Shown: piece after piece, positions 1-64,000 of the stretch
Layout: each line of letters opens with the position of its first letter
Numbering within the stretch: the first letter of the stretch is position 1
Assembly: GCF_008041935.1 (NCBI RefSeq)
Contig: NZ_VKAC01000003.1
Coordinates: 310,001-374,000 of the forward strand
DNA length: 64,000 nucleotides
Origin: Quadrisphaera setariae
GTDB lineage: Bacteria > Actinomycetota > Actinomycetes > Actinomycetales > Quadrisphaeraceae
Direction: 5' to 3'
The notes under the pieces: model-generated
Told to the model about the DNA's origin: nothing
What the model saw: the letters and a program-made list of their open reading frames with translations, nothing else
The model's database searches: none
Program-made: the position numbers and the translations under genes

Positions 1-10
1 CCTCCTCCTC

Positions 11-1888
<1,878 letters not shown>

Positions 1889-1919
1889 CACGCTGCTGAC
1901 CGGTTGACCGGCTGACCGC

Positions 1920-1957
1920 CAGGTGGGCGCCGGGGCTCAAGCCCCGGCGCCCACCTG
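1920..1957 (+). terminator. Strong hairpin after leuA
   Basis: A perfect 17-bp GC stem (1920-1936 with 1941-1957) with a TCAA loop starts 32 nt after the leuA stop. No U-tract follows, as is common for actinobacterial terminators. It separates leuA from the GGDEF gene. Confidence 0.8.
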
Positions 1958-2010
1958 CCGAAGCCACGTCGACGGCGGAGTGCGGGGGCGCTCGGCCGGG
2001 GGAGGTCGAC

Positions 2011-3624
2011 GTGGCTGGTGGAGCGCTCGTGGTGCACGGGCTGCCCGGACCCTTCCACGCGGTGGTGGACGAGGCCGGGGACCTCCTCGACGCGTGCGAC
2101 TTCCGCGCCTGCGCAGCCCGTTGCGAGGCCGCGCTGCCGTGGGTCGAGGCGCTCGGGGACCGCAGCACCGCCGGCTACCTGCGCTACGTCGGTGCCCTCG
2201 CGCTGGTGGAGCTGGTCGAGCTGGACCGCGCCGGTGAGCTCCTGGAGGAGCTCCTGGGCGCCCCTGCGGGCCAGGACCCGCTGTGGCGGGCCAAGGCGCT
2301 GGCCCTGGCCGCGGAGATCGCGTTCACGCGGGGTCGGCCCGCCCGGGGCGTCGAGCACCTCGCGGAGGCCCTCGGCCTGCTGGAGTCCACCGGGTCGCGC
2401 CACGTCAACCGCCTCTCCGCGACCATGGCCTCCGGCCTGGCGCTGCAGGCGGCGGGCGTCCACCCGGAGGCGGAGGTCCTCCTGCGGCGAGTGCTGGCCG
2501 ACGTGCCCGGCACTCCCGGTGTCAGTGAGCTCAACGTGCTGCCCGAGCTGGTGCTCCTCGTGGCCGAGCGCGCCGCCGGCGCGCAGCTGCGCGGTGAGCC
2601 GGCCGAGGCCGACCACCAGTGGGGCAGGGTGCTGGAGCTCTCGCTGCGCTGGCGCCGGCGCGGTGTCCTCGAGGGCGAGGCGTCGCAGGTGCTGAGGTCG
2701 TCCGCTGCCGAGGCGCTCGCGTGGCAGCGGCTGGGTGACCACGCCGCGGCCAGCGCGGCCGGCGCCGCCGTCGGGAGCGGCCTGCTCGGCGCTGCCCGCT
2801 CGGGAGCCCTCCTGGGCAGGGTGGAGGGCGTCATGGCGCGGCTGCACCTGGCGGGGGAGGCGCACCACCGCGGCCATGCCGCGGCCGCTCGCACCCACCT
2901 CGACGAGGCCCTCGCCGAGACCCGCCGCACCGAGCCCGGCGTGTGGGCGTACACCGTGCTCGCGGCGCTGGCTGAGCTGGACGCCGAGGAGCGGCGCTCC
3001 CTGCACGGCGAGGACGCCCGCCCCGACCGCTGGAAGGAGCTGGCCCAGGCGCTGCTGGTGCGCACCGCGGCGAGCAGCCGCGCGATCGCCTCGGAGCTGG
3101 AGGCCCGCCGCCGCGCCGCGCGCGCCGCGGACGCGCACGACGCCGCGGCCCTCGCCGTCCTCACCGATCCCCTGACGGGGGTGACCAACCGGCGTGGCCT
3201 GGACGAGGCGCTCCGGGCAGCGGCTCGCGACGGCACCGAGGTGGCGGCGTGCTTCGTGGACGTCGACAGGTTCAAGGCCGTCAACGACGGCTTCTCCCAC
3301 GAGGTGGGCGACGAGGTGCTGCGCCGCGTGGCGACGCTGCTCGTGGACGTCACGCGCGGCCACGACCTCGTGGCGCGCTACGGCGGCGACGAGTTCGTGG
3401 TGCTCAGCGGCCATCCACGAGACCTCGCCGCCCTGGGGCAGCGCGTGGTCGACGAGGTGGCGGCGCTGCCCTGGGCGCAGGTGGCGCCCGGTCTGCGGGT
3501 GAGCGTGTCGGTGGGCGTGACGGGACCGCTGGCCGCCCACGCCGTGCTCGCCTCCGCGGACGCGGCGATGCTCGACGCCAAGCGGCGGGGCCGCGCCCGC
3601 GCCGTGGTGCGCCGCGCCTCCTGA
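2011..3624 (+). CDS. GGDEF diguanylate cyclase with TPR-like N-terminal region
   Basis: Probably makes cyclic di-GMP from two GTP. The GGDEF domain occupies about residues 385-537, with the opening LTDPLTGVTNRRGL, an intact GGDEF at 458-462, and an RGHD inhibitory-site motif (RxxD) exactly five residues earlier, so product inhibition is likely. The first 370 residues are Ala/Leu-rich amphipathic helices resembling tetratricopeptide repeats; no membrane segment is apparent, so the protein is probably a cytoplasmic sensor. The GTG start has a GGGGGAGG ribosome site just upstream. There is no adjacent EAL gene, but a PilZ receptor gene lies about 8.5 kb downstream. The input signal is unknown. 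Confidence 0.85.
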   Translation: MAGGALVVHGLPGPFHAVVDEAGDLLDACDFRACAARCEAALPWVEALGDRSTAGYLRYVGALALVELVELDRAGELLEELLGAPAGQDPLWRAKALALAAEIAFTRGRPARGVEHLAEALGLLESTGSRHVNRLSATMASGLALQAAGVHPEAEVLLRRVLADVPGTPGVSELNVLPELVLLVAERAAGAQLRGEPAEADHQWGRVLELSLRWRRRGVLEGEASQVLRSSAAEALAWQRLGDHAAASAAGAAVGSGLLGAARSGALLGRVEGVMARLHLAGEAHHRGHAAAARTHLDEALAETRRTEPGVWAYTVLAALAELDAEERRSLHGEDARPDRWKELAQALLVRTAASSRAIASELEARRRAARAADAHDAAALAVLTDPLTGVTNRRGLDEALRAAARDGTEVAACFVDVDRFKAVNDGFSHEVGDEVLRRVATLLVDVTRGHDLVARYGGDEFVVLSGHPRDLAALGQRVVDEVAALPWAQVAPGLRVSVSVGVTGPLAAHAVLASADAAMLDAKRRGRARAVVRRAS

Positions 3625-3627
3625 CCC

Positions 3628-4476
3628 TCAGGCGGCGGGTCGCACGCCGCGGGCGCGCACCACCAGCGGTGCGGCCAGGACGAGGACGGCCGCGACCACG
3701 GCGACCACCGAGACCACCGGCGCCTCCGGCTGGCCCGACCACCGGCCGACGGCGATCCACGCCAGGCCCCACGCGAGCGACAGCGCGGGAGCGACCCTTC
3801 CCCGGCCGGCGACGGCCAGGACCCAGCCGACCCCCGCCGCCACCACGAGGACGACGACGGCGAGCGCGGTCGCGAGCGCACCCGTGGCCGGCGCGCCACC
3901 GGCGACGAGGGCCGCTGAGGCGTTGGCGACGGTGGCGATGCTGACCCAGCCCAGGTAGAGGCCGATGACGCCGTCGAGCAGCACCGGCTGCAGGGAGGAG
4001 CGTGCGCCACCCCGGCTGGACGAGGCCGTCGACCTCAGCCGGGAGAAGGCCACGACCAGCACCGCCAGCAGCGCGAGGATCGCCACCAGCGAGCCGAGCA
4101 CCGACCCGGCCTGCACCACGAGGATCCATGCGGCGTTGAGGAGCAGGGACGCCACCACCCACCAGCCGGTGGCCCGCTGGCGCTCGTCGTGCCGCTGGGA
4201 GGGCAGGAGCTGGTGGACCGCCAGCGCCACGAGCCCGGCGTAGACGACCGACCAGATGGCGAACGCCGGGCCCGCCGGCGCGACCAGCGTGGAGCTGGCC
4301 GACAGGGCGCCGCCGGCCGCCTGGGCGATGGGGGTGCCCACCACGGCGCCCGACCCCAGGAAGCCGCCGACGACGGCGACGACGGCGCTGACGGCGACGG
4401 CGGCGGTGCGCGTGCCGTCGGACGAGCGCCGGTCCGCGGTGCCGAGGCGGGCTGCGGCTGTCGGGCTGCTGGACAT
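3628..4476 (-). CDS. TspO/MBR-like tryptophan-rich membrane protein
   Basis: A 282-aa integral membrane protein with about seven hydrophobic segments and short charged loops. The stretch AGPAFAIWSVVYAGLVAL and the later LNAAWILVVQAGS resemble the tryptophan-rich TspO/MBR-related family (five-helix tetrapyrrole/lipid-binding proteins and longer bacterial relatives). It is longer than classical TspO (about 160 aa), so exact family membership is uncertain. The ATG follows TACCGT and 6 nt, a leaderless-type promoter. It is divergent from recO with only 26 nt between starts, and convergent with the GGDEF gene (3-nt gap). Confidence 0.6.
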   Translation of the reverse strand: MSSSPTAAARLGTADRRSSDGTRTAAVAVSAVVAVVGGFLGSGAVVGTPIAQAAGGALSASSTLVAPAGPAFAIWSVVYAGLVALAVHQLLPSQRHDERQRATGWWVVASLLLNAAWILVVQAGSVLGSLVAILALLAVLVVAFSRLRSTASSSRGGARSSLQPVLLDGVIGLYLGWVSIATVANASAALVAGGAPATGALATALAVVVLVVAAGVGWVLAVAGRGRVAPALSLAWGLAWIAVGRWSGQPEAPVVSVVAVVAAVLVLAAPLVVRARGVRPAA

Positions 4477-4502
4477 GCGATCACGGTAGGTCTGTCGGAG
4501 CT

Positions 4503-5264
4503 GTGCGGCACGATGAGTCCGTGCGCACCTACCGGGACGAGGCCGTGGTGCTGCGAACCCACAAGCTGGGCGAGGCCGACCGGATCGTCACGCTGCTCAC
4601 CCGCCACCACGGGCGCGTGCGGGCGGTGGGCAAGGGGGTGCGCCGCACCTCGAGCCGGTTCGGGGCCCGGCTGGAGCCGTACATGCTGCTCGACGTGCAG
4701 CTGCACGTCGGCCGCTCCCTCGACGTCGTCCAGCAGGTCGAGACGCTGGCCCCCTACGGCAGGTTCCTCGCGGAGGACTACGCGCGGTGGACGGCGGCAG
4801 CTGCCATCGCCGAGACCGCCGAGCGGATGACCAGCGAGGAGCGCGAGCCGGCCACCCAGCAGTTCCTGCTGGTCGTGGGCGCGCTGCGCACCCTGGCCGG
4901 CGGGCAGCACGACGCCTCCCTGGTGCTGGACGCCTACCTGCTGCGCGCCATGGCGGTGGCGGGGTGGGGCGCCAGCCTGGCGGCGTGCGCCGTGTGCGGC
5001 GACCCGAGCGCCGCTTCGGTCGACCACCCGGCCTTCGCCGTCGCCTCCGGGGGAGTGGTCTGCCGGGAGTGCCGTCCGCCGGGGGCCGCCGCACCGGACG
5101 TGCGGACCCTCGCGCTGCTGCAGCAGCTGCTCTCGGGAGACTGGGACCGTGCCGACGCCTCCGAGGTGCGCCAGCGCCGGGAGGGCAGCGGCCTGGTGGC
5201 CGCCTACCTGCAGTGGCACCTGGAGCGGGCGGTGCGGTCGCTGCCCCTGGTCGAGAGGGCGTGA
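4503..5264 (+). CDS. recO: DNA repair protein RecO
   Basis: Mediator of RecFOR recombinational repair; it anneals complementary strands and helps load RecA on SSB-coated DNA. The 253-aa length is typical. The N-terminal OB-fold is seen in YRDEAVVLRTHKLGEADRIV, followed by a helical domain and a zinc-finger region with CAVCGDPS (CxxC) and VCRECR (CxxC). The GTG at 4503 lies 10 nt after a TAGGTC -10-like element. A second GTG at 4521 gives the MRTYRDE start usual in homologues. RecO followed by uppS is a recurrent actinobacterial order. Confidence 0.95.
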   Translation: MRHDESVRTYRDEAVVLRTHKLGEADRIVTLLTRHHGRVRAVGKGVRRTSSRFGARLEPYMLLDVQLHVGRSLDVVQQVETLAPYGRFLAEDYARWTAAAAIAETAERMTSEEREPATQQFLLVVGALRTLAGGQHDASLVLDAYLLRAMAVAGWGASLAACAVCGDPSAASVDHPAFAVASGGVVCRECRPPGAAAPDVRTLALLQQLLSGDWDRADASEVRQRREGSGLVAAYLQWHLERAVRSLPLVERA

Positions 5265-5323
5265 GCGCGTGGGCCGTGCAGAGACGGTGAGCAGCCGGTG
5301 AGCAGCGTCGTGGGGAGCACCTG

Positions 5324-6196
5324 GTGAGGGGCCGGCGGTCGTCGTCGTCGACGACGGCGGGGGCGCCCCGTCGCACCGCGCCCGTCGTCGCGCCGCCCCC
5401 GCACCCCTCGGGCGCGCGCCCTCCGGCCGTGCCGTCCGAGCTGGTGCCGAAGCACGTGGCCATCGTCATGGACGGCAACGGGCGGTGGGCGAACGCCCGC
5501 GGGCTGCCGCGCGTGGAGGGCCACAAGATGGGCGAGGCGTCCCTGCTGGACGTGGTCGCCGGTGCCGTCGAGATCGGCGTCCAGCACGTCTCGGCCTACG
5601 CGTTCTCCACGGAGAACTGGAAGCGCTCCCCGGAGGAGGTGCGCTTCCTCATGGGCTTCAACCGCGACGTCATCCGCCGCCGCCGCGACACCATGCACGA
5701 GTGGGGCGTGCGCGTCCGGTGGGCGGGCCGCCGTCCTCGGCTGTGGCGCAGCGTCATCAAGGAGCTGGAGGAGGCCGAGCAGCTGACCGCCGGCAACTCC
5801 ACCTGCACCCTCACCATGTGCGTCAACTACGGAGGCCGGGCGGAGATCGCCGACGCCGCCAAGGCGCTGGCCCGCGAGGTGGCGGCCGGGCGGCTCGATC
5901 CCGAGAAGATCGATGAGCGCGCCCTGGCCCGCCACCTCGACGAGCCCGACCTACCGGACGTCGACCTCTTCCTGCGCACCAGCGGTGAGCAGCGGACGTC
6001 CAACTTCATGCTGTGGCAGTCCGCCTACGCGGAGCTGATGTTCGTCGACACGCCGTGGCCCGACGTCGACCGCCGCGTCCTGTGGCGCGCCGTCGAGGAC
6101 TACGCCCGCCGCGACCGCCGCTACGGAGGAGCCCTGGACCGGCCGGCCGAGGCCGAGCCCGCGGGTGCGGGCCTGGCTGGCGGTCAGACCGGCTGA
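5324..6196 (+). CDS. uppS: Di-trans,poly-cis-polyprenyl diphosphate synthase (UppS family)
   Basis: Condenses isopentenyl diphosphate units on a short prenyl diphosphate to give the C50/C55 lipid carrier of peptidoglycan precursors. After a 40-residue low-complexity N-terminus the catalytic [13 protein letters not shown] appears (Asp of MDGNGRW binds the diphosphate). [12 protein letters not shown] and the C-terminal [18 protein letters not shown], with the conserved Arg and Ser, follow. The 290-aa length fits actinobacterial Z-prenyl synthases. GTG start with GGGGAG upstream, 59 nt after recO, probably co-transcribed. Chain length cannot be told from sequence. Confidence 0.95.
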
Positions 6197-6200
6197 CCGG

Positions 6201-6264
6201 CCGTCCCTGGCGCTGGGCTCGGTGAGCCTGACGAGCCCGGGACGGCGGTCGCTCTTCAGCGACC
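6201..6264. terminator. Two back-to-back hairpins between uppS and pckG
   Basis: Hairpin one pairs CCGTCCC (6201-6207) plus GGGCTCG (6215-6221) with CGAGCCCGGGACGG (6232-6245), giving 14 bp with a 7-nt bulge. Hairpin two is a perfect 7-bp stem, 6247-6253 with 6258-6264, loop CTTC. They sit between two convergent stops and plausibly terminate one gene each. Confidence 0.65.
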
Positions 6265-6270
6265 AGCGGT

Positions 6271-8112
6271 TCACGCGGCGCCCAGGGCGCCGCCCGAGCG
6301 CTGGCGCAGCTCCTCGAGCTGGGCCAGCAGCGGAGCGGGGACCCGGTCGCCGAAGAGCGCGAAGAGCTCGGCCACGCCGTCGGCCTCGCGGGCGTAGTCG
6401 GCCGGGTCGGCCGTGAGCAGCTCCTCGAGGGCCTCGCGGGCGAGGTCGATCCCGGCGACGTCGAGGTCCTCCGTGCGCGGCACGAGACCGGCGGGGGTGT
6501 CGACGGCGTCGACGCGGCCCTCGAGGCGGGCCACCACCCACTCCAGCACGCGGCTGTTCTCGCCGAAGCCCGGCCACAGGAAGCCGCCGTCGGCGTCCTT
6601 GCGGAACCAGTTGACGGAGAAGAGGGCGGGGGCGTTCTCGCCGAGCAGCTCGCCCTGCTCCAGCCAGTGGCTCCAGTGGTCCGCGGCGTTGTAGCCGGTG
6701 AAGGGGAGCATCGCGAACGGGTCGCGGCGGACCTCGCCGACCACGCCCTCGGCGGCGGCGGTCTTCTCCGAGGCCATGGTGGCCCCGAGGAACACGCCGT
6801 GCGCCCAGTCGCGGGCCTGGGCCACGAGCGGCACGGTGGTCGCGCGTCGGCCGCCGAAGAGGATCGCGTCCACGACGACGCCCTCGGGGTCGTCCCAGGA
6901 GTCGGCCAGCGTCGGGCACTGCTCCGCCGCCACGGTGAACCGGGCGTTCGGGTGGGCGGCGGGCCTGCCGGACTCCGGCGACCACGGCTGGCCGGTCCAG
7001 TCGACCAGCCCCAGCGGCGGGGTGGGCGTGAGCCCCTCCCACCAGACGTCGCCGTCGGCGGTCTGGGCGCAGTTGGTGAAGATGGTGTTGCCCCACAGCA
7101 TCTGGTGCGCGGCCGGGTTGGTCGCCTCGGAGGTGCCGGGGGCCACGCCGAAGAAGCCGGCCTCGGGGTTGATGGCGCGCAGGCGGCCCTGCTCGTCGCG
7201 ACGCATCCAGACGATGTCGTCGCCGAGGGTCTCGACCTTCCAGCCGGGCAGGCTGGGCGTCATCATCGCGAAGTTGGTCTTGCCGCACGCCGAGGGGAAC
7301 GCGCCGGCCACGTGGTACTGCCTGCCCTCGGGGCTGGTGACGCGCACGAGGAGCATGTGCTCGGCGAGCCAGCCCTCCTCGCGCCCCATGGCCGAGGCGA
7401 TGCGCAGGGCGAAGCACTTCTTGCCCAGCAGCGCGTTGCCGCCGTAGCCGGAGCCGAAGCTCCAGATCTGCCGGCTCTCGGGGAAGTGCGCGATGAGCTT
7501 GGTCTCGTTGGAGGGCCACGCGACGTCCTCGCGCACCGGCTGGCCGAACTCGTCCTCCAGCGGGTACCCGACCGAGTGCACCGCGGGCACCCACGGGGCA
7601 CCGGCCTCGATGAGCTCGCGGGCAGCGGTGCCCACGCGGGTCATCGTGCCCATGGAGAGCACGGCGTAGAGGGAGTCGGTCACCTGCACGCCGAGCTGGG
7701 AGATGGGACCGCCGACCGGGCCCATGGAGAAGGGCACCACCCACATGGTGCGGCCGCGCATGCTGCCGTCGAAGAGCTCGACCAGCTCGGCCTCGAGGTC
7801 CACCGGGTCGCGCCAGTTGTTGGTGGGGCCGGCGTCGTCGGGGTCGGTGGTGGCGATGACGGTGCGGTCCTCGACGCGGGCGACGTCGTCGGGGGCCGAG
7901 CGCACGAGGTAGCTGCCGTAGTGGGGCTCGGGCAGCGGCTCGAGGGTGCCCTTGCGCACGCCCATGGCGATGAGGCGGTGGCGCTCGGCGCCCGAGCCGT
8001 CGCACCACACGACGCGCGCCGGCTTGGTGAGCTCAGCGATGCGGGCCACCCACGCGTGGACGTCGGGGACCTCGGAGCCGGTGGTGGTGGGGTTGTCGTC
8101 GATGAGGGTCAT
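6271..8112 (-). CDS. pckG: Phosphoenolpyruvate carboxykinase (GTP)
   Basis: Converts oxaloacetate plus GTP to phosphoenolpyruvate, CO2 and GDP, the entry step of gluconeogenesis. The 613-aa length matches GTP-type enzymes. Landmarks are the FPSACGKTNFAM P-loop near residue 281, the GSGYGGNALLGKKC substrate/metal region, and the WPSNETKLIAHFPE and TNNWRDP motifs. ATG at 8112 was chosen over upstream codons because GAGGAG lies just upstream; the extra N-terminal residues of the longer frame are low-complexity. It is transcribed away from a RamB-like regulator, which suits a gene controlled by acetate/fatty-acid carbon status. Confidence 0.97.
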   Translation of the reverse strand: MTLIDDNPTTTGSEVPDVHAWVARIAELTKPARVVWCDGSGAERHRLIAMGVRKGTLEPLPEPHYGSYLVRSAPDDVARVEDRTVIATTDPDDAGPTNNWRDPVDLEAELVELFDGSMRGRTMWVVPFSMGPVGGPISQLGVQVTDSLYAVLSMGTMTRVGTAARELIEAGAPWVPAVHSVGYPLEDEFGQPVREDVAWPSNETKLIAHFPESRQIWSFGSGYGGNALLGKKCFALRIASAMGREEGWLAEHMLLVRVTSPEGRQYHVAGAFPSACGKTNFAMMTPSLPGWKVETLGDDIVWMRRDEQGRLRAINPEAGFFGVAPGTSEATNPAAHQMLWGNTIFTNCAQTADGDVWWEGLTPTPPLGLVDWTGQPWSPESGRPAAHPNARFTVAAEQCPTLADSWDDPEGVVVDAILFGGRRATTVPLVAQARDWAHGVFLGATMASEKTAAAEGVVGEVRRDPFAMLPFTGYNAADHWSHWLEQGELLGENAPALFSVNWFRKDADGGFLWPGFGENSRVLEWVVARLEGRVDAVDTPAGLVPRTEDLDVAGIDLAREALEELLTADPADYAREADGVAELFALFGDRVPAPLLAQLEELRQRSGGALGAA

Positions 8113-8202
8113 GTCGGCTCTCCTCGGTGGGGGGTTCGGGGGTGCTTCGGGCTTCTGACCCCTACAGTTCCCCGTCCGCAACCCCCTCTACAGGCCTGCG
8201 CC

Positions 8203-8231
8203 TTGTGAAGAAGCGCGTTTCTTGCGATAGC
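8203..8231 (+). promoter_or_regulatory. Promoter of the RamB-like gene with an inverted repeat in its spacer
   Basis: TTGTGA (8203-8208), a 17-nt spacer and GATAGC (8226-8231) precede the GTG at 8241 by 9 nt, implying a leaderless mRNA. The spacer contains AAGAA-N6-TTCTT (8208-8223), an AT-rich inverted repeat that stands out in this GC-rich DNA. I infer an autoregulatory operator; it could also act on the divergent pckG. Confidence 0.5.
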
Positions 8232-8240
8232 GTCAAGTCC

Positions 8241-9689
8241 GTGACGGCACCCGGCGCCTCCACGGACCCGCTGACCCTCGGGCGGCGCGTCCGCCACCTG
8301 CGCACCCAGCGCGGGCTGACGCTCGACCAGCTCGCCGCGGACACCGGCGTGTCCGCCAGCCAGCTCTCCCTGGTGGAGAACGGGCACCGCGAGCCCAAGC
8401 TCGGGCTGCTCTCCGCGCTCGCCGCCGCCCTCGGCGTGCCCGCGGGCTCCCTGCTCGACCCCGAGCCGCCCACGCGCCGCGCCGCCCTGGAGATCGCCCT
8501 GGAGCGGGCGCAGTCCAGCCCGGCCTACGCCCGCCTCGGGCTGCCCGCCGTGCGGCCGTCCAAGACCCTGCCCACCGAGGCCCTCGAGGCGCTCGTGGGC
8601 CTGCACGGCGAGCTGCGCCGCCGCGACGAGGCCGCCTCCGCCACGCCAGAAGAGGCGCGCCGCGCCAACACCGAGCTGCGCCAGACGATGCGGGCGGTCC
8701 ACAACCACCTGCCGGAGCTGGAGGAGCTCGCCGAGCGCCAGCTGCGCGCCGCCAAGCACGCCGGCGGCCCGCTGACCCACCGCACCGTGGCCCGCATGGC
8801 CGCCGACCTCGGCCTGACGATCATCCACGTCGACGACCTGCCGCACTCCACGCGCACGGTCACCGACCTCGAGAACGGCCGCATCTACCTGCCGCCGGTC
8901 TCGATCCCCGGCGGCCACGGCCTGCGCTCCCTGGCGCTGCAGGCCATGGCCCACCAGCTGCTCAAGCACTCAGCCCCCGTCGACTACGCCGACTTCCTGC
9001 GCCAGCGCATGGAGATCAACTACTACGCGTCCGCGTGCCTGGTGCCCCGCACGCCCGCGCTGGAGCTGCTCAGGTCCGCCAAGGCCGCCAAGGACCTCGC
9101 CGTGGAGGACCTGCGCGACGCGTTCGGCATCACCCACGAGACCGCGGCCTGGCGCCTCACCAACCTCGCCATGCACGACCTCGACATCCCCGTGCACTTC
9201 CTGCGCGTCACCGAGGACGGCTCCCTGACCAAGGGCTACGAGGACGACGGCGTCGGGTTCCCCGCCGACGCCGGCGGCGCCGTCGAGGGGCAGTACGTCT
9301 GCCGGCGGTGGGCCGCGCGCGCCGTCTTCAGCCAGCGCGACCGCACCACCGAGTTCCACCAGTACACCGACACCCCCGCCGGCACGTTCTGGTGCAGCGC
9401 GCAGACCGGCCGCGACGCCACCGGCAAGCGCTTCTCGATCACGGTGGGCGTGCCCTACGTGCACGCCAAGTGGTTCCGCGGCCGTGACACGCAGGTGCGG
9501 GCCCGGTCCACCTGTCCCGAGGAGGCCTGCTGCCGCCGCCCGCCCACCGAGCTGGCAGACCGCTGGGAGGGCAGGAGCTGGCCGTCGGCCACCATGCACG
9601 CGCACGTGCTGGCGCCGCTGCCCACCGGCGCCTTCCCCGGGGTCGACGACGCCGAGGTCTACGACTTCCTCGAGCGCCACGCCCGCTGA
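8241..9689 (+). CDS. RamB/ScfR-type XRE regulator with IrrE-like domain
   Basis: A 482-aa DNA-binding regulator. The N-terminal helix-turn-helix (residues about 12-70; LTLDQLAADTGVSASQLSLVE) is followed by an IrrE/ImmA-like region and a C-terminal domain typical of short-chain-fatty-acyl regulators (cysteine-bearing CPEEACCRRPP, then ATMHAHVLAPLPTGAFPG). This architecture is that of RamB, which controls acetate, glyoxylate and propionate genes in actinobacteria. GTG 8241 was chosen because it starts the recognisable domain and sits at the predicted transcription start; an in-frame extension to 8127 lacks support. Divergent from pckG, a plausible target. Confidence 0.82.
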   Translation: MTAPGASTDPLTLGRRVRHLRTQRGLTLDQLAADTGVSASQLSLVENGHREPKLGLLSALAAALGVPAGSLLDPEPPTRRAALEIALERAQSSPAYARLGLPAVRPSKTLPTEALEALVGLHGELRRRDEAASATPEEARRANTELRQTMRAVHNHLPELEELAERQLRAAKHAGGPLTHRTVARMAADLGLTIIHVDDLPHSTRTVTDLENGRIYLPPVSIPGGHGLRSLALQAMAHQLLKHSAPVDYADFLRQRMEINYYASACLVPRTPALELLRSAKAAKDLAVEDLRDAFGITHETAAWRLTNLAMHDLDIPVHFLRVTEDGSLTKGYEDDGVGFPADAGGAVEGQYVCRRWAARAVFSQRDRTTEFHQYTDTPAGTFWCSAQTGRDATGKRFSITVGVPYVHAKWFRGRDTQVRARSTCPEEACCRRPPTELADRWEGRSWPSATMHAHVLAPLPTGAFPGVDDAEVYDFLERHAR

Positions 9690-9728
9690 CCCGCCCCGAC
9701 CCTGCGAGAGACCTGGGAAGATCCTCCG

Positions 9729-10538
9729 ATGCCCACTGACCCCCTGGCCGACCAGCCGAAGCCGCTCATGGTGGTGACGGAGGACCGGCGCCGCATCGCC
9801 ACCTACGACCTGGGCGCCTCCGACGGCCCCGCGGACGCCCCGGTGGTGCTCGCCGTCCACGGCTTCGCCTCGAGCTTCGTGGCCAACTACGTGCGCACCG
9901 GCTGGACGCGCGACCTGCAGCGCGCCGGCGTGCGGGTGCTCGGCGTGGACCAGCGCGGCCACGGCGCCTCCGAGAAGCCCCACACCCGCGACGCCTACTC
10001 CCTGGACCACCTGGTCGAGGACCTGCGCGTGGTGCTCGACACCTACGGCGTGCACGAGGTGGCCTACGTCGGCTACTCCCTGGGCGCCCGCGTCGGGTGG
10101 CGCGCCGCGCTCGACATGCCCGAGCGCATCACCCGCGCGGTGCTCGGCGGCATCCCCGACGGCGCGCCGCTGACCCGCTTCCGCGTGGAGGAGGCCAAGC
10201 ACGCCCTCGCCACCGGCGAGACCCCCTCGGACCGCGTCACCGCCGGCTACCTCACCATGGCCAGCGCCGTGCCGGGCAACGACATCAACGCGCTGGTGGC
10301 GCTCGTGGAGGGGCTGCGCCGCGGTGGCCCCGACGACGACCCCGACCCCCACGACCCGCCGCACATGCCGGTGCTGTTCTGCACCGGCAGCGAGGACGGC
10401 ATCATCGGCGGCTCCAAGCGGCTCGCCGAGGCCACGCCGGGCGGCCGCTTCTACGAGATCCCGGGGCGCCACCACTTCAACGCCCCCGTCTCCCGGCAGT
10501 TCCGCGAGACGGCCATCGACTTCGTGCTCGGGCGCTGA
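9729..10538 (+). CDS. Alpha/beta hydrolase
   Basis: A 269-aa serine hydrolase of the alpha/beta fold, cytoplasmic (no signal peptide). The oxyanion-hole motif [11 protein letters not shown] is near residue 45, the nucleophile elbow GYSLGAR (GxSxG) is near residue 117, an acidic residue lies in [12 protein letters not shown], and the catalytic His is in GRHHFNAP near the C-terminus, so the triad is complete. The natural substrate cannot be inferred. The start ATG follows GAAGAT and 6 nt, a possible leaderless promoter; it lies 39 nt after the RamB-like gene. Confidence 0.85.
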
Positions 10539-10578
10539 GGGGGCCGGCGGCCGTCGTCGTCCTGGCGGCGCCGGGTCC

Positions 10579-10584
10579 TAGGCT
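10579..10584 (+). promoter_or_regulatory. -10 element of the glyS promoter
   Basis: TAGGCT at 10579-10584 matches the -10 form seen before many genes here, but lies 40 nt before the glyS GTG, leaving a short leader with a GGAGAG ribosome site (10610-10615). This makes glyS one of the conventionally led genes. Confidence 0.45.
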
Positions 10585-10624
10585 GGAGCGTCCACCGACA
10601 CGCCAGCCGGAGAGGGTCCCCGCC

Positions 10625-12043
<1,419 letters not shown>

Positions 12044-12052
12044 GCACCGCAC

Positions 12053-12103
12053 CAGCGCTTCCGCTGGAGGGGCCGGCCCACGACTCCTCCAGCGGAAACG
12101 CTG
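12053..12103 (+). terminator. Hairpin after glyS
   Basis: An 18-bp stem with one mismatch (12053-12070 with 12086-12103) and a 15-nt loop that contains the palindrome GGCCGGCC. It begins 10 nt after the glyS stop. Confidence 0.75.
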
Positions 12104-12137
12104 ACTGCGACACGCCGCGAGCCCTAGGCTGGCCAGC

Positions 12138-12791
12138 GTGTTCGTGACCCCCGACCAGGTGCCGCCGGTGGGCGGCCCCGTGCGCCTCCTGCCGATCTCC
12201 GGGGGGCCCGAGCAGCGCGGGACCCTGTCCGACTGGAGCACGAGCCCCGCGGGGCTCGTCGCCACCGCCGTCGTCACCCTCGACGACGACGCCGCTGCCA
12301 CCCTCGCCGACCAGCCCGTCTGGGCGCACCTGCAGGGCGCCGGCGGAGCGGCTGTGGTGCTGGAGGCCCTGGCCGAGGGCACCGCCGTGGACGGCGAGCT
12401 GCTCCTCACGGGCGTGCTGGCCCTCGCCACCGAGCAGCAGCGCGCCGAGCCCCGCGCCGACATCGCCCGCCGCGCCCAGCTGCGCGGCCGCGTGGCCGCT
12501 GCGGCGCGCACCATCGACCTGTCCCGGACCGGCGCCCGCGTGGTGCTGGCCACGGACGCCGCGCTGGCCAACCTCGGCGCCGCTGCCGACGACCAGGTGG
12601 AGCTGGTGGTCGAGGTCGACGCCCACGAGACCGTGACCGCCGCCGCGCGCGTCGTCCGCGTCGACGCCGAGCGCTCCGAGGTCGCCCTGAGCTTCATCGA
12701 CCTGTCCGAGGCCGACGCCACGCGCATCGAGCGCGCCGTGCTCGGGCAGATCAGCAGCGACCGCGAGCAGGCCGGCGCCACCTCCGCCTGA
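12138..12791 (+). CDS. PilZ-domain c-di-GMP receptor
   Basis: A 217-aa cytoplasmic protein with an N-terminal YcgR-like barrel and a C-terminal PilZ domain. The c-di-GMP-binding signature is complete: the Arg-rich ARRAQLRGR (RxxxR type) and, about 20 residues later, TIDLSRTGARV (DxSxxG). It would bind cyclic di-GMP and transmit it to an unknown partner. The GTG is 7 nt after TAGGCT (12125-12130), a leaderless arrangement; a second GTG two codons on is an alternative. A GGDEF cyclase is encoded at 2011-3624, but the two are not operonic. Confidence 0.85.
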   Translation: MFVTPDQVPPVGGPVRLLPISGGPEQRGTLSDWSTSPAGLVATAVVTLDDDAAATLADQPVWAHLQGAGGAAVVLEALAEGTAVDGELLLTGVLALATEQQRAEPRADIARRAQLRGRVAAAARTIDLSRTGARVVLATDAALANLGAAADDQVELVVEVDAHETVTAAARVVRVDAERSEVALSFIDLSEADATRIERAVLGQISSDREQAGATSA

Positions 12792-12817
12792 CCCAGTCGT
12801 CCCCCGTCCCCCCCGTT

Positions 12818-12870
12818 GGGTGCAGGGTGGCCCTGGTCCCGCAGGACTGGACCAGGGCCACCCTGCACCC
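12818..12870. repeat. 53-bp palindromic element, copy 1
   Basis: A perfect 22-bp inverted repeat (12818-12839 with 12849-12870) around a 9-nt loop. It lies 45 nt beyond the stop of the nuclease-fold gene. A degraded relative of one arm follows at about 12881-12900. A near-identical element in the opposite orientation lies at 14058-14110. It could double as a terminator. Confidence 0.85.
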
Positions 12871-12915
12871 GTCCGTGAGCGGACCAGATCCACCCAGTGC
12901 CGTTCTCGCTGCACG

Positions 12916-13866
12916 TCAGGATGCGGCGCGGCCTCGTCTCGCCGCGCACACACGGAGGAACTGCAGCACCTCTCGGCAGATGCCTTCGAGGTCCTCGTCG
13001 ATCTCGCTCGGCAGCACCGAGATGGTGCTCCGCCCCGACATGACGACCACCCGCTGGCGTTGGGTCGTCTTCTTGAAGCGGCCCGGACTGAGGTGCCAGG
13101 CGGTCGAGTTGATCTCCAGCTCGGCATCGAGGTCCTCCCAGTACGCGTCGAGGACGACGACGAGCTGACCGTGCTCGTCGCGGACTTCGACGTTCCAGTC
13201 CGGCTGGGGCACCCCGAACCTGTCGAAGCCCTCTCTCAGCCTCGCCTCCGCCACTGACCGGATGCCGGCCGCCACCTCCGCCAGGACCTCACGAGACAGC
13301 GCCGTCCGCTGGCGCTGAGCCAGGTGGACCTCGTCGGCGACGTGGGCGACGGTGCAGAAGCGCTGCTGCACGACGGCCGCTACCAGTTCGCGGACGTCAT
13401 CGAGGTCGTCGAGCCAGCGACAGGCGTCGATCGCCGCGCGCGCCGCAGGTACGACCCGCAGGCCACCGCGACGCAGGTCTCCGACGGCTCGGCGGGTGCG
13501 GGTGACCAGTGCGAACCCGTGCGAGGTCTTCTGGCTGGTGTGGGGGATGAGGACGTGGACGCGGTCGGACCGCTTCGCCCGGTGGCGCACCCCGTGGAGG
13601 TCCAGCGCATCGAGTCCCGTGAGTGCGCTGTCGGGACCGGCGTACTTCAGAGCACCGAGACGGCGCTCGTAGAGGGTCAACACCCCTCGGTGCCCGGCGA
13701 CGACACCTGGCAGGACCCGCTGCCACGGTCCGGTCCGCGAGATGCGCCGCATGATGGTCGAACTGGGTACGCCCACCCCGCGGAGCTCGGCGTGCGTTGC
13801 GACGGAGGCGCCGGGGCGCAGCAGTGTGGTGAGTCGGATCTGGTCGATGGTGGCGCGGCGAGGCAC
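12916..13866 (-). CDS. AbiEi-like / DUF559 nuclease-fold protein, palindrome-flanked
   Basis: A protein of at least 316 aa, typical of a large actinobacterial family annotated as AbiEi-antitoxin-like or DUF559. The N-terminal part (IRLTTLLRPGASVATHAELR, VPSSTIMRRI) looks like a winged-helix DNA-binding domain. The C-terminal 100 residues (LDAYWEDLDAELEINSTAWHL, then RQRVVVMSGRSTISVLPSEI) resemble a Vsr/restriction-endonuclease-like fold with Asp and Glu candidates for metal binding. GTG 13866 follows CACGCT and 7 nt; a GTG at 13974 (SD-like AGGGA) would add 36 poorly conserved-looking residues. GC on several lines is 65-73 percent, a little below neighbours. No toxin partner is adjacent. Function is not established. 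Confidence 0.6.
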   Translation of the reverse strand: MPRRATIDQIRLTTLLRPGASVATHAELRGVGVPSSTIMRRISRTGPWQRVLPGVVAGHRGVLTLYERRLGALKYAGPDSALTGLDALDLHGVRHRAKRSDRVHVLIPHTSQKTSHGFALVTRTRRAVGDLRRGGLRVVPAARAAIDACRWLDDLDDVRELVAAVVQQRFCTVAHVADEVHLAQRQRTALSREVLAEVAAGIRSVAEARLREGFDRFGVPQPDWNVEVRDEHGQLVVVLDAYWEDLDAELEINSTAWHLSPGRFKKTTQRQRVVVMSGRSTISVLPSEIDEDLEGICREVLQFLRVCAARRGRAAS

Positions 13867-14057
13867 GAGAGGCAGCGTGGCGGTGCAGGGCACGGCATGG
13901 CCGTCGGCGTCATGGGCCCTGTGGATGTCGACGCGGATCGGGTGCCCTGTGGGCGCATGAGCGACGGCGGCCACGTCGGCGTCCCTGTGTCAGCCGTGGG
14001 GTGTGCGAGCCGGCCCGGGGATCGAGCGTGGTGGGGGACTCCAGTCCACTCCGCGCT

Positions 14058-14110
14058 GGGTGCGGGGTGGCCCTGCTCCAGTCCCGCGGGACCAGGGCCA
14101 CCCTGCACCC
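14058..14110. repeat. 53-bp palindromic element, copy 2 (inverted)
   Basis: A 22-bp inverted repeat with two mismatches (14058-14079 with 14089-14110) and a 9-nt loop. Its right arm is identical to that of copy 1; its loop matches the reverse complement of the copy 1 loop with one change. Thus it is the same element in opposite orientation, on the 5' side of the nuclease-fold gene. Confidence 0.85.
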
Positions 14111-14147
14111 ACGAGGGAGGCGGGAGGCTGCCCCGGGAGCAGACGCA

Positions 14148-14184
14148 CCGAGCGCCGGCCTCCTCGGGGGAGACCGGCGCTCGG
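14148..14184 (-). terminator. Hairpin after dctA
   Basis: A perfect 11-bp stem (14148-14158 with 14174-14184) begins 18 nt beyond the dctA stop on the minus strand. It is separate from the 53-bp palindrome next to it. Confidence 0.7.
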
Positions 14185-14202
14185 GCGTCGGGGTGGGGCG
14201 GG

Positions 14203-15648
14203 TCAGCGCTGGGCGCTGCCGACCAGGGGGCGGTCGCCCGAGAGGACCAGGTCACCGTCGCGCTCGGACGGGGCGTCCGGGCCGGCGGTGGGGGCGCCGT
14301 GGCCACCGTCGGCGGCCAGGGAGCTCTCGTCGAAGGGCAGGTCGCCGGAGAGGACGGCCTTGACGCGGTCCTTGTCGATCTCCTTGGTCCAGGTGCCGAC
14401 GAGCACCGTGGCCACCGCGTTGCCGGCGAAGTTGGTGACGGCGCGGGCCTCGGACATGAACCTGTCGATGCCGACGATGAAGCCGACGCCGGGGACCAGG
14501 GCCGGGGCGTGGGCCTGGAGGCCGCCGGCCAGGGTGGCCAGGCCAGCGCCGGTGACGCCGGCCGCGCCCTTGGAGGCGAGGATCATGAAGGCGAGCAGAC
14601 CGATCTGCGCCGGGATCGACAGCGGGGTGCCCATCGCGTCGGCGATGAAGATCGAGGCCATGGTCAGGTAGATCGCGGTGCCGTCGAGGTTGAAGGAGTA
14701 GCCGGTCGGCACGACGATCCCGACCACCGGACGGGCCACGCCCAGGTGCTCCATCTTGGCGATGAGGCGGGGCAGCGCGGTCTCGGAGGAGGACGTGGAG
14801 ACGATGAGCAGGAACTCGCGGCCGAGGTACTTCAGCAGGCTGAAGATGTTCAGGCCGGTGACGACCCGCAGGATCGTGCCGAGGATGACGAAGACGAAGA
14901 CGGCGCAGGTCAGGTAGAAGGCGCCCATGAGGATCGCGAGGGCCTTGAGGGCGTCGACGCCGGTCTCGCCGACCACGCCGGCGATCGCACCGAACGCGCC
15001 GATGGGCGCCAGCCACATCACCCAGGCGAGGATCTTGAAGACGAGCTTCTGCAGGTTGCCCACGAGGTCGAGCAGCGGCTTGCCGGTCTCGCCCATGGTC
15101 TGCAGCGCGAAGCCGACGACGAGGGCGATGACCAGGACCTGCAGCACCTGCTCCTGCACGAGGGCGGAGAACAGGGTGGTGGGGATCAGGCTGGTGACGA
15201 AGCCGATGACACCGCCGGCCTCGGAGGACGCCGCAGCGGCCTTCTCGGCGGCCGCAGCAGCGGCGGCCGCGTCGGAGTCGGAGATGGTCAGGCCGTCACC
15301 GGGGTGGATGACGTTGCCCACCACCAGGCCGATGACCAGGGCGAAGGTCGACATCGCCAGGAAGTAGCCGAGGGCGATGCCGCCGACCTTGCCGACGGTC
15401 GCGGCCTTCCGGATGGACCCGATGCCCAGCACGATGGTGCAGAAGATGACCGGGCCGATCATCATCTTGACCAGGTCGATGAAGGCCGCGCCGATCGGCT
15501 TCATCTCCTTGGCGGTGTCCGGGGCCACCAGGCCCAGGACGATGCCGGCCGTCACGGCGACGATCACGCCGATGTAGAGCCAGTGCGACTTGTCCTTGTG
15601 CTTCTTGGGGGCCGCCCCGGTCGGGACCGCTGCTGCTGAGCTGCTCAT
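14203..15648 (-). CDS. dctA: C4-dicarboxylate:cation symporter (DAACS family)
   Basis: A 481-aa inner-membrane symporter importing succinate, fumarate or malate with H+/Na+. The family landmarks are MIGPVIFCTIVLGIGS, STSSSETALPRL (the serine-rich re-entrant loop), VPTGYSFNLDGTAIYL (the NxDG motif), and AGLATLAGGL with a late DRFMSEARAVTNFAGNAVAT (substrate-binding Arg and Asn). About eight membrane helices plus two hairpins are seen. ATG 15648 has GGAGG 10 nt upstream. Divergently transcribed from a CitA/DcuS-type sensor-regulator pair, the standard arrangement for dicarboxylate-induced uptake. Glutamate/aspartate transport is the alternative substrate class. Confidence 0.9.
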   Translation of the reverse strand: MSSSAAAVPTGAAPKKHKDKSHWLYIGVIVAVTAGIVLGLVAPDTAKEMKPIGAAFIDLVKMMIGPVIFCTIVLGIGSIRKAATVGKVGGIALGYFLAMSTFALVIGLVVGNVIHPGDGLTISDSDAAAAAAAAEKAAAASSEAGGVIGFVTSLIPTTLFSALVQEQVLQVLVIALVVGFALQTMGETGKPLLDLVGNLQKLVFKILAWVMWLAPIGAFGAIAGVVGETGVDALKALAILMGAFYLTCAVFVFVILGTILRVVTGLNIFSLLKYLGREFLLIVSTSSSETALPRLIAKMEHLGVARPVVGIVVPTGYSFNLDGTAIYLTMASIFIADAMGTPLSIPAQIGLLAFMILASKGAAGVTGAGLATLAGGLQAHAPALVPGVGFIVGIDRFMSEARAVTNFAGNAVATVLVGTWTKEIDKDRVKAVLSGDLPFDESSLAADGGHGAPTAGPDAPSERDGDLVLSGDRPLVGSAQR

Positions 15649-15676
15649 GGTCAGCGCACCTCCACGTCGTCGTGAG

Positions 15677-15698
15677 ACCGGAGCTTCCCCGCTCCGGT
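15677..15698. promoter_or_regulatory. Hairpin/inverted repeat in the dctA leader
   Basis: ACCGGAGC (15677-15684) and GCTCCGGT (15691-15698) form a perfect 8-bp inverted repeat 29 nt upstream of the dctA start. Next to it GGTGTG-N8-CACACC (15696-15715) is another inverted repeat. Either could be a regulator site or an mRNA hairpin. Confidence 0.35.
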
Positions 15699-15760
15699 GT
15701 GCCTCGGGTCACACCCGTCTGTCCATGAGGTTGCCCGCGTGCGCCGGTGGTGTCGTCGTT

Positions 15761-15777
15761 GTGAACCTTGTGTTCAC
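15761..15777. promoter_or_regulatory. GTGAAC-N5-GTTCAC inverted repeat between dctA and the sensor kinase
   Basis: A 6-bp perfect inverted repeat with 5-nt spacer, centred 40 nt before the kinase start. In this position it is the best candidate operator for the response regulator encoded at 17446-18177. Confidence 0.4.
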
Positions 15778-15808
15778 GGCCGCCTGACCAGCACGTCATC
15801 CTGGTGCG

Positions 15809-17449
15809 GTGCTCATGACCCGGGTGCGGGCGATGTCGCTCGCTCGCCAGCTGCTGGCCCTGCAGGCGGCGCTGCTGGTGGTGCTGCTCGTCGGGGTGGC
15901 CGTGCTCGACGCCGTCCTCGACGTCCGCAGCGACCAGCGGGCGGCGGGGGAGCGCGTGCTGGGCATCGCCGAGGCGATCGCGCTGAGCTCGGTGGTGGTC
16001 GACGCCGCCGAGCGCGACGCCACCGCTCCCGGGACGGCGACCGCGGCGCTGCAGCCCTTCGCGGAGGCGGTGCGCGCGGAGACGGGGATCTCCTTCATCA
16101 CGATCATGGCGCCCGACGGCACCCGGTGGACCCACCCCCGCCCGGAGGAGATCGGACGCACCTACCTGGGCTCGCGGGAGCAGGCCCTCGCCGGTGAGCC
16201 GTACGTCGAGACGTACACCGGGACGCTGGGCCCCTCCGTGCGCGCCGTGGTGCCCGTCTTCGGCGCGGCCGCGGCCGGCGACCCGCGGCCGGTGGTGGCG
16301 CTGGTGGCCGTCGGTGTGACCACGGCCCAGCTCGACCAGGAGTTCGTGCGCAGCCTGCCGGTGCCGCTGGCCGCCCTGGGTGCCCTCATGCTGGTGGCGC
16401 TGGCCGGCAGCGCGCTGGTCTCCCGGCGCCTGCGGCGCCAGACGCACGGCATGGGCAGCGAGGAGATGGAGCGGATGTACTCCTCCCACGAGGCGGTGCT
16501 GCACTCGGTGCGCGAGGGCCTCGTGGTGGTCGACCCCGACGGGAGGGTGGGCGTGGCCAACGACGAGGGCCGGCGCCTGCTGGGCCTGGCCGAGGGGGCC
16601 GCCGACCCGGTGGGCCGCCCCGCGGCCGACCTGCCGGTGGCGCCCTCGCTGCGCGACCTGCTGGTCGAGGGCAGGCCGGCCACCGACGAGACCCACCTCA
16701 CCGACGAGCGGGTGCTGGTGGTCAGCCAGTCGCGGGTGGAGTGGGCGGGGCGCCGCCACGGGACCGTGATGACGCTGCGCGACCGCACGGAGCTGGAGGC
16801 GCTCACCGGTGAGCTGGACTCCACCCGCGCCCTGTCGGAGGCGCTGCGGTCCCAGGCGCACGAGGCCGCGAACCGGCTGCACACCGTCGTCGTCCTCGTG
16901 GAGACGGGCCACCCGGAGCGGGCTGTCGAGTACGCCGTGGAGCAGCTGGAGCTGAGCCAGCGCCTCACCGACCGGGTGGTGGAGAGCATCGACGAGCCCG
17001 TGGTGGCCGCGCTGCTGCTGGGGAAGACCGCGCAGGCCGCCGAGCGCGCCGTCACGGTGCGGGTGGAGCCGCACTCCTACCTGCCGGCGGGTCTGGCCTC
17101 GAGCCCCGCGGCCGGCAGGGACCTGGTCACCGTGCTGGGCAACCTGGTCGACAACGCGGTGGACGCCGTGGCGACCCTCGACGACGACGACGAGCGGGAG
17201 GTGCTGGTGGGCCTCCGGCCCGACGGGAAGGACCTGCTGCTGCGGGTCAGCGACAGCGGCCCCGGACTGCCCGACGACCTGGTCGACGCCGCCTTCACCC
17301 GCGGGTGGACGACCAAGGTCTCAGCGACCAGCGCCGGGCGGGGCCTGGGGCTGTCCCTGGTCGACCAGGTGGTGCGCCGCCGCCGGGGCACCGTCGACGT
17401 CGACGGCTCGACCTTCGAGGTCCGCCTGCCGCTGGAGGGGCTGCGGTGA
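15809..17449 (+). CDS. CitA/DcuS-family sensor histidine kinase
   Basis: A 546-aa membrane sensor for dicarboxylates or citrate. TM1 (about residues 13-35) and TM2 (about 180-200) enclose an extracytoplasmic PAS-like domain with ISFITIMAPDGTRWTHP, matching the family ligand domain. A cytoplasmic PAS domain (near 230-330), the H-box QAHEAANRLHTVVVLVE with the phospho-accepting His, the N-box LGNLVDNAVDA, and G-boxes DSGPGL and GRGLGLSL follow. Starts at 15809, 15815 and 15833 are all possible; none has a clear ribosome site. Overlaps the regulator gene by GTGA. Confidence 0.9.
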   Translation: MLMTRVRAMSLARQLLALQAALLVVLLVGVAVLDAVLDVRSDQRAAGERVLGIAEAIALSSVVVDAAERDATAPGTATAALQPFAEAVRAETGISFITIMAPDGTRWTHPRPEEIGRTYLGSREQALAGEPYVETYTGTLGPSVRAVVPVFGAAAAGDPRPVVALVAVGVTTAQLDQEFVRSLPVPLAALGALMLVALAGSALVSRRLRRQTHGMGSEEMERMYSSHEAVLHSVREGLVVVDPDGRVGVANDEGRRLLGLAEGAADPVGRPAADLPVAPSLRDLLVEGRPATDETHLTDERVLVVSQSRVEWAGRRHGTVMTLRDRTELEALTGELDSTRALSEALRSQAHEAANRLHTVVVLVETGHPERAVEYAVEQLELSQRLTDRVVESIDEPVVAALLLGKTAQAAERAVTVRVEPHSYLPAGLASSPAAGRDLVTVLGNLVDNAVDAVATLDDDDEREVLVGLRPDGKDLLLRVSDSGPGLPDDLVDAAFTRGWTTKVSATSAGRGLGLSLVDQVVRRRRGTVDVDGSTFEVRLPLEGLR

Positions 17450-18177
17450 CGGCCAGCAGGGGGCCCGTGCGGGTGCTCGTGGTCGAGGACGAGCCGATCA
17501 TGGCCGCCGCGCACGCCCAGTACGTCACGGGTGTGCGCGGCCTGGTGCTCGCCGGGACCGCGGGGACGGTCCGCGACGCCGTCCGAGCGCTGCGCTCGGC
17601 GCCCCGGGACGCGCCGGTCGACCTCGTGCTGCTCGACCTCGACCTGCCCGACGGGCACGGCCTCGACCTGGTCCGCTCGCTGCGGGCGGCGAAGTGGACC
17701 GGCGACGTCATCGCCGTCACCTCCACCCGCGACCTCGTGGCGGTGCGCGCGGCGGTGTCCCTGGGGGTGGTGCAGTACCTGCTCAAGCCGTTCACCCGCC
17801 GCTCCTTCGAGGAGAAGCTGGCCCGCTACCTCGACTTCCGGGCGCAGCTGCACGGGGAGGGCGGAGCGGACGAGGCGCCGCTGGACCAGGGCGACGTCGA
17901 CCGCGCCTTCGCGGCCCTGCGCAGCAGCACCGGTGCGGCGCTGCCCTCGGGGCTGGCGCAGGAGACCCTGGACTCCGTGCGCCGCGCGGTCGCCGCGGCG
18001 GGGCCCGCCGCGGGCGCCTCCGCCTCCGAGGTGGCCACCGCGTGCGGGACCTCCCGGGTCACCGCGCGCCGCTACCTGGAGCACCTGACCGAGGCCGGCG
18101 AGCTGGAGCGCCACCAGCGGTACGGCGGCACGGGCCGCCCCGAGGTGGAGTACCGCTCCGCGCAGCGACATCGCTGA
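17446..18177 (+). CDS. CitB/DcuR-family response regulator
   Basis: A 243-aa regulator. The receiver domain holds the acidic pair in VVEDEP, the phospho-acceptor Asp in VLLDLDLPDGHG, a Thr in AVTSTRD and Lys in YLLKPF. The C-terminal half ends with a winged/HTH segment (SEVATACGTSRVTARRYLEHL) characteristic of the CitB branch. The GTG start overlaps the kinase stop (GTGA), so translation is coupled. Its likely target is the divergent dctA promoter. Confidence 0.9.
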   Translation: MTASRGPVRVLVVEDEPIMAAAHAQYVTGVRGLVLAGTAGTVRDAVRALRSAPRDAPVDLVLLDLDLPDGHGLDLVRSLRAAKWTGDVIAVTSTRDLVAVRAAVSLGVVQYLLKPFTRRSFEEKLARYLDFRAQLHGEGGADEAPLDQGDVDRAFAALRSSTGAALPSGLAQETLDSVRRAVAAAGPAAGASASEVATACGTSRVTARRYLEHLTEAGELERHQRYGGTGRPEVEYRSAQRHR

Positions 18178-18190
18178 TCCCCGCCCGTGA

Positions 18191-18216
18191 CTGCCCGTGA
18201 CAGGTGTCACGGGCAG
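18191..18216. terminator. 11-bp inverted repeat between response regulator and ABC operon
   Basis: CTGCCCGTGAC and GTCACGGGCAG (18191-18201, 18206-18216) are a perfect repeat with an AGGT loop, 14 nt after the regulator stop. It is a plausible terminator, but its 26-bp symmetric form is also compatible with an operator for the ABC operon downstream. Confidence 0.5.
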
Positions 18217-18268
18217 GTCGTGACGGTGGGCCCGGGGACGACGGCGGTCGCGCGGCCAGGCTCTAGCC

Positions 18269-19246
18269 ATGAGCACAGCGACCACGCGGGTCCCCGCGCC
18301 GCCGGCGCCCGCACGCCACCCCGACCCGGGCGCACCTGCCCTGCTCCTGAGGGGGCTCACGCAGCGCTTCGGGTCCGTGACCGCCGTCGACGGCATCGAC
18401 CTGGAGGTCGCCCCCGGTGAGGTGGTGGCCTTCCTCGGCCCCAACGGCGCTGGCAAGACCAGCACCCTCGACGTGGTGCTCGGCCTGGCGCAGCCGACCT
18501 CGGGCACCGTCGAGGTCTGCGGCACCACCCCGCGCGACGCCGTCGACAGGGGGTGGATCTCCGCGGTCATGCAGACCGGCGGCCTGCTCAAGGACCTGAC
18601 CGTCGCCGAGACGGTGGAGCTGACCGCGAGCCTGTTCTCCAGCCACCAGCCGCTGGACGCCGTCATGGAGCGGGCGGGCGTCTCCGGCATCGCCGGCCGC
18701 CGCGTGGGCAAGTGCTCCGGAGGTGAGCAGCAGCGGCTGCGCTTCGCGATGGCGCTCCTGCCCGACCCCCGCCTGCTCGTGCTCGACGAGCCCACCACCG
18801 GCATGGACGTGGAGGGCCGGCGCGCCTTCTGGAAGGCGATCAGGGACGACGCCCAGCGCCCTCACCGGGGCCGCACGGTCATCTTCGCGACGCACTACCT
18901 CGAAGAGGCCGACACCTACGCCGACCGCGTGGTGCTGGTCAGCCGCGGGCGCGTGGTCGCGGACGGCACCGCCGCGCAGGTGCGGGCCATGTCGTCGGGG
19001 CGGACCGTCCGCGCCACCTGGCCGGGAGCCACCCCGGCGGAGGTCGACAGGCTCGGGCTCCTCGGCGGCGTCGAGTCCGTCTCCCTGGTCGGCAGCACGG
19101 TCACCGCGCACACCACCGACTCCGACGCGCTGGCCCGCCACCTGCTCAGCGCCACGCCCTGCCGCGACCTGGAGGTCACCGCCCGCGGCCTGGAGGACAC
19201 GTTCCTCGCCCTCACCCAGCCCACGAACGCGCAGGAGCAGCGATGA
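18269..19246 (+). CDS. ABC transporter ATP-binding protein (DrrA/exporter type)
   Basis: A 325-aa ATPase. Walker A is GPNGAGKTS (near residue 63), the signature is CSGGEQQRLRFAMALL, Walker B is LLVLDEPTTGMD, and the switch His is in FATHYLEEAD. The C-terminal 90-residue extension is typical of DrrA-like exporter ATPases. ATG lies 6 nt after CAGGCT, a leaderless promoter. It overlaps the permease gene by ATGA, and four genes in a row are joined by 4-nt overlaps. Confidence 0.92.
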   Translation: MSTATTRVPAPPAPARHPDPGAPALLLRGLTQRFGSVTAVDGIDLEVAPGEVVAFLGPNGAGKTSTLDVVLGLAQPTSGTVEVCGTTPRDAVDRGWISAVMQTGGLLKDLTVAETVELTASLFSSHQPLDAVMERAGVSGIAGRRVGKCSGGEQQRLRFAMALLPDPRLLVLDEPTTGMDVEGRRAFWKAIRDDAQRPHRGRTVIFATHYLEEADTYADRVVLVSRGRVVADGTAAQVRAMSSGRTVRATWPGATPAEVDRLGLLGGVESVSLVGSTVTAHTTDSDALARHLLSATPCRDLEVTARGLEDTFLALTQPTNAQEQR

Positions 19247-20028
19247 CCACCACCAGCCCCACGACGACGACGAGCGTCCGCGCCGCGGCGCCCGCCCGCG
19301 TCCGCCGCCCGCTCGTCAACCCGACCTACCTGCGGCTGGAGCTGCGCCGCCTGCTGCGCAACCGGCGCACCCTCGTCTTCAGCGTGGTGCTGCCGGTGGT
19401 GTTCGTCCTGAGCTTCTCCGGTGCGCAGTCCGACCCGCAGGGCAAGGCCTACGTCGCCGTCAACTTCGCCGTCTACGGCGCGATGGTCGCCGCGGCGGCC
19501 ACCGGGGCCGCCGTCTCGGTCGAGCGCAGCTCCGGCTGGAGCCGGCAGCTGCGCCTGACGCCGCTGCGCCCCGCCGCCCAGGTGGCCACCAAGGTCATGA
19601 CCGCGCTGGTGCTGGCGGCGCTGCCCGTCGTCGTCGTCCTGGCGGTGGGGGCCGCGATGGGCGGGCGGCTGCCCGCGGGGGACTGGGCCGCGGCGGCGCT
19701 CGCGGCGTGGCTGGGTGCGGTCCCGTTCGCCGGGCTCGGCCTCGCGGTCGGCTACCTCGTGCCCGCGGAGAACGCGATGCAGGTGGTCGGTGCGGGCATG
19801 TCGCTGCTGGCGATGGTGGGCGGGCTGTTCGTCCCGCTGTCGATCTTCGGCACCACCATGCGCCACGTCGCCGCCCTCACCCCGGCCTGGGGCCCGAGCG
19901 TGCTGGCCCGCCACCCCTTCGCCCACGAGTCCACCGTGACCGCGGGCGCGGCCAGCCTCGTGGTGTGGGCGCTGCTCTTCGCGGCCGCCGCGGCCTGGCT
20001 GTTCCGCCGCGACACGGCCCGCGTGTGA
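19243..20028 (+). CDS. ABC-2 type permease
   Basis: A 261-aa membrane protein with six hydrophobic segments, e.g. TLVFSVVLPVVFVLSFS and LPVVVVLAVGAAMGG, and the late GLFVPLSIFG, as in ABC-2 exporters of drugs or lipids. It pairs with the ATPase upstream (ATGA overlap) and is coupled to a sensor kinase downstream (GTGA). Cargo is not evident. The linkage to a DesK-like pair is reminiscent of Bacillus-type membrane-fluidity or antibiotic-response modules. Confidence 0.88.
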   Translation: MTTTSPTTTTSVRAAAPARVRRPLVNPTYLRLELRRLLRNRRTLVFSVVLPVVFVLSFSGAQSDPQGKAYVAVNFAVYGAMVAAAATGAAVSVERSSGWSRQLRLTPLRPAAQVATKVMTALVLAALPVVVVLAVGAAMGGRLPAGDWAAAALAAWLGAVPFAGLGLAVGYLVPAENAMQVVGAGMSLLAMVGGLFVPLSIFGTTMRHVAALTPAWGPSVLARHPFAHESTVTAGAASLVVWALLFAAAAAWLFRRDTARV

Positions 20029-21284
20029 CGATCGCCCCCGTGAGGACGAGCGCGCCGTCGGCCGCAGCACCCTCTGCTGCGGCCGGTGGCGCGCCGCCGC
20101 CGTCGCGGGCCGCCCAGCGGTGGCGCCGCTGGGGCTGGCTCATGGCGGCGGTGTGGCTGGTGTTCCTGCTCAACCCCCTGCTGCCGGCCCTGCGCAACCC
20201 CGACCGCGCCTCCGGAGCGGTCTCGGTGGTGGCGGTCGTCGCGTTCGCCGCGCTGTACCTGTGGTCGCTCGCGTTCCGCGACCGCCAGCGCGACGCCCAC
20301 GGGTGGGCGCTGGAGCAGGAGCCGCGGGTCGCGTGGACCACCTTCGCCGCTCTGGTGGTGCTGTCCGCCCTGTCCTTCGTGGGGGCCGGCCTCGACGGGG
20401 CCGCGACGTTCGTGTTCCTCGCCGTCTACGCGATCTTCGCCCTCCCCCGGGTGGCGGGGGTCGTCATCTCGCTGGCGATCGTCGTGGGCTGCCTGCTGGT
20501 CCCGCTCGTGGCCCCGCGGCTGGGTGACCTCGACTCCATCGCCCTGTCGACCGCGCTGGCAGGGACCACGATCTTCGGCGTGACCGCCACCGCGCGCCGC
20601 GGCCGCCAGCTGGCGGTGGCCCAGCAGGACCTCGCGCGCCTGGCCGTGGTGGAGGAGCGGGGCCGCGTGGCGCGGGACCTGCACGACCTGCTCGGTCACT
20701 CCCTCACGGTGGTGACCCTCAAGGCGCAGCTGGCGTCGCGGCTGCTGGAGGCGGACGGCGCCGACAGCCGGGCGCGCGCCGCCGCGGAGATGGCCGAGGT
20801 GGAGCGCCTCTCGCGCGACGCCCTCGCCGACGTCCGCGCCGCGCTGGCCGGGTACCGCGAGGCGAGCCTGGGGACGGAGCTCGCCGGGGCCCGCCAGGCC
20901 CTGGCCGCGGCGGGCGTCACCGCGCACCTGCCGGCCACGGTCGACGCGGAGCTGCCCGCCGAGCTGCGCGAGGTCTTCGCGTGGACGGTGCGGGAGGGCG
21001 TCACCAACGTGATCAGGCACGCGCGCGCGAGCACCTGCTGGGTGGAGCTGTCGCCCACGGAGCTGGTGGTCAGCGACGACGGCCGCGGCCGTGCCGAGCA
21101 GGTGGCCGGGGGTGTGGGTGGCAGCGGGCTGGCCGGTCTCGCCGAGCGCGCCCGCCGCGCGGGCGCGCGGGTGAGCACGGGCCGGTCCAGCGCCGGCGGC
21201 TTCCGCCTGGCGGTCACCTCCGGCGCCGCCGCTGAGGACGACGACGGCGCCGTCGGCGCCCGTGCCCGGGGAGGTCGCCCGTGA
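20025..21284 (+). CDS. Sensor histidine kinase, DesK/NarL (HisKA_3) type
   Basis: A 419-aa membrane kinase. About five to six TM helices fill residues 35-185 with no sizeable extracytoplasmic loop, so it likely senses the membrane itself or its partner transporter. The dimerisation/H-box is ARDLHDLLGHSLTVVTLK, the ATPase has VREGVTNVIRHA, VSDDGRG and GSGLAGLAERA. The GTG start overlaps the permease stop; a long reading frame extending further upstream is only an out-of-frame shadow of the transporter genes. Overlaps the regulator gene by GTGA. Confidence 0.9.
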   Translation: MTIAPVRTSAPSAAAPSAAAGGAPPPSRAAQRWRRWGWLMAAVWLVFLLNPLLPALRNPDRASGAVSVVAVVAFAALYLWSLAFRDRQRDAHGWALEQEPRVAWTTFAALVVLSALSFVGAGLDGAATFVFLAVYAIFALPRVAGVVISLAIVVGCLLVPLVAPRLGDLDSIALSTALAGTTIFGVTATARRGRQLAVAQQDLARLAVVEERGRVARDLHDLLGHSLTVVTLKAQLASRLLEADGADSRARAAAEMAEVERLSRDALADVRAALAGYREASLGTELAGARQALAAAGVTAHLPATVDAELPAELREVFAWTVREGVTNVIRHARASTCWVELSPTELVVSDDGRGRAEQVAGGVGGSGLAGLAERARRAGARVSTGRSSAGGFRLAVTSGAAAEDDDGAVGARARGGRP

Positions 21285-21898
21285 CCGGGCTGCGCCTCCT
21301 GCTGGCCGACGACCAGGCCCTGGTCCGCGGTGCGCTGGCCGCGCTGCTGCAGCTCGAGAGCGACCTCGACGTCGTCGCGGAGGTCGCCCGCGGCGACGAG
21401 GTGGTGGACGCCGTCCGCGAGCACCGGCCCGACGTCGCCCTGCTCGACGTGGAGATGCCCGGCCTGGACGGCATCGCCGCCACCGCCGCCGTGCGCGCCG
21501 CCTGCCCGGGCACGCGCGTGCTCGTCGTCACCACGTTCGGGCGGCCCGGCTACCTGCGCCGCGCGATGGAGGCGGGTGCGTCGGGCTTCGTCGTCAAGGA
21601 CACCCCGGCCCGCGAGCTCGCCGACGCCGTGCGGCGCGTGGCCGCCGGCCTGCGCGTCGTGGACCCCGCGCTCGCGGCCGAGAGCCTGGCCGCGGGCACG
21701 AGCCCGCTCACCGAGCGGGAGACGCAGGTGCTGCGCGCCGCCCGTGACGGGGGCACCGCCGGCGACCTCGCCGCCGCGCTGCACCTCAGCGAGGGCACGG
21801 TGCGCAACCACCTCTCCTCGGCCATCGGCAAGACCGGCGCCCGCACCCGCGCCGAGGCCGTCCGGCTGGCCGAGCAGAACGGCTGGCTCCTGGGCTGA
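21281..21898 (+). CDS. NarL/DesR-type response regulator
   Basis: A 205-aa LuxR-type regulator. The receiver has LLADDQALVR, phospho-acceptor in VALLDVEMPGLDG, and Lys in GFVVKDTP. The HTH is LTERETQVLRAARDG with LSEGTVRNHLSSAIGKTGA. The final gene of the four-gene exporter operon; it probably controls that operon in response to the kinase upstream. Confidence 0.92.
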   Translation: MTGLRLLLADDQALVRGALAALLQLESDLDVVAEVARGDEVVDAVREHRPDVALLDVEMPGLDGIAATAAVRAACPGTRVLVVTTFGRPGYLRRAMEAGASGFVVKDTPARELADAVRRVAAGLRVVDPALAAESLAAGTSPLTERETQVLRAARDGGTAGDLAAALHLSEGTVRNHLSSAIGKTGARTRAEAVRLAEQNGWLLG

Positions 21899-21941
21899 GG
21901 GCACCGAGCGGCTGGTGCCCGGGGCACCTAGCCTGGTGCGA

Positions 21942-23402
21942 GTGAGTGCGACGAGCGGGGGCGTCGGGCTGCGGTCCGAGCGCGGACCCGTCCTCCTGGG
22001 CGTGATGCTGTCCACGGCGCTGGTGGCCGTCGACGCCACCGTCATCGCCACCGCCGTCCCCTCGGTGGTGGCCGACCTGGGCGGCTTCTCGCAGTTCCCG
22101 TGGCTGTTCAGCGCCTACCTGCTGGCGCAGGCCGTGACCGTGCCGGTCTTCGGCAAGCTCGCCGACGTCTTCGGGCGCAAGCCCGTGATGCTGGTCGGCA
22201 TCGGTCTGTTCCTGCTCGGCTCGGTGCTGTGCGGGGCCGCGTGGAGCATGGGGTCGCTCATCGCCTTCCGAGCCGTGCAGGGCCTGGGCGCCGGCGCGGT
22301 GCAGCCGATGTCCATGACCATCGTCGGAGACGTCTACTCCGTGGCCGAACGGGCGAAGGTCCAGGGCTACATCGCCAGCGTGTGGGGCGTCTCGTCCGTG
22401 GTGGGACCGACCCTGGGCGGGGTGTTCTCCGAGTACACGAGCTGGCGGTGGATCTTCTTCATCAACATCCCGCTGTGCCTGGTGGCCGCCGCGGCCATCG
22501 GCTGGCGCTTCCACGAGCGGGCGCAGCGGCGGCGGGTCCAGGTGGACGTCCTGGGCGCCTCGGTGCTGACGGTGGCGCTGACCCTGCTGGTGCTCGGCGT
22601 GCTCGAGGGGGGCCAGGCGTGGGCGTGGACCTCGGTGCCCGGGGTCGGCGTGCTCGGCGCCGGGGTGCTGCTGCTGGTCGTCTTCGTGCTCGTCGAGCGG
22701 CGCGCCGCGGACCCGGTGGTGCCGCTGCACCTGCTGCGCCGCCGCCTGCTGGTCACCACCTGCGCCGCCTCCGCGTGCATCGGCGCGGTGCTCCTGGCGC
22801 TCACCTCCTACGTCCCCACCTTCGTGCAGGTGTCGCTGGGCACCGGGCCGCTCGTGGCCGGCTTCGCCCTGGCCGCGCTGACGCTGGGGTGGCCGGTGTC
22901 GGCGTCGCAGTCCGGCAGGGTCTACCTGCGCGTCGGCATGCGCACCACCGCGGTGGCCGGGGCCGTGGTGGTGCTCGCGGGCTGCCTGCTCCTGCTGCCG
23001 CTGGGCTCCTCCTCCAGCGTGCTGGCCGTCGCCGGAGCCTCCTTCGTCATCGGCCTCGGCATGGGCCTGACCGCCGCCCCGACCCTCATCGCCGCGCAGG
23101 CCGCTGTGGGCTGGGGCGAGCGCGGCGTCGTGACGGGCCTCAACATGTTCGCCCGGTCCGCCGGCAGCGCGGTGGGCATCGCCGTGTTCGGCGCGGTGGT
23201 CAACGCGAGCCTCGGCGGTCGCTCCGCCGACTCCGGGGCGGTGGCTCCCGGGGAGCTGGCCGACGCCGTCCACGTGGTGTTCCTCGGCGTGGTGGCCCTC
23301 GCCGTGGTGCTGCTCCTCGCCGTCGTCCTCATGCCGAAGGACCGCCCCGCGCCGCGCAGCAGCGACGAGTCCGACCCGGACGCCTCGGCCGTCGCCGCCT
23401 GA
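21942..23402 (+). CDS. MFS transporter, DHA2 (14-TM) drug:H+ antiporter
   Basis: A 486-aa membrane protein with about 14 TM segments. The loop 2-3 motif appears as GKLADVFGRKPVMLVG and the antiporter motif C region as SVWGVSSVVGPTLGG; VALDATVIATAVPSVVADL is the standard TM1 of DHA2 pumps. Likely exports hydrophobic drugs or metabolites; substrate unknown. GTG at 21942 lies 7 nt after TAGCCT (21929-21934), leaderless. It is 43 nt after the response regulator and has its own promoter. Confidence 0.9.
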   Translation: MSATSGGVGLRSERGPVLLGVMLSTALVAVDATVIATAVPSVVADLGGFSQFPWLFSAYLLAQAVTVPVFGKLADVFGRKPVMLVGIGLFLLGSVLCGAAWSMGSLIAFRAVQGLGAGAVQPMSMTIVGDVYSVAERAKVQGYIASVWGVSSVVGPTLGGVFSEYTSWRWIFFINIPLCLVAAAAIGWRFHERAQRRRVQVDVLGASVLTVALTLLVLGVLEGGQAWAWTSVPGVGVLGAGVLLLVVFVLVERRAADPVVPLHLLRRRLLVTTCAASACIGAVLLALTSYVPTFVQVSLGTGPLVAGFALAALTLGWPVSASQSGRVYLRVGMRTTAVAGAVVVLAGCLLLLPLGSSSSVLAVAGASFVIGLGMGLTAAPTLIAAQAAVGWGERGVVTGLNMFARSAGSAVGIAVFGAVVNASLGGRSADSGAVAPGELADAVHVVFLGVVALAVVLLLAVVLMPKDRPAPRSSDESDPDASAVAA

Positions 23403-23453
23403 CCACCGGCGCGGTTCGCGCTCGCGGGGGCGGCCCCGGGTGAGACTGCCCGC

Positions 23454-24242
23454 GTGGACCACGACGACGACGGCGGGCGGACCGCCACGCAGCCGCCGCT
23501 GCTGCGCCCGCGCCGCCCCCGCCGTCGGCGGCGCAGGGCCCTGTCAGCGGTGCGCGAGGGGGCCGCGGTGGTGGTGGCCGCGCTGCTGCTGTCGCTGCTG
23601 GTGACCACGTTCCTCGCGCGTCCGTTCTCCATCCCCAGCGCCTCGATGGAGCCCGCCCTGGTCGCGGGCGACCGCGTCATCGCCACGCTGCTGGTCCCCG
23701 GCCCGCTGCCGCTGCGGCGCGGTGACGTGGTGGTGTTCGCCGACGAGCGCGGCTGGCTGGAGGGCGAGGCGGTCCCGGGGGCCCCGGACGCGAGCTCGGG
23801 AGCGGCGCAGCGGGGGCCCGTGGCGCGCGCTGCCGCCGTCGTCCTGACCCGGCTGCGGGTGCTGCCCGACCCGGCGCAGGGGCACCTCGTGAAGCGGGTG
23901 GTCGGGCTGCCGGGAGACCGCCTGGTGTGCTGCGACGCGGCCGGCCGGACGTCCGTGGACGGCGTGGCGCTCGACGAGGGGCCCTAGCTGCGGCCGGGGA
24001 CCACCACCACGCAGGTGGCCTTCGACGTCACCGTGCCCGCGGGTGAGCTGTGGGTCATGGGCGACAACCGCGGCGACTCCCGCGACTCGCGCTACCACCA
24101 GGACGTCGACGGCGGCTTCGTCGCGCAGGACGCGGTGGTCGGCCGTGCCGTGCTGCGCGCGTGGCCGCTGGACCGGGTCGGCTGGCTGCCGCGCCACGGC
24201 GAGGTCTTCGCCGACGTCCCCGCGCCGCCACCCGCGCGCTGA
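23454..24242 (+). pseudogene. lepB: Signal peptidase I interrupted by an in-frame amber codon
   Basis: The reading frame encodes a type I signal peptidase: a basic N-terminus, one TM helix (residues 38-55), SASMEP with the catalytic Ser (about residue 64), and HLVKRVVGLPGDRL with the catalytic Lys (about 147). At 23985-23987 a TAG follows VALDEGP, exactly where homologues have Tyr in the PYLxPG motif. The same frame continues without shift into LRPG, FDVTVPAGELWVMGDN and the conserved GDSRDSR box, ending at 24242. A TAC to TAG change explains it. Either pseudogene, sequencing error or readthrough. A leaderless GTG (GAGACT plus 6 nt) is the start. Confidence 0.85.
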
Positions 24243-24261
24243 GAGCGCGAGGATCGTCGTC

Positions 24262-24903
24262 GTGGACGGTGGAGACCTGCTGCCGGAGCCGCCCGCGGCC
24301 GCGCTGGACTTCCCGGTCGCGGTGCCCGCCGACCTCCCGCTCGTCGACGTGGGTGTGGTGGGCAGGGGCTGGGGCCGCGCCGGCGGGTCGGGCGCCCCGG
24401 TGCTGTGGGGGAACGTCGAGGTGGCCGACCGGAGCTCCCTGGTCGGGGAGGACCCGCGGACCTGGCAGCTCGAGACCCGGCCGAGGCGCGGGGTGCGGCC
24501 CGCTGGACCGGCGGGCCAGCTCGGGCTGGGTCTGCTCGTCGACCCCGACGTCGCGACGCTCGCCGGGGACGCCGTGCACCGGATGCTCCGCAGCCGCATC
24601 CCGGCAGGGCTGGGCGGTGACGAGACCCGGCACCGCATGCAGGCGTGCTGGGAGCGCTCGCAGGAGCTGCGCGAGGTCTTCAGCCCGCTGCCGCCGCCCG
24701 GGTCCCCGTGGCTGCGGCGCGACGTCGACGTCGACGGGCAGCGGTTCGCGTGGTGGGTGCACGAGGACGAGCTCGGCTGGGCGGGGGCGGCGGACCTGGG
24801 GGCGGTCTTCGTGGTCGGGCACGGCCTCGGCGCTGCGCCGGCAGACCGGTCGCTGCGCCTGCTGGCGCCACCGCAGGCGGCGCAGCTGCTGGCCGAGGAC
24901 TGA
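24262..24903 (+). CDS. Hypothetical protein
   Basis: A 213-aa soluble protein I do not recognise. It is acidic, with regularly spaced Trp residues (WGRAGG, VLWGNV, WQLETRP, WLRRDV, FAWWVHEDELGW) that suggest beta-rich segments, and no signal peptide or TM. The GTG start has AGGA 8 nt upstream and sits 19 nt after the broken lepB, so it was probably co-transcribed with it. No evidence for function. Confidence 0.6.
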   Translation: MDGGDLLPEPPAAALDFPVAVPADLPLVDVGVVGRGWGRAGGSGAPVLWGNVEVADRSSLVGEDPRTWQLETRPRRGVRPAGPAGQLGLGLLVDPDVATLAGDAVHRMLRSRIPAGLGGDETRHRMQACWERSQELREVFSPLPPPGSPWLRRDVDVDGQRFAWWVHEDELGWAGAADLGAVFVVGHGLGAAPADRSLRLLAPPQAAQLLAED

Positions 24904-24929
24904 GGGCGACGGGCTCCGGACCCTCCGTC

Positions 24930-25619
24930 TCAGGAGCCGCGCACCACCACGTCGGTGCTCCACGCACCGACCGGTTCGGTGTGCAGCTGCCAGTAGCGCT
25001 CGGCGAGGAGGTCGGGGTCGAGGTCCGTGCCAGGGGCGATGACGCCCACCACGGTCACGCTCGCCACGTGCACGCCCTCCGGCGCCAGCTGGTCGTGCAG
25101 CACCGTGACGGCCGCCCGCAGGGCCGACTTCCCCAGCGTCAGCGAGGCGTGCTCCGGGTCCGGCACCAGCCCGGGACCGCCACCGGTGACGAGGAGCGTG
25201 CCGGTGCCGGCGCTGCGCATGGCCGGCGTGAAGACCTGCGCGGCGGTGACCGCGCCGACCGCGTCCACGGCGAGCGCGTCGAGCAGGTACCGGGGGCTGC
25301 TGGTGAGGAGCTGGTCGGCCGCCACCAGGGCGGCGTTGTAGACCACGACGTCCGGCGGGGTGCGGCGGGCGACCTCCCGCAGCGCCGCCCCGAAGCCCTC
25401 GACGTCCGCGGCGTCGGCGACGGCGACGGCGACGTCGGCACCGGTGGAGCGCAGCTGCGCCGCCAGCTCCTCCAGCGCGTCGGCGCTCCGGGCGACCAGC
25501 GTCACCGCCGAGCCCTGGCGGGCGAACCGCCGCGCCACCGCGGCACCGAGGCCGGGCCCGGCGCCGATGACGACGACGCGGCGCGGGTCTGGCGCAGGCG
25601 GGGGCGGGACCGTGGTCAT
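24930..25619 (-). CDS. SDR-family oxidoreductase with altered active site
   Basis: A 229-aa short-chain dehydrogenase/reductase. The cofactor motif is VVVIGAGPGLGAAVARRF (TGxxxGxG variant), and VVYNAALVAA stands for the NNAG motif. The catalytic YxxxK is replaced by LTLGK (in HASLTLGKSALR), and the usual catalytic Ser position falls in TGGGPG. The Lys remains. Such SLxLGK forms recur in actinobacterial SDRs, so this is probably a natural subfamily rather than decay; activity is uncertain. The ATG at 25619 lies 6 nt after GAGACT (leaderless), which favours it over the upstream in-frame codon at 25643. Confidence 0.8.
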   Translation of the reverse strand: MTTVPPPPAPDPRRVVVIGAGPGLGAAVARRFARQGSAVTLVARSADALEELAAQLRSTGADVAVAVADAADVEGFGAALREVARRTPPDVVVYNAALVAADQLLTSSPRYLLDALAVDAVGAVTAAQVFTPAMRSAGTGTLLVTGGGPGLVPDPEHASLTLGKSALRAAVTVLHDQLAPEGVHVASVTVVGVIAPGTDLDPDLLAERYWQLHTEPVGAWSTDVVVRGS

Positions 25620-25759
25620 CCGCCCAGTCTCGGCGGGCTGCACCGACCGGGCGAGGTGAGCTCCTCCGGGGTGCCGTGAGCCGTGGCCGCTGGGAGGATC
25701 GCAGCGGTCGACGGCCTGACCCCAGCCACCACGTGGGCGGTCCGCCGCCGGGGAGCGAC

Positions 25760-26149
25760 ATGAGCATCACGACGAGCACGGCGAGCCAGACGGGCGACCT
25801 GCCCGGTGCCGACGACGTCGTCGTCGTGGCGGTCGAGGGCGACCTCGACATCCGCACCGCCCCGGACCTGCGGGAGGTGCTGCGCTCCCTGCTGCGGCCC
25901 ACCGGTGCCGCGGGCGCCCAGCACGTGGTGGTGGACCTGCGCCGGGTGACCTTCATCGACTCCTACGCCCTCGGCGTGCTCGTGCAGGGCTACAAGCTCT
26001 CGCGAGCACACCGCCGCACGTTCGAGCTGGTCTCCACCGGCTCGAAGGTGGCCGGTCTGTTCCGGGTGACCGGCATGCAGCACGTCATGCCCCTGCACCC
26101 GGACGTCCCCTCCGCCCTCCACGAGCGGCGCACCGCCCGCGTCGGCTGA
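25760..26149 (+). CDS. STAS-domain anti-sigma factor antagonist
   Basis: A 129-aa SpoIIAA/RsbV-like protein. The order is VVVAVEGDLDIRTAPDLREVL, VVVDLRRVTFIDSYALGVL (the phosphorylatable Ser in the DSxxLG loop), then an amphipathic helix. It would bind an RsbW-like kinase and free a sigma factor when dephosphorylated. The ATG follows GGGGAG. The RsbW-like ATPase at 59071-59469 is a candidate partner only by type. Confidence 0.85.
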   Translation: MSITTSTASQTGDLPGADDVVVVAVEGDLDIRTAPDLREVLRSLLRPTGAAGAQHVVVDLRRVTFIDSYALGVLVQGYKLSRAHRRTFELVSTGSKVAGLFRVTGMQHVMPLHPDVPSALHERRTARVG

Positions 26150-26197
26150 GAGCTGGAGACGGGCCGCACAGCTGGTGCGGTGCGGGAGGATGGGGGT

Positions 26198-27409
26198 GTG
26201 AGCACCGCACTCGACGCACCCCCCCAGGCCGGTGAGCTGGCTGCGCCCCTGCTGCCGCCGCTGCGCTTCGGCCAGCACGTCGTCGACGTCCCCGTGGTCC
26301 TCGCGCCGATGGCCGGGGTCACCAACGCACCCTTCCGCAGCCTGTGCCGCGAGCACGGCGCCGGCGTCTACGTCTCCGAGATGGTGACCAGCCGGGCGCT
26401 GGTGGAGCGCACCCCCGAGAGCCTGCGGCTGGTGCAGCACGAGCCGGGCGCCAGCCCCCGCAGCGTGCAGCTGTACGGCGTCGACCCCACCACGGTGGGC
26501 GCGGCGGTGCGGATGCTCGTCACCGAGGACCTCGCCGACCACGTCGACCTCAACTTCGGCTGCCCGGTGCCCAAGGTGACGCGCCGCGGTGGCGGGTCAG
26601 CGCTGCCGTGGAAGCGGGACCTCTTCCGCGACGTCGTGAGGGCCGCGGTGCGTGCGGCGCAGACCTCCGCCGGCCCCGACGTGCCGGTCACGGTGAAGAT
26701 GCGCAAGGGCATCGACCCCGACCACCTCACCTACCTCGACGCCGGGCGCGCCGCCGAGACCGAGGGCGCCGCGTGGGTGGCGCTGCACGGCCGCACCGCC
26801 GCCGACGGGTACGCCGGCACCGCCGACTGGGAGGCGATCGCCCGCCTCAAGGAGGCCGTGACGACCATCCCGGTGCTCGGCAACGGCGACGTCTGGTCCG
26901 CCGAGGACGCCGTGCGCATGGTCGAGCGCTCCGGCTGCGACGGCGTCGTGGTGGGGCGGGGCTGCCTGGGGAGGCCGTGGCTGTTCGCCGACCTCGCCGC
27001 GGCGATGCGCGGTGAGCCGCAGTGGGTGCGGCCGGGCCTGCGCTTCGTGGCGCAGACCCTGCGCCGCCACGCCGAGCTGCTCGTGGAGCACTTCGGCGAC
27101 GAGCTGCGCGGCTGCCGCGAGATCCGCAAGCACGTCGCCTGGTACCTGAAGGGCTACGTCGTGGGCGGCCAGCTGCGCGCGCAGCTGGGCCTGGTGGACT
27201 CCCTGGCCGCGCTCGACGCGCTCATCGACACCCTCGACCTGGACCAGCCGCACCCCGGCGAGGCCGCCGAGGGCTCCCGGGGGCGCACCTCACCGGCCCC
27301 GCGGGTGGTGCTGCCCGAGGGGTGGCTCGACTCCCGCGAGCTCGACGGGGCGGCTCTGGACGTGGTGCGCGCCGGCGAGCTCGACCCGGCCGCGACGGCC
27401 GGCGGCTAG
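26198..27409 (+). CDS. dusB: tRNA-dihydrouridine synthase
   Basis: Reduces uridines of tRNA to dihydrouridine with FMN and NADPH. The 403-aa protein starts its TIM barrel with VVLAPMAGVTNAPFRSLC and has NFGCPVPKVTRRGGGSAL, where the catalytic Cys and FMN contacts lie. VTVKMRKGID, the WVALHGRT FMN-phosphate site, VLGNGDVWSAEDA and GRGCLGRPWLF are also DusB-typical. The GTG start has GGGAGGA 8 nt upstream, better than the codon at 26180. The dgt gene begins 2 nt after the stop, a pair conserved in actinobacteria. Confidence 0.95.
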   Translation: MSTALDAPPQAGELAAPLLPPLRFGQHVVDVPVVLAPMAGVTNAPFRSLCREHGAGVYVSEMVTSRALVERTPESLRLVQHEPGASPRSVQLYGVDPTTVGAAVRMLVTEDLADHVDLNFGCPVPKVTRRGGGSALPWKRDLFRDVVRAAVRAAQTSAGPDVPVTVKMRKGIDPDHLTYLDAGRAAETEGAAWVALHGRTAADGYAGTADWEAIARLKEAVTTIPVLGNGDVWSAEDAVRMVERSGCDGVVVGRGCLGRPWLFADLAAAMRGEPQWVRPGLRFVAQTLRRHAELLVEHFGDELRGCREIRKHVAWYLKGYVVGGQLRAQLGLVDSLAALDALIDTLDLDQPHPGEAAEGSRGRTSPAPRVVLPEGWLDSRELDGAALDVVRAGELDPAATAGG

Positions 27410-27411
27410 GC

Positions 27412-28743
27412 GTGAGCAGGGGACGCGGCTCCGACCCCCAGCGGGGGGCCCACTGCGAGGTGGACGGCGAGGTCAGCGGCTACGGGGAGCACGCCCGCGC
27501 CCGCTGGGCGCCGGAGGCGCCGAAGAGCTACAAGCGCAGCGCCTTCGCCCGCGACCGCGCCCGCGTGCTGCACTCCTCCGCGCTGCGGCGCCTGGGTGCC
27601 AAGACGCAGGTGGTGGGCCCGGGCTCGGACGACTTCGCCCGCACGCGCCTGACGCACTCCCTCGAGGTGGCGCAGGTCGGGCGCGAGCTGGGCGGCGCGC
27701 TGGGCTGCGACCCCGACGTCGTCGACACCGCCTGCCTGTCCCATGACCTGGGCCACCCGCCGTTCGGCCACAACGGCGAGTCGGCGCTGGCGCAGCTCAC
27801 GGCGGCCATCGGCGGCTTCGAGGGCAACGCGCAGACCCTGCGGCTGCTCACCCGGCTGGAGCCCAAGACCCGCTTCCCCGACGCCGAGGGCGGTGGGCCG
27901 GCCGGGCTCAACCTCACGCGGGCCAGTCTCGACGCCACCACCAAGTACCCCTGGCACTCCGGTGACGACCCCCGCGGGGTGACCCGCAAGTTCGGCGTCT
28001 ACGCCAGCAGCACCGCCGGCGGCCGCGACGGGGACGACGCGGTCTTCGCCTGGCTGCGCGAGGGCGCCCCCGACCGCCGCCGGTGCATCGAGGCGCAGGT
28101 CATGGACCTGTCCGACGACATCGCCTACTGCGTGCACGACATGGAGGACGCCGTCGTGGCGGGCCGCCTGGACCTGCGGGCCCTCGCCTCGCGCGACGAG
28201 CGCGGCCACATCGCCGGCGCCGTCCGCGCCTGGCACCTGCCCGACGCGGCCGACGTCGAGGTGGACGCCGCGCTGGACCGGCTGGTGGCCGCGCCCTACT
28301 GGGTGGACCACTACGACGGGTCCTGGGCCTCGCTCGCGGCGCTGAAGGACACCACCAGCCAGCTCATCGGGAGGTTCTGCGCCGCGGCGGAGCGGGCCAC
28401 CCGTGCCGTGGCCGGGCCCGGACCGCTGACCCGGTACGCGGCCGACCTCGTGGTGCCGCGCTCGACGGAGGTGGAGATCGCCGTCCTCAAGGGCGTCGCC
28501 GCGGCCTACGTGCTCACCAACCGCGACAAGGCCTCCACCTACGCCGAGGAGCGCCAGGTGGTCACCGACCTCGTGCGGGCGCTGCTGGAGCAGCCGCACG
28601 TCATGGAGCCGCCGTTCGCGGCGTGGCACGCCCAGGCCGACGACGACGCCGGCCGCCTGCGCGCCGTCGTGGACCAGGTGGCCTCCCTCACCGACACGAG
28701 CGCCCTGGCCTGGCACGCCCGCCTGGTGATGACCTACCCCTGA
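27412..28743 (+). CDS. dgt: Deoxyguanosinetriphosphate triphosphohydrolase-like protein
   Basis: A 443-aa HD-domain dNTPase that hydrolyses dNTPs to deoxynucleosides and triphosphate, balancing pools and fidelity. The metal-binding His and HD residues are in TRLTHSLEVAQVGREL and CLSHDLGHPPFGHNGE, and the third block is MDLSDDIAYCVHDMED. The N-terminal RDRARVLHSSALRRLGAKTQV is the family signature. GTG at 27412, coupled to dusB, in the usual dusB-dgt-dnaG neighbourhood, although cls is inserted here before dnaG. Confidence 0.95.
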   Translation: MSRGRGSDPQRGAHCEVDGEVSGYGEHARARWAPEAPKSYKRSAFARDRARVLHSSALRRLGAKTQVVGPGSDDFARTRLTHSLEVAQVGRELGGALGCDPDVVDTACLSHDLGHPPFGHNGESALAQLTAAIGGFEGNAQTLRLLTRLEPKTRFPDAEGGGPAGLNLTRASLDATTKYPWHSGDDPRGVTRKFGVYASSTAGGRDGDDAVFAWLREGAPDRRRCIEAQVMDLSDDIAYCVHDMEDAVVAGRLDLRALASRDERGHIAGAVRAWHLPDAADVEVDAALDRLVAAPYWVDHYDGSWASLAALKDTTSQLIGRFCAAAERATRAVAGPGPLTRYAADLVVPRSTEVEIAVLKGVAAAYVLTNRDKASTYAEERQVVTDLVRALLEQPHVMEPPFAAWHAQADDDAGRLRAVVDQVASLTDTSALAWHARLVMTYP

Positions 28744-28762
28744 GCGCCGGCCCCGCGGCAGG

Positions 28763-30307
28763 TCACTGCAGGGACGAGGTGAGGCGGCAGACGTTGTCGA
28801 AGAGCTTGCTGCGCCACGGCCGCTGCAGCCACTCGCTGAGCAGCAGCTCCCGGCTGACGGCGCGGTAGCCGTCCTCCACCTGGCGCAGGTCGTCGACGAA
28901 GGAGCGGCCGCGGACCATGACGGAGATCTCGAGGTTCAGGCTGAAGGACCGGATGTCCATGTTGGACGAGCCGACCACGGCGACGTCGTCGTCGATCGAC
29001 ACGTGCTTGGCGTGGAGGATGTACGGCGCCGGGTAGAGGAAGATCCGCACGCCGGCCCGCAGCAGCGCCTCGTAGTAGGAGCGCTGGGCGTGGAAGACCA
29101 GCCACTGGTCGCCCACCTCGGAGACGAACAGGTCCACCCGCAGGCCGCGCTCGGCAGCGGTGGTCACCGCGTAGAGCAGCGAGTCGTCGGGGACGAAGTA
29201 CGGGCTGGTGATGATGACGCGCTCCTGGGCGTAGTACATGAGCGCGTTGAAGAGCTTGAGGTTGTTCTCGCCGTCGAAGCCGGGACCTGACGGCACCACC
29301 TGGCAGTCGAGCAGGCCCTGGTGCCCTGCGGCGACCACGGGCGCGGCGTCGGCGGTACCGCCCTCCAGGGGGGCGGGGATCGCGGCCTCCGCCTCGGCCT
29401 CGAGCAGCTCGTCGGTCTCCGAGTACCAGTCGGTGATGAACAGGGCGTTGATCTCGGCGACCACGGGTCCCTCGAAGCGCACCATGACGTCCTGCCAGGC
29501 CAGGTTCCGTCGGCCGTACCGCTTCTTGTGGTAGCCGCGGTCCACGGCGTTCTGGCTGCCGGTGAACGCCACCAGCCCGTCCACCACCACGATCTTGCGG
29601 TGGTTGCGCAGGTCGGGCCGCTGGAACTTCCCCCGCAGGGGCTGCACGGGGAGCATCTCGTGCCACTGGGCGCCCAGGTCGTCCAGGGCCCGCAGGGTGC
29701 GGTGGTAGCCGGGCGTGCGCAGCGAGGCGACGTGGTCGAGCAGCACCCGCACGGTGACGCCGCGCGCCACCGCCCGCTCCATGGCCTCGAAGAGCGGGCG
29801 CGTCGCGTCGTCGAGGTTGAGGATGTAGAACTCCACGTGCACGAAGCGCTGCGCTGCGTCGACCTCCTCCGCCAGCTGCAGCAGCACCTCGTCGTAGTCG
29901 GTGGAGATCTCCGCGGCGTTGCGGGCGACCAGCGGCATGGCCCCGGCGTGGCGGTTGAGGCGCACCAGGGACGCGAGCCAGGGGGGCCACGGGTCGTCCT
30001 CGCGCATGAGGTCCATGCCCTCGGTGCGCGCCATGATCAGCCGGTTGATGGTGCGCTGCTTCTGGCGCCGCGCCCGCGGCAGCTTGGGGGAGCCGATGAG
30101 CCAGAACGCGGCGATGCCCAGGTAGGGCAGGAAGAAGATGGCCAGCAGCCACGCCATCGCCGAGGAGGGGCGGCGGTTGGTGGGGACGACGGCGACGGCG
30201 ACCACGCGGATGACGGCGTCCACGGCGATGAGTGCGACGCTCAGCCAGAGGGGCAGGGTGGGGACGAGCGACGGCAGGTCGCCCAGCCGCTCCAGCAGGT
30301 CCGTCAC
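28763..30307 (-). CDS. cls: Cardiolipin synthase
   Basis: Makes cardiolipin from two phosphatidylglycerols at the membrane. The 514-aa protein has two N-terminal TM helices (about residues 15-60), the basic linker, and two PLD catalytic motifs: NHRKIVVVDG (HxKx4D) with FTGSQN, and LHAKHVSIDDDVAVVGSSN. The C-terminus ends with RSFSLNLE and the basic motif. The GTG follows TACGCT and 6 nt, a leaderless promoter; the adjacent GGGAG is too close to act as a ribosome site. Divergent from dnaG. Confidence 0.93.
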   Translation of the reverse strand: MTDLLERLGDLPSLVPTLPLWLSVALIAVDAVIRVVAVAVVPTNRRPSSAMAWLLAIFFLPYLGIAAFWLIGSPKLPRARRQKQRTINRLIMARTEGMDLMREDDPWPPWLASLVRLNRHAGAMPLVARNAAEISTDYDEVLLQLAEEVDAAQRFVHVEFYILNLDDATRPLFEAMERAVARGVTVRVLLDHVASLRTPGYHRTLRALDDLGAQWHEMLPVQPLRGKFQRPDLRNHRKIVVVDGLVAFTGSQNAVDRGYHKKRYGRRNLAWQDVMVRFEGPVVAEINALFITDWYSETDELLEAEAEAAIPAPLEGGTADAAPVVAAGHQGLLDCQVVPSGPGFDGENNLKLFNALMYYAQERVIITSPYFVPDDSLLYAVTTAAERGLRVDLFVSEVGDQWLVFHAQRSYYEALLRAGVRIFLYPAPYILHAKHVSIDDDVAVVGSSNMDIRSFSLNLEISVMVRGRSFVDDLRQVEDGYRAVSRELLLSEWLQRPWRSKLFDNVCRLTSSLQ

Positions 30308-30402
30308 CTCCCGAGCGTAGGTCTCGGGGCACCGGGCGACTGCTGCGCACAGGGCGGCGTCGCCCGACCGGCGGCGGCAGGAGAGCCACCTAGACTCCTG
30401 GG

Positions 30403-32313
30403 GTGGCGGGGAAGATCCGGCGTGAGGACGTCGACGCCGTCCGCGAGCGGGTGCGGATCGACGAGGTGGTCGGTGAGCAGGTCGTGCTCAAGTCCGCCGG
30501 CGTCGGCTCCCTCAAGGGCCTGTGCCCCTTCCACGACGAGCGCACGCCGTCCTTCACCGTCCGCCCCTCGACCGGGCGCTACCGGTGCTTCGGGTGCCAG
30601 GAGAGCGGCGACGTCTTCGACTTCCTCGTCAAGACCACCGGGGTCACCTTCGTCGAGGCCGTCGAGACGATGGCCGGTCGTGCCGGGATCACCCTGCGCT
30701 ACGAGGACGGCGGCGGCGCCCGTCCCGCCCAGGACGTCGGCAAGCGCCAGCGCCTCCTGGACGCCCACCGGGTGGCGGCGGAGTTCTACGCCGAGCGGCT
30801 CTTCTCGCCCGAGGCGCAGGTGGGCCGGCAGTTCCTCAAGGACCGCGGCTTCGACAGGGCCGCGGCCGAGCAGTTCGGCGTCGGGTACGCGCCCACCGGG
30901 TGGGGCGCCCTGACCGACCACCTGCGGGGGAGGGGCTTCACCACCGACGAGATCGTCACCGGCGGGCTGGCGGCGCAGGGCCAGCGCGGCCCGTACGACA
31001 GGTTCCGCGGCCGGTTGGTGTGGCCCATCCGCGACGTCACCGGCGCCACCATCGGCTTCGGTGCCCGGCGCCTCACGGAGGACGACTCCGGCCCCAAGTA
31101 CCTCAACACCCCCGAGACGCCGCTGTACCGCAAGTCGCACGTGCTCTACGGCCTCGACCTGGCCAAGAAGGAGATCGGCCGGCGCAAGCAGGTGGTGGTG
31201 GTGGAGGGGTACACCGACGTCATGGCCTGCCACCTCGCCGGGGTGCCGACGGCGGTCGCCACGTGCGGCACGGCGTTCGGCTCCGACCACGTGGGCATCG
31301 TCCGCAGGATGCTCGGCGACGACGACGGCGCCGGCCAGGTGGTCTTCACCTTCGACGGCGACGCCGCCGGCCAGAAGGCGGCGCTCAAGGCGTTCGAGCA
31401 CGACCAGGAGTTCGTGGCCGCCACCTACGTGGCGGTGGAGCCGCGAGGCATGGACCCGTGCGACCTGCGCATCGCCGACGGCGACGAGGCCGTCGTGGCC
31501 CTGGTCGAGGCGAAGCGGCCGATGTTCGAGTTCGCCGTCCGCTCGGTGCTCGCCGGGTGGGACCTGGAGACCGCCGAGGGGCGCGTCAAGGCGCTGGCGG
31601 CGGCCGCCCCGGTGGTGGCCGGCATCAAGGACCGCCAGCTGCGCGAGGAGCACACCCGCCAGCTGGCGCGGATGCTCGGCATGGACCTCGGCGCGGTGCA
31701 GCGGGCCGTGGGCAGCGAGGTGCCGCGCGTGGCCCGTGGTGCGTCGGGGCGACCGGGTCAGGGTGTGGGGCAGCAGTCCGGTCGCGGCGGCGGCCAGCGG
31801 GGCGCCGGCCGGCCGGGTGAGCGCGACGCCGTCGCCGACGCCGAGCGGCAGCTGCTGGCGCTGGTGGTGCAGGCGCCGGCGTCGGTGCCCGACGCCTTCG
31901 ACGCACTCCCCGAGGACGCGTTCGTGCTCGCTCCCTCCCGCGCCGTCCACGAGGCGGTGCGCACGGCGGGTGGGGTGGTGGCCGGCCGGGCGGCCGGGGT
32001 CTCGTGGGTGGAGCACGTCATGGACGCGTGCGCCGACGGCACGGCCGACCAGGTCCGGCCCCTGCTGGGGGCCCTCGCGGTGGTCCCGCTCCCGGTCGAC
32101 TCCGAGGAGGGGCTCGCGCGACTGGCAGCGGGCCTGGTGGGCGGCGTGCGGCTGCGCGAGCTGGCCCGCCGCGAGGCCGACCTCAAGGGCAGGGCGCAGC
32201 GGCTGGAGTCCGCGGGGGAGCACGAGGCCGCCGCGGAGGCGTACGCCCAGCTCTTCGCCCTGGCCTCCGAGCGCCAGCGCATGCGCGCCGAGGCCTCGGA
32301 GGGCGGCGTCTGA
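30403..32313 (+). CDS. dnaG: DNA primase
   Basis: Synthesises RNA primers for replication. The 636-aa protein has the CHC2 zinc finger (CPFHDERTPSFTVRP, then YRCFGCQESGDVFDF), the primase N domain, and TOPRIM with VVVVEGYTDVMACHLAG, CGTAFG and TFDGDAAGQKAALK (catalytic Glu and Asp residues). A Gly/Arg linker near residue 445 leads to the DnaB-binding C-terminal domain. GTG is 6 nt after TAGACT (30391-30396), leaderless. Confidence 0.97.
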   Translation: MAGKIRREDVDAVRERVRIDEVVGEQVVLKSAGVGSLKGLCPFHDERTPSFTVRPSTGRYRCFGCQESGDVFDFLVKTTGVTFVEAVETMAGRAGITLRYEDGGGARPAQDVGKRQRLLDAHRVAAEFYAERLFSPEAQVGRQFLKDRGFDRAAAEQFGVGYAPTGWGALTDHLRGRGFTTDEIVTGGLAAQGQRGPYDRFRGRLVWPIRDVTGATIGFGARRLTEDDSGPKYLNTPETPLYRKSHVLYGLDLAKKEIGRRKQVVVVEGYTDVMACHLAGVPTAVATCGTAFGSDHVGIVRRMLGDDDGAGQVVFTFDGDAAGQKAALKAFEHDQEFVAATYVAVEPRGMDPCDLRIADGDEAVVALVEAKRPMFEFAVRSVLAGWDLETAEGRVKALAAAAPVVAGIKDRQLREEHTRQLARMLGMDLGAVQRAVGSEVPRVARGASGRPGQGVGQQSGRGGGQRGAGRPGERDAVADAERQLLALVVQAPASVPDAFDALPEDAFVLAPSRAVHEAVRTAGGVVAGRAAGVSWVEHVMDACADGTADQVRPLLGALAVVPLPVDSEEGLARLAAGLVGGVRLRELARREADLKGRAQRLESAGEHEAAAEAYAQLFALASERQRMRAEASEGGV

Positions 32314-32397
32314 GCTGGGTGTGACTGTCCGCATTTGTTCGGTTGCTCTGCGTGTCGCTGCCTGGATCCCGAAGGGTCCGCGCGTAGCGTTCACGCG

Positions 32398-32742
32398 GTG
32401 ATCGCAGCGCCGCGCCCCACACCCGGTCCGCTCCCCGGCGACCTGTACCTCGACCCCGCCGTCCCTGACTGCGAGCGGGTCACCATCAGTCGCAACGGCT
32501 GGTCGGCGCAGGCGTCGCACGTGTGGACCGGCGTGGGGTGGACCCGTCTGGCGCCGGGTGTCGTGCACGACGTCCCCGCGCACCCCGAGGTGACCCTGCC
32601 GAGCGCTCGCCCCGCCCCCGTGGTCGACCCGCTCTCCGCCGAGGGCCTCGACAGGTGGCGCCACCGGCGCGCGGCGCTGGAGCAGGCCAAGGAGGACGCC
32701 CAGACCGCTGCTGCTGCCCACGGGGTCGCCGACGCGAGCTGA
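32398..32742 (+). CDS. Hypothetical protein
   Basis: A 114-aa soluble protein of unknown function. It is Pro/Ala-rich at the start, has WSAQASHVWTGVGWTRL in the middle, and ends in an Arg-Glu-Ala helix. GTG lies 7 nt after TAGCGT (32385-32390), a leaderless promoter, in a locally AT-richer upstream region. It lies downstream of dnaG but has its own promoter. Confidence 0.5.
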   Translation: MIAAPRPTPGPLPGDLYLDPAVPDCERVTISRNGWSAQASHVWTGVGWTRLAPGVVHDVPAHPEVTLPSARPAPVVDPLSAEGLDRWRHRRAALEQAKEDAQTAAAAHGVADAS

Positions 32743-32827
32743 CGGAGCCGGCGCCTCTCGGGTGGGGCCACCCGGGAGGTCGAACACCCGTTCGCACCTA
32801 CGCGGGTGGTGGTGCCATCCTGGTCCC

Positions 32828-33103
32828 GTGGCAGGCGGCAGCAACCGAGCGAGCACCGGGCTCCCCGCCTGGCTCGTCGCCGCCAACGAGAGCACCCGCC
32901 TCGCCGCGGAGGAGGCGCTGGCCCAGCGCCGGCCCCAGCGCCGCGTGCACTGCTGGGTCCACGCCACCGGCGCCGACCACCCGGGACTGGTGCTCGAGTG
33001 GCGCCGCGAGGGCGCCGGCTGGATGGCCCGGGTCGTCTGGACCACCGGAGGCGGCGACCTCGTGTGCACCTGGCTCGACGCGGAGCAGATCGAGCCCGTC
33101 TGA
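32828..33103 (+). CDS. Hypothetical protein
   Basis: A 91-aa soluble protein, rich in Trp and acidic residues in its second half (VHCWVHATGADHPGLVLEWR, WMARVVWTT, CTWLDAEQI), suggesting a compact beta fold. No family recognised. GTG follows CATCCT and 6 nt. The reading frame has actinobacterial third-position GC. It is followed closely by the DinB-like gene. Confidence 0.5.
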   Translation: MAGGSNRASTGLPAWLVAANESTRLAAEEALAQRRPQRRVHCWVHATGADHPGLVLEWRREGAGWMARVVWTTGGGDLVCTWLDAEQIEPV

Positions 33104-33132
33104 GGACGGGGCGCCGCGGGTAGGGGAGCGTC

Positions 33133-33669
33133 GTGGACGCGACGCAGGTGCTGCAGGCCGGGCTCGACCAGGTGCGCGACGTCGTCGTCGCCGCGCTGGA
33201 CGAGCTGACGGACGCCCAGCTGGTGCAACCGCTCGAGCCCGGGACCAACACCGTCGCCTGGCTCGTCTGGCACCTGGTGCGCGTGCAGGACGACCACGTC
33301 GCCCACGTCGCCGGCGCCGACCAGGTCTGGACGTCCAGCCGACCGGGAGCGAGCGGTGGCAGCGGCACCAGCTGGGCGCGCCGCTTCGACCTGCCCCTGG
33401 ACGACGACGAGATCGGCTACGGCTTCGACGAGGCCCGGGTCCTCGCCGTGAAGGCGCCCTCACACCTGCTGCGGGGCTACCTCGACGCGGTGCACCAGCG
33501 CACCTCCGCCTACCTGGCGGGGCTGTCCCCGGCAGACCTCGACCGCGTCGTCGACACCTCCTGGGACCCGCCGGTGACGCTGGGCGTCCGCCTGACGAGC
33601 GTCCTCGGCGACGACCTGCAGCACGCCGGCCAGGCGGCGTACGCCGCCGGCGTGCTGCGCCGCCGCTGA
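33133..33669 (+). CDS. DinB-like (DUF664/mycothiol-dependent) protein
   Basis: A 178-aa four-helix-bundle protein. The N-terminal helix, then NTVAWLVWHLVRVQDDHV with the metal-ligand His, and the late LGDDLQHAGQAAYAAGVL with the second His, are typical of the DinB superfamily branch that contains mycothiol transferases and maleylpyruvate isomerases. It probably performs thiol-dependent detoxification, but the substrate is not visible. GTG 6 nt after TAGGGG. Confidence 0.72.
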   Translation: MDATQVLQAGLDQVRDVVVAALDELTDAQLVQPLEPGTNTVAWLVWHLVRVQDDHVAHVAGADQVWTSSRPGASGGSGTSWARRFDLPLDDDEIGYGFDEARVLAVKAPSHLLRGYLDAVHQRTSAYLAGLSPADLDRVVDTSWDPPVTLGVRLTSVLGDDLQHAGQAAYAAGVLRRR

Positions 33670-33676
33670 CGAGCGG

Positions 33677-33883
33677 TCAGTGGTTGCGGGAGAACACCCA
33701 CGTCTGGGCGTGCCCGGCGGAGTCGAACCCGACCGAGTGCAGGGTGTAGCCGGTCCGCTTGCAGAAGTGGGACACCCCGGTGCCCTGGGGGTCCGGGTCT
33801 CCGTGCAGCGCGGCGTAGCCGAGGGCGTCCTCGGCCTCGGCCGCGATCTGCTGGCGGTTCTTCACGACGATCTGCTGAGCCAC
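33677..33883 (-). CDS. Small hypothetical protein downstream of amine oxidase
   Basis: A 68-aa protein with no recognised family. It has an N-terminal helix (VVKNRQQIAAEAEDALGYA) and a C-terminal beta-like part with a single Cys (VSHFCKRTGYTLHSVGF). It starts at GTG 36 nt after the amine oxidase stop on the same strand, so it may be co-transcribed. Its codon pattern is coding-like; there is no independent evidence. Confidence 0.4.
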   Translation of the reverse strand: MAQQIVVKNRQQIAAEAEDALGYAALHGDPDPQGTGVSHFCKRTGYTLHSVGFDSAGHAQTWVFSRNH

Positions 33884-33919
33884 GTCCCTGCATCGGCACC
33901 GCCGTCCACGACCTTGAGG

Positions 33920-35941
33920 TCAGGCGTGGCAGTGCCCCCCTGAGCCACCCGGTCGCGGCGGGGCGACGTCGAGGGTGGGGTTCCTGTCGAAGAAGCCGGA
34001 CGGCGTCAGGGAGAAGCCCACCGGGTCGCACGGCATGACCGGCCAGTCCTCCGGCCGCGGCACGTGGTGGATGCCGAAGACGTGCCACAGGACCACGTCG
34101 GTGGACTCCAGCGGCTCGTCGTCCGAGATCCACCGGGACATGCCCGTGTCCTGCGCGGACTGCGTCGGGTTGTCGCCCGCGGGCCACAGCTCGTCGTCGT
34201 GGTGGCGGGTCACCCACACCGGGTTCCCGATGACCGGCGCGCGCTTGAACTGCGGGGCACCGGGGTCGAAGAGGGACGGGATCGCGGAGGGCGTGTGGAG
34301 CTTGTAGGCCACCGGCGCGCCGTGGGCGTTGCGGCGCTGGGGGTTGGTGACCTTCCACGCGCGCGCCGTCGCGGCGTTCGTGGAGCGGGCGGCCTCCGAC
34401 TCGGAGCGCACCGGCGTCGTCCGGGTCGTCACGGCCAGCCCGTACGGGTTGCCGGGGCCGATCGGCTCGGCCACCGAGTCGACCTCGACCACGGTGTTGG
34501 TGGCCAGCGCGCCCGGCGTCGACAGGTCGCGGTCCACGTCGAGGTCGAGCCTCGCGACGATGAAGTGCTGGTGGTTCGGGGCGTAGGTGCGCTCGTCCAC
34601 CAGCACGCCCGTCGCGGGCGTCGCCCCACCGGGCGGCAGCGGCGTGGTGACCATGATCCCCGTGGCGCGGACCTCGCAGCTCACCGCGCCGTCCTGGTGG
34701 AGGCGCCAGTAGACGAGGTACTCGTAGTTCGCCACCGTCGCGTGGAACGAGATGACCATCACCCGCGCGCGGCGCACGGCCGCGCGGCCGTTCGCGTCGA
34801 CGTGCTTCCACAGCACGCCGTCGTCCTCCTCGTGCAGGCAGATGGCGTTCGTGACGGTGTACGGCTCGCTGCGGGAGTCGGTGAGGACGGCGTCCAGGTA
34901 GCGGATCTCGCCCAGGCAGTCGCAGCCGAGCTCCAGCGACGTGGTCATGTACCCCAGGCCCCACTCGCCGATGTCGTAGGCGGTGCGGCGGTAGTGGTCG
35001 AACGACGGGTCGCGGTAGGGCACCACCATCTCGGCGAACGACATCCGGTGGCCCACGGTGCGGCGCTGGTCGCCGTCCACCCACGTCAGCTCGTGCAGCA
35101 CGAGGCCCTCGCGCGGGGTGAAGCCCAGGCGCACCTGCCAGCGGTCCCAGGTCAGCAGCCCGTCGACCACGGAGAACCCGGGCCCGTCCGGCTGGGTGAT
35201 GTCGAGCCTCGCGAGGGGCTCTCGCGGGGTGAACCCCGGCAGCACCTCGGTGAGCAGGTCGGCCTCGTACTCGCCCACGACGACGGGCGAGGCGTCCACC
35301 GCGCCGACCGCGCGGCGCGCCTCGTCGTCGTCCTCGTGGACCTCCAGCAGCTCGAACGTGTTCATGTCGAGCACGAACTTCAGGCCGCTCACCGGGTGCG
35401 CGTACGGCGACCCCGTCGGCGTCTCGCGGCGCCACACGTCGGCCCACCCGAGCCGGCGGTCGCGCCACTGCTCCGGCATCACCTCGCGCCCGTACGTCCA
35501 GGTGTCCAGCAGCACCAGGTCGAGGTCGGTGATGCCGCGGGCGGCGAGCGCCTCCTGCACGCGGGGGTGCGCCTTGAGCGCCTCCTCGGCCTCGTGCCAC
35601 TCGTCCACGGTGAAGTTGGGCACCTCGTCGGGCAGGTGGCGCCACTCGTCCACCGCTCCCGGCCCGTCGGGGCTGATGTCGACGACGGCGGTGTAGGTCC
35701 TGTTGTCGGCGCGGTCCCACAGCACCGAGCGGGTGCGGCGGGGCACCGGGTCTCCCTCGCGCCAGGCCAGCAGCTCCGCCTTGGGCGGCTCCGCCAGCGC
35801 GACCGACGCGAAGCGCATCGTCTCGGCCAGGTGGCCGCTGGCCGCGAGCAGCTCCCGGCTGCGGGTCAGCTCCGCGGCGCTGAGGGGCACCAGGGGGTGG
35901 CTCGGCGACGACGACGGCAGGCTCGACGGCGGAGTGCTCAC
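33920..35941 (-). CDS. Copper-containing primary-amine oxidase
   Basis: Oxidises primary amines to aldehydes with H2O2 and NH3. The 673-aa protein carries all catalytic residues: the general base Asp in YDIGEWGLG (about residue 323), the Tyr that becomes topaquinone in TVANYEYLVYW (about 406), and the copper ligands in NHQHFIV (His 457 and 459). Spacings match those of Arthrobacter amine oxidases as I recall them. No signal peptide is evident, so it appears cytoplasmic. GTG 35941 follows TAGGGT and 6 nt. Substrate could be tyramine, phenethylamine or histamine. Confidence 0.93.
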   Translation of the reverse strand: MSTPPSSLPSSSPSHPLVPLSAAELTRSRELLAASGHLAETMRFASVALAEPPKAELLAWREGDPVPRRTRSVLWDRADNRTYTAVVDISPDGPGAVDEWRHLPDEVPNFTVDEWHEAEEALKAHPRVQEALAARGITDLDLVLLDTWTYGREVMPEQWRDRRLGWADVWRRETPTGSPYAHPVSGLKFVLDMNTFELLEVHEDDDEARRAVGAVDASPVVVGEYEADLLTEVLPGFTPREPLARLDITQPDGPGFSVVDGLLTWDRWQVRLGFTPREGLVLHELTWVDGDQRRTVGHRMSFAEMVVPYRDPSFDHYRRTAYDIGEWGLGYMTTSLELGCDCLGEIRYLDAVLTDSRSEPYTVTNAICLHEEDDGVLWKHVDANGRAAVRRARVMVISFHATVANYEYLVYWRLHQDGAVSCEVRATGIMVTTPLPPGGATPATGVLVDERTYAPNHQHFIVARLDLDVDRDLSTPGALATNTVVEVDSVAEPIGPGNPYGLAVTTRTTPVRSESEAARSTNAATARAWKVTNPQRRNAHGAPVAYKLHTPSAIPSLFDPGAPQFKRAPVIGNPVWVTRHHDDELWPAGDNPTQSAQDTGMSRWISDDEPLESTDVVLWHVFGIHHVPRPEDWPVMPCDPVGFSLTPSGFFDRNPTLDVAPPRPGGSGGHCHA

Positions 35942-35950
35942 GGGCGAACC

Positions 35951-37042
35951 CTAGGACTCCGCCGGAGCGGGGAGGTGGACGGGGAACACCCAGCGCCGCC
36001 CGGGGTGCTCGCTCGCCCCCCACAGCACCGAGCCCGGGTCGGTCGGGTCCGCGGGGTCGAGGTCCTCGCAGCCCGGCGGGAGCGCCCCCCGGTGGGTGGT
36101 CCAGGCCCCGGGGGAGCCCACGTGCAGGTCGCCGCACCTGTCGTGCCCGGCGCTCGCGGACAGCACCCACGTGGGGGTGGCCCCGGGTGCTCCCGGGGGC
36201 AGCAGCGCCGCACCCTGCATCCGCGGCGGCTGGTCGGGGTGCACCGCCACCGGAGCTCCGTGCGGCAGCCCCGTCGAGGGGTCGAGGTGGTGCACCACGA
36301 GGCGGGGAGCGCCTCCCGGGCCGCGCTGGGCGGCCCGCCGGTACTCCCCGCTGACGAGCACCGCACCGGCGCCGGGCAGGTGGCCGGCGCCGGTGAAGGA
36401 GAAGCGGAAGCGCGCCGCGCCCAGCCCGGCGCGCAGCAGCGGCGCCCGCACGGACCGGCGCTGCGGCAGCACCCACCGGCCGTCACCGTCGCCGTCGTCG
36501 TGGCGCGCGAGGTCGTCGAGGGCGAACACCCGCAGGCCGAACAGGGTGTCCGCCACCAGCAGCAGCGGCCCCTCGGCCGGGGAGGCCACCACCGCCAGGC
36601 CGCCGGCGTGCACCGGCACCGCGCCCAGCGGTCGCAGCCACGCCAGCGGACGCCGAGCACCGACCACCAGCTCCGCGTGGGCGTAGCGCGGGTGGAGCGG
36701 GTCGGAGGCGTCCACCACGCTCACGCGGGAGCGCGGCACCCGTCGGCGCCACCAGGGACCGGCGGGCTCCTCGTACCAGCCGACGAGGAGCACGGCGCCG
36801 CCGTCGAGGGCGGCGACGCCCTGCGGCCACCACGCGCGGTCGTCGGCGTCGGCGGGCGCCCAGGTGAACCCGTCACCGGTGAGGTCCCCGGGCAGCTGGT
36901 CGGCGGGGACGGAGCGGGCCGGGGTGCCGCCGCCGCGGCGCAGCTCACCGAGGAGGGCGTCGAGGCCTCCCCGCCGGACGCCGGCGGCCCGCCGGAGCCG
37001 CGGCGGTCGGCGCGGACGGGTGGGGCGCAGGACCAGGCTCAC
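35951..37042 (-). CDS. Hypothetical propeller-like protein
   Basis: A 363-aa protein without recognised family. It contains repeated beta-strand blocks of the type VVDASDPLHPRYAHAELVV, GGLAVVASPAEGPLLLVAD and GLRVFALDDLARH, suggesting a beta-propeller of LVIVD kind. No signal peptide. The GTG start overlaps the stop of the methyltransferase gene (GTGA), which fixes the start and shows a two-gene operon. Long frames further upstream on this strand are shadows of the divergent plus-strand genes. Confidence 0.55.
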   Translation of the reverse strand: MSLVLRPTRPRRPPRLRRAAGVRRGGLDALLGELRRGGGTPARSVPADQLPGDLTGDGFTWAPADADDRAWWPQGVAALDGGAVLLVGWYEEPAGPWWRRRVPRSRVSVVDASDPLHPRYAHAELVVGARRPLAWLRPLGAVPVHAGGLAVVASPAEGPLLLVADTLFGLRVFALDDLARHDDGDGDGRWVLPQRRSVRAPLLRAGLGAARFRFSFTGAGHLPGAGAVLVSGEYRRAAQRGPGGAPRLVVHHLDPSTGLPHGAPVAVHPDQPPRMQGAALLPPGAPGATPTWVLSASAGHDRCGDLHVGSPGAWTTHRGALPPGCEDLDPADPTDPGSVLWGASEHPGRRWVFPVHLPAPAES

Positions 37043-37746
37043 GGGCCCAGCGTGCTCGCCCTCGCCGGCCGGTGCTCGCGGACGCGAGCGGCGCGCACCA
37101 CCAGCACGGCGTAGCCGCCGTCGACCTCGCCGCCGTCCCCGTCCGCGCCGCGGGTCAGCTCCGCGCCCTCCCACGTCGACCAGCGCTGCTCCACGCGCAG
37201 GCCCGCCCCGGTGAAGGCTCCCTCCGCCGCGTCGAGCGGCACCGCGTCGCACCCCTCCGGCAGGTGCTCGGCGTCCAGCCCGAAGCCCGCCACCAGCAGC
37301 CCGCCCGGCCGCAGCAGATCGGCGCACCGCCGCGCGGCGGCGGCCAGCTGCGCGGCGAGGAAGGGCACGACGTTGCCCGCCAGCAGCACCAGGTCGAAGC
37401 GGCCGCCGGCCGCCTCGGGGGTCAGCGCGGCCAGGTCGGCCACCAGCCACGGCAGGTCGGGGCGCTCGCGGCGGGCCACCTCGACCATGGCGGCGTCGAC
37501 GTCGCAGCCCACCACGTCGTAGCCGAGCCCGGCGAGGTGGACCGCAGCGCGGCCGGTGCCGCAGCCGGCGTCCAGCACGCGCGCCGGGGGCGGCAGGAGG
37601 CGCTGCACGCACCGCGCCTCGCCGTGGACGTCCGCGCCGTCCGCGGCGAGGGCCGCGAACCGCTCGGCGTACGCCCGCGCGTACTCGGGCCCGTGCTGGG
37701 CGGTGGCGACCCTGCGCCACAGGGCGGCGGCGTCTGCAGCGGTCAC
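37039..37746 (-). CDS. Class I SAM-dependent methyltransferase
   Basis: A 235-aa methyltransferase. SAM-binding motif I is RVLDAGCGTGRAAVHLA (residues about 53-70), motif II has the acidic CDVDAAM, and FDLVLLAGNVVPFL is motif IV. The N-terminus is a short helical cap. Substrate unknown. GTG 37746 follows CAGGAT and 6 nt. It is divergent from a GH43-like gene with 31 nt between starts, and its -10 overlaps that of the other gene. Confidence 0.82.
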   Translation of the reverse strand: MTAADAAALWRRVATAQHGPEYARAYAERFAALAADGADVHGEARCVQRLLPPPARVLDAGCGTGRAAVHLAGLGYDVVGCDVDAAMVEVARRERPDLPWLVADLAALTPEAAGGRFDLVLLAGNVVPFLAAQLAAAARRCADLLRPGGLLVAGFGLDAEHLPEGCDAVPLDAAEGAFTGAGLRVEQRWSTWEGAELTRGADGDGGEVDGGYAVLVVRAARVREHRPARASTLGP

Positions 37747-37777
37747 AGCGGCATCCTGCCTGGGCCAGGCTGGGAGG

Positions 37778-38818
37778 GTGAGCCCCGACGCCGCGCCCGC
37801 CCAGCACCCGCTCGCCGACCTGCCCTGCCACGACCCGTGGGTGATCGCCGTGGACGGCGGGTACCTGCTGTACGTGTCCTTCGACGGCGCCCGGTGGGAG
37901 CGGAGCCTGCCGCCGGGAGCCTCCAGCCCGGCCCCGAACGGCACGGGTGTGCTCGCCTGGTGGAGCCCGGACCTGCGCGCGTGGAGCGACCCCCGGGTCG
38001 TGTTCACGGTGCCCGGCGGCTGCTGGGCGGACCCCGCCAGCGCCCCGTGGGCGCCGGAGGTGCACCGCTGGGGCGGCCGGTACGTGCTGGCCACCACGCT
38101 GCACGACCCGTCCACCGACCTCGGCCCCGTGCGCCAGCGCGGCACCCGCGTGGCGCTGTCGGGGGAGACCGCGCCGCTGGCGCCCGTGCGCCGCGGCACC
38201 GTGCTCGCCGTCGCCGACGACCCGCGCGGTCCCTTCGAGCTGCTCGACCCCGCCCGCGCCCACAACCCCGACGGCTTCACCGCGCTGGACGGCACCCTGG
38301 TGGCCGGCGACGACGGCGAGCCGTGGCTCGTCTACGCCCACGAGTGGGTGCAGGTGCTCGACGGCACCGTCGAGGCCGTCCCGCTCCACGCCGACCTCTC
38401 CGGCGCGTCCGGCCCGCCGGTGCACCTCTTCCGCGCTTCCGAGGCGCCCTGGTACCGCGAGCTCGTGCCGTCCGCCGAGGCCCTGGCGCCCTACGTCACC
38501 GACGGGCCCCAGGTGCACCGCCTGCCCGGCGGGGCCCTGGCGGTGCTGTGGGCCAGCTACCGCACCAGCCCCGACCACCCGACGGGGGAGTACGTGCAGA
38601 CCCAGGCCCTCTCGCCGTCGGGCTCGCTGGCGGGCCCGTGGGAGCAGGGCGAGGTGCTGGTGGGCGGCAACGCCGGTCACGGCATGCTGCTGGCCACCCA
38701 CGAGGGCGACCTGGTGCTGGTGCTCCACCGCGGCATGAACACCCCGCGGGTCCGCGCGGAGGTCCACGGCGTGCAGGCCGGCCCGACCGGGCTGCGCACC
38801 ACGGGCCGCCTCGTCTGA
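37778..38818 (+). CDS. Glycoside hydrolase family 43-like protein
   Basis: A 346-aa five-bladed-propeller glycosidase candidate. The GH43 hallmarks are seen: the catalytic base Asp in LPCHDPWVIAV, WAPEVHRWGGRYVL (transition-state Asp/Glu region), and the acid Glu candidate in WLVYAHEWVQ. No signal peptide is present, so it may act on imported arabino- or xylo-oligosaccharides, or be a non-catalytic relative. GTG lies 6 nt after CAGGCT (37766-37771). Confidence 0.75.
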   Translation: MSPDAAPAQHPLADLPCHDPWVIAVDGGYLLYVSFDGARWERSLPPGASSPAPNGTGVLAWWSPDLRAWSDPRVVFTVPGGCWADPASAPWAPEVHRWGGRYVLATTLHDPSTDLGPVRQRGTRVALSGETAPLAPVRRGTVLAVADDPRGPFELLDPARAHNPDGFTALDGTLVAGDDGEPWLVYAHEWVQVLDGTVEAVPLHADLSGASGPPVHLFRASEAPWYRELVPSAEALAPYVTDGPQVHRLPGGALAVLWASYRTSPDHPTGEYVQTQALSPSGSLAGPWEQGEVLVGGNAGHGMLLATHEGDLVLVLHRGMNTPRVRAEVHGVQAGPTGLRTTGRLV

Positions 38819-38864
38819 CGGCGCTCCGCTGGGCGAGCGCTGACGAACACCCGTCCCGCGCCTG

Positions 38865-38910
38865 GGAGCCACCTGGCACACTGGTGCAGGCATCGAAACC
38901 AGGTGGCTCC
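38865..38910. repeat. 12-bp inverted repeat upstream of the PAS-GAF-ANTAR gene
   Basis: GGAGCCACCTGG (38865-38876) and CCAGGTGGCTCC (38899-38910) are perfectly complementary across a 22-nt loop, 46 nt after the GH43 stop and 23 nt before the next start. It could be the GH43 terminator, an operator, or an RNA hairpin for the ANTAR protein encoded next. Confidence 0.55.
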
Positions 38911-38933
38911 GGTCCTTCGGGGGGCGATTCCTG

Positions 38934-40253
38934 GTGTCCGCGCAGTCCTCATCCACGCCGTCGTCGTCAGCGCCGACCTCGGTCGACCTCCTGGAGCTGC
39001 GGGTGCAGCGGCTCACCGAGGCGCTGTCCGCTGCCGACAGGGCCCTCTCGGCCCAGCAGCGCGAGGTCGACGAGCTGGTCACGAGCCGGGAGCGCGCCCG
39101 TGACGCGGTGAGCCGGCTGGTGGCGTCGCTGCCGGTGCCGATCGTCACCACGGGCGCCGACGGCGCCGTCGAGCTGTGCAACGCCGCGGCCTCGTCCCTG
39201 CTGGCGGTCCCCGCGCCGGCGCTGGTGAGCACCCCGGTGCACGCGTTCGTGGTCGCGGAGGACCGGCCGCTCGCCAGGTCGCTGCTGTCGCGCGCCGGGC
39301 GCGAGGGCACGGCCGCCGCCCGGCTGCGGCTCCAGCCGCGCGAGGGGTCGGTCCGCGAGGTGCACGCCGCGGTCTCCGCCTGGCCCACCGCACAGGGCGA
39401 CCCGCGCCTCGTGGTCGTGCTGGCCCCGGCGGAGCCCGTCGACGCGGCGGAGCCCGTCGACGCGGAGGAGCCCCCGACCCGCGCTCCCGGAGGCGGCGTG
39501 GAGGCGGGTGCCCTGCGGTCGCTGGCCCGCCTCGTCGAGCTCGCGGTGGGGGGCTCCTCCGGGCACCAGCTGCTGGGAGCGCTCGCGGCGGCGGCCACGG
39601 CCTCGGTGCCGGGTGCGTCCTCGGCCAGCGCCAGCACCGGAGACCCGGCCCAGCCCGCTGACAGCGCCGCGGACTCCGCGCAGGCCCAGGCCGTCGACGG
39701 GGCGCAGTGGGCCGCGGACGAGGGCCCCGCCTCGAGCGCCCACAGCACGGGACGGCCCGTGTGGAGCTCCGACCTCAGCGCCGACGACCGCTGGCCGCGG
39801 CTCGCGCGGCGCGCGTCGGGGCTCGACGCCGGGTCCGCTGTGGCCGTGCCCCTGCGGGACGGCGAGCGCGTCGTCGGCGTGGTGAGCACCTACGGCCCGA
39901 GCGGCGGCCAGCCCGAGGTCGAGCGGGCCGTGGCGTTCGCCGAGGCCGCCTCGGCGGTGCTGGGAGCTGCCAGGCGCACCGCCGACCTGGCGGCGGAGGT
40001 CGAGAACCTCAAGCTGGCCATGCAGTCGCGCGCCGCCATCGAGCAGGCGAAGGGCGCGGTGGCGAGCCGGCTCGACTGCACCGTGGAGGAGGCCTTCGGC
40101 GCGATGGTCGTGATGAGCCAGGACCGCAACGTCAAGGTGCGGGACATCGGGCTGCTGCTGGCGGCCTCACCGGGCGACAGGTCGCTCGACGAGCCGCTGC
40201 GGGCAGCCCTGGAGCGCGCGCAGCAGCGCACCGCCGCGCGCCCGAAGGCGTGA
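38934..40253 (+). CDS. PAS-GAF-ANTAR antiterminator-type regulator
   Basis: A 439-aa cytoplasmic sensor. A short coiled coil (about 17-55) precedes a PAS domain (about 60-160; VPIVTTGADGAVELCNAAA), an Ala/Pro linker, a GAF domain (about 190-345), and a C-terminal ANTAR domain (QSRAAIEQAKGAVASRLDCTVEEAF, then SQDRNVKVRDIGLLL). ANTAR proteins bind paired RNA hairpins to prevent termination. GTG with GGGGGG upstream. A perfect inverted repeat lies just before the gene. Confidence 0.88.
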   Translation: MSAQSSSTPSSSAPTSVDLLELRVQRLTEALSAADRALSAQQREVDELVTSRERARDAVSRLVASLPVPIVTTGADGAVELCNAAASSLLAVPAPALVSTPVHAFVVAEDRPLARSLLSRAGREGTAAARLRLQPREGSVREVHAAVSAWPTAQGDPRLVVVLAPAEPVDAAEPVDAEEPPTRAPGGGVEAGALRSLARLVELAVGGSSGHQLLGALAAAATASVPGASSASASTGDPAQPADSAADSAQAQAVDGAQWAADEGPASSAHSTGRPVWSSDLSADDRWPRLARRASGLDAGSAVAVPLRDGERVVGVVSTYGPSGGQPEVERAVAFAEAASAVLGAARRTADLAAEVENLKLAMQSRAAIEQAKGAVASRLDCTVEEAFGAMVVMSQDRNVKVRDIGLLLAASPGDRSLDEPLRAALERAQQRTAARPKA

Positions 40254-40301
40254 CGGCGGCGGGGAGGTCAGAGGTCGGAGACCAGGCCGCCGGCGCCGGG
40301 C

Positions 40302-40646
40302 TCAGCCGACGTGGCGGGGACGCAGCACCGAGGCGGCGGCGGCGGCCACGACGTCGGTCGTCTCCAGTGCCAGGGTGAAGTCGAGCACGTCGTCCCAGCT
40401 GATCGTGGACCCGCTGTGCTCCTCCAGCGCCTCGGCCGGCACCGACCAGTGCTCGGCGGGCACGCCGCCGGTGGTCAGCAGCCGCACGACGTCGTCGCTG
40501 GCGTGCTTGCGCACCTCGTCGCTGCACCCCGGGCAGCCGAACGCGTAGAAGCTCCACGCAGAGACCGTGCAGACGACCAGGCGCACCTGCGGCGGGGTCA
40601 GCTCGACGTCGCCGCAGGTGGGGCAGGAGGCCTTGATGGTCGTCAT
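40302..40646 (-). CDS. Small zinc-ribbon-like protein
   Basis: A 114-aa protein with CPTCGDVELTP near the N-terminus and FGCPGCSDEV about 30 residues later, i.e. two CxxC pairs likely binding zinc. The rest is acidic and helical. ATG 40646 was chosen over the in-frame upstream codon at 40676 because it directly precedes the first CxxC motif. Resembles small conserved actinobacterial proteins of unknown role. Confidence 0.6.
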   Translation of the reverse strand: MTTIKASCPTCGDVELTPPQVRLVVCTVSAWSFYAFGCPGCSDEVRKHASDDVVRLLTTGGVPAEHWSVPAEALEEHSGSTISWDDVLDFTLALETTDVVAAAAASVLRPRHVG

Positions 40647-40756
40647 GTGAGGGTGGGTCCTTCCGGCGCGGTGCACACCCCGGCTCCTCGGGGGTACTCA
40701 CTGCGTCGGGAGTTCCTCGGTCGACCTTGAGCCCCCGGCGGCGACGGCGTCGCGGC

Positions 40757-40796
40757 CCGTCCTCCGACCGGCCCTGCAGGACCGGTCGGAGGACGG
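40757..40796 (-). terminator. Hairpin after the GntR/FCD regulator gene
   Basis: A perfect 15-bp stem (40757-40771 with 40782-40796), loop of 10 nt, starting 3 nt beyond the stop codon of the minus-strand regulator. Confidence 0.8.
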
Positions 40797-40799
40797 CCC

Positions 40800-41465
40800 T
40801 CAGATGACCGAGCGGACCGCCACCTCGAAGCCCTTGACGTGCTGCGCCGCGCGGTGGCCCGCGTCCGCCCCCTGGCCCGCCGCGATGGCCCGCAGCAGCT
40901 CCACGTGCTCGCTGACGTGGCCGTCGACGGCGGGGAGCCGGTCGAGGAACAGGCAGAAGATCCTCGTGGCCAGGTTGTGGTGCCGCACGAGCGCGTCCTC
41001 CAGGTGCGGGTTGCCCGCGACCTTGTAGATGGCGCGGTGCACCTGCGCGTCGTAGTAGATGAGGTCGTGGTTGCTCGTCGTCGTGAGGTCGAGCCGCTCC
41101 AGGCGGTCGGCCAGGTCGAGCAGCTCCTGGCGCTCCGCCGGTGTGGCGCGCTCCGCCGCCCGCTGCGCGGCGAGGGGTTCCAGCAGCGCGCGCACCTCGG
41201 AGATGTGGGCGAGGTCGGTGATGTCCACGCCGGTGGCGAAGGTGCCGCGGCGCGGGTAGGTGACGATGAGGCGGTCCACCTCGAGGCGCTTGATGGCCTC
41301 GCGCACGGGTGTCTTGCCCATCTGCAGCTGCTCGGCGAGCGCGTCGTCGTCGAGGGGTTCGTTGGGGCGGATGTCGAGCATGATCAAGCGGTCGCGGATC
41401 TCCGCGTAGGCGCGCTCGGCCAGGGACGAGTAGCGCTCCTCGCGAAGGCCGGTGACCTGCTCCAC
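40800..41465 (-). CDS. GntR-family regulator, FCD subfamily
   Basis: A 221-aa repressor/activator at the edge of the betaine island. The winged HTH (LAEQLQMGKTPVREAIKRLEVDRLI) is followed by an all-helical FCD ligand domain with metal-ligand positions in YYDAQVHRAIY, HVSEHVELLRAI and AAQHVKGF. The GTG lies 6 nt after TACAGT (rc of 41472-41477), leaderless. It is the best candidate to bind the CTGATRCATCAG palindromes at glyA and the BCCT gene, although its own promoter lacks that site. Confidence 0.88.
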   Translation of the reverse strand: MEQVTGLREERYSSLAERAYAEIRDRLIMLDIRPNEPLDDDALAEQLQMGKTPVREAIKRLEVDRLIVTYPRRGTFATGVDITDLAHISEVRALLEPLAAQRAAERATPAERQELLDLADRLERLDLTTTSNHDLIYYDAQVHRAIYKVAGNPHLEDALVRHHNLATRIFCLFLDRLPAVDGHVSEHVELLRAIAAGQGADAGHRAAQHVKGFEVAVRSVI

Positions 41466-41548
41466 CCCCCAACTGTAGGGGCGGGGAGCCCGCCGGCTCC
41501 GGGGGTCGCCCGCTCGGCGGGTGCGCGGACGCGCCGCGGCCGGGGCGG

Positions 41549-42196
41549 TCACGACCGGCTCCGGCGGGCCAGGTCGAGGAACTCGGCCCGGGTGCGGGCG
41601 TCGCTGCGCACCCGGCCCCTCAGGGCGGAGGTGCGCGTGAGGGCCCCCACCGCGCGGACCCCCCGCAGCGACATGCAGGTGTGCTCGGCCTCGAGCACCA
41701 CCCCCACGCCGTCCGGGTCCAGCGCCTCCTGGAGCAGGTCCGCCACCTGGCACGTCAGGCGCTCCTGCACCTGGGGCCGCCGCGACAGCGCCTCCACGAC
41801 CCGGGCGAGCTTGGACAGCCCCACCACGCGCGAGCCCGGCAGGTACCCGACGTGGGCCACGCCCGAGAAGGGCAGGAGGTGGTGCTCGCACAGCGACGTG
41901 AAGGGGATGTCGCTGACCACGACCAGCTCGTCGTAGCCCTCGTCGTTGGGGAACGTCGTCAGCGCGAAGGGCTCCGGCGTGAGCAGGTCGGCGTAGGCCC
42001 GCGCCACGCGCCGCGGCGTGTCCTGCAGCCCGGGAGCACCCGGGTCCAGCCCGAGGGCCACCAGCAGCTGGCCCACGGCGCGCTCGGCGGCGGCGGGGTC
42101 GACCGGGGGGGAGGAGGGCGCCACCTGCGCGAGCGAGCGCTCGCGGTCCAGGTCCTCGTCGGGCCTGGGCGGGGGGACGGTTGTCGCAGACCTCAT
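41549..42196 (-). CDS. folE: GTP cyclohydrolase I
   Basis: Converts GTP to dihydroneopterin triphosphate, the first step of folate synthesis. The 215-aa protein has the zinc/active-site SLCEHHLLPFSGVAHVGYLP, LSKLARVVEALSRRPQVQERLT, and the late TCMSLRGVRAVG Cys/Arg motif. ATG with a strong GAGGAGAGG upstream. It is divergent from glyA across a 126-nt region carrying the shared palindrome, which ties folate supply to THF-dependent demethylation. Whether it is the sole folE cannot be told. Confidence 0.94.
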   Translation of the reverse strand: MRSATTVPPPRPDEDLDRERSLAQVAPSSPPVDPAAAERAVGQLLVALGLDPGAPGLQDTPRRVARAYADLLTPEPFALTTFPNDEGYDELVVVSDIPFTSLCEHHLLPFSGVAHVGYLPGSRVVGLSKLARVVEALSRRPQVQERLTCQVADLLQEALDPDGVGVVLEAEHTCMSLRGVRAVGALTRTSALRGRVRSDARTRAEFLDLARRSRS

Positions 42197-42261
42197 GTCG
42201 ACCTCTCCTCACGACCGGATGTGGAGCGGCCCCCTTGACCCGAGGGGCGGCGGTCCCTACG

Positions 42262-42291
42262 TTACCGGCAACTGATACATCAGTGTTCAGT
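42262..42291 (+). promoter_or_regulatory. glyA promoter with palindromic operator
   Basis: TTACCG (42262-42267), 18-nt spacer and TTCAGT (42286-42291) form a plausible promoter. The spacer contains ACTGAT-AC-ATCAGT (42271-42284), a perfect 6-bp inverted repeat. The same core recurs at 53775-53786 at an equivalent position. Binding there would occlude RNA polymerase. Confidence 0.6.
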
Positions 42292-42322
42292 CCACAGGCT
42301 CCACTCCGCCGAAGGGGGCGAC

Positions 42323-43678
42323 ATGACCGCAGGGCTCCACCAGCAGCTCCGGCAGCCGGAGGGGGTGCTCGACCGCTCGCTGGCCGACACCGACCCGGAG
42401 GTCGCCGCCGCTGTCGACGCGGAGCTCCTGCGCCAGCAGAGCACGCTGGAGATGATCGCCAGCGAGAACTTCGCGCCGGTGGCCGTCATGCAGGCGCAGG
42501 GCTCGGTGCTCACCAACAAGTACGCCGAGGGCTACCCGGGTCGGCGCTACTACGGCGGCTGCGAGAACGTCGACGTCGTCGAGCAGCTCGCCGTCGACCG
42601 GCTCAAGGCCCTCTTCGGTGCCGGCTTCGCCAACGTCCAGCCGCACTCCGGGGCCCAGGCCAACGCCGCCGTCATGCACGCGCTCCTCAAGCCCGGGGAC
42701 ACCATCCTCGGGCTCGACCTGGCGCACGGTGGGCACCTGTCGCACGGCATGAAGCTCAACTTCTCCGGCCGGCTCTACGACGTCGCCGCCTACCACGTCC
42801 GCGAGGACGACCACCGCGTCGACATGGACGAGGTCGAGCGGCTCGCCCGCGAGCGACGTCCACAGCTGATCATCGCCGGCTGGTCGGCCTACCCCCGCCA
42901 GCTCGACCTCGCGCACTTCCGCCGCATCGCCGACGAGGTGGGTGCCCTGCTGGTGGTGGACATGGCGCACTTCGCGGGCCTGGTGGCCGCCGGGCTGCAC
43001 CCCAGCCCGCTGCCCCACGCGCACGTCGTCACCTCCACCACGCACAAGACCCTGGGCGGTCCGCGTGGCGGCATCATCCTCAGCAACGACCCCGCGATCG
43101 CGAAGAAGGTCAACAGCGCGGTGTTCCCCGGTCAGCAGGGCGGCCCGCTGGAGCACGTCATCGCGGCCAAGGCCGTGGCGTTCAAGCTGGCCGCCGAGCC
43201 GGCGTTCACGGAGCGCCAGGAGCGCACGCTGCGCGGTGCGCGGATCCTCGCCGAGCGGCTCACCTCCCCGGAGGCCACCGCGGCCGGCATCGGCGTGGTC
43301 AGCGGCGGCACCGACGTGCACCTCGTGCTCGTCGACCTGCGCCACTCCGACCTCGACGGCCAGCAGGCGGAGGACCGCCTGCACTCCATCGGCATCACCG
43401 TGAACCGCAACGCGGTGCCGTTCGACCCGCGCCCGCCGATGGTCAGCTCCGGTGTCCGCATCGGCACTCCGGCCCTGGCGGCCCGCGGATTCGACGACGA
43501 CGACTTCCGCGAGGTCGCCGACATCATCGCCACCGCGCTGCAGCCCGGCACCAGCGAGGGGCAGCTGGCCGAGCTCGGCCAGCGGGTCCACGACCTCGCG
43601 CAGGCCCACCCCCTCTACCCGCACCTGTCGCCCCTGTCCTCTGAGCCGACCCGGCAGACCACGGAGACGAGCCGATGA
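42323..43678 (+). CDS. glyA: Serine hydroxymethyltransferase
   Basis: Interconverts glycine plus 5,10-methylene-THF with serine plus THF. The 451-aa PLP enzyme has the PLP-lysine motif [16 protein letters not shown], the N-terminal [31 protein letters not shown], and [13 protein letters not shown]. In this operon it uses the glycine and a methylene-THF made by the downstream oxidases. The ATG has GAAGGGGG upstream; it overlaps soxB by ATGA. Confidence 0.97.
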
Positions 43679-44994
43679 CCACCGTCGACGCCTTCTCGAC
43701 CGATCCGGACGACGCCGTCCCCCACACCCCCGCGGCTGCCGCCGCGGGCCGGCTCAACGGCACCCCTCCCCGCACCCCGGGCGCGGACCTGCCGGAGCAC
43801 CCCGACGCGCTGTGGAAGAACCCCGAGCCGAAGAAGGCCTACGACGTCGTCATCGTCGGCGGCGGCGGCCACGGCCTCGCGACGGCGCACTACCTGGTGA
43901 AGAACCACGGCATCACGAACATCGCGGTGCTGGAGAAGGGGTGGCTCGCGGGCGGCAACATGGCCCGCAACACCACCCTCATCCGCTCCAACTACCTGTG
44001 GGACGAGAGCGCCGCCATCTACGAGCACTCCCTCAAGCTGTGGGAGGGGCTCGAGGAGGACCTGGGCTACCCGATCCTCTTCAGCCAGCGCGGCGTGCTG
44101 AACCTCGCGCACACGCTGCAGGACGTGCGCGACAGCGTGCGCCGCGTGGAGGCGAACGTCCTCAACGGCGTCGACGCCGAGTGGGTCGAGCCCGACGAGG
44201 TCCGCAAGATCTGCCCGATCGTCAACACCTCCACCGACATCCGCTACCCGGTGCTGGGCGCCACGTACCAGCCGCGCGCGGGCATCGCCAAGCACGACTA
44301 CGTGGGCTGGGGGTTCGCCCGGCGCATCGACGAGGCCGGCGTCGACATCATCCAGAACTGCGAGGTCACCGGCTTCGTGCGCGACGGCAACCGCATCACC
44401 GGGGTGCGCACCACCCGCGGCGACATCGCCTGCGGCAAGGTCGCGCTGGCCGCCGCCGGCAGCACCTCGGTGCTCACCGACATGCTGGGCCTGCGCGTGC
44501 CGATCCAGTCCCACCCGCTGCAGGCGCTCGTCTCCGAGCTCCTCGAGCCGGTGCACCCCACCATCGTGATGTCCAACGCCGTGCACGTGTACGTCTCCCA
44601 GGCGCACAAGGGCGAGCTGGTCATGGGCGCCGGCGTCGACGCGTACAACGGCTACGGGCAGCGCGGCGCCTTCCACATCATCGAGCGGCAGATGGCCGCC
44701 GCGGTGGAGCTGTTCCCCGTCTTCGCGCGGGCGCACCTCCTGCGCACCTGGGGCGGCATCGTGGACACCACCCCCGACGCCTCGCCCATCGTCGGACGCA
44801 CCCCGTACGACAACGTCTTCCTCAACTGCGGGTGGGGCACCGGCGGCTTCAAGGCCACCCCGGGCCTGGGCTGGGTGTTCGCGGACACGATCGCCAACGA
44901 CGAGCCGCACCCCTACGCCGCGCCGTTCTCCCTCGACAGGTTCGTCACCGGACGCCTCGTCGACGAGCACGGCGCCGCCGCCGTGGCCCACTGA
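43675..44994 (+). CDS. soxB: Sarcosine oxidase, beta subunit
   Basis: A 439-aa flavoprotein subunit of the heterotetrameric sarcosine oxidase, where sarcosine is oxidised. After a 55-residue leader the FAD-binding [19 protein letters not shown] appears, then the [19 protein letters not shown] motif, and the late [12 protein letters not shown] and [13 protein letters not shown]. It is the normal length for SoxB. Coupled to glyA by 4-nt overlap. Produces glycine, methylene-THF and H2O2 with SoxA/D/G. Confidence 0.96.
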
Positions 44995-45029
44995 CGCCCC
45001 CGCCGACCCGCAGAGCCAGGAGACCCGAC

Positions 45030-45308
45030 GTGCAGATGATCCAGTGCCCGTGGTGCGGGCCCCGCGAGGAGGTCGAGTTCCACTACGGGGGCCAGGCCCA
45101 CGTGCCCTACCCCTCCGAGCCGGCGGCCCTGTCCGACGAGGAGTGGGCCCAGTACCTGTTCTTCCGCGACAACACCCGCGGCCTGTTCGCCGAGCGCTGG
45201 TCGCACAGCGCCGGCTGCCGCAAGTGGTTCAACGCCGTGCGCGACACCGTCACGTACCGCTTCCACGCCACCTACCGCCCCGACGAGCCCCGGCCGGTGA
45301 CCGCATGA
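45030..45308 (+). CDS. soxD: Sarcosine oxidase, delta subunit
   Basis: A 92-aa subunit that binds zinc: CPWCGPREEVEF at the N-terminus and SAGCRKWFNAVRDT near the C-terminus are the SoxD signature. GTG 45030 has AGGAGA upstream. Overlaps soxA by ATGA. Order B-D-A-G is the canonical operon order. Confidence 0.95.
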   Translation: MQMIQCPWCGPREEVEFHYGGQAHVPYPSEPAALSDEEWAQYLFFRDNTRGLFAERWSHSAGCRKWFNAVRDTVTYRFHATYRPDEPRPVTA

Positions 45309-48244
45309 GCGAGACGACCTCCACCACCGCGGCCGCCGCGCAGGCGCGCGGGTCCTTCCGCACCCCGACCGGGGGCCGCGTGGACCGCACCAGCCCGGTC
45401 GCGTTCACCTTCGCCGGCGTGGAGCACACCGGCTACCGCGGCGACACCCTCGCCTCGGCCCTGCTCGCCGACGGCGTGCACCAGATCGGCACCAGCATCA
45501 AGCTCGGCCGCCCCCGCGGCGTGGGCGCGGCCTGGGCCGAGGACCCGAGCAGCCTGGTCCAGGTGGAGGAGCCCTTCCCGGACCCGATGCTGCTGGCCAG
45601 CACCGTCGAGGTCTTCGACGGCCTCGTGGCCGACGGCGTCCCCGGCCAGGGCCGGCTCGCCGACATCGCCGACTCCGCCCGCTACGACTCCCGCCACCTC
45701 CACGTCGACCTGCTCGTCGTCGGCGCCGGCCCCGCGGGCCTGCAGGCGGCGCTGACCGCTGCCCGCTCCGGCGCCCGCGTGGCGCTGCTCGACGAGCAGG
45801 CCGAGGCCGGCGGTTCGCTGCTCGGCTCCGACGACGTGCTCGACGGCCGTCCGGCCCTGGAGTGGGTGGCGGACGCCGTGGCCGAGCTCGCGGCCGCCCC
45901 CGAGGTCGTGCACCTGCAGCGCACCACGGTCTTCGGCGTCTACGACGACGGCTTCGCGCTCGCCGTCGAGCGCCGGACCGACCACCTCGGCGGCGCCGCT
46001 CCCGAGGGGACCTCGCGCCAGCGCGTGTGGCGCGTCCGCGCCCGCCGCACGGTGGTCGCAGCCGGCGCCCACGAGCGTCCCGTCGTCTTCACCGACAACG
46101 ACCGCCCCGGCACCATGCTCGCCGGCTCGGCGCGGACCTACCTGCACCGCTACGGCGTGCTCGCCGGCTCCCGCGCGGTGGTGTTCACCACCAACGACAG
46201 CGCCTACCGCAGCGCCGTCGACCTCGCCGACGCGGGCGTGACCGTGGCCGCCGTCGTCGACACCCGCGACGTCGCTCCCGCCCACTGGGCCGCGGAGCTG
46301 GAGCGCCGCGGCGTGCCGCTGCGCACCGGGAGCGCCGTCGTCGGCACCCGCGGTGTCGAGCGCGTCTCGGCCGCCCTGGTGGCCCCGTACGACCGCGCCG
46401 GCCTCGCCGCCGGCGCCCGCTCCGGCTCGGGCGTGGAGCCCGAGGCGCTCGAGTGCGACCTGCTGCTCGTCAGCGGCGGTTGGAACCCGGCGGTGCACCT
46501 GCACAGCCAGGCGCGCGGGAAGCTCGCCTTCGACGCCGGTCTGGGGGCCTTCCTGCCGGCCGAGCGCCTGGAGGACCTGCTGGTCGCGGGCTCGGCCGCC
46601 GGCACCTTCGACCTGCAGACCTGCCTGCGCCAGGGCGGCGCCTCCGCCGCGACGGCGCTGTCGGAGCTGGGCCTCGACGTCACCGCGGTCCCGGTGCCCT
46701 CGGCCGGTGAGCGGTCGGCGGTCGCCTCGTCGACCGCTCCCGACCTCGTCTGGGTGGTCCCGGACCCGTCCGGCGACAGCAGCCGGCAGTTCGTCGACGT
46801 GCAGCGCGACGCCACCGTGGCCGACGTCGAGCGGGCGCTCGGTGCTGGCCTGCGCTCCCCGGAGCACGTCAAGCGGTACACGACCATCGGCACCGCCCAC
46901 GACCAGGGCAAGACCTCCGGCGTCGTCACGTCGGGGATCATCGCCGAGCTGCTGGGCTCCGCCCCGGACGCCGTGGGCACCACGACGTTCCGGCCCCCGT
47001 ACACGCCGGTCGCCTTCGCGACGCTCGCCGGACGCGACCGCGGCCAGCTGTTCGACCCGGTCCGCACCACCTCCGTGCACGACTGGCACGTCCAGGCCGG
47101 AGCGGTGTGGGAGGACGTCGGCCAGTGGAAGCGCCCGCGCCACTACCCGCTCGCGGGTGAGGACATGGAGACCGCGGTGCTGCGCGAGTGCGCCGCCGCC
47201 CGCGCTGGCGTCGGCATCCTCGACGGCTCAACCCTCGGCAAGATCGACGTCCAGGGCCCTGACGCCGGTGAGCTGCTCGACAGGCTCTACACCAACCTCA
47301 TGAGCAGCCTCGCCGTCGGCAAGGTCCGCTACGGGGTCATGTGCGGCGCCGACGGCATGGTCATCGACGACGGCACCGTGCTCCGCGTCGCCGAGGACCG
47401 CTTCCTCGTCATGACGACGACGGGTGGTGCCGCCAAGGTCCTCGACTGGATGGAGGAGTGGCACCAGACCGAGTGGCCCGAGCTGCGGGTGCACCTCGCC
47501 TCGGTGACCGAGCAGTGGGCGGCCTTCCCGGTGGTCGGCCCCCGCTCGCGCGACGTCATCGGCGCTGTCTTCAGCGACGTCGATGCCAGCAACGACGCCT
47601 TCGGCTTCATGACCTGGCAGGACACCACCCTCGACGGCGTGCCGGTCCGCCTGGCGCGCATCAGCTTCTCCGGGGAGCTCGCCTGGGAGGTCCACGTCGA
47701 CTCCCGCTACGGCCTGGCGGTCTGGGAGCGGCTGGTGGAGGCCGGACGCCCCTACGGCATCACCCCCTACGGCACCGAGACCATGCACGTGCTGCGAGCT
47801 GAGAAGGGCTACCCGATCATCGGGCAGGACACCGACGGCACGGTCACCCCGCAGGACCTCGGCATGGCCTGGGTGGTGTCCAAGAAGAAGCCGGACTTCG
47901 TGGGCAAGCGCTCCTTCGCCCGCGCCGACAACCAGCGCGAGGACCGCAAGCAGCTCGTCGGGCTGCTGCCCGTCGACCGCACCACCGTGCTGCCGGAGGG
48001 CTCGCAGATCGTCGAGCACTCCGAGAGCGGTGAGCTGCCGCCCCCGCCCGTCCCGATGCTCGGGCACGTCACCTCCAGCTACCGCAGCGCGCACCTCGAG
48101 CGCCCGTTCGCCCTGGCTCTGCTCAAGGGCGGCCGCGCCCGCGAGGGCCAGCTGGTCCACGTGCCCGTCGGGGGCCGCCTCGTCGCCGCAGAGGTGACCG
48201 GTCCCGTCCTGGTCGACCCCGAAGGAGCCCGCCGCGATGGCTGA
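45305..48244 (+). CDS. soxA: Sarcosine oxidase, alpha subunit
   Basis: A 979-aa subunit with an N-terminal Fer2-like barrel (about 25-110), an NAD/FAD-binding Rossmann core starting at VVGAGPAGLQ (138-147) with AAGAHERP, and a C-terminal GcvT-like THF-binding domain (about 590-970; WMEEWHQTEWPELRV, FSGELAWEVHVDS, TPYGTETMHVLRAEKG). The GcvT part captures the one-carbon unit as methylene-THF. Full family length. It overlaps soxD by 4 nt and soxG by 8 nt. Confidence 0.96.
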   Translation: MSETTSTTAAAAQARGSFRTPTGGRVDRTSPVAFTFAGVEHTGYRGDTLASALLADGVHQIGTSIKLGRPRGVGAAWAEDPSSLVQVEEPFPDPMLLASTVEVFDGLVADGVPGQGRLADIADSARYDSRHLHVDLLVVGAGPAGLQAALTAARSGARVALLDEQAEAGGSLLGSDDVLDGRPALEWVADAVAELAAAPEVVHLQRTTVFGVYDDGFALAVERRTDHLGGAAPEGTSRQRVWRVRARRTVVAAGAHERPVVFTDNDRPGTMLAGSARTYLHRYGVLAGSRAVVFTTNDSAYRSAVDLADAGVTVAAVVDTRDVAPAHWAAELERRGVPLRTGSAVVGTRGVERVSAALVAPYDRAGLAAGARSGSGVEPEALECDLLLVSGGWNPAVHLHSQARGKLAFDAGLGAFLPAERLEDLLVAGSAAGTFDLQTCLRQGGASAATALSELGLDVTAVPVPSAGERSAVASSTAPDLVWVVPDPSGDSSRQFVDVQRDATVADVERALGAGLRSPEHVKRYTTIGTAHDQGKTSGVVTSGIIAELLGSAPDAVGTTTFRPPYTPVAFATLAGRDRGQLFDPVRTTSVHDWHVQAGAVWEDVGQWKRPRHYPLAGEDMETAVLRECAAARAGVGILDGSTLGKIDVQGPDAGELLDRLYTNLMSSLAVGKVRYGVMCGADGMVIDDGTVLRVAEDRFLVMTTTGGAAKVLDWMEEWHQTEWPELRVHLASVTEQWAAFPVVGPRSRDVIGAVFSDVDASNDAFGFMTWQDTTLDGVPVRLARISFSGELAWEVHVDSRYGLAVWERLVEAGRPYGITPYGTETMHVLRAEKGYPIIGQDTDGTVTPQDLGMAWVVSKKKPDFVGKRSFARADNQREDRKQLVGLLPVDRTTVLPEGSQIVEHSESGELPPPPVPMLGHVTSSYRSAHLERPFALALLKGGRAREGQLVHVPVGGRLVAAEVTGPVLVDPEGARRDG

Positions 48245-48836
48245 CACGCTGGTGCCCCTGCCCCGCACCCACCCGCTGGACGTCCGTCCGGACCTGACCG
48301 GGGCCACCGCCGGCGCGGTGCGCGTCGAGCAGGTCTCGGCCATGGTCCAGGTCCGGGCCGCGCTGCCCGGCCCGGCGGCCGACGCCGTCGCCCAGGTGCT
48401 CGGCGTGCCGCTGCCCGCCCGGCCGGGCACCTGGGTGCCCACGCCGGCCGGCGGCCGCGTCGTGTGGCTCGGTCCCGACGAGTGGCTGGTGACCGACCCG
48501 GCGGCTCCCTCGTGGGACCTGGAGTCGCGGCTGCGCTCCGCAGCCGCCCCGGCCGGCGGGGCCGCGGTGGACGTGTCGGCGCAGCGCGTGGTGCTCCGCC
48601 TGAGCGGTCCGCACGCCCGCGACCTGCTCGCCGCCGGCTGCGCCGTCGACACCCACCCCTCGGTGTTCACCAGCGGGTCGGCGGCGCAGACGCTGCTCGG
48701 CCAGGCCGGCGTCGTCCTGCTGGCCCTGTCCGACGACGGACGCGACTACGAGGTGCTGGTGCGGTCGTCCTTCGCGCGCTACCTCGCCGACTGGCTCGCC
48801 GACGCCGCCACCGAGCACCGCACCACCGGCGCCTGA
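48237..48836 (+). CDS. soxG: Sarcosine oxidase, gamma subunit
   Basis: A 199-aa subunit of the sarcosine oxidase. It has the SoxG pattern: HPL near the N-terminus, VWLGPDEWLVTDP in the centre, DVSAQRVVLRLSGPHARDLLAAGCAVD, and the late YEVLVRSSFARYLADWL. It belongs to the GcvT-related fold. ATG inside the last codons of soxA. Confidence 0.93.
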   Translation: MADTLVPLPRTHPLDVRPDLTGATAGAVRVEQVSAMVQVRAALPGPAADAVAQVLGVPLPARPGTWVPTPAGGRVVWLGPDEWLVTDPAAPSWDLESRLRSAAAPAGGAAVDVSAQRVVLRLSGPHARDLLAAGCAVDTHPSVFTSGSAAQTLLGQAGVVLLALSDDGRDYEVLVRSSFARYLADWLADAATEHRTTGA

Positions 48837-52741
<3,905 letters not shown>

Positions 52742-52753
52742 GGAGGCACCCCC

Positions 52754-53644
52754 GTGACCACCACCGACGCTGCGCCCACCGCGGCCCCCGCACGGACCAG
52801 CACCGCCGTCCTGTCGCTGGTCTGCCCCCAGCAGCCCGGCATCGTGAACGCGGTGACGTCCTTCCTGTACCAGCAGGGGCACGACATCGTGGAGCACCAG
52901 CAGTTCGACGACGCCCTGTCCGGCAGGCTCTACTCGCGCACGGCGTTCTCCAGCATCGACGGCGGCGTGGACGTCGCCCAGCTCCAGGCGGCGTTCGCCC
53001 CCATCGCGCAGAAGTACGGCATGGACGTGACGTTCAGCGGTGGCGAGCGCCAGCGGGTGCTCGTCATGGTCTCGAAGATGGGGCACTGCCTGAACGACCT
53101 CATCTTCCGGTGGCGCTCGGACACCCTCGCCGGCGACCTCGTCGCCGTGGTCTCCAACCACGAGGACCTGCGCCCGATGGCGGAGGCCGCCGGGCTGCCG
53201 TTCCACCACGTGCCGATCACCGCCGCCACCAAGCCGGAGGCCGAGGCGCGGCTGCTGGAGCTGGTGGACGAGCACGAGGCCGACCTCGTGGTGCTGGCCC
53301 GCTACATGCAGGTGCTCTCCGACGACGCCTGCCGCAAGCTCCGCGGGCGGGCCATCAACATCCACCACTCGTTCCTTCCGGGCTTCAAGGGCGCCAAGCC
53401 CTACCACCAGGCGTTCGACCGGGGGGTGAAGCTCGTGGGCGCCACGGCCCACTACGTGACCCCCGACCTCGACGAGGGCCCGATCATCGAGCAGGAGGTC
53501 ATCCGCATCGACCACACGCACGACCCGGCGGCGCTGGCCACCGTCGGCCGCGACGCCGAGGCCCTGGCGCTGTCGCGCGCGGTGAAGTGGCACTGCCAGC
53601 AGCGCGTGCTGCTCAACGGCCACCGCACCGTCGTCTTCCGCTGA
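52754..53644 (+). CDS. purU: Formyltetrahydrofolate deformylase
   Basis: Hydrolyses 10-formyl-THF to formate and THF. The 296-aa protein has an N-terminal ACT domain ([19 protein letters not shown]) and a formyl-transferase domain with the catalytic [20 protein letters not shown] (Asn/His) and [13 protein letters not shown] (Asp). GTG with GAGGAGG 7 nt upstream, 12 nt after sdaA. It regenerates free THF for further demethylation, explaining its place in this operon. Confidence 0.95.
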
Positions 53645-53667
53645 GCCCGCGGCGCCCCTGAGCCCGT

Positions 53668-53707
53668 CCGACGAGCACCCGCCCCGCTGGGGGCGGGTGC
53701 TCGTCGG
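53668..53707 (+). terminator. Strong hairpin after purU
   Basis: A perfect 18-bp stem (53668-53685 with 53690-53707) with a GCTG loop, 23 nt after the purU stop. It closes the glyA-purU operon. Confidence 0.85.
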
Positions 53708-53763
53708 CGTCCCGGTCGTCGGGCTGACCAGGCCCGCAGCCACGACCAGTTGCCTCCAGACTC

Positions 53764-53793
53764 TTGACCTGGCACTGATGCATCAGACATCGT
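53764..53793 (+). promoter_or_regulatory. BCCT-transporter promoter with the shared palindrome
   Basis: TTGACC (53764-53769), 18-nt spacer and CATCGT (53788-53793) resemble a promoter. The spacer holds CTGATGCATCAG (53775-53786), a perfect palindrome matching the glyA site. The next 106 nt before the ATG show no other clear signal. Confidence 0.6.
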
Positions 53794-53899
53794 GTTACAT
53801 CTAGATCACGCGCGGCAGAGTTGCCCGCGTCCTGCCTAGGGTGCAAGTCCCCGTTCCACCCGGCCCAGGCCCACCCGCCTGTCGTGAGAGGACCAGCTC

Positions 53900-55513
53900 A
53901 TGTCGCTCGACAACGGAGCCCCCCCGGAACACCGCCACCGCAAGCAGCCCATCGACAAGCCCGTGCTGGCGGTCTCGGCCGTCGTCGTCGTGGCGCTGTG
54001 CGCCGTCGGCATCGTCGTCCCGGACCAGCTCGCGAAGGTCTCCGGAGCCTGGCTGGGCTGGATCACCGGCAACCTGGGCTGGGCCTTCGCCGTCAGCGCC
54101 AGCGGGTTCGTGGCCCTCGCCCTGGTGCTCGCCTTCAGCCGCGTCGGCCGGATCCGCCTCGGCGCCGACCACGAGCGCCCGCAGTTCAGCCGGGCCTCGT
54201 GGATCGCCATGATGTTCTCCGCCGGCATGGGCATCGGCCTGATGTTCTACGGCGTCACCGAGCCCGTCACCCACCTCATGACCCCGCCCGAGGGCGACGT
54301 GACGCCGGGCACGCCGGCCGCGGCCGACGAGGCGATGCAGTACACGCTGTTCCACTGGGGCCTGCACCCGTGGGCCATCTACGCGGTCGTCGGCCTCGCC
54401 CTGGCCTACTCCACCTACCGCAAGGGCCGCCCGGGCGGCTTCTCCGCCGCGTTCGCCCCGCTGCTGCGCGGGCCCCGCGGCCGCGGTGCGGCGAAGGCCA
54501 TCGACGTCCTCGCCATCTTCGCCACCGTCTTCGGCTCCGCGGTCAGCCTGGGCCTGGGCGCCGCGCAGATGAACGGCGGCCTCACCCACGTCTTCGGCAT
54601 CGCCAACGGCACGGGCGTGCAGGTCGCGATCATCGCGGTGCTCACCGCGTGCTTCGTCATCAGCGCCGTCAGCGGCATCGAGCGCGGCGTCAAGATCCTG
54701 TCGAACACCAACATGGTGCTGGCCGGGCTCCTGCTGCTCTTCCTCTTCGTCGTCGGCCCGACGGTCTTCATCCTCGACATGGCCCCCAACGCGGCCGGCA
54801 ACTACCTCGCCGCGCTCCCGCACATGTCGCTGCGGACGGGCGTGTTCGGCGGCCAGGAGTGGCTGTCCGGCTGGACGATCTTCTACTGGGCCTGGTGGAT
54901 GTCGTGGACGCCCTTCGTGGGCGCCTTCCTCGCCAAGATCTCGCGCGGCCGCACCATCCGCGAGTTCGTCATCGGCGTCATGCTCATCCCCACGCTGGTG
55001 AGCCTCATCTGGTTCTCCGTCTTCGGCGGCACCGCCATCAACGCCCAGCTGACCGGCGCCCTCGACGTGCTGGCCGACAGCGACCAGACCGCCCAGATGT
55101 TCAACCTGCTGGCGCTGTTCCCGTGGTCCGGGCTGACGTCGATCCTCGTCGTGCTCCTGGTGGCGATCTTCTTCGTCTCCGGTGCCGACGCCGCGAGCAT
55201 CGTCATGGCCTCGCTGTCGAGCAACGGTGACGACGAGCCCCGCCGCTGGCTCACCGCCGCCTGGGGAGGCATCACCGGCGTGGTGGCGATCGTGCTGCTC
55301 CAGGCCGGTGGCCTCCAGGCGCTGCAGAACCTCACGATCATCGCCGCCACGCCGTTCCTCGTGGTGATGGTCCTCATGTGCTGGGCGCTGCTCAAGGACC
55401 TGCGCGGCGACAAGGCGCCGATCACGGGGCAGTTCCCGGTGGTGCCACCCGCGGCCGGCGTCCCCACGGGCCGCTCGGCCCAGGAGCCCCGCAAGGTCAC
55501 GATCAGCGACTGA
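53900..55513 (+). CDS. BCCT-family betaine/choline transporter
   Basis: A 537-aa transporter with 12 TM helices. The BCCT signatures are FSAGMGIGLMFYGVTEPVTH (Gly-rich TM3) and IFYWAWWMSWTPFVGAFLAK (aromatic substrate box, TM8). Likely glycine betaine uptake with Na+ or H+. There is no long C-terminal regulatory tail as in choline BetT. Own promoter with the shared palindrome; ends in a bidirectional hairpin with iclR. Confidence 0.93.
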   Translation: MSLDNGAPPEHRHRKQPIDKPVLAVSAVVVVALCAVGIVVPDQLAKVSGAWLGWITGNLGWAFAVSASGFVALALVLAFSRVGRIRLGADHERPQFSRASWIAMMFSAGMGIGLMFYGVTEPVTHLMTPPEGDVTPGTPAAADEAMQYTLFHWGLHPWAIYAVVGLALAYSTYRKGRPGGFSAAFAPLLRGPRGRGAAKAIDVLAIFATVFGSAVSLGLGAAQMNGGLTHVFGIANGTGVQVAIIAVLTACFVISAVSGIERGVKILSNTNMVLAGLLLLFLFVVGPTVFILDMAPNAAGNYLAALPHMSLRTGVFGGQEWLSGWTIFYWAWWMSWTPFVGAFLAKISRGRTIREFVIGVMLIPTLVSLIWFSVFGGTAINAQLTGALDVLADSDQTAQMFNLLALFPWSGLTSILVVLLVAIFFVSGADAASIVMASLSSNGDDEPRRWLTAAWGGITGVVAIVLLQAGGLQALQNLTIIAATPFLVVMVLMCWALLKDLRGDKAPITGQFPVVPPAAGVPTGRSAQEPRKVTISD

Positions 55514-55543
55514 TCCCGGGGCCGGTCTCGGGAGACGTCCGCT

Positions 55544-55586
55544 GCCCGGCTGAGCCGGTGGCCCTGCGCCTCCGGCTCAGCCGGGC
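55544..55586. terminator. Bidirectional hairpin between BCCT gene and iclR
   Basis: A perfect 15-bp stem (55544-55558 with 55572-55586), loop 13 nt, overlapping the last codons of the minus-strand iclR gene. Confidence 0.8.
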
Positions 55587-56347
55587 TTGACCGCGCCCAG
55601 GCGCCAGGAGGCCCGCGCTGCGGCGGCCACCACGTGCGCGGCGATCGACGGGAGGGCCTCCGGGGTCATCCGGTAGGTGGGGCCCCCGACGGTCATCGCC
55701 GCGGCGACCGTGCCGTCGGCGGCCCGCACCGGTGCCCCGACCACCACCAGGCCCGTCTCGTGCTCCTCCTGTGCGGCGGCCCAGCCCCGCGTCCGGACGA
55801 GCCGCAGGTCCTCCTCCAGCCCCCGCTGGTCCACGAGGGTGCGGTCGGTGAACCTCTCCAGGCCGCCGCCGCACAGCTCGGCGAGGCGGGCCGCAGGCCA
55901 CTCCGCCAGGAACACCTTCCCCGCGGCCGTGGCGTGCAGCGGGCCGCGGCGCCCCACGTAGTCGGTGCTGGCCACGATGGAGCCGCCGGCGGCCTGGTCC
56001 ACGGTGGTGATCTGCACCCCGTCGCTCACCACGAGGTTGACCGTGTCGCCCACCTCCTCGGCGAGCTGGGCGCACAGCGGCCGGCACAGCGCGGTGACGT
56101 CCTTCGCCCCCGCGGCACCGGCCGCCAGCTGCGCCGCCGACGGGCCCAGGCGGTAGCGGCCGCGCTCCCCGTCCTGCTGGACCAGCCCCCGCGCCTCCAG
56201 CGTGGCCAGGAGGCGGAAGGCCGTGGCCTTGTGGATCCGCACGCCGGCGGAGAGCTCCGTCAACCCCGCGGGGCCGTGGGCGGCCAGTGCCTGGAGCAGG
56301 GAGACGGCCCTGTCGACGGACTGGACCGTGGACGCGTCGTTCCGCAT
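55577..56347 (-). CDS. IclR-family transcriptional regulator
   Basis: A 256-aa regulator. Winged HTH (LTELSAGVRIHKATAFRLLATLEARGLVQ shortened here to its core HKATAFRLLATLE) at residues 30-75, then a GAF-like effector domain with YVGRRGPLHATAAGKVFLA and the late GAPVRAADGTVAAAMTVGGP. Divergent from gbcAB, so probably controls betaine demethylation. ATG lies 6 nt after TAGTGT, leaderless, and a GTTCCG-N5-CGGAAC repeat overlaps its start codon. Confidence 0.9.
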   Translation of the reverse strand: MRNDASTVQSVDRAVSLLQALAAHGPAGLTELSAGVRIHKATAFRLLATLEARGLVQQDGERGRYRLGPSAAQLAAGAAGAKDVTALCRPLCAQLAEEVGDTVNLVVSDGVQITTVDQAAGGSIVASTDYVGRRGPLHATAAGKVFLAEWPAARLAELCGGGLERFTDRTLVDQRGLEEDLRLVRTRGWAAAQEEHETGLVVVGAPVRAADGTVAAAMTVGGPTYRMTPEALPSIAAHVVAAAARASWRLGAVKPG

Positions 56348-56355
56348 CCCGGAAC
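56339..56355. promoter_or_regulatory. GTTCCG-N5-CGGAAC inverted repeat over the iclR start
   Basis: A perfect 6-bp inverted repeat with 5-nt spacer covers the iclR ATG (56347-56345) and touches its -10 (TAGTGT on minus, 56359-56354). Its size and form fit an IclR-type operator, so autorepression is likely. Confidence 0.5.
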
Positions 56356-56424
56356 ACTACGGCCGCCGCCACGGCGAGCGGCCGGCGTCGCCGGAGGACT
56401 TCGCGCGGATCGCCGGTCACCCCC

Positions 56425-56493
56425 TTGACACGCACCGCGAGCGAGAGAACGATCTGCCGGACCACAGAGTGAAACCGTCTCGCAGAACGAAAC
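56425..56493 (+). promoter_or_regulatory. gbcA promoter region
   Basis: TTGACA (56425-56430), a 17-nt spacer and AACGAT (56448-56453) make the most canonical promoter in the window. Downstream, GAAAC occurs at 56471-56475 and 56489-56493, 18 nt apart in the same orientation. A leader of about 125 nt is predicted before gbcA. Confidence 0.5.
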
Positions 56494-56587
56494 TCGCTGG
56501 CGATGGAGCTGGTGAGCCGAGCACCCCTGGCACCGCCGAGAGCCCCCCACCTCGACACCGCAGATGCCGGTCCCGAAGGGAAGTCCC

Positions 56588-57904
56588 ATGACCACGCAGC
56601 TCACGCCCCCCGCCAGCACGAGCGCACCGGCCTCTCCTGGCGTCGAGGCTCCGGCTCCCGGCGCCAGCGCCGCCGAGCTCGTGGCGCGCCGCCGCAAGGG
56701 CTACAGCCTCGAGGGTGATTTCTACACCAGCCAGGAGGTCTACGACCTCGACGTCGACGTGGTCTTCAGCAAGAACTGGATCTTCGTGGCGGCCGCTGCC
56801 GAGATCCCCGAGGCCGGTGACTTCGTGACCGTGGACGTCGGGAAGGCGTCGGTCATCGTGGTGCGCGACGACGACGACGAGATCGCCGCCTTCCACAACG
56901 TCTGCCGCCACCGGGGGTCGCGCCTGCTGGAGGACAAGGGCTTCGTGGGCAACATCGTGTGCCCCTACCACCGCTGGACCTACGCCCTGGACGGCTCGCT
57001 GCTGCACGCCGAGTCCCAGCCGCCGACCTTCGACAAGACCTGCTTCTCGCTGCGCAAGGTGCACGTGCGCAACCTCGCCGGGCTGGTCTTCATCTGCCTG
57101 GCCCCCGAGGCTCCTGCCGACTTCGACGAGGTCGCGAAGATCGTCGAGCCGCACCTGCTGCCCTACCAGCTCGACAAGGCCAAGGTGGCCCGCCAGGTGG
57201 ACCTGCCCGAGGCGGGCAACTGGAAGCTGGTCATGGAGAACAACCGCGAGTGCTACCACTGCGACGGCCACCCCGAGCTCATCAGCGCCTACTTCCCGAT
57301 CTTCGCCTACGACGAGGAGGACATCACCCCTCGTCTCAAGCCCCTGTACGACCGGTACACGAAGGCCGCGGACGCCCTCGCCGAGAAGCGCCGGGAGCAG
57401 GGCACGCCCCTGGCCGACCACATGCAGCTCGACACCCGCCAGGTGGGCTTCCAGCTGACCCACCTGCCCCTGGACGGCGAGGGCAAGTCGTTCGCCGCGA
57501 ACGGCGCCGCCGTCTGCTCCAAGCTCATCGGCGAGGTCAAGGACGCCGCCTTCGGAGACCTGTCGCTGCACATGCAGCCCAACAGCTGGTTCCACTTCCT
57601 CGGCGACCACGCCGTCGTCTTCTCGGTCATGCCGACCTCGCCCAGCACCAGCGTGCTGCGCACCACCTGGCTGGTGCACCCGGACGCGGAGGAGGGCGTC
57701 GACTACGACCTCGAGGCCCTGTGCACCGTGTGGAACGCCACCAACGACCAGGACCGCGTGCTGGTGACCAACACCCAGATCGGCTGCAGCGACCCGAGCT
57801 ACGTGCCCGGCCCCTACTCGATGGTCGAGGACCAGGTCGAGGGCTTCGTGAACTGGTACGTCACCCGCCTGCGCGAGCACCTGGGCGTCGAGGCCACGGC
57901 ATGA
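56588..57904 (+). CDS. gbcA: Glycine betaine monooxygenase, Rieske subunit
   Basis: Oxidises betaine to dimethylglycine plus formaldehyde with O2. The 438-aa protein has the Rieske ligands in CRHRGSRLL and CPYHRWTYALDG, and the mononuclear iron site in NNRECYHCDGHPEL. The N-terminal RRRKGYSLEGDFYTSQEVYDLD is typical of GbcA rather than aromatic dioxygenases. ATG 56588 has GAAGGGA upstream. Overlaps gbcB by ATGA. Stachydrine or carnitine demethylase is the nearest alternative. Confidence 0.92.
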   Translation: MTTQLTPPASTSAPASPGVEAPAPGASAAELVARRRKGYSLEGDFYTSQEVYDLDVDVVFSKNWIFVAAAAEIPEAGDFVTVDVGKASVIVVRDDDDEIAAFHNVCRHRGSRLLEDKGFVGNIVCPYHRWTYALDGSLLHAESQPPTFDKTCFSLRKVHVRNLAGLVFICLAPEAPADFDEVAKIVEPHLLPYQLDKAKVARQVDLPEAGNWKLVMENNRECYHCDGHPELISAYFPIFAYDEEDITPRLKPLYDRYTKAADALAEKRREQGTPLADHMQLDTRQVGFQLTHLPLDGEGKSFAANGAAVCSKLIGEVKDAAFGDLSLHMQPNSWFHFLGDHAVVFSVMPTSPSTSVLRTTWLVHPDAEEGVDYDLEALCTVWNATNDQDRVLVTNTQIGCSDPSYVPGPYSMVEDQVEGFVNWYVTRLREHLGVEATA

Positions 57905-59055
57905 CCGCGCACTGCCCCCCTCACCCCGCCGGCCTGGCCACCTGGGGCGACGACGAGGACGAGTCGCTGCTGGTGTGCCAGGCGGTGCTGGACGTCACCC
58001 ACGACGTCAAGACCTTCACCTTCGCCTCGCCGGACGCGCACCTGTTCCACTTCGAGCCGGGGCAGTTCATCACGCTGCGGCTCGAGGTCGACGGCACCGA
58101 GGTGCTGCGCTCGTACACCGTCTCCTCCCCGCCCACGCGTCCGCACGCGCTGTCCATCACGGTCAAGCGCAAGCCGGGCGGGGTCGTCTCGCCGTGGCTG
58201 CACGACACCGTGCGCCCCGGCACGATGCTGCGCGTCCAGCCGCCGCTGGGGGTCTTCAGCACCAGCCGCCACCCCGCGCAGAAGTACCTGTTCCTGTCGG
58301 CCGGCAGCGGCATCACCCCGCTGATGTCGATGACGCGCACCCTCGCCGACCTCGGCCGCGACGCCGACGTCGTCTTCGTCCACAGCGCCCGCACGCCGGC
58401 GGACATCATCTTCCGCAAGGAGCTGGAGGCCCTCGAGGCGCTGCACCCGTGGCTGCGGGTGGAGCACGTCGTCGCCGCCACCGGCGACGAGCCGGGCTGG
58501 GCCGGGCTCGTCGGCCAGCTCGACGGGCCGGTGCTCACCGCCGCGGTGCCCGACCACGCCGACCGCGAGGTCTTCGTCTGCGGGCCGCCGCCGTACATGG
58601 ACGCGGTGCGCACGGCTCTGCTCGACGCGGGCCTGCCGGCCGAGCAGTACCACCAGGAGACGTTCTCCTTCGAGCGGCTCGACCTCGGGGACGCCCCCGC
58701 GGACGCGTCGCTGGACTCCGAGGACGTCGAGCGGGTGGCAGACGCCGCCGCCGACTCCGGTGACGGCGCCGCGGCGGCCGCCAGCGCGGAGGAGGGCTTC
58801 GCGGTGCAGTTCACCCGCAGCGGCTGCTCGATCCGCTGCGGCCGCGACGAGACGATCCTGCAGGCGGCGTTCCGCGCCGGGCTGACCCCGCCGTCCTCGT
58901 GCAGCGAGGGCGTGTGCGGCACCTGCAAGACCACGCTCGTCGAGGGCGAGGTGGACATGCAGCACCAGGGCGGCATCCGGCCGCGCGAGGTCAAGATGGG
59001 CAAGGTGCTGCTGTGCTGCTCCAAGCCCCTCACCGACGTCTCGGTCGAGGCCTGA
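57901..59055 (+). CDS. gbcB: Glycine betaine monooxygenase, reductase subunit
   Basis: Passes electrons from NAD(P)H to GbcA. The 384-aa protein has the FAD-binding LRSYTVSSPPTRP, the NAD-binding YLFLSAGSGITPLMSM, VFVCGPPPYM, an acidic Ala-rich linker, and a C-terminal plant-type 2Fe-2S domain with CSEGVCGTCKTTL and CC near the end. Coupled to gbcA. Confidence 0.94.
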   Translation: MTAHCPPHPAGLATWGDDEDESLLVCQAVLDVTHDVKTFTFASPDAHLFHFEPGQFITLRLEVDGTEVLRSYTVSSPPTRPHALSITVKRKPGGVVSPWLHDTVRPGTMLRVQPPLGVFSTSRHPAQKYLFLSAGSGITPLMSMTRTLADLGRDADVVFVHSARTPADIIFRKELEALEALHPWLRVEHVVAATGDEPGWAGLVGQLDGPVLTAAVPDHADREVFVCGPPPYMDAVRTALLDAGLPAEQYHQETFSFERLDLGDAPADASLDSEDVERVADAAADSGDGAAAAASAEEGFAVQFTRSGCSIRCGRDETILQAAFRAGLTPPSSCSEGVCGTCKTTLVEGEVDMQHQGGIRPREVKMGKVLLCCSKPLTDVSVEA

Positions 59056-59062
59056 CCCCCGG

Positions 59063-59080
59063 CCGGGACGTCAGTCCCGG
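59063..59080. terminator. Short bidirectional hairpin after gbcB
   Basis: CCGGGAC-GTCA-GTCCCGG, a perfect 7-bp stem, lies 8 nt after gbcB and overlaps the stop of the convergent ATPase gene. Confidence 0.5.
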
Positions 59081-59469
59081 GGCTCGTCCGCCTGGCGGTC
59101 GCTGGACAGGGTGAACCACACGACCTTGCCGCCGGGCTCCTCCCGCACGCCCCAGGCGTCGGCGAGGTCCTCCAGGAGCGCCATGCCGCGACCGTGGGGC
59201 GAGCCGCGGCGCAGCCGCAGCACCTGCGGCAGCTCCGTGCTGTCGTCGCCGACCTCCACGCGGATCGACTCGTGGTTCGCGATCACGCTCAGCCGGGCCC
59301 GGCTGGCGGCGTGCAGGACCGCGTTGGTGACCACCTCGCTGGTGAGCAGCACGGCGAGGTCACGGGACAGGTCGGTCGCCCCGGCCACCCGGCAGCGCTC
59401 ACGCACCATCGCACGGGCGGCGGCGATGGAGCTGGGGATCGCGTCGAGGACTGTCGACGCCGGTTCCAC
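59071..59469 (-). CDS. RsbW-like ATP-binding regulatory protein
   Basis: A 132-aa HATPase_c_2 protein like anti-sigma kinases RsbW/SpoIIAB. The N-box is LTSEVVTNAVLHA, and the G-box is GRGMALLEDLADAWGV with the final GGKVVWFTL strand. It may bind a sigma factor or STAS protein; none is adjacent. GTG lies 6 nt after TAATCT, leaderless. Confidence 0.85.
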   Translation of the reverse strand: MEPASTVLDAIPSSIAAARAMVRERCRVAGATDLSRDLAVLLTSEVVTNAVLHAASRARLSVIANHESIRVEVGDDSTELPQVLRLRRGSPHGRGMALLEDLADAWGVREEPGGKVVWFTLSSDRQADEPRD

Positions 59470-59548
59470 ACCCCGAGATTAGGGGCGGCTCCGCCGTCGC
59501 ACCCGTCGGGGAGGGCCCGCGCCGGCACCCCTCGTCGGACGACGGCGA

Positions 59549-60022
59549 TCAGCCCTCGCCGTCGTGATCTTCCGTGGGGAGTGCGTCACGCTCCGTAGCC
59601 GCGGCGCGTCGCTCGTCGGCGGCCGAGCGACGAGCCTCCGCGGCGCGGCGACGGTCGGTGCGGGACTCGTAGCGGTCGCTGGCCGCCCAGTCCCGTGCCA
59701 CCGCGGCGTGCTGGCGATCGAGCGCCCCCACGTCCGGGACGCCCTGCGCGGTGGCGCGGTCTGCCGCGGCGCGGTCGCGGGCCAGGGCCCGGGTGCCACG
59801 GGCCTCTGCGTCGCGGTCCCGCCTCTCGGCCTCGGTGTCGAAGGCGTCGGCCAGCGCGTCGAGCCGGTCGGCCAGCGCGTCGAGCTCCGCGACGAGCCGC
59901 GCCCGCTCCTCCGGGTCTGCGGTGCGCTCGAGGCGCTCGCGCAGGTCGGAGATGCGGTCCAGAGCGTTCTGCTGGTCCAGGACCAGCGCGTCCTCGTCCT
60001 CGGGGGGTGGACCGACGGGCAC
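59549..60022 (-). CDS. Charged coiled-coil hypothetical protein
   Basis: A 157-aa protein, almost entirely alpha-helical and Arg/Glu/Asp/Ala-rich (ISDLRERLERTADPEERARL, then several RRAAEARR units), predicted to be a long coiled coil. GTG 60022 lies 6 nt after TACGGT and is preferred over an upstream GTG at 60055. Function unknown. Confidence 0.55.
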   Translation of the reverse strand: MPVGPPPEDEDALVLDQQNALDRISDLRERLERTADPEERARLVAELDALADRLDALADAFDTEAERRDRDAEARGTRALARDRAAADRATAQGVPDVGALDRQHAAVARDWAASDRYESRTDRRRAAEARRSAADERRAAATERDALPTEDHDGEG

Positions 60023-60066
60023 GCCACCACCGTAGGGGACGTCGGCGCCGGGCACCCCCCTCAGGC

Positions 60067-60327
60067 TCAGCGCCCGGTGCGTCCGCGGTTCTTGCGCTTG
60101 CTGCGCTGGGCCGCGTCCGCGGCCTTCGTCAGACCCTTGGTGACGGCGCTGGGGCCGCGGCGCGCTTCGATGCTGCGGGCGACCTTGCGAGCCACAGCCG
60201 CCCCGACCGGCACGGCGACGGACAGCAGGACCCAGCGGCGGATGCTGGAGGCGAGCAGAGCGGGCACGGCGTCTCCCAGGGAGTCGGTCGACGAGGACGC
60301 CGACGGTGTCTGCTGACGGCGCGTCAC
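60067..60327 (-). CDS. Small single-TM basic protein
   Basis: An 86-aa protein with one hydrophobic segment (WVLLSVAVPVGAAVA, about residues 32-46) and a basic C-terminus ending in RSKRKNRGRTGR. Start uncertain: GTG 60327 or TTG 60357. Function unknown. Confidence 0.45.
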   Translation of the reverse strand: MTRRQQTPSASSSTDSLGDAVPALLASSIRRWVLLSVAVPVGAAVARKVARSIEARRGPSAVTKGLTKAADAAQRSKRKNRGRTGR

Positions 60328-60418
60328 CGCAGCAGGAAGATCAGCCTTACACCGCAAGGCCGTCCCGGCGACCCGAGCGTCCGTCGGCTGGGGCGCACCA
60401 CCGGCGGGCTGAGCGCGA

Positions 60419-61159
60419 TCAGCGCTGGGGGAGCTCCCCGCTGGCGGTGAGGTCCACGGCGACGTCGTGCAGCTTGCGGTTGGTGTGCTGGCTGGCCGAG
60501 GCCAGCAGGGCGAAGGCCTGGTCGGCGGTGATGCGGTGGCGCTCCATGAGGATGCCCTTCGCCTGTCCGATGACGTCCCGGTGGGCGAGGCCCAGCTGGA
60601 GGTTCTCCAGCTGGTGGGCGTCGGCGATGGCCCGTCCCGCGTGGACGGCCAGCAGCGCCGCCACGCGCTCGGCCTCGGCGTCGAAGGCCCCCGGCTCCTC
60701 GCTGAGCAGCTTCAGCGCCCCCAGGCCCCTCTTCCCCGAGCGCACGTGCAGGCACAGCACGCTGAGCGTCCCCAGCGCCCGCGCGCGGGAGGCGAGCTCC
60801 GGCCAGCGCTCGACCTCGGCGCCGACGTCGGCCACGCGCGCGGCCCGCTGGTGCAGCGCCGCGTCCCAGCACGGCCCCTCACCGGTGTCGGCCTGCAGCT
60901 CGTCCAGGCGCAGCACCAGCTCCGACGTGGCCGACGCCGGACCGACCCGGCGCCCGGCCCGGACCAGGCAGACACCGGCGTGCTGGGCCCCTGGGACCAG
61001 CTCGACAGCGGCAGCGGCGGTGCGGTCGAGGACGGCTTGGTGGGACGGGTCCTGCTGCAGCTCGTCGACGAGCTCGGCCAGCTGCTGCGCGAGGTCACCG
61101 TCCGCACTCCGGGTGCCGACCGCGGGCGCACCCGTGGAGCTGAAGGCGTCGCCGTCCAT
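60419..61159 (-). CDS. GAF-ANTAR regulator
   Basis: A 246-aa protein with an N-terminal GAF domain (about 25-165) and a C-terminal ANTAR domain (LQLGLAHRDVIGQAKGILME, then TADQAFALLASASQHTNRKL), the RNA-binding antiterminator type. ATG follows CACGCT and 6 nt. It is a second ANTAR gene in the window; its target RNA is not evident. Confidence 0.87.
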   Translation of the reverse strand: MDGDAFSSTGAPAVGTRSADGDLAQQLAELVDELQQDPSHQAVLDRTAAAAVELVPGAQHAGVCLVRAGRRVGPASATSELVLRLDELQADTGEGPCWDAALHQRAARVADVGAEVERWPELASRARALGTLSVLCLHVRSGKRGLGALKLLSEEPGAFDAEAERVAALLAVHAGRAIADAHQLENLQLGLAHRDVIGQAKGILMERHRITADQAFALLASASQHTNRKLHDVAVDLTASGELPQR

Positions 61160-61208
61160 CGCACGAGCGTGTCAGCGCCCGACCAAGAACACCTCCCGAA
61201 CGGGGGAC

Positions 61209-61643
61209 TCACCAGGGCCAGCGGGACGGGAACCGCCGGCGGGCGTCGTCGGCCTCCTGCCACCGCGCACGGGTCAGGTCCACGTCCTCGTGGGCGCGCT
61301 GGAGCTGCCCGGTGAGCGCCGGGTCGGTGCGGGCGAGGTGGGTGACCACGCGCTCGCGGCGCAGCGCGGCGTCGAGCGCGTGGTGCAGGCGCCTCTCCTC
61401 GTCCTCGGCCTCGTGCCGCAGGCGCACCTGCTCGTCGCGGACGCGGCGGTCGGCGCTCTGGCGCTGCTCCACCTCGTGGCGGTGGCGCTCCTCGACGTCG
61501 CGCTGGTGGCGCCACAGGTCCACGGCGGCGCGGCGGCGCTGGGCGGCGTCGACAGCGCGTCGCTCGAAGGTCTCGTCGTGCTGGCGGCGCTGCTGCTCGA
61601 GGGCGGCGAGGTCGTCACGGGGTGCAGGTGCCTGGGGGGCCAT
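61209..61643 (-). CDS. Charged helical hypothetical protein
   Basis: A 144-aa protein, very rich in Arg, His, Glu and Gln (RRQHDETFERRAVDAAQRRR and similar), predicted continuous helix. It resembles the 59549-60022 product in composition though not in sequence. ATG 61643 with GAAGGGCGG upstream. Function unknown. Confidence 0.5.
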   Translation of the reverse strand: MAPQAPAPRDDLAALEQQRRQHDETFERRAVDAAQRRRAAVDLWRHQRDVEERHRHEVEQRQSADRRVRDEQVRLRHEAEDEERRLHHALDAALRRERVVTHLARTDPALTGQLQRAHEDVDLTRARWQEADDARRRFPSRWPW

Positions 61644-61764
61644 CGGTCCGCCCTTCGTGGGCCCCGCCCGATCGGCGGAGGGCGCGCACGTGCGCGCACC
61701 ACCAGGGTCGCACGCCGGGAGCACACGGCCGGCACGCCGCGCGGTGACCGCGCGGTGGCCGAGC

Positions 61765-62499
61765 TCAGTCCCCTCGGGAGAACGCCACTGCGGCCGCCCC
61801 GGCCAGCAGCCCGGTGTCGGTGGCCACCACGACGTCGGAGAACCCGAGCTCGAGCAGCAGCTGCCCGCGAGCCGCGTCACCGCCGTAGGCGCCGGCGCGC
61901 ACCCCCGCGGCGCGGCACGCGGCGACCACCCGGGGCAACGGGCCGCCCTCGTCGTCGTCGGCGAGGAGCGCGTCCAGGGTGGTGCCGAGGGAGAGCGACA
62001 GGTCGTTGGGTCCGACGAACACCTGGTCGACGCCGGGTACCGCGGCGATCTGCTCGACGCGGTCGAGGCCCGCCGCGGTCTCCACCATCACCGCGCACCC
62101 CACGGCGGCGTCCGCCTCGGCGGTGGTCGGCGCGGTCCCTCCCACGAGGCCCTGCATCGGCCCGGAGCTCCGGCGACCCGTGGGCGGGTAGCGGCAGGCG
62201 GCGGCCACCGCAGCGGCCTGCTCCACCGACTCGACGAGGGGGACGACGACGCCGGCCGCACCCGCGTCGAGCGCACGGCCGATGCCGCTGGGGCGGTCGT
62301 CGGGCAGGCGCACCCACACCGGCACGTCCGTCGCGAGCGTGAGGAGGACGTCGGTGAGGGTGCGGTCCGTCCACGCGCCGTGCTGGGCGTCGAGCACCAC
62401 CCAGCCGGGCCGCGCGGCGAGCAGCAGCCGCAGCACCCGCGGGTCGTCGAGGGTGCTCCACACGGCCAGGTGCTGCTCAGAGCTTCGCGGGGAGGTCAT
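61765..62499 (-). CDS. HpcH/HpaI-family class II aldolase
   Basis: A 244-aa aldolase candidate that would cleave 4-hydroxy-2-oxo acids to pyruvate and an aldehyde. The pattern WVVLDAQHGAWTD, VWVRLPDD, GAAGVVVPLVES (metal site), VMVETAAGLDRVEQI (Glu ligand) and VFVGPNDLSLSLG (Asp ligand) is that of HpaI/GarL. ATG at 62499 has ACGGAG upstream and overlaps a tiny upstream frame by ATGA. Substrate unknown. Confidence 0.9.
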   Translation of the reverse strand: MTSPRSSEQHLAVWSTLDDPRVLRLLLAARPGWVVLDAQHGAWTDRTLTDVLLTLATDVPVWVRLPDDRPSGIGRALDAGAAGVVVPLVESVEQAAAVAAACRYPPTGRRSSGPMQGLVGGTAPTTAEADAAVGCAVMVETAAGLDRVEQIAAVPGVDQVFVGPNDLSLSLGTTLDALLADDDEGGPLPRVVAACRAAGVRAGAYGGDAARGQLLLELGFSDVVVATDTGLLAGAAAVAFSRGD

Positions 62500-62615
62500 G
62501 GGTCGCTCCGTCTCGGTCGTCCTCGGTGGCGCAGCCACGCTAGCCACTCCCTCGGTCCGTGCTCCTCCACGGCAGGGTCCGGCTCCGGCATCGGCGACCC
62601 GGCGCAGAACGCCAC
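62496..62615 (-). CDS. Possible small gene coupled to the aldolase
   Basis: A frame whose TGA (62498-62496) overlaps the aldolase ATG in the pattern ATGA. From GTG 62615 it encodes 39 residues, mostly acidic then basic (SPMPEPDPAVEEHGPREWLA). The frame is open further upstream without a start codon I can support. It may be real or chance; the overlap is the sole evidence. Confidence 0.3.
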   Translation of the reverse strand: MAFCAGSPMPEPDPAVEEHGPREWLAWLRHRGRPRRSDP

Positions 62616-62832
62616 GTGGCGGCGTCCGCCCTCCGACAGGGGCGCCGAGGCCAGGAGGTCCCGCAGCCGAGCAGCGCGCTCGAACCGGGGTGCACCGGAC
62701 GGCCACTCGCGACAGGGACCGGACCGCCACCGCGACCTCGCGGCGCGTCTGCGCCGGGCCCCGGTGACAGGTCGAACCCCCTGCTGGGGGAGGATCCGAG
62801 CGGGTGCAGCGTCGACGTCGACAGGGGGACCC

Positions 62833-63261
62833 GTGCTGGTGCGGCGACTGGTGACCGGTGAGGTCGACGCCCGCGACCTCACCGCCTGCCGGCTGCTCGC
62901 CGCCTTCGAGCGGCGCCGCGGTGCCCTGGTCCCCGTGGCCTTCCTCGCCTTCGACGGCGACGTCGAGCTCGTCCACACCGCTCCGACGCACCGCCGCCGA
63001 GGCGTCGCGTCGGCGCTGCTCGCGCGGGCGCTCGAGGCGGTGCCGTCCCTCGGCTACTCGGCGGACCACACCGCTGACGGGGCTGCCTGGGGCCGCGCCC
63101 GCGGGCTGCAGGTCCCCGCTGCTGAGACCCTCACCGATGACGCCGAGGTCGCCTGGGCCGCGGCGTCGGTCTACCTCTACCTCACGCACACCGACCCGGA
63201 GGAGCTGCTGGGCCTGCGCCCGCTGCGACGGCGCCGACCGCGGGGCCGTGCTCGCACCTGA
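62833..63261 (+). CDS. GNAT-family acetyltransferase
   Basis: A 142-aa GNAT with the acetyl-CoA motif VHTAPTHRRRGVASALLARAL and a hydrophobic core FLAFDGDVELV before it. The C-terminal 40 residues are basic. GTG with AGGGGG upstream. Substrate not inferable. Confidence 0.75.
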   Translation: MLVRRLVTGEVDARDLTACRLLAAFERRRGALVPVAFLAFDGDVELVHTAPTHRRRGVASALLARALEAVPSLGYSADHTADGAAWGRARGLQVPAAETLTDDAEVAWAAASVYLYLTHTDPEELLGLRPLRRRRPRGRART

Positions 63262-63291
63262 GGCGATCCCCGAGCGCTGCGACGCAGGACC

Positions 63292-63696
63292 TCAGCCGGC
63301 GAGGGCGTCCCTCGCGGCGCGCACGGCGGCGAGTGCCTCGTCCACGAGGCCGGCGTCCGCCCAGCGCTCCCACCACTCCTCGTCCTCGGAGGAGGTGATG
63401 CGGTCGCACGCCGCCATGGCCAGCGGGACGACCCCTGGCGCTGCCTCTGCCAGCGACCGCGCGAGCGCGTGGTGCTCGGCGGGGACGTCGACCCGGTCCA
63501 CCGCCCACGCCACCACGAGCGCCGCGGCCAGCGCCTCCACCGCCTCGGGAGCGTCCAGCGGCCGACCGCGGTCTGCAGCTCGTTCCAGTGCAGCGCGGAC
63601 GAGCGGCGCTCGACGGATCACCGCGGCGTCCTCCAGCTCGTCCACCCAGTCCGCGGCGATGTCGTCCTCGACGAGTCCCGTCCCCCAGGCGCCCAC
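63292..63696 (-). CDS. DUF4259-type protein
   Basis: A 134-aa protein starting MGAWGTGLVEDDIAADWV, the characteristic opening of the DUF4259 family; the remainder is helical and acidic. GTG lies 6 nt after TAGGGA. Function unknown; the family often occurs near immunity and toxin loci. Confidence 0.75.
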   Translation of the reverse strand: MGAWGTGLVEDDIAADWVDELEDAAVIRRAPLVRAALERAADRGRPLDAPEAVEALAAALVVAWAVDRVDVPAEHHALARSLAEAAPGVVPLAMAACDRITSSEDEEWWERWADAGLVDEALAAVRAARDALAG

Positions 63697-63705
63697 GGCC
63701 CGTCC

Positions 63706-64000
63706 CTACGCCTGTCGCTGCTGCGCGGACGCCAGCCGCACGAGGTTGCGCGCCGCCATGGCGATGGTCAGCGGGCCCACCCGCGGCACGAAGACGCCAG
63801 CCCGCTCGTGCGCGGAGGCGTCGAAGTTGGTGAACTCCGCGACGTCCACGCAGATCGCCCCCGCCTTCAGCTCATCGCCGCGGACGAGCTCGAAGTCGCG
63901 CGAGGGCACCGCCGAGATGACGACGTCGGCGTCTGCCAGCGCGGTGCGCCGGTCGACCTCGGAGTCGCGCACGTCGTGGGAGTGGCGGCCGATGGCCGGC
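63706..64000 (-). CDS. Methylene-THF dehydrogenase, C-terminal part (cut by window edge)
   Basis: The last 97 residues of a FolD/Mtd1-like protein. It has IGRHSHDV, ADVVISAVPSRDFEL, AGAICVDVAEFTNFD and FVPRVGPLTIAMAARNLVRLA. The VPS...GAICVDV...VGPLTIAM pattern is closer to the NAD-dependent monofunctional yeast Mtd1, as I remember it, than to bacterial FolD (VIDVG, PGGVGPMTIAML). It would oxidise methylene-THF, linking the betaine demethylation island to PurU. The N-terminus is missing. Confidence 0.7.
   Translation of the reverse strand, partial: PAIGRHSHDVRDSEVDRRTALADADVVISAVPSRDFELVRGDELKAGAICVDVAEFTNFDASAHERAGVFVPRVGPLTIAMAARNLVRLASAQQRQA

Follow-up and report, generated by a model that had tools for sequence, protein, structure and literature searches.

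Genes and palindromic sites of the locus

We analysed a 64-kb stretch of DNA from Quadrisphaera setariae (the window), which carries a gene cluster for sarcosine breakdown and its likely regulator. The gene of an FCD-type GntR regulator (40800-41465, minus strand; Pfam GntR and FCD), the predicted binder of the sites described below, lies downstream of folE on the same strand (41549-42196; GTP cyclohydrolase I, folate supply; PF01227, 211 bits). On the plus strand, glyA (42323-43678; serine hydroxymethyltransferase; PF00464, 507 bits) is the first gene of a predicted operon and is followed by soxB (43675-44994; sarcosine oxidase subunit beta; TIGR01373, 620 bits, cut-off 529), a soxD-like frame immediately 5' of soxA, soxA itself (45305-48244; subunit alpha, assigned from reading frame, position and eye only, with no family-library score) and soxG (48237-48836; subunit gamma, from reading frame and position only). 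Further along the same strand lie a gene for a dimethylglycine dehydrogenase/oxidase-like enzyme with the Pfam domains DAO, FAO_M and GCV_T, the substrate being putative (48885-51365), sdaA (51362-52741; serine dehydratase; Pfam SDH_alpha and SDH_beta) and purU (52754-53644; formyltetrahydrofolate deformylase, which releases formate; TIGR00655, 327 bits, cut-off 286). The order glyA, soxB, soxD, soxA, soxG, sdaA, purU is that given for the actinobacterial sarcosine cluster in the accessible part of PMC3534580; the same order, in one direction, was found in the window and in relatives, with soxD, soxA and soxG recognised by frame and position only. Downstream follow a BCCT-family transporter (53900-55513, plus strand; Pfam BCCT 627 bits; betaine_BCCT 579 bits, below the cut-off of 650), whose substrate is probably betaine, an IclR-family regulator (55577-56347, minus strand; Pfam IclR_C and HTH_IclR; nearest NCBIfam model BhcR, 175 bits, below the cut-off of 350) and a gbcA-like glycine betaine monooxygenase gene (56564-57904, plus strand; GbcA model 412 bits, below the cut-off of 670).

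Two palindromes of this locus are predicted operators, neither assigned to a strand. Operator 1, ACTGATACATCAGT (42271-42284), lies between folE and glyA, which point away from each other, and has no mismatch to ACTGATRYATCAGT. Operator 2, ACTGATGCATCAG (53774-53786, including CTGATGCATCAG at 53775-53786), lies 113 nt 5' of the transporter's ATG at 53900. A sequence-only reading of this DNA had reported both palindromes with the common core TGATRCATCA, and this core is indeed present at 42271-42284 and 53775-53786. The two operators are the sole exact matches to CTGATRCATCAG in the window. With up to two mismatches there are 8 matches, compared with 3.59 +/- 2.58 in 100 shuffles, 7 of which reach 8. 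Such window counts are unremarkable by themselves, and the significance of the palindrome comes instead from the whole-genome scan.

The core promoter of glyA-sox consists of TTGACC (42235-42240), a 17-nt spacer and TACGTT (42258-42263) on the plus strand, and an alignment of orthologous promoters shows that TTGAC and TAC(A)GT are kept in congeners. Operator 1 starts 7 nt 3' of this -10 and would therefore span roughly +1 to +14, counted from a predicted start site. The same order was seen in other genera, as TTGACC-17-TACTGT-7-operator (L258) and TTGACA-17-TAGGCT-8-operator (L047). The palindromes had been thought to sit in 18-nt promoter spacers, 3-5 nt past the -35. At glyA the site instead follows the -10, and the promoter originally proposed there is ruled out by the alignment of eight orthologous promoters. 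At the transporter gene part of the proposal stands: operator 2 does start 4 nt after a TTGACC (53764-53769), but this hexamer is absent from two of the six congeners, and no good -10 was found 17-18 nt downstream of it. Because the glyA promoter had been misread, the argument from identical placement at the two promoters fails; the positions differ, one following a -10 and the other a TTGACC.

Distribution of the predicted operator

Across the 4.9-Mb genome of Q. setariae, ACTGATRYATCAGT occurs with at most one mismatch at five places, all of them upstream of betaine or one-carbon genes: folE/glyA-sox, the BCCT transporter, fdhF (formate dehydrogenase; TIGR01701 FdhF/YdeP, 880, cut-off 582), mscR (formaldehyde dehydrogenase; TIGR03451, 667, cut-off 513, scored on the ortholog of genome G008, to which the own copy is 98% identical) and a second glyA. 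At the second glyA, 251 nt separate the site from the start codon, so that it follows the preceding gene immediately; the site at mscR also faces a divergent tRNA-synthetase-like gene. The core TGATRCATCA gave five places in 4.91 Mb, four of them upstream of betaine/C1 genes, and its reversed control none. Both places with two mismatches fall inside predicted unrelated coding sequences, and at three mismatches the matches are noise (32 forward vs 124 reversed). A weaker copy precedes fdhA (TIGR02819, 748 bits, cut-off 637); its TGATGCATCA core is intact, and by the 14-mer it belongs to the three-mismatch class. The shared regulation first proposed for glyA/folE and the transporter can hence be extended to a predicted regulon that also takes in fdhF, fdhA, mscR and the second glyA.

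In all six Quadrisphaera genomes the operator adjoins gntR or folE-gntR, and all six have a site at glyA or soxB and another at the transporter gene, where ACTGATRCATCAG is found in each of the six promoters. The fdhA site is present in four of six congeners, the fdhF site in three of the five that have the gene. All 14 columns of operator 1 are invariant across eight aligned genomes of the family. G001, the ninth family genome with the GntR gene, was left out of this alignment because it has no site: in this member of a sister genus gntR lies next to glyA, and nothing within three mismatches was found. Absence of the motif from orthologous promoters had been named as evidence that would refute a common repressor; within the genus this check supports such a repressor, with the motif present at both promoters in the six congeners, but the motif is missing from G001. 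One core match in a genome without the GntR gene (G004) lies inside a coding sequence.

The sequence-only reading had also suggested a scan for the motif in relatives. In 55 other GntR-carrying actinobacterial genomes, ACTGATATATCAGT at up to one mismatch gave 50 sites and the reversed pattern 2, and the sites lie mostly at gntR, glyA or soxB promoters (41 of 50). The 29 genomes from other families contributed 27 sites, 21 of them at these promoters (reversed control 1), and the 26 genomes behind named records 23 sites, of which 20 are at these promoters if two second-glyA copies are counted in (control 1); the latter scan was run without L148, L150, L152, L153, L158 and L164. At this threshold 6 of the 29 and 8 of the 26 genomes (14 of 55) had no site. 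Possession of the GntR gene was the criterion by which genomes from outside Quadrisphaera had been selected, and the adjacency to gntR is therefore partly built in. Other genes accounted for 3 of the 27 sites (G111 C2, G017 C12, G092 C1) and for 2 of the 23, the latter two both from G174. When up to two mismatches were allowed in neighbourhoods spanning at most 20 kb, 28 of 36 sites lay in 7% of the bases and 39 of 42 in 9%. In L126, from another family, gntR, purU, the dimethylglycine enzyme gene, fdhF, fdhA and gbcAB-like genes lie together in a physical cluster. Matches to GntR (E<=1e-40) and SoxB (E<=1e-110) were found in the identical 35 of 149 genomes of the order; as none of the 149 has SoxB without GntR at these thresholds, no natural knock-out comparison is possible.

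The candidate repressor and its rivals

FCD metal sites involve an Asp besides three His residues. The GntR protein combines an N-terminal winged helix-turn-helix (PF00392, 51.4 bits, cut-off 27) with a C-terminal FCD domain (PF07729, 75.4 bits, cut-off 24.3). Its structure model (pLDDT 91.7) has six helices after the wing, and the closest solved folds are GntR-family regulators, among them the FCD protein TM0439. D139, H143 and H209 are found in 37 of 37 aligned orthologs and H187 in 35, so that the ligand pocket of the protein has the predicted three-His metal site; the three His align with His residues of TM0439, whose metal ligands are named in the accessible part of PMC6608401. Covariation of the recognition helix with the operator centre was considered and rejected: a position that is Lys in the six Quadrisphaera proteins is Arg in the remaining 31 of the 37 orthologs, and Quadrisphaera site centres are mostly RC, GC or GT in place of AT, yet two genomes of a sister genus (G005, G006) combine Arg with AC/GT centres, and a clean link between residue and centre is therefore not given.

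We consider it very probable that the FCD-type GntR encoded at 40800-41465 has ACTGATRYATCAGT as its operator, in most relatives in the form ACTGATATATCAGT, and it would act as a repressor until a metabolite releases it. The operator word stands on promoters for betaine uptake, for demethylation and for removal of the toxic formaldehyde that demethylation sets free, and one repressor therefore probably controls the route. The recurrence of this word next to the gene of this repressor in numerous related bacteria makes this a well-supported prediction; the operator itself, the set of genes it precedes, how far it is conserved and how it is linked with gntR can all be read from the genomes. The earlier proposal of a single repressor, most likely this protein, is favoured by the adjacency of operator and gntR, by the co-occurrence of GntR and SoxB, and by the persistence of the site where the IclR-family regulator is missing.

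This last regulator, encoded beside the transporter and gbcA, is a rival candidate. It co-occurs with GntR (27 of 35 GntR genomes at E<=1e-35), adjoins the transporter gene in all six Quadrisphaera, and in family f14 is transcribed divergently from GntR, near-matches lying between the two genes. The site does not track the IclR gene, however. Eight genomes have GntR and no IclR match at the same threshold; six of these keep, at the promoter of glyA or soxB, a site with at most one mismatch, and the other two have a two-mismatch site before glyA or sdaA. Conversely, among eight genomes with IclR and without GntR, one has CTGATRYATCAG, away from any reference pathway gene. The scan of the window with CTGATRCATCAG found no copy with up to two mismatches in the IclR/gbcA region, upstream of gbcA included. 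On the co-occurrence data IclR was rejected as the main candidate, and we regard its ownership of the operator as highly unlikely. A distant regulator, such as a global one-carbon or nitrogen regulator, could also own the operator and leave GntR a bystander. Counting that of fdhA, the sites in the own genome are spread across five contigs; two Mycobacterium genomes have a second glyA copy as a target, as would be expected of a general glycine or one-carbon regulator; and G001 has the GntR gene without the site. Against this, CTGATRYATCAG is found in 16 of the 35 genomes with GntR, where 12 of 16 sites are at gntR, glyA or soxB, and is rarer in those without it (12 of 114; Fisher p=1.7e-5). No pathway gene was found at 12 inspected loci of the latter group (one locus per genome, 3 kb each, which covers G031 with 8 sites and G114 with 2 in part), though glyA is, to our knowledge, near-universal. 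The commonest copy of the operator, moreover, abuts gntR or its divergent partner, and a distant owner appears unlikely.

A DtxR-family metal regulator of the TroR/MntR type has to be weighed because Treponema TroR operators have the same 10-bp core, which the sequence-only reading had not linked to any described operator. According to the accessible part of PMC2628430, these operators contain TGATATATCA or TGATGCATCA, the oligonucleotides used contain TTTTGATATATCAAAA and TTTGATGCATCAAA, and the repressor likewise acts near the promoter; TroR differs in its protein family, in the flanks of its operators and in its targets, which are manganese/iron transport genes. Here, the flanks are ACTGAT...ATCAGT, no recognised metal transporter was seen beside any of the five best places in the own genome, the gene set is one pathway, and the shared core amounts merely to TGAT-2 nt-ATCA; such a reader of the sites is very improbable. 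Chance AT-rich palindromes near promoters would agree with the lack of a clear excess in the window at up to two mismatches, but they are scarcely credible as an explanation for all five best places of the 4.9-Mb genome falling in one pathway or for 50 sites against 2 reversed in the 55 further genomes, and they are contradicted by the alignment of orthologous promoters.

Relation to known regulators and predicted control

The accessible part of PMC4494728 describes operators of the FadR subfamily as palindromes of TKGT/ACMA in which 2-3 nt separate GT from AC. Our candidate shares with this FadR/FCD subfamily (UxuR, HypR and others with 2-nt spacing) the FCD domain, the winged helix-turn-helix, an even palindrome, divergent genes and the expectation of carboxylate-type ligands, and the symmetry TGRT-2 nt-AYCA resembles its 2-nt-spacing class. 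The half-site is mostly TGAT here instead of the usual TKGT. The targets also differ, being genes for sarcosine/betaine and for formaldehyde; the main text of that survey, as far as it is accessible, nowhere uses the word sarcosine. HypR of Streptomyces coelicolor is likewise an FCD repressor from an actinobacterium, and its metal site comprises three histidines (His142, 186, 208; here His143, 187, 209), but it serves another pathway, the hydroxyproline regulon, through an unlike operator, CTNTGC(A/C)ATGTCAC (PMC6608401, accessible part). In 41 of our sites read on both strands (82 strand-halves), the place of the G in GT is taken by A 70 times and by G 12 times, while 2-nt spacing and symmetry agree with the subfamily.

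GbdR, SouR and SoxR belong to other families and work by activator mechanisms. They also control sarcosine oxidation genes, GbdR and SouR in Pseudomonas (as cited in the accessible part of PMC8864220) and SoxR with sigma-54 in Bacillus thuringiensis (from a partial text), but not on the actinobacterial glyA-soxBDAG cluster. Corynebacterium glutamicum takes formaldehyde to CO2, as is predicted here, by a mycothiol-dependent formaldehyde dehydrogenase and FdhF (FadH, Ald, FdhF); the accessible part of PMC4609165 mentions no common operator or GntR control. Among the matches listed in our search, which mostly did not extend to subscription papers, no paper deals with this GntR, operator or regulon. 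The predicted operator and regulon appear to be new, and of an already known type.

We propose that a GntR dimer binds the palindrome and, at folE/glyA, covers the transcription start of glyA-sox, which would shut off the breakdown of betaine-derived sarcosine. Binding at the unlinked promoters (BCCT, fdhF, fdhA, mscR, second glyA) would place uptake, demethylation, and formaldehyde and formate oxidation on one signal. A pathway metabolite may then enter the metal-containing FCD pocket and release the protein; this inducer is most likely sarcosine or a neighbouring N-methylglycine, sarcosine itself being a guess. Through folE-gntR, the repressor may also regulate its own gene. The widespread actinobacterial sarcosine cluster would thereby gain a predicted regulator with an exact operator, methyl-group stripping would be tied to formaldehyde and formate disposal under one predicted switch, and the system could offer a sensor part for sarcosine or one-carbon engineering.

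More speculatively, a single FCD-GntR might govern the route by which betaine methyl groups are fully oxidised to CO2 in several orders of actinobacteria. As a dedicated regulator it would sense the step that generates formaldehyde (through sarcosine/dimethylglycine, or an adduct of formaldehyde) and not betaine, and would match every demethylation with formate dehydrogenase and two formaldehyde dehydrogenases; further members would be unrecognised transporters, namely a YkvI-like membrane protein and an amino-acid permease. We hold this broader scheme only tentatively and think it rather doubtful. Three sites that precede a YkvI-like protein, and a single Gordonia site ahead of an amino-acid permease adjacent to sdaA, were kept out of the count of core targets; they flag unannotated membrane proteins as candidate transporters.

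The predicted operator and its sites in Quadrisphaera

Sequence comparison gives good support to a new predicted operator and regulon under a regulator of known kind. No paper on this GntR operator or regulon was found among the literature matches listed, in a search whose coverage excludes most subscription journals. Both palindromes of the sequence-only reading, at 42271-42284 between folE and glyA and at 53774-53786 before the BCCT transporter gene, were confirmed, and they are the only exact copies of CTGATRCATCAG in the window (G000:C3:310001-374000, from a genome of 4.91 Mb on 33 contigs). Looser matches in the window are unremarkable (8, versus 3.59 +/- 2.58 in shuffles, with at least 8 in 7 of 100 shuffles).

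Scanning the whole genome for TGATRCATCA returned five places, and none for the reversed pattern: the two palindromes, a site before the glutathione-independent formaldehyde dehydrogenase gene fdhA (TIGR02819, 748 bits against a curated cut-off of 637), one about 40 nt before the FdhF/YdeP-family oxidoreductase gene fdhF (TIGR01701, 880 bits, cut-off 582), and one within a sugar-permease coding sequence. The longer pattern ACTGATRYATCAGT sorts the genomic places cleanly: those with at most one mismatch, five in all, precede betaine or one-carbon genes (folE/glyA-sox, BCCT, fdhF, mscR and a second glyA). Less clear-cut members are the sites of mscR, a further formaldehyde dehydrogenase gene, where the operator also faces a divergent tRNA-synthetase-like gene, and of a second glyA, where it lies 251 nt upstream of the start codon, directly after a glucose-6-phosphate dehydrogenase gene. 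Both two-mismatch places fall within predicted, unrelated coding sequences, and the three-mismatch list is noise (32 forward against 124 reversed matches); the fdhA copy has three mismatches by the 14-mer, its TGATGCATCA core being nonetheless intact.

The palindrome recurs in orthologous promoters: all six genomes called Quadrisphaera, a name taken from the close relatives Quadrisphaera granulorum DSM 44889 and Quadrisphaera sp. INWT6, carry it both in the gap between folE-gntR and glyA or soxB (sarcosine oxidase) and before BCCT. The fdhA site is found in four of the six (absent in G009 and G012), and the mscR site in all four examined (G000, G008, G009, G010). Three of the five congeners with fdhF have its site (exact in our genome G000, one mismatch in G010, two in G011); fdhF of G012 shows none within two mismatches, that of G008 lies behind gntR on the same strand without a site of its own, and G009 gave no match to the gene. 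The fdhF ortholog of G010 (L176, G010:C10) contains one in-frame TGA, which may reflect a pseudogene, a sequencing error or recoding. Within the family, GntR occurs in 9 of 13 genomes and the glyA/soxB site in 8 of these 9; in the alignment of the eight promoters all 14 operator columns are invariant and most flanking columns variable. The ninth, G001 from a sister genus, has gntR adjoining glyA and no site within three mismatches, the sole remnant in the gap being a degraded GTTGATATATCTGC with four (L032/L128). G004 has a core match, but it lies inside a coding sequence and the genome lacks the GntR gene.

Conservation and promoter position beyond the genus

GntR (E<=1e-40) and SoxB (E<=1e-110) were found in an identical set of 35 of the order's 149 genomes. 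Allowing one mismatch, ACTGATATATCAGT occurs at 27 sites in 23 of the 29 GntR-bearing genomes outside the genus (reversed control, 1), leaving six without a site: 21 sites are gntR/glyA/soxB promoters, three precede a membrane protein named YkvI-like by eye (G052, where it also adjoins gntR, G106 and G118), and three lie elsewhere. A second set of 26 genomes, which covers 26 of 27 loci with organism names (Mycolicibacterium, Mycobacterium, Pseudonocardia, Geodermatophilus, Blastococcus, Gordonia, Antrihabitans, Amycolatopsis, Sinomonas), yielded 23 sites in 18 genomes at the same threshold (control, 1), with none in the other eight. Twenty are gntR/glyA/soxB promoters, including two of second glyA genes and a divergent mscR/glyA pair in Blastococcus; one in Gordonia precedes an amino-acid permease, so named by eye, with sdaA adjoining, and two in G174 lie elsewhere. 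Since these genomes were selected for their GntR gene, part of the adjacency to gntR follows from the sampling itself; the scan of whole genomes and its reversed control carry less of this bias.

Sites with no more than two mismatches were also located within neighbourhoods of 20 kb or less. Of these, 28 of 36 in L098-L127 and 39 of 42 in L135-L166 lie in a span from 300 nt before to 30 nt past the estimated start of one of 12 reference genes (the pathway genes together with gntR and iclR); such spans make up 7% and 9% of the bases, respectively. The reversed pattern gave two sites in each group, and the neighbourhoods of 4 loci out of 30 and 5 out of 32 contain no site.

The YkvI-like protein, whose gene has an operator at L063:290-1423, L062:1650-2774 and L252:1841-2992 (three genomes, two families), could be a transporter of sarcosine or a related compound; those of L063 and L252 have no Pfam match at 1e-5 and no NCBIfam match at 1e-10. 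In a Mycobacterium (L255:3010), an operator separates a second glyA from a divergent gene that by eye is betaine-aldehyde dehydrogenase-like. At several Mycolicibacterium/Mycobacterium loci, among them L137, L139 and L141, GntR is present as two neighbouring paralogs, and operator-like sites occur both in the gap of this pair and upstream of glyA or soxB.

The earlier placement of both palindromes between -35 and -10 stands at most in part. By alignment, the glyA promoter comprises TTGACC (42235-42240), a 17-nt spacer and TACGTT (42258-42263), and the operator starts 7 nt beyond this -10, so that it should cover the inferred transcription start, a classic roadblock position. The same order appears in L258 from Blastococcus (TTGACC-17-TACTGT, then 7 nt), L047 (TTGACA-17-TAGGCT, 8 nt) and L036 (TTGACC-18-TACAGT, 5 nt), and this conservation, also in other genera, does not support a spacer position at glyA. 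At BCCT, the palindrome does lie 4 nt behind TTGACC in our genome, with an indistinct -10; TTGAC is missing from the BCCT promoters of G011 and G012. Right behind this operator, at 53794-53809, lies GTTACATCTAGATCAC, largely invariant across the six Quadrisphaera. We take it to resemble a GlnR-type GTnAC-n6-GTnAC box which, if true, could add nitrogen control.

The predicted binder and its rivals

Three lines, adjacency, co-occurrence with sox and, in part, palindrome type, point to the GntR protein (40800-41465, minus strand) as the predicted binder, and favour the single repressor proposed earlier. In the FadR subfamily, the half-sites of the consensus are TKGT and ACMA, and the spacing from GT to AC is 3 nt, or 2 nt in UxuR, HypR and others (PMC4494728). 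Here the half-sites are TGAT and ATCA, 2 nt apart, and TGGT takes the place of TGAT in 12 of 82 strand-halves. CTGATRYATCAG is commoner in genomes with GntR (16/35) than without (12/114; Fisher p=1.7e-5). In 12 of those 16 the site lies at gntR/glyA/soxB, and the 12 GntR-less loci inspected, one per genome, gave no match to a reference pathway protein.

The IclR protein encoded at 55577-56347 is very unlikely to be the binder: it occurs in 35/149 genomes (E<=1e-35, 27 shared with GntR). Of the eight GntR-bearing genomes without it, six keep a glyA/soxB site within one mismatch and the other two have a two-mismatch site before glyA or sdaA; of the eight IclR-bearing genomes without GntR, one has CTGATRYATCAG, away from reference pathway genes. 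Still less probable is a DtxR-family (TroR-type) metal regulator, for which the data examined gave no indication. The 10-bp core had not been recognised as that of a described operator; PMC2628430 gives the identical core for TroR operators of Treponema, with flanks that differ from those here.

The GntR-less G031 (2.7 Mb) has eight CTGATRYATCAG copies, seven of them CTGATGCATCAG; one locus was inspected. In G076, with no match to GntR, ACTGATATATCAGT (L060:1501) precedes a gene that by eye is like uronate isomerase, and perhaps a UxuR-like FCD regulator shares the operator there. Among 37 aligned GntR orthologs, all six from Quadrisphaera have Lys at residue 51 in the recognition helix, and the remaining 31 have Arg.

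Expected ligand and regulon logic

The protein combines GntR and FCD domains, and its model (mean pLDDT 91.7) best matches GntR-family regulators in the PDB, e.g. PmiR, VanR, McbR and TM0439. D139, H143 and H209 (37/37 orthologs) and H187 (35/37) fit the known FCD metal site, so that a small carboxylate is the expected ligand (PMC4494728); sarcosine is the tentative first choice, and dimethylglycine, betaine or a formaldehyde-linked signal may be other candidates. Demethylation would yield formaldehyde or a folate adduct, to be disposed of via mscR/fdhA and then FdhF. This pairing of formaldehyde release with disposal is a sound regulon logic, and roles of the mycothiol-dependent dehydrogenase and FdhF in formaldehyde disposal are known from C. 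glutamicum (PMC4609165). In G092 of another family (L126), gntR, purU, a dimethylglycine enzyme gene, fdhF, fdhA and gbcAB-like genes are clustered, with a two-mismatch site in the purU-gntR gap, an arrangement that looks like the dispersed Quadrisphaera regulon brought together at a single locus.
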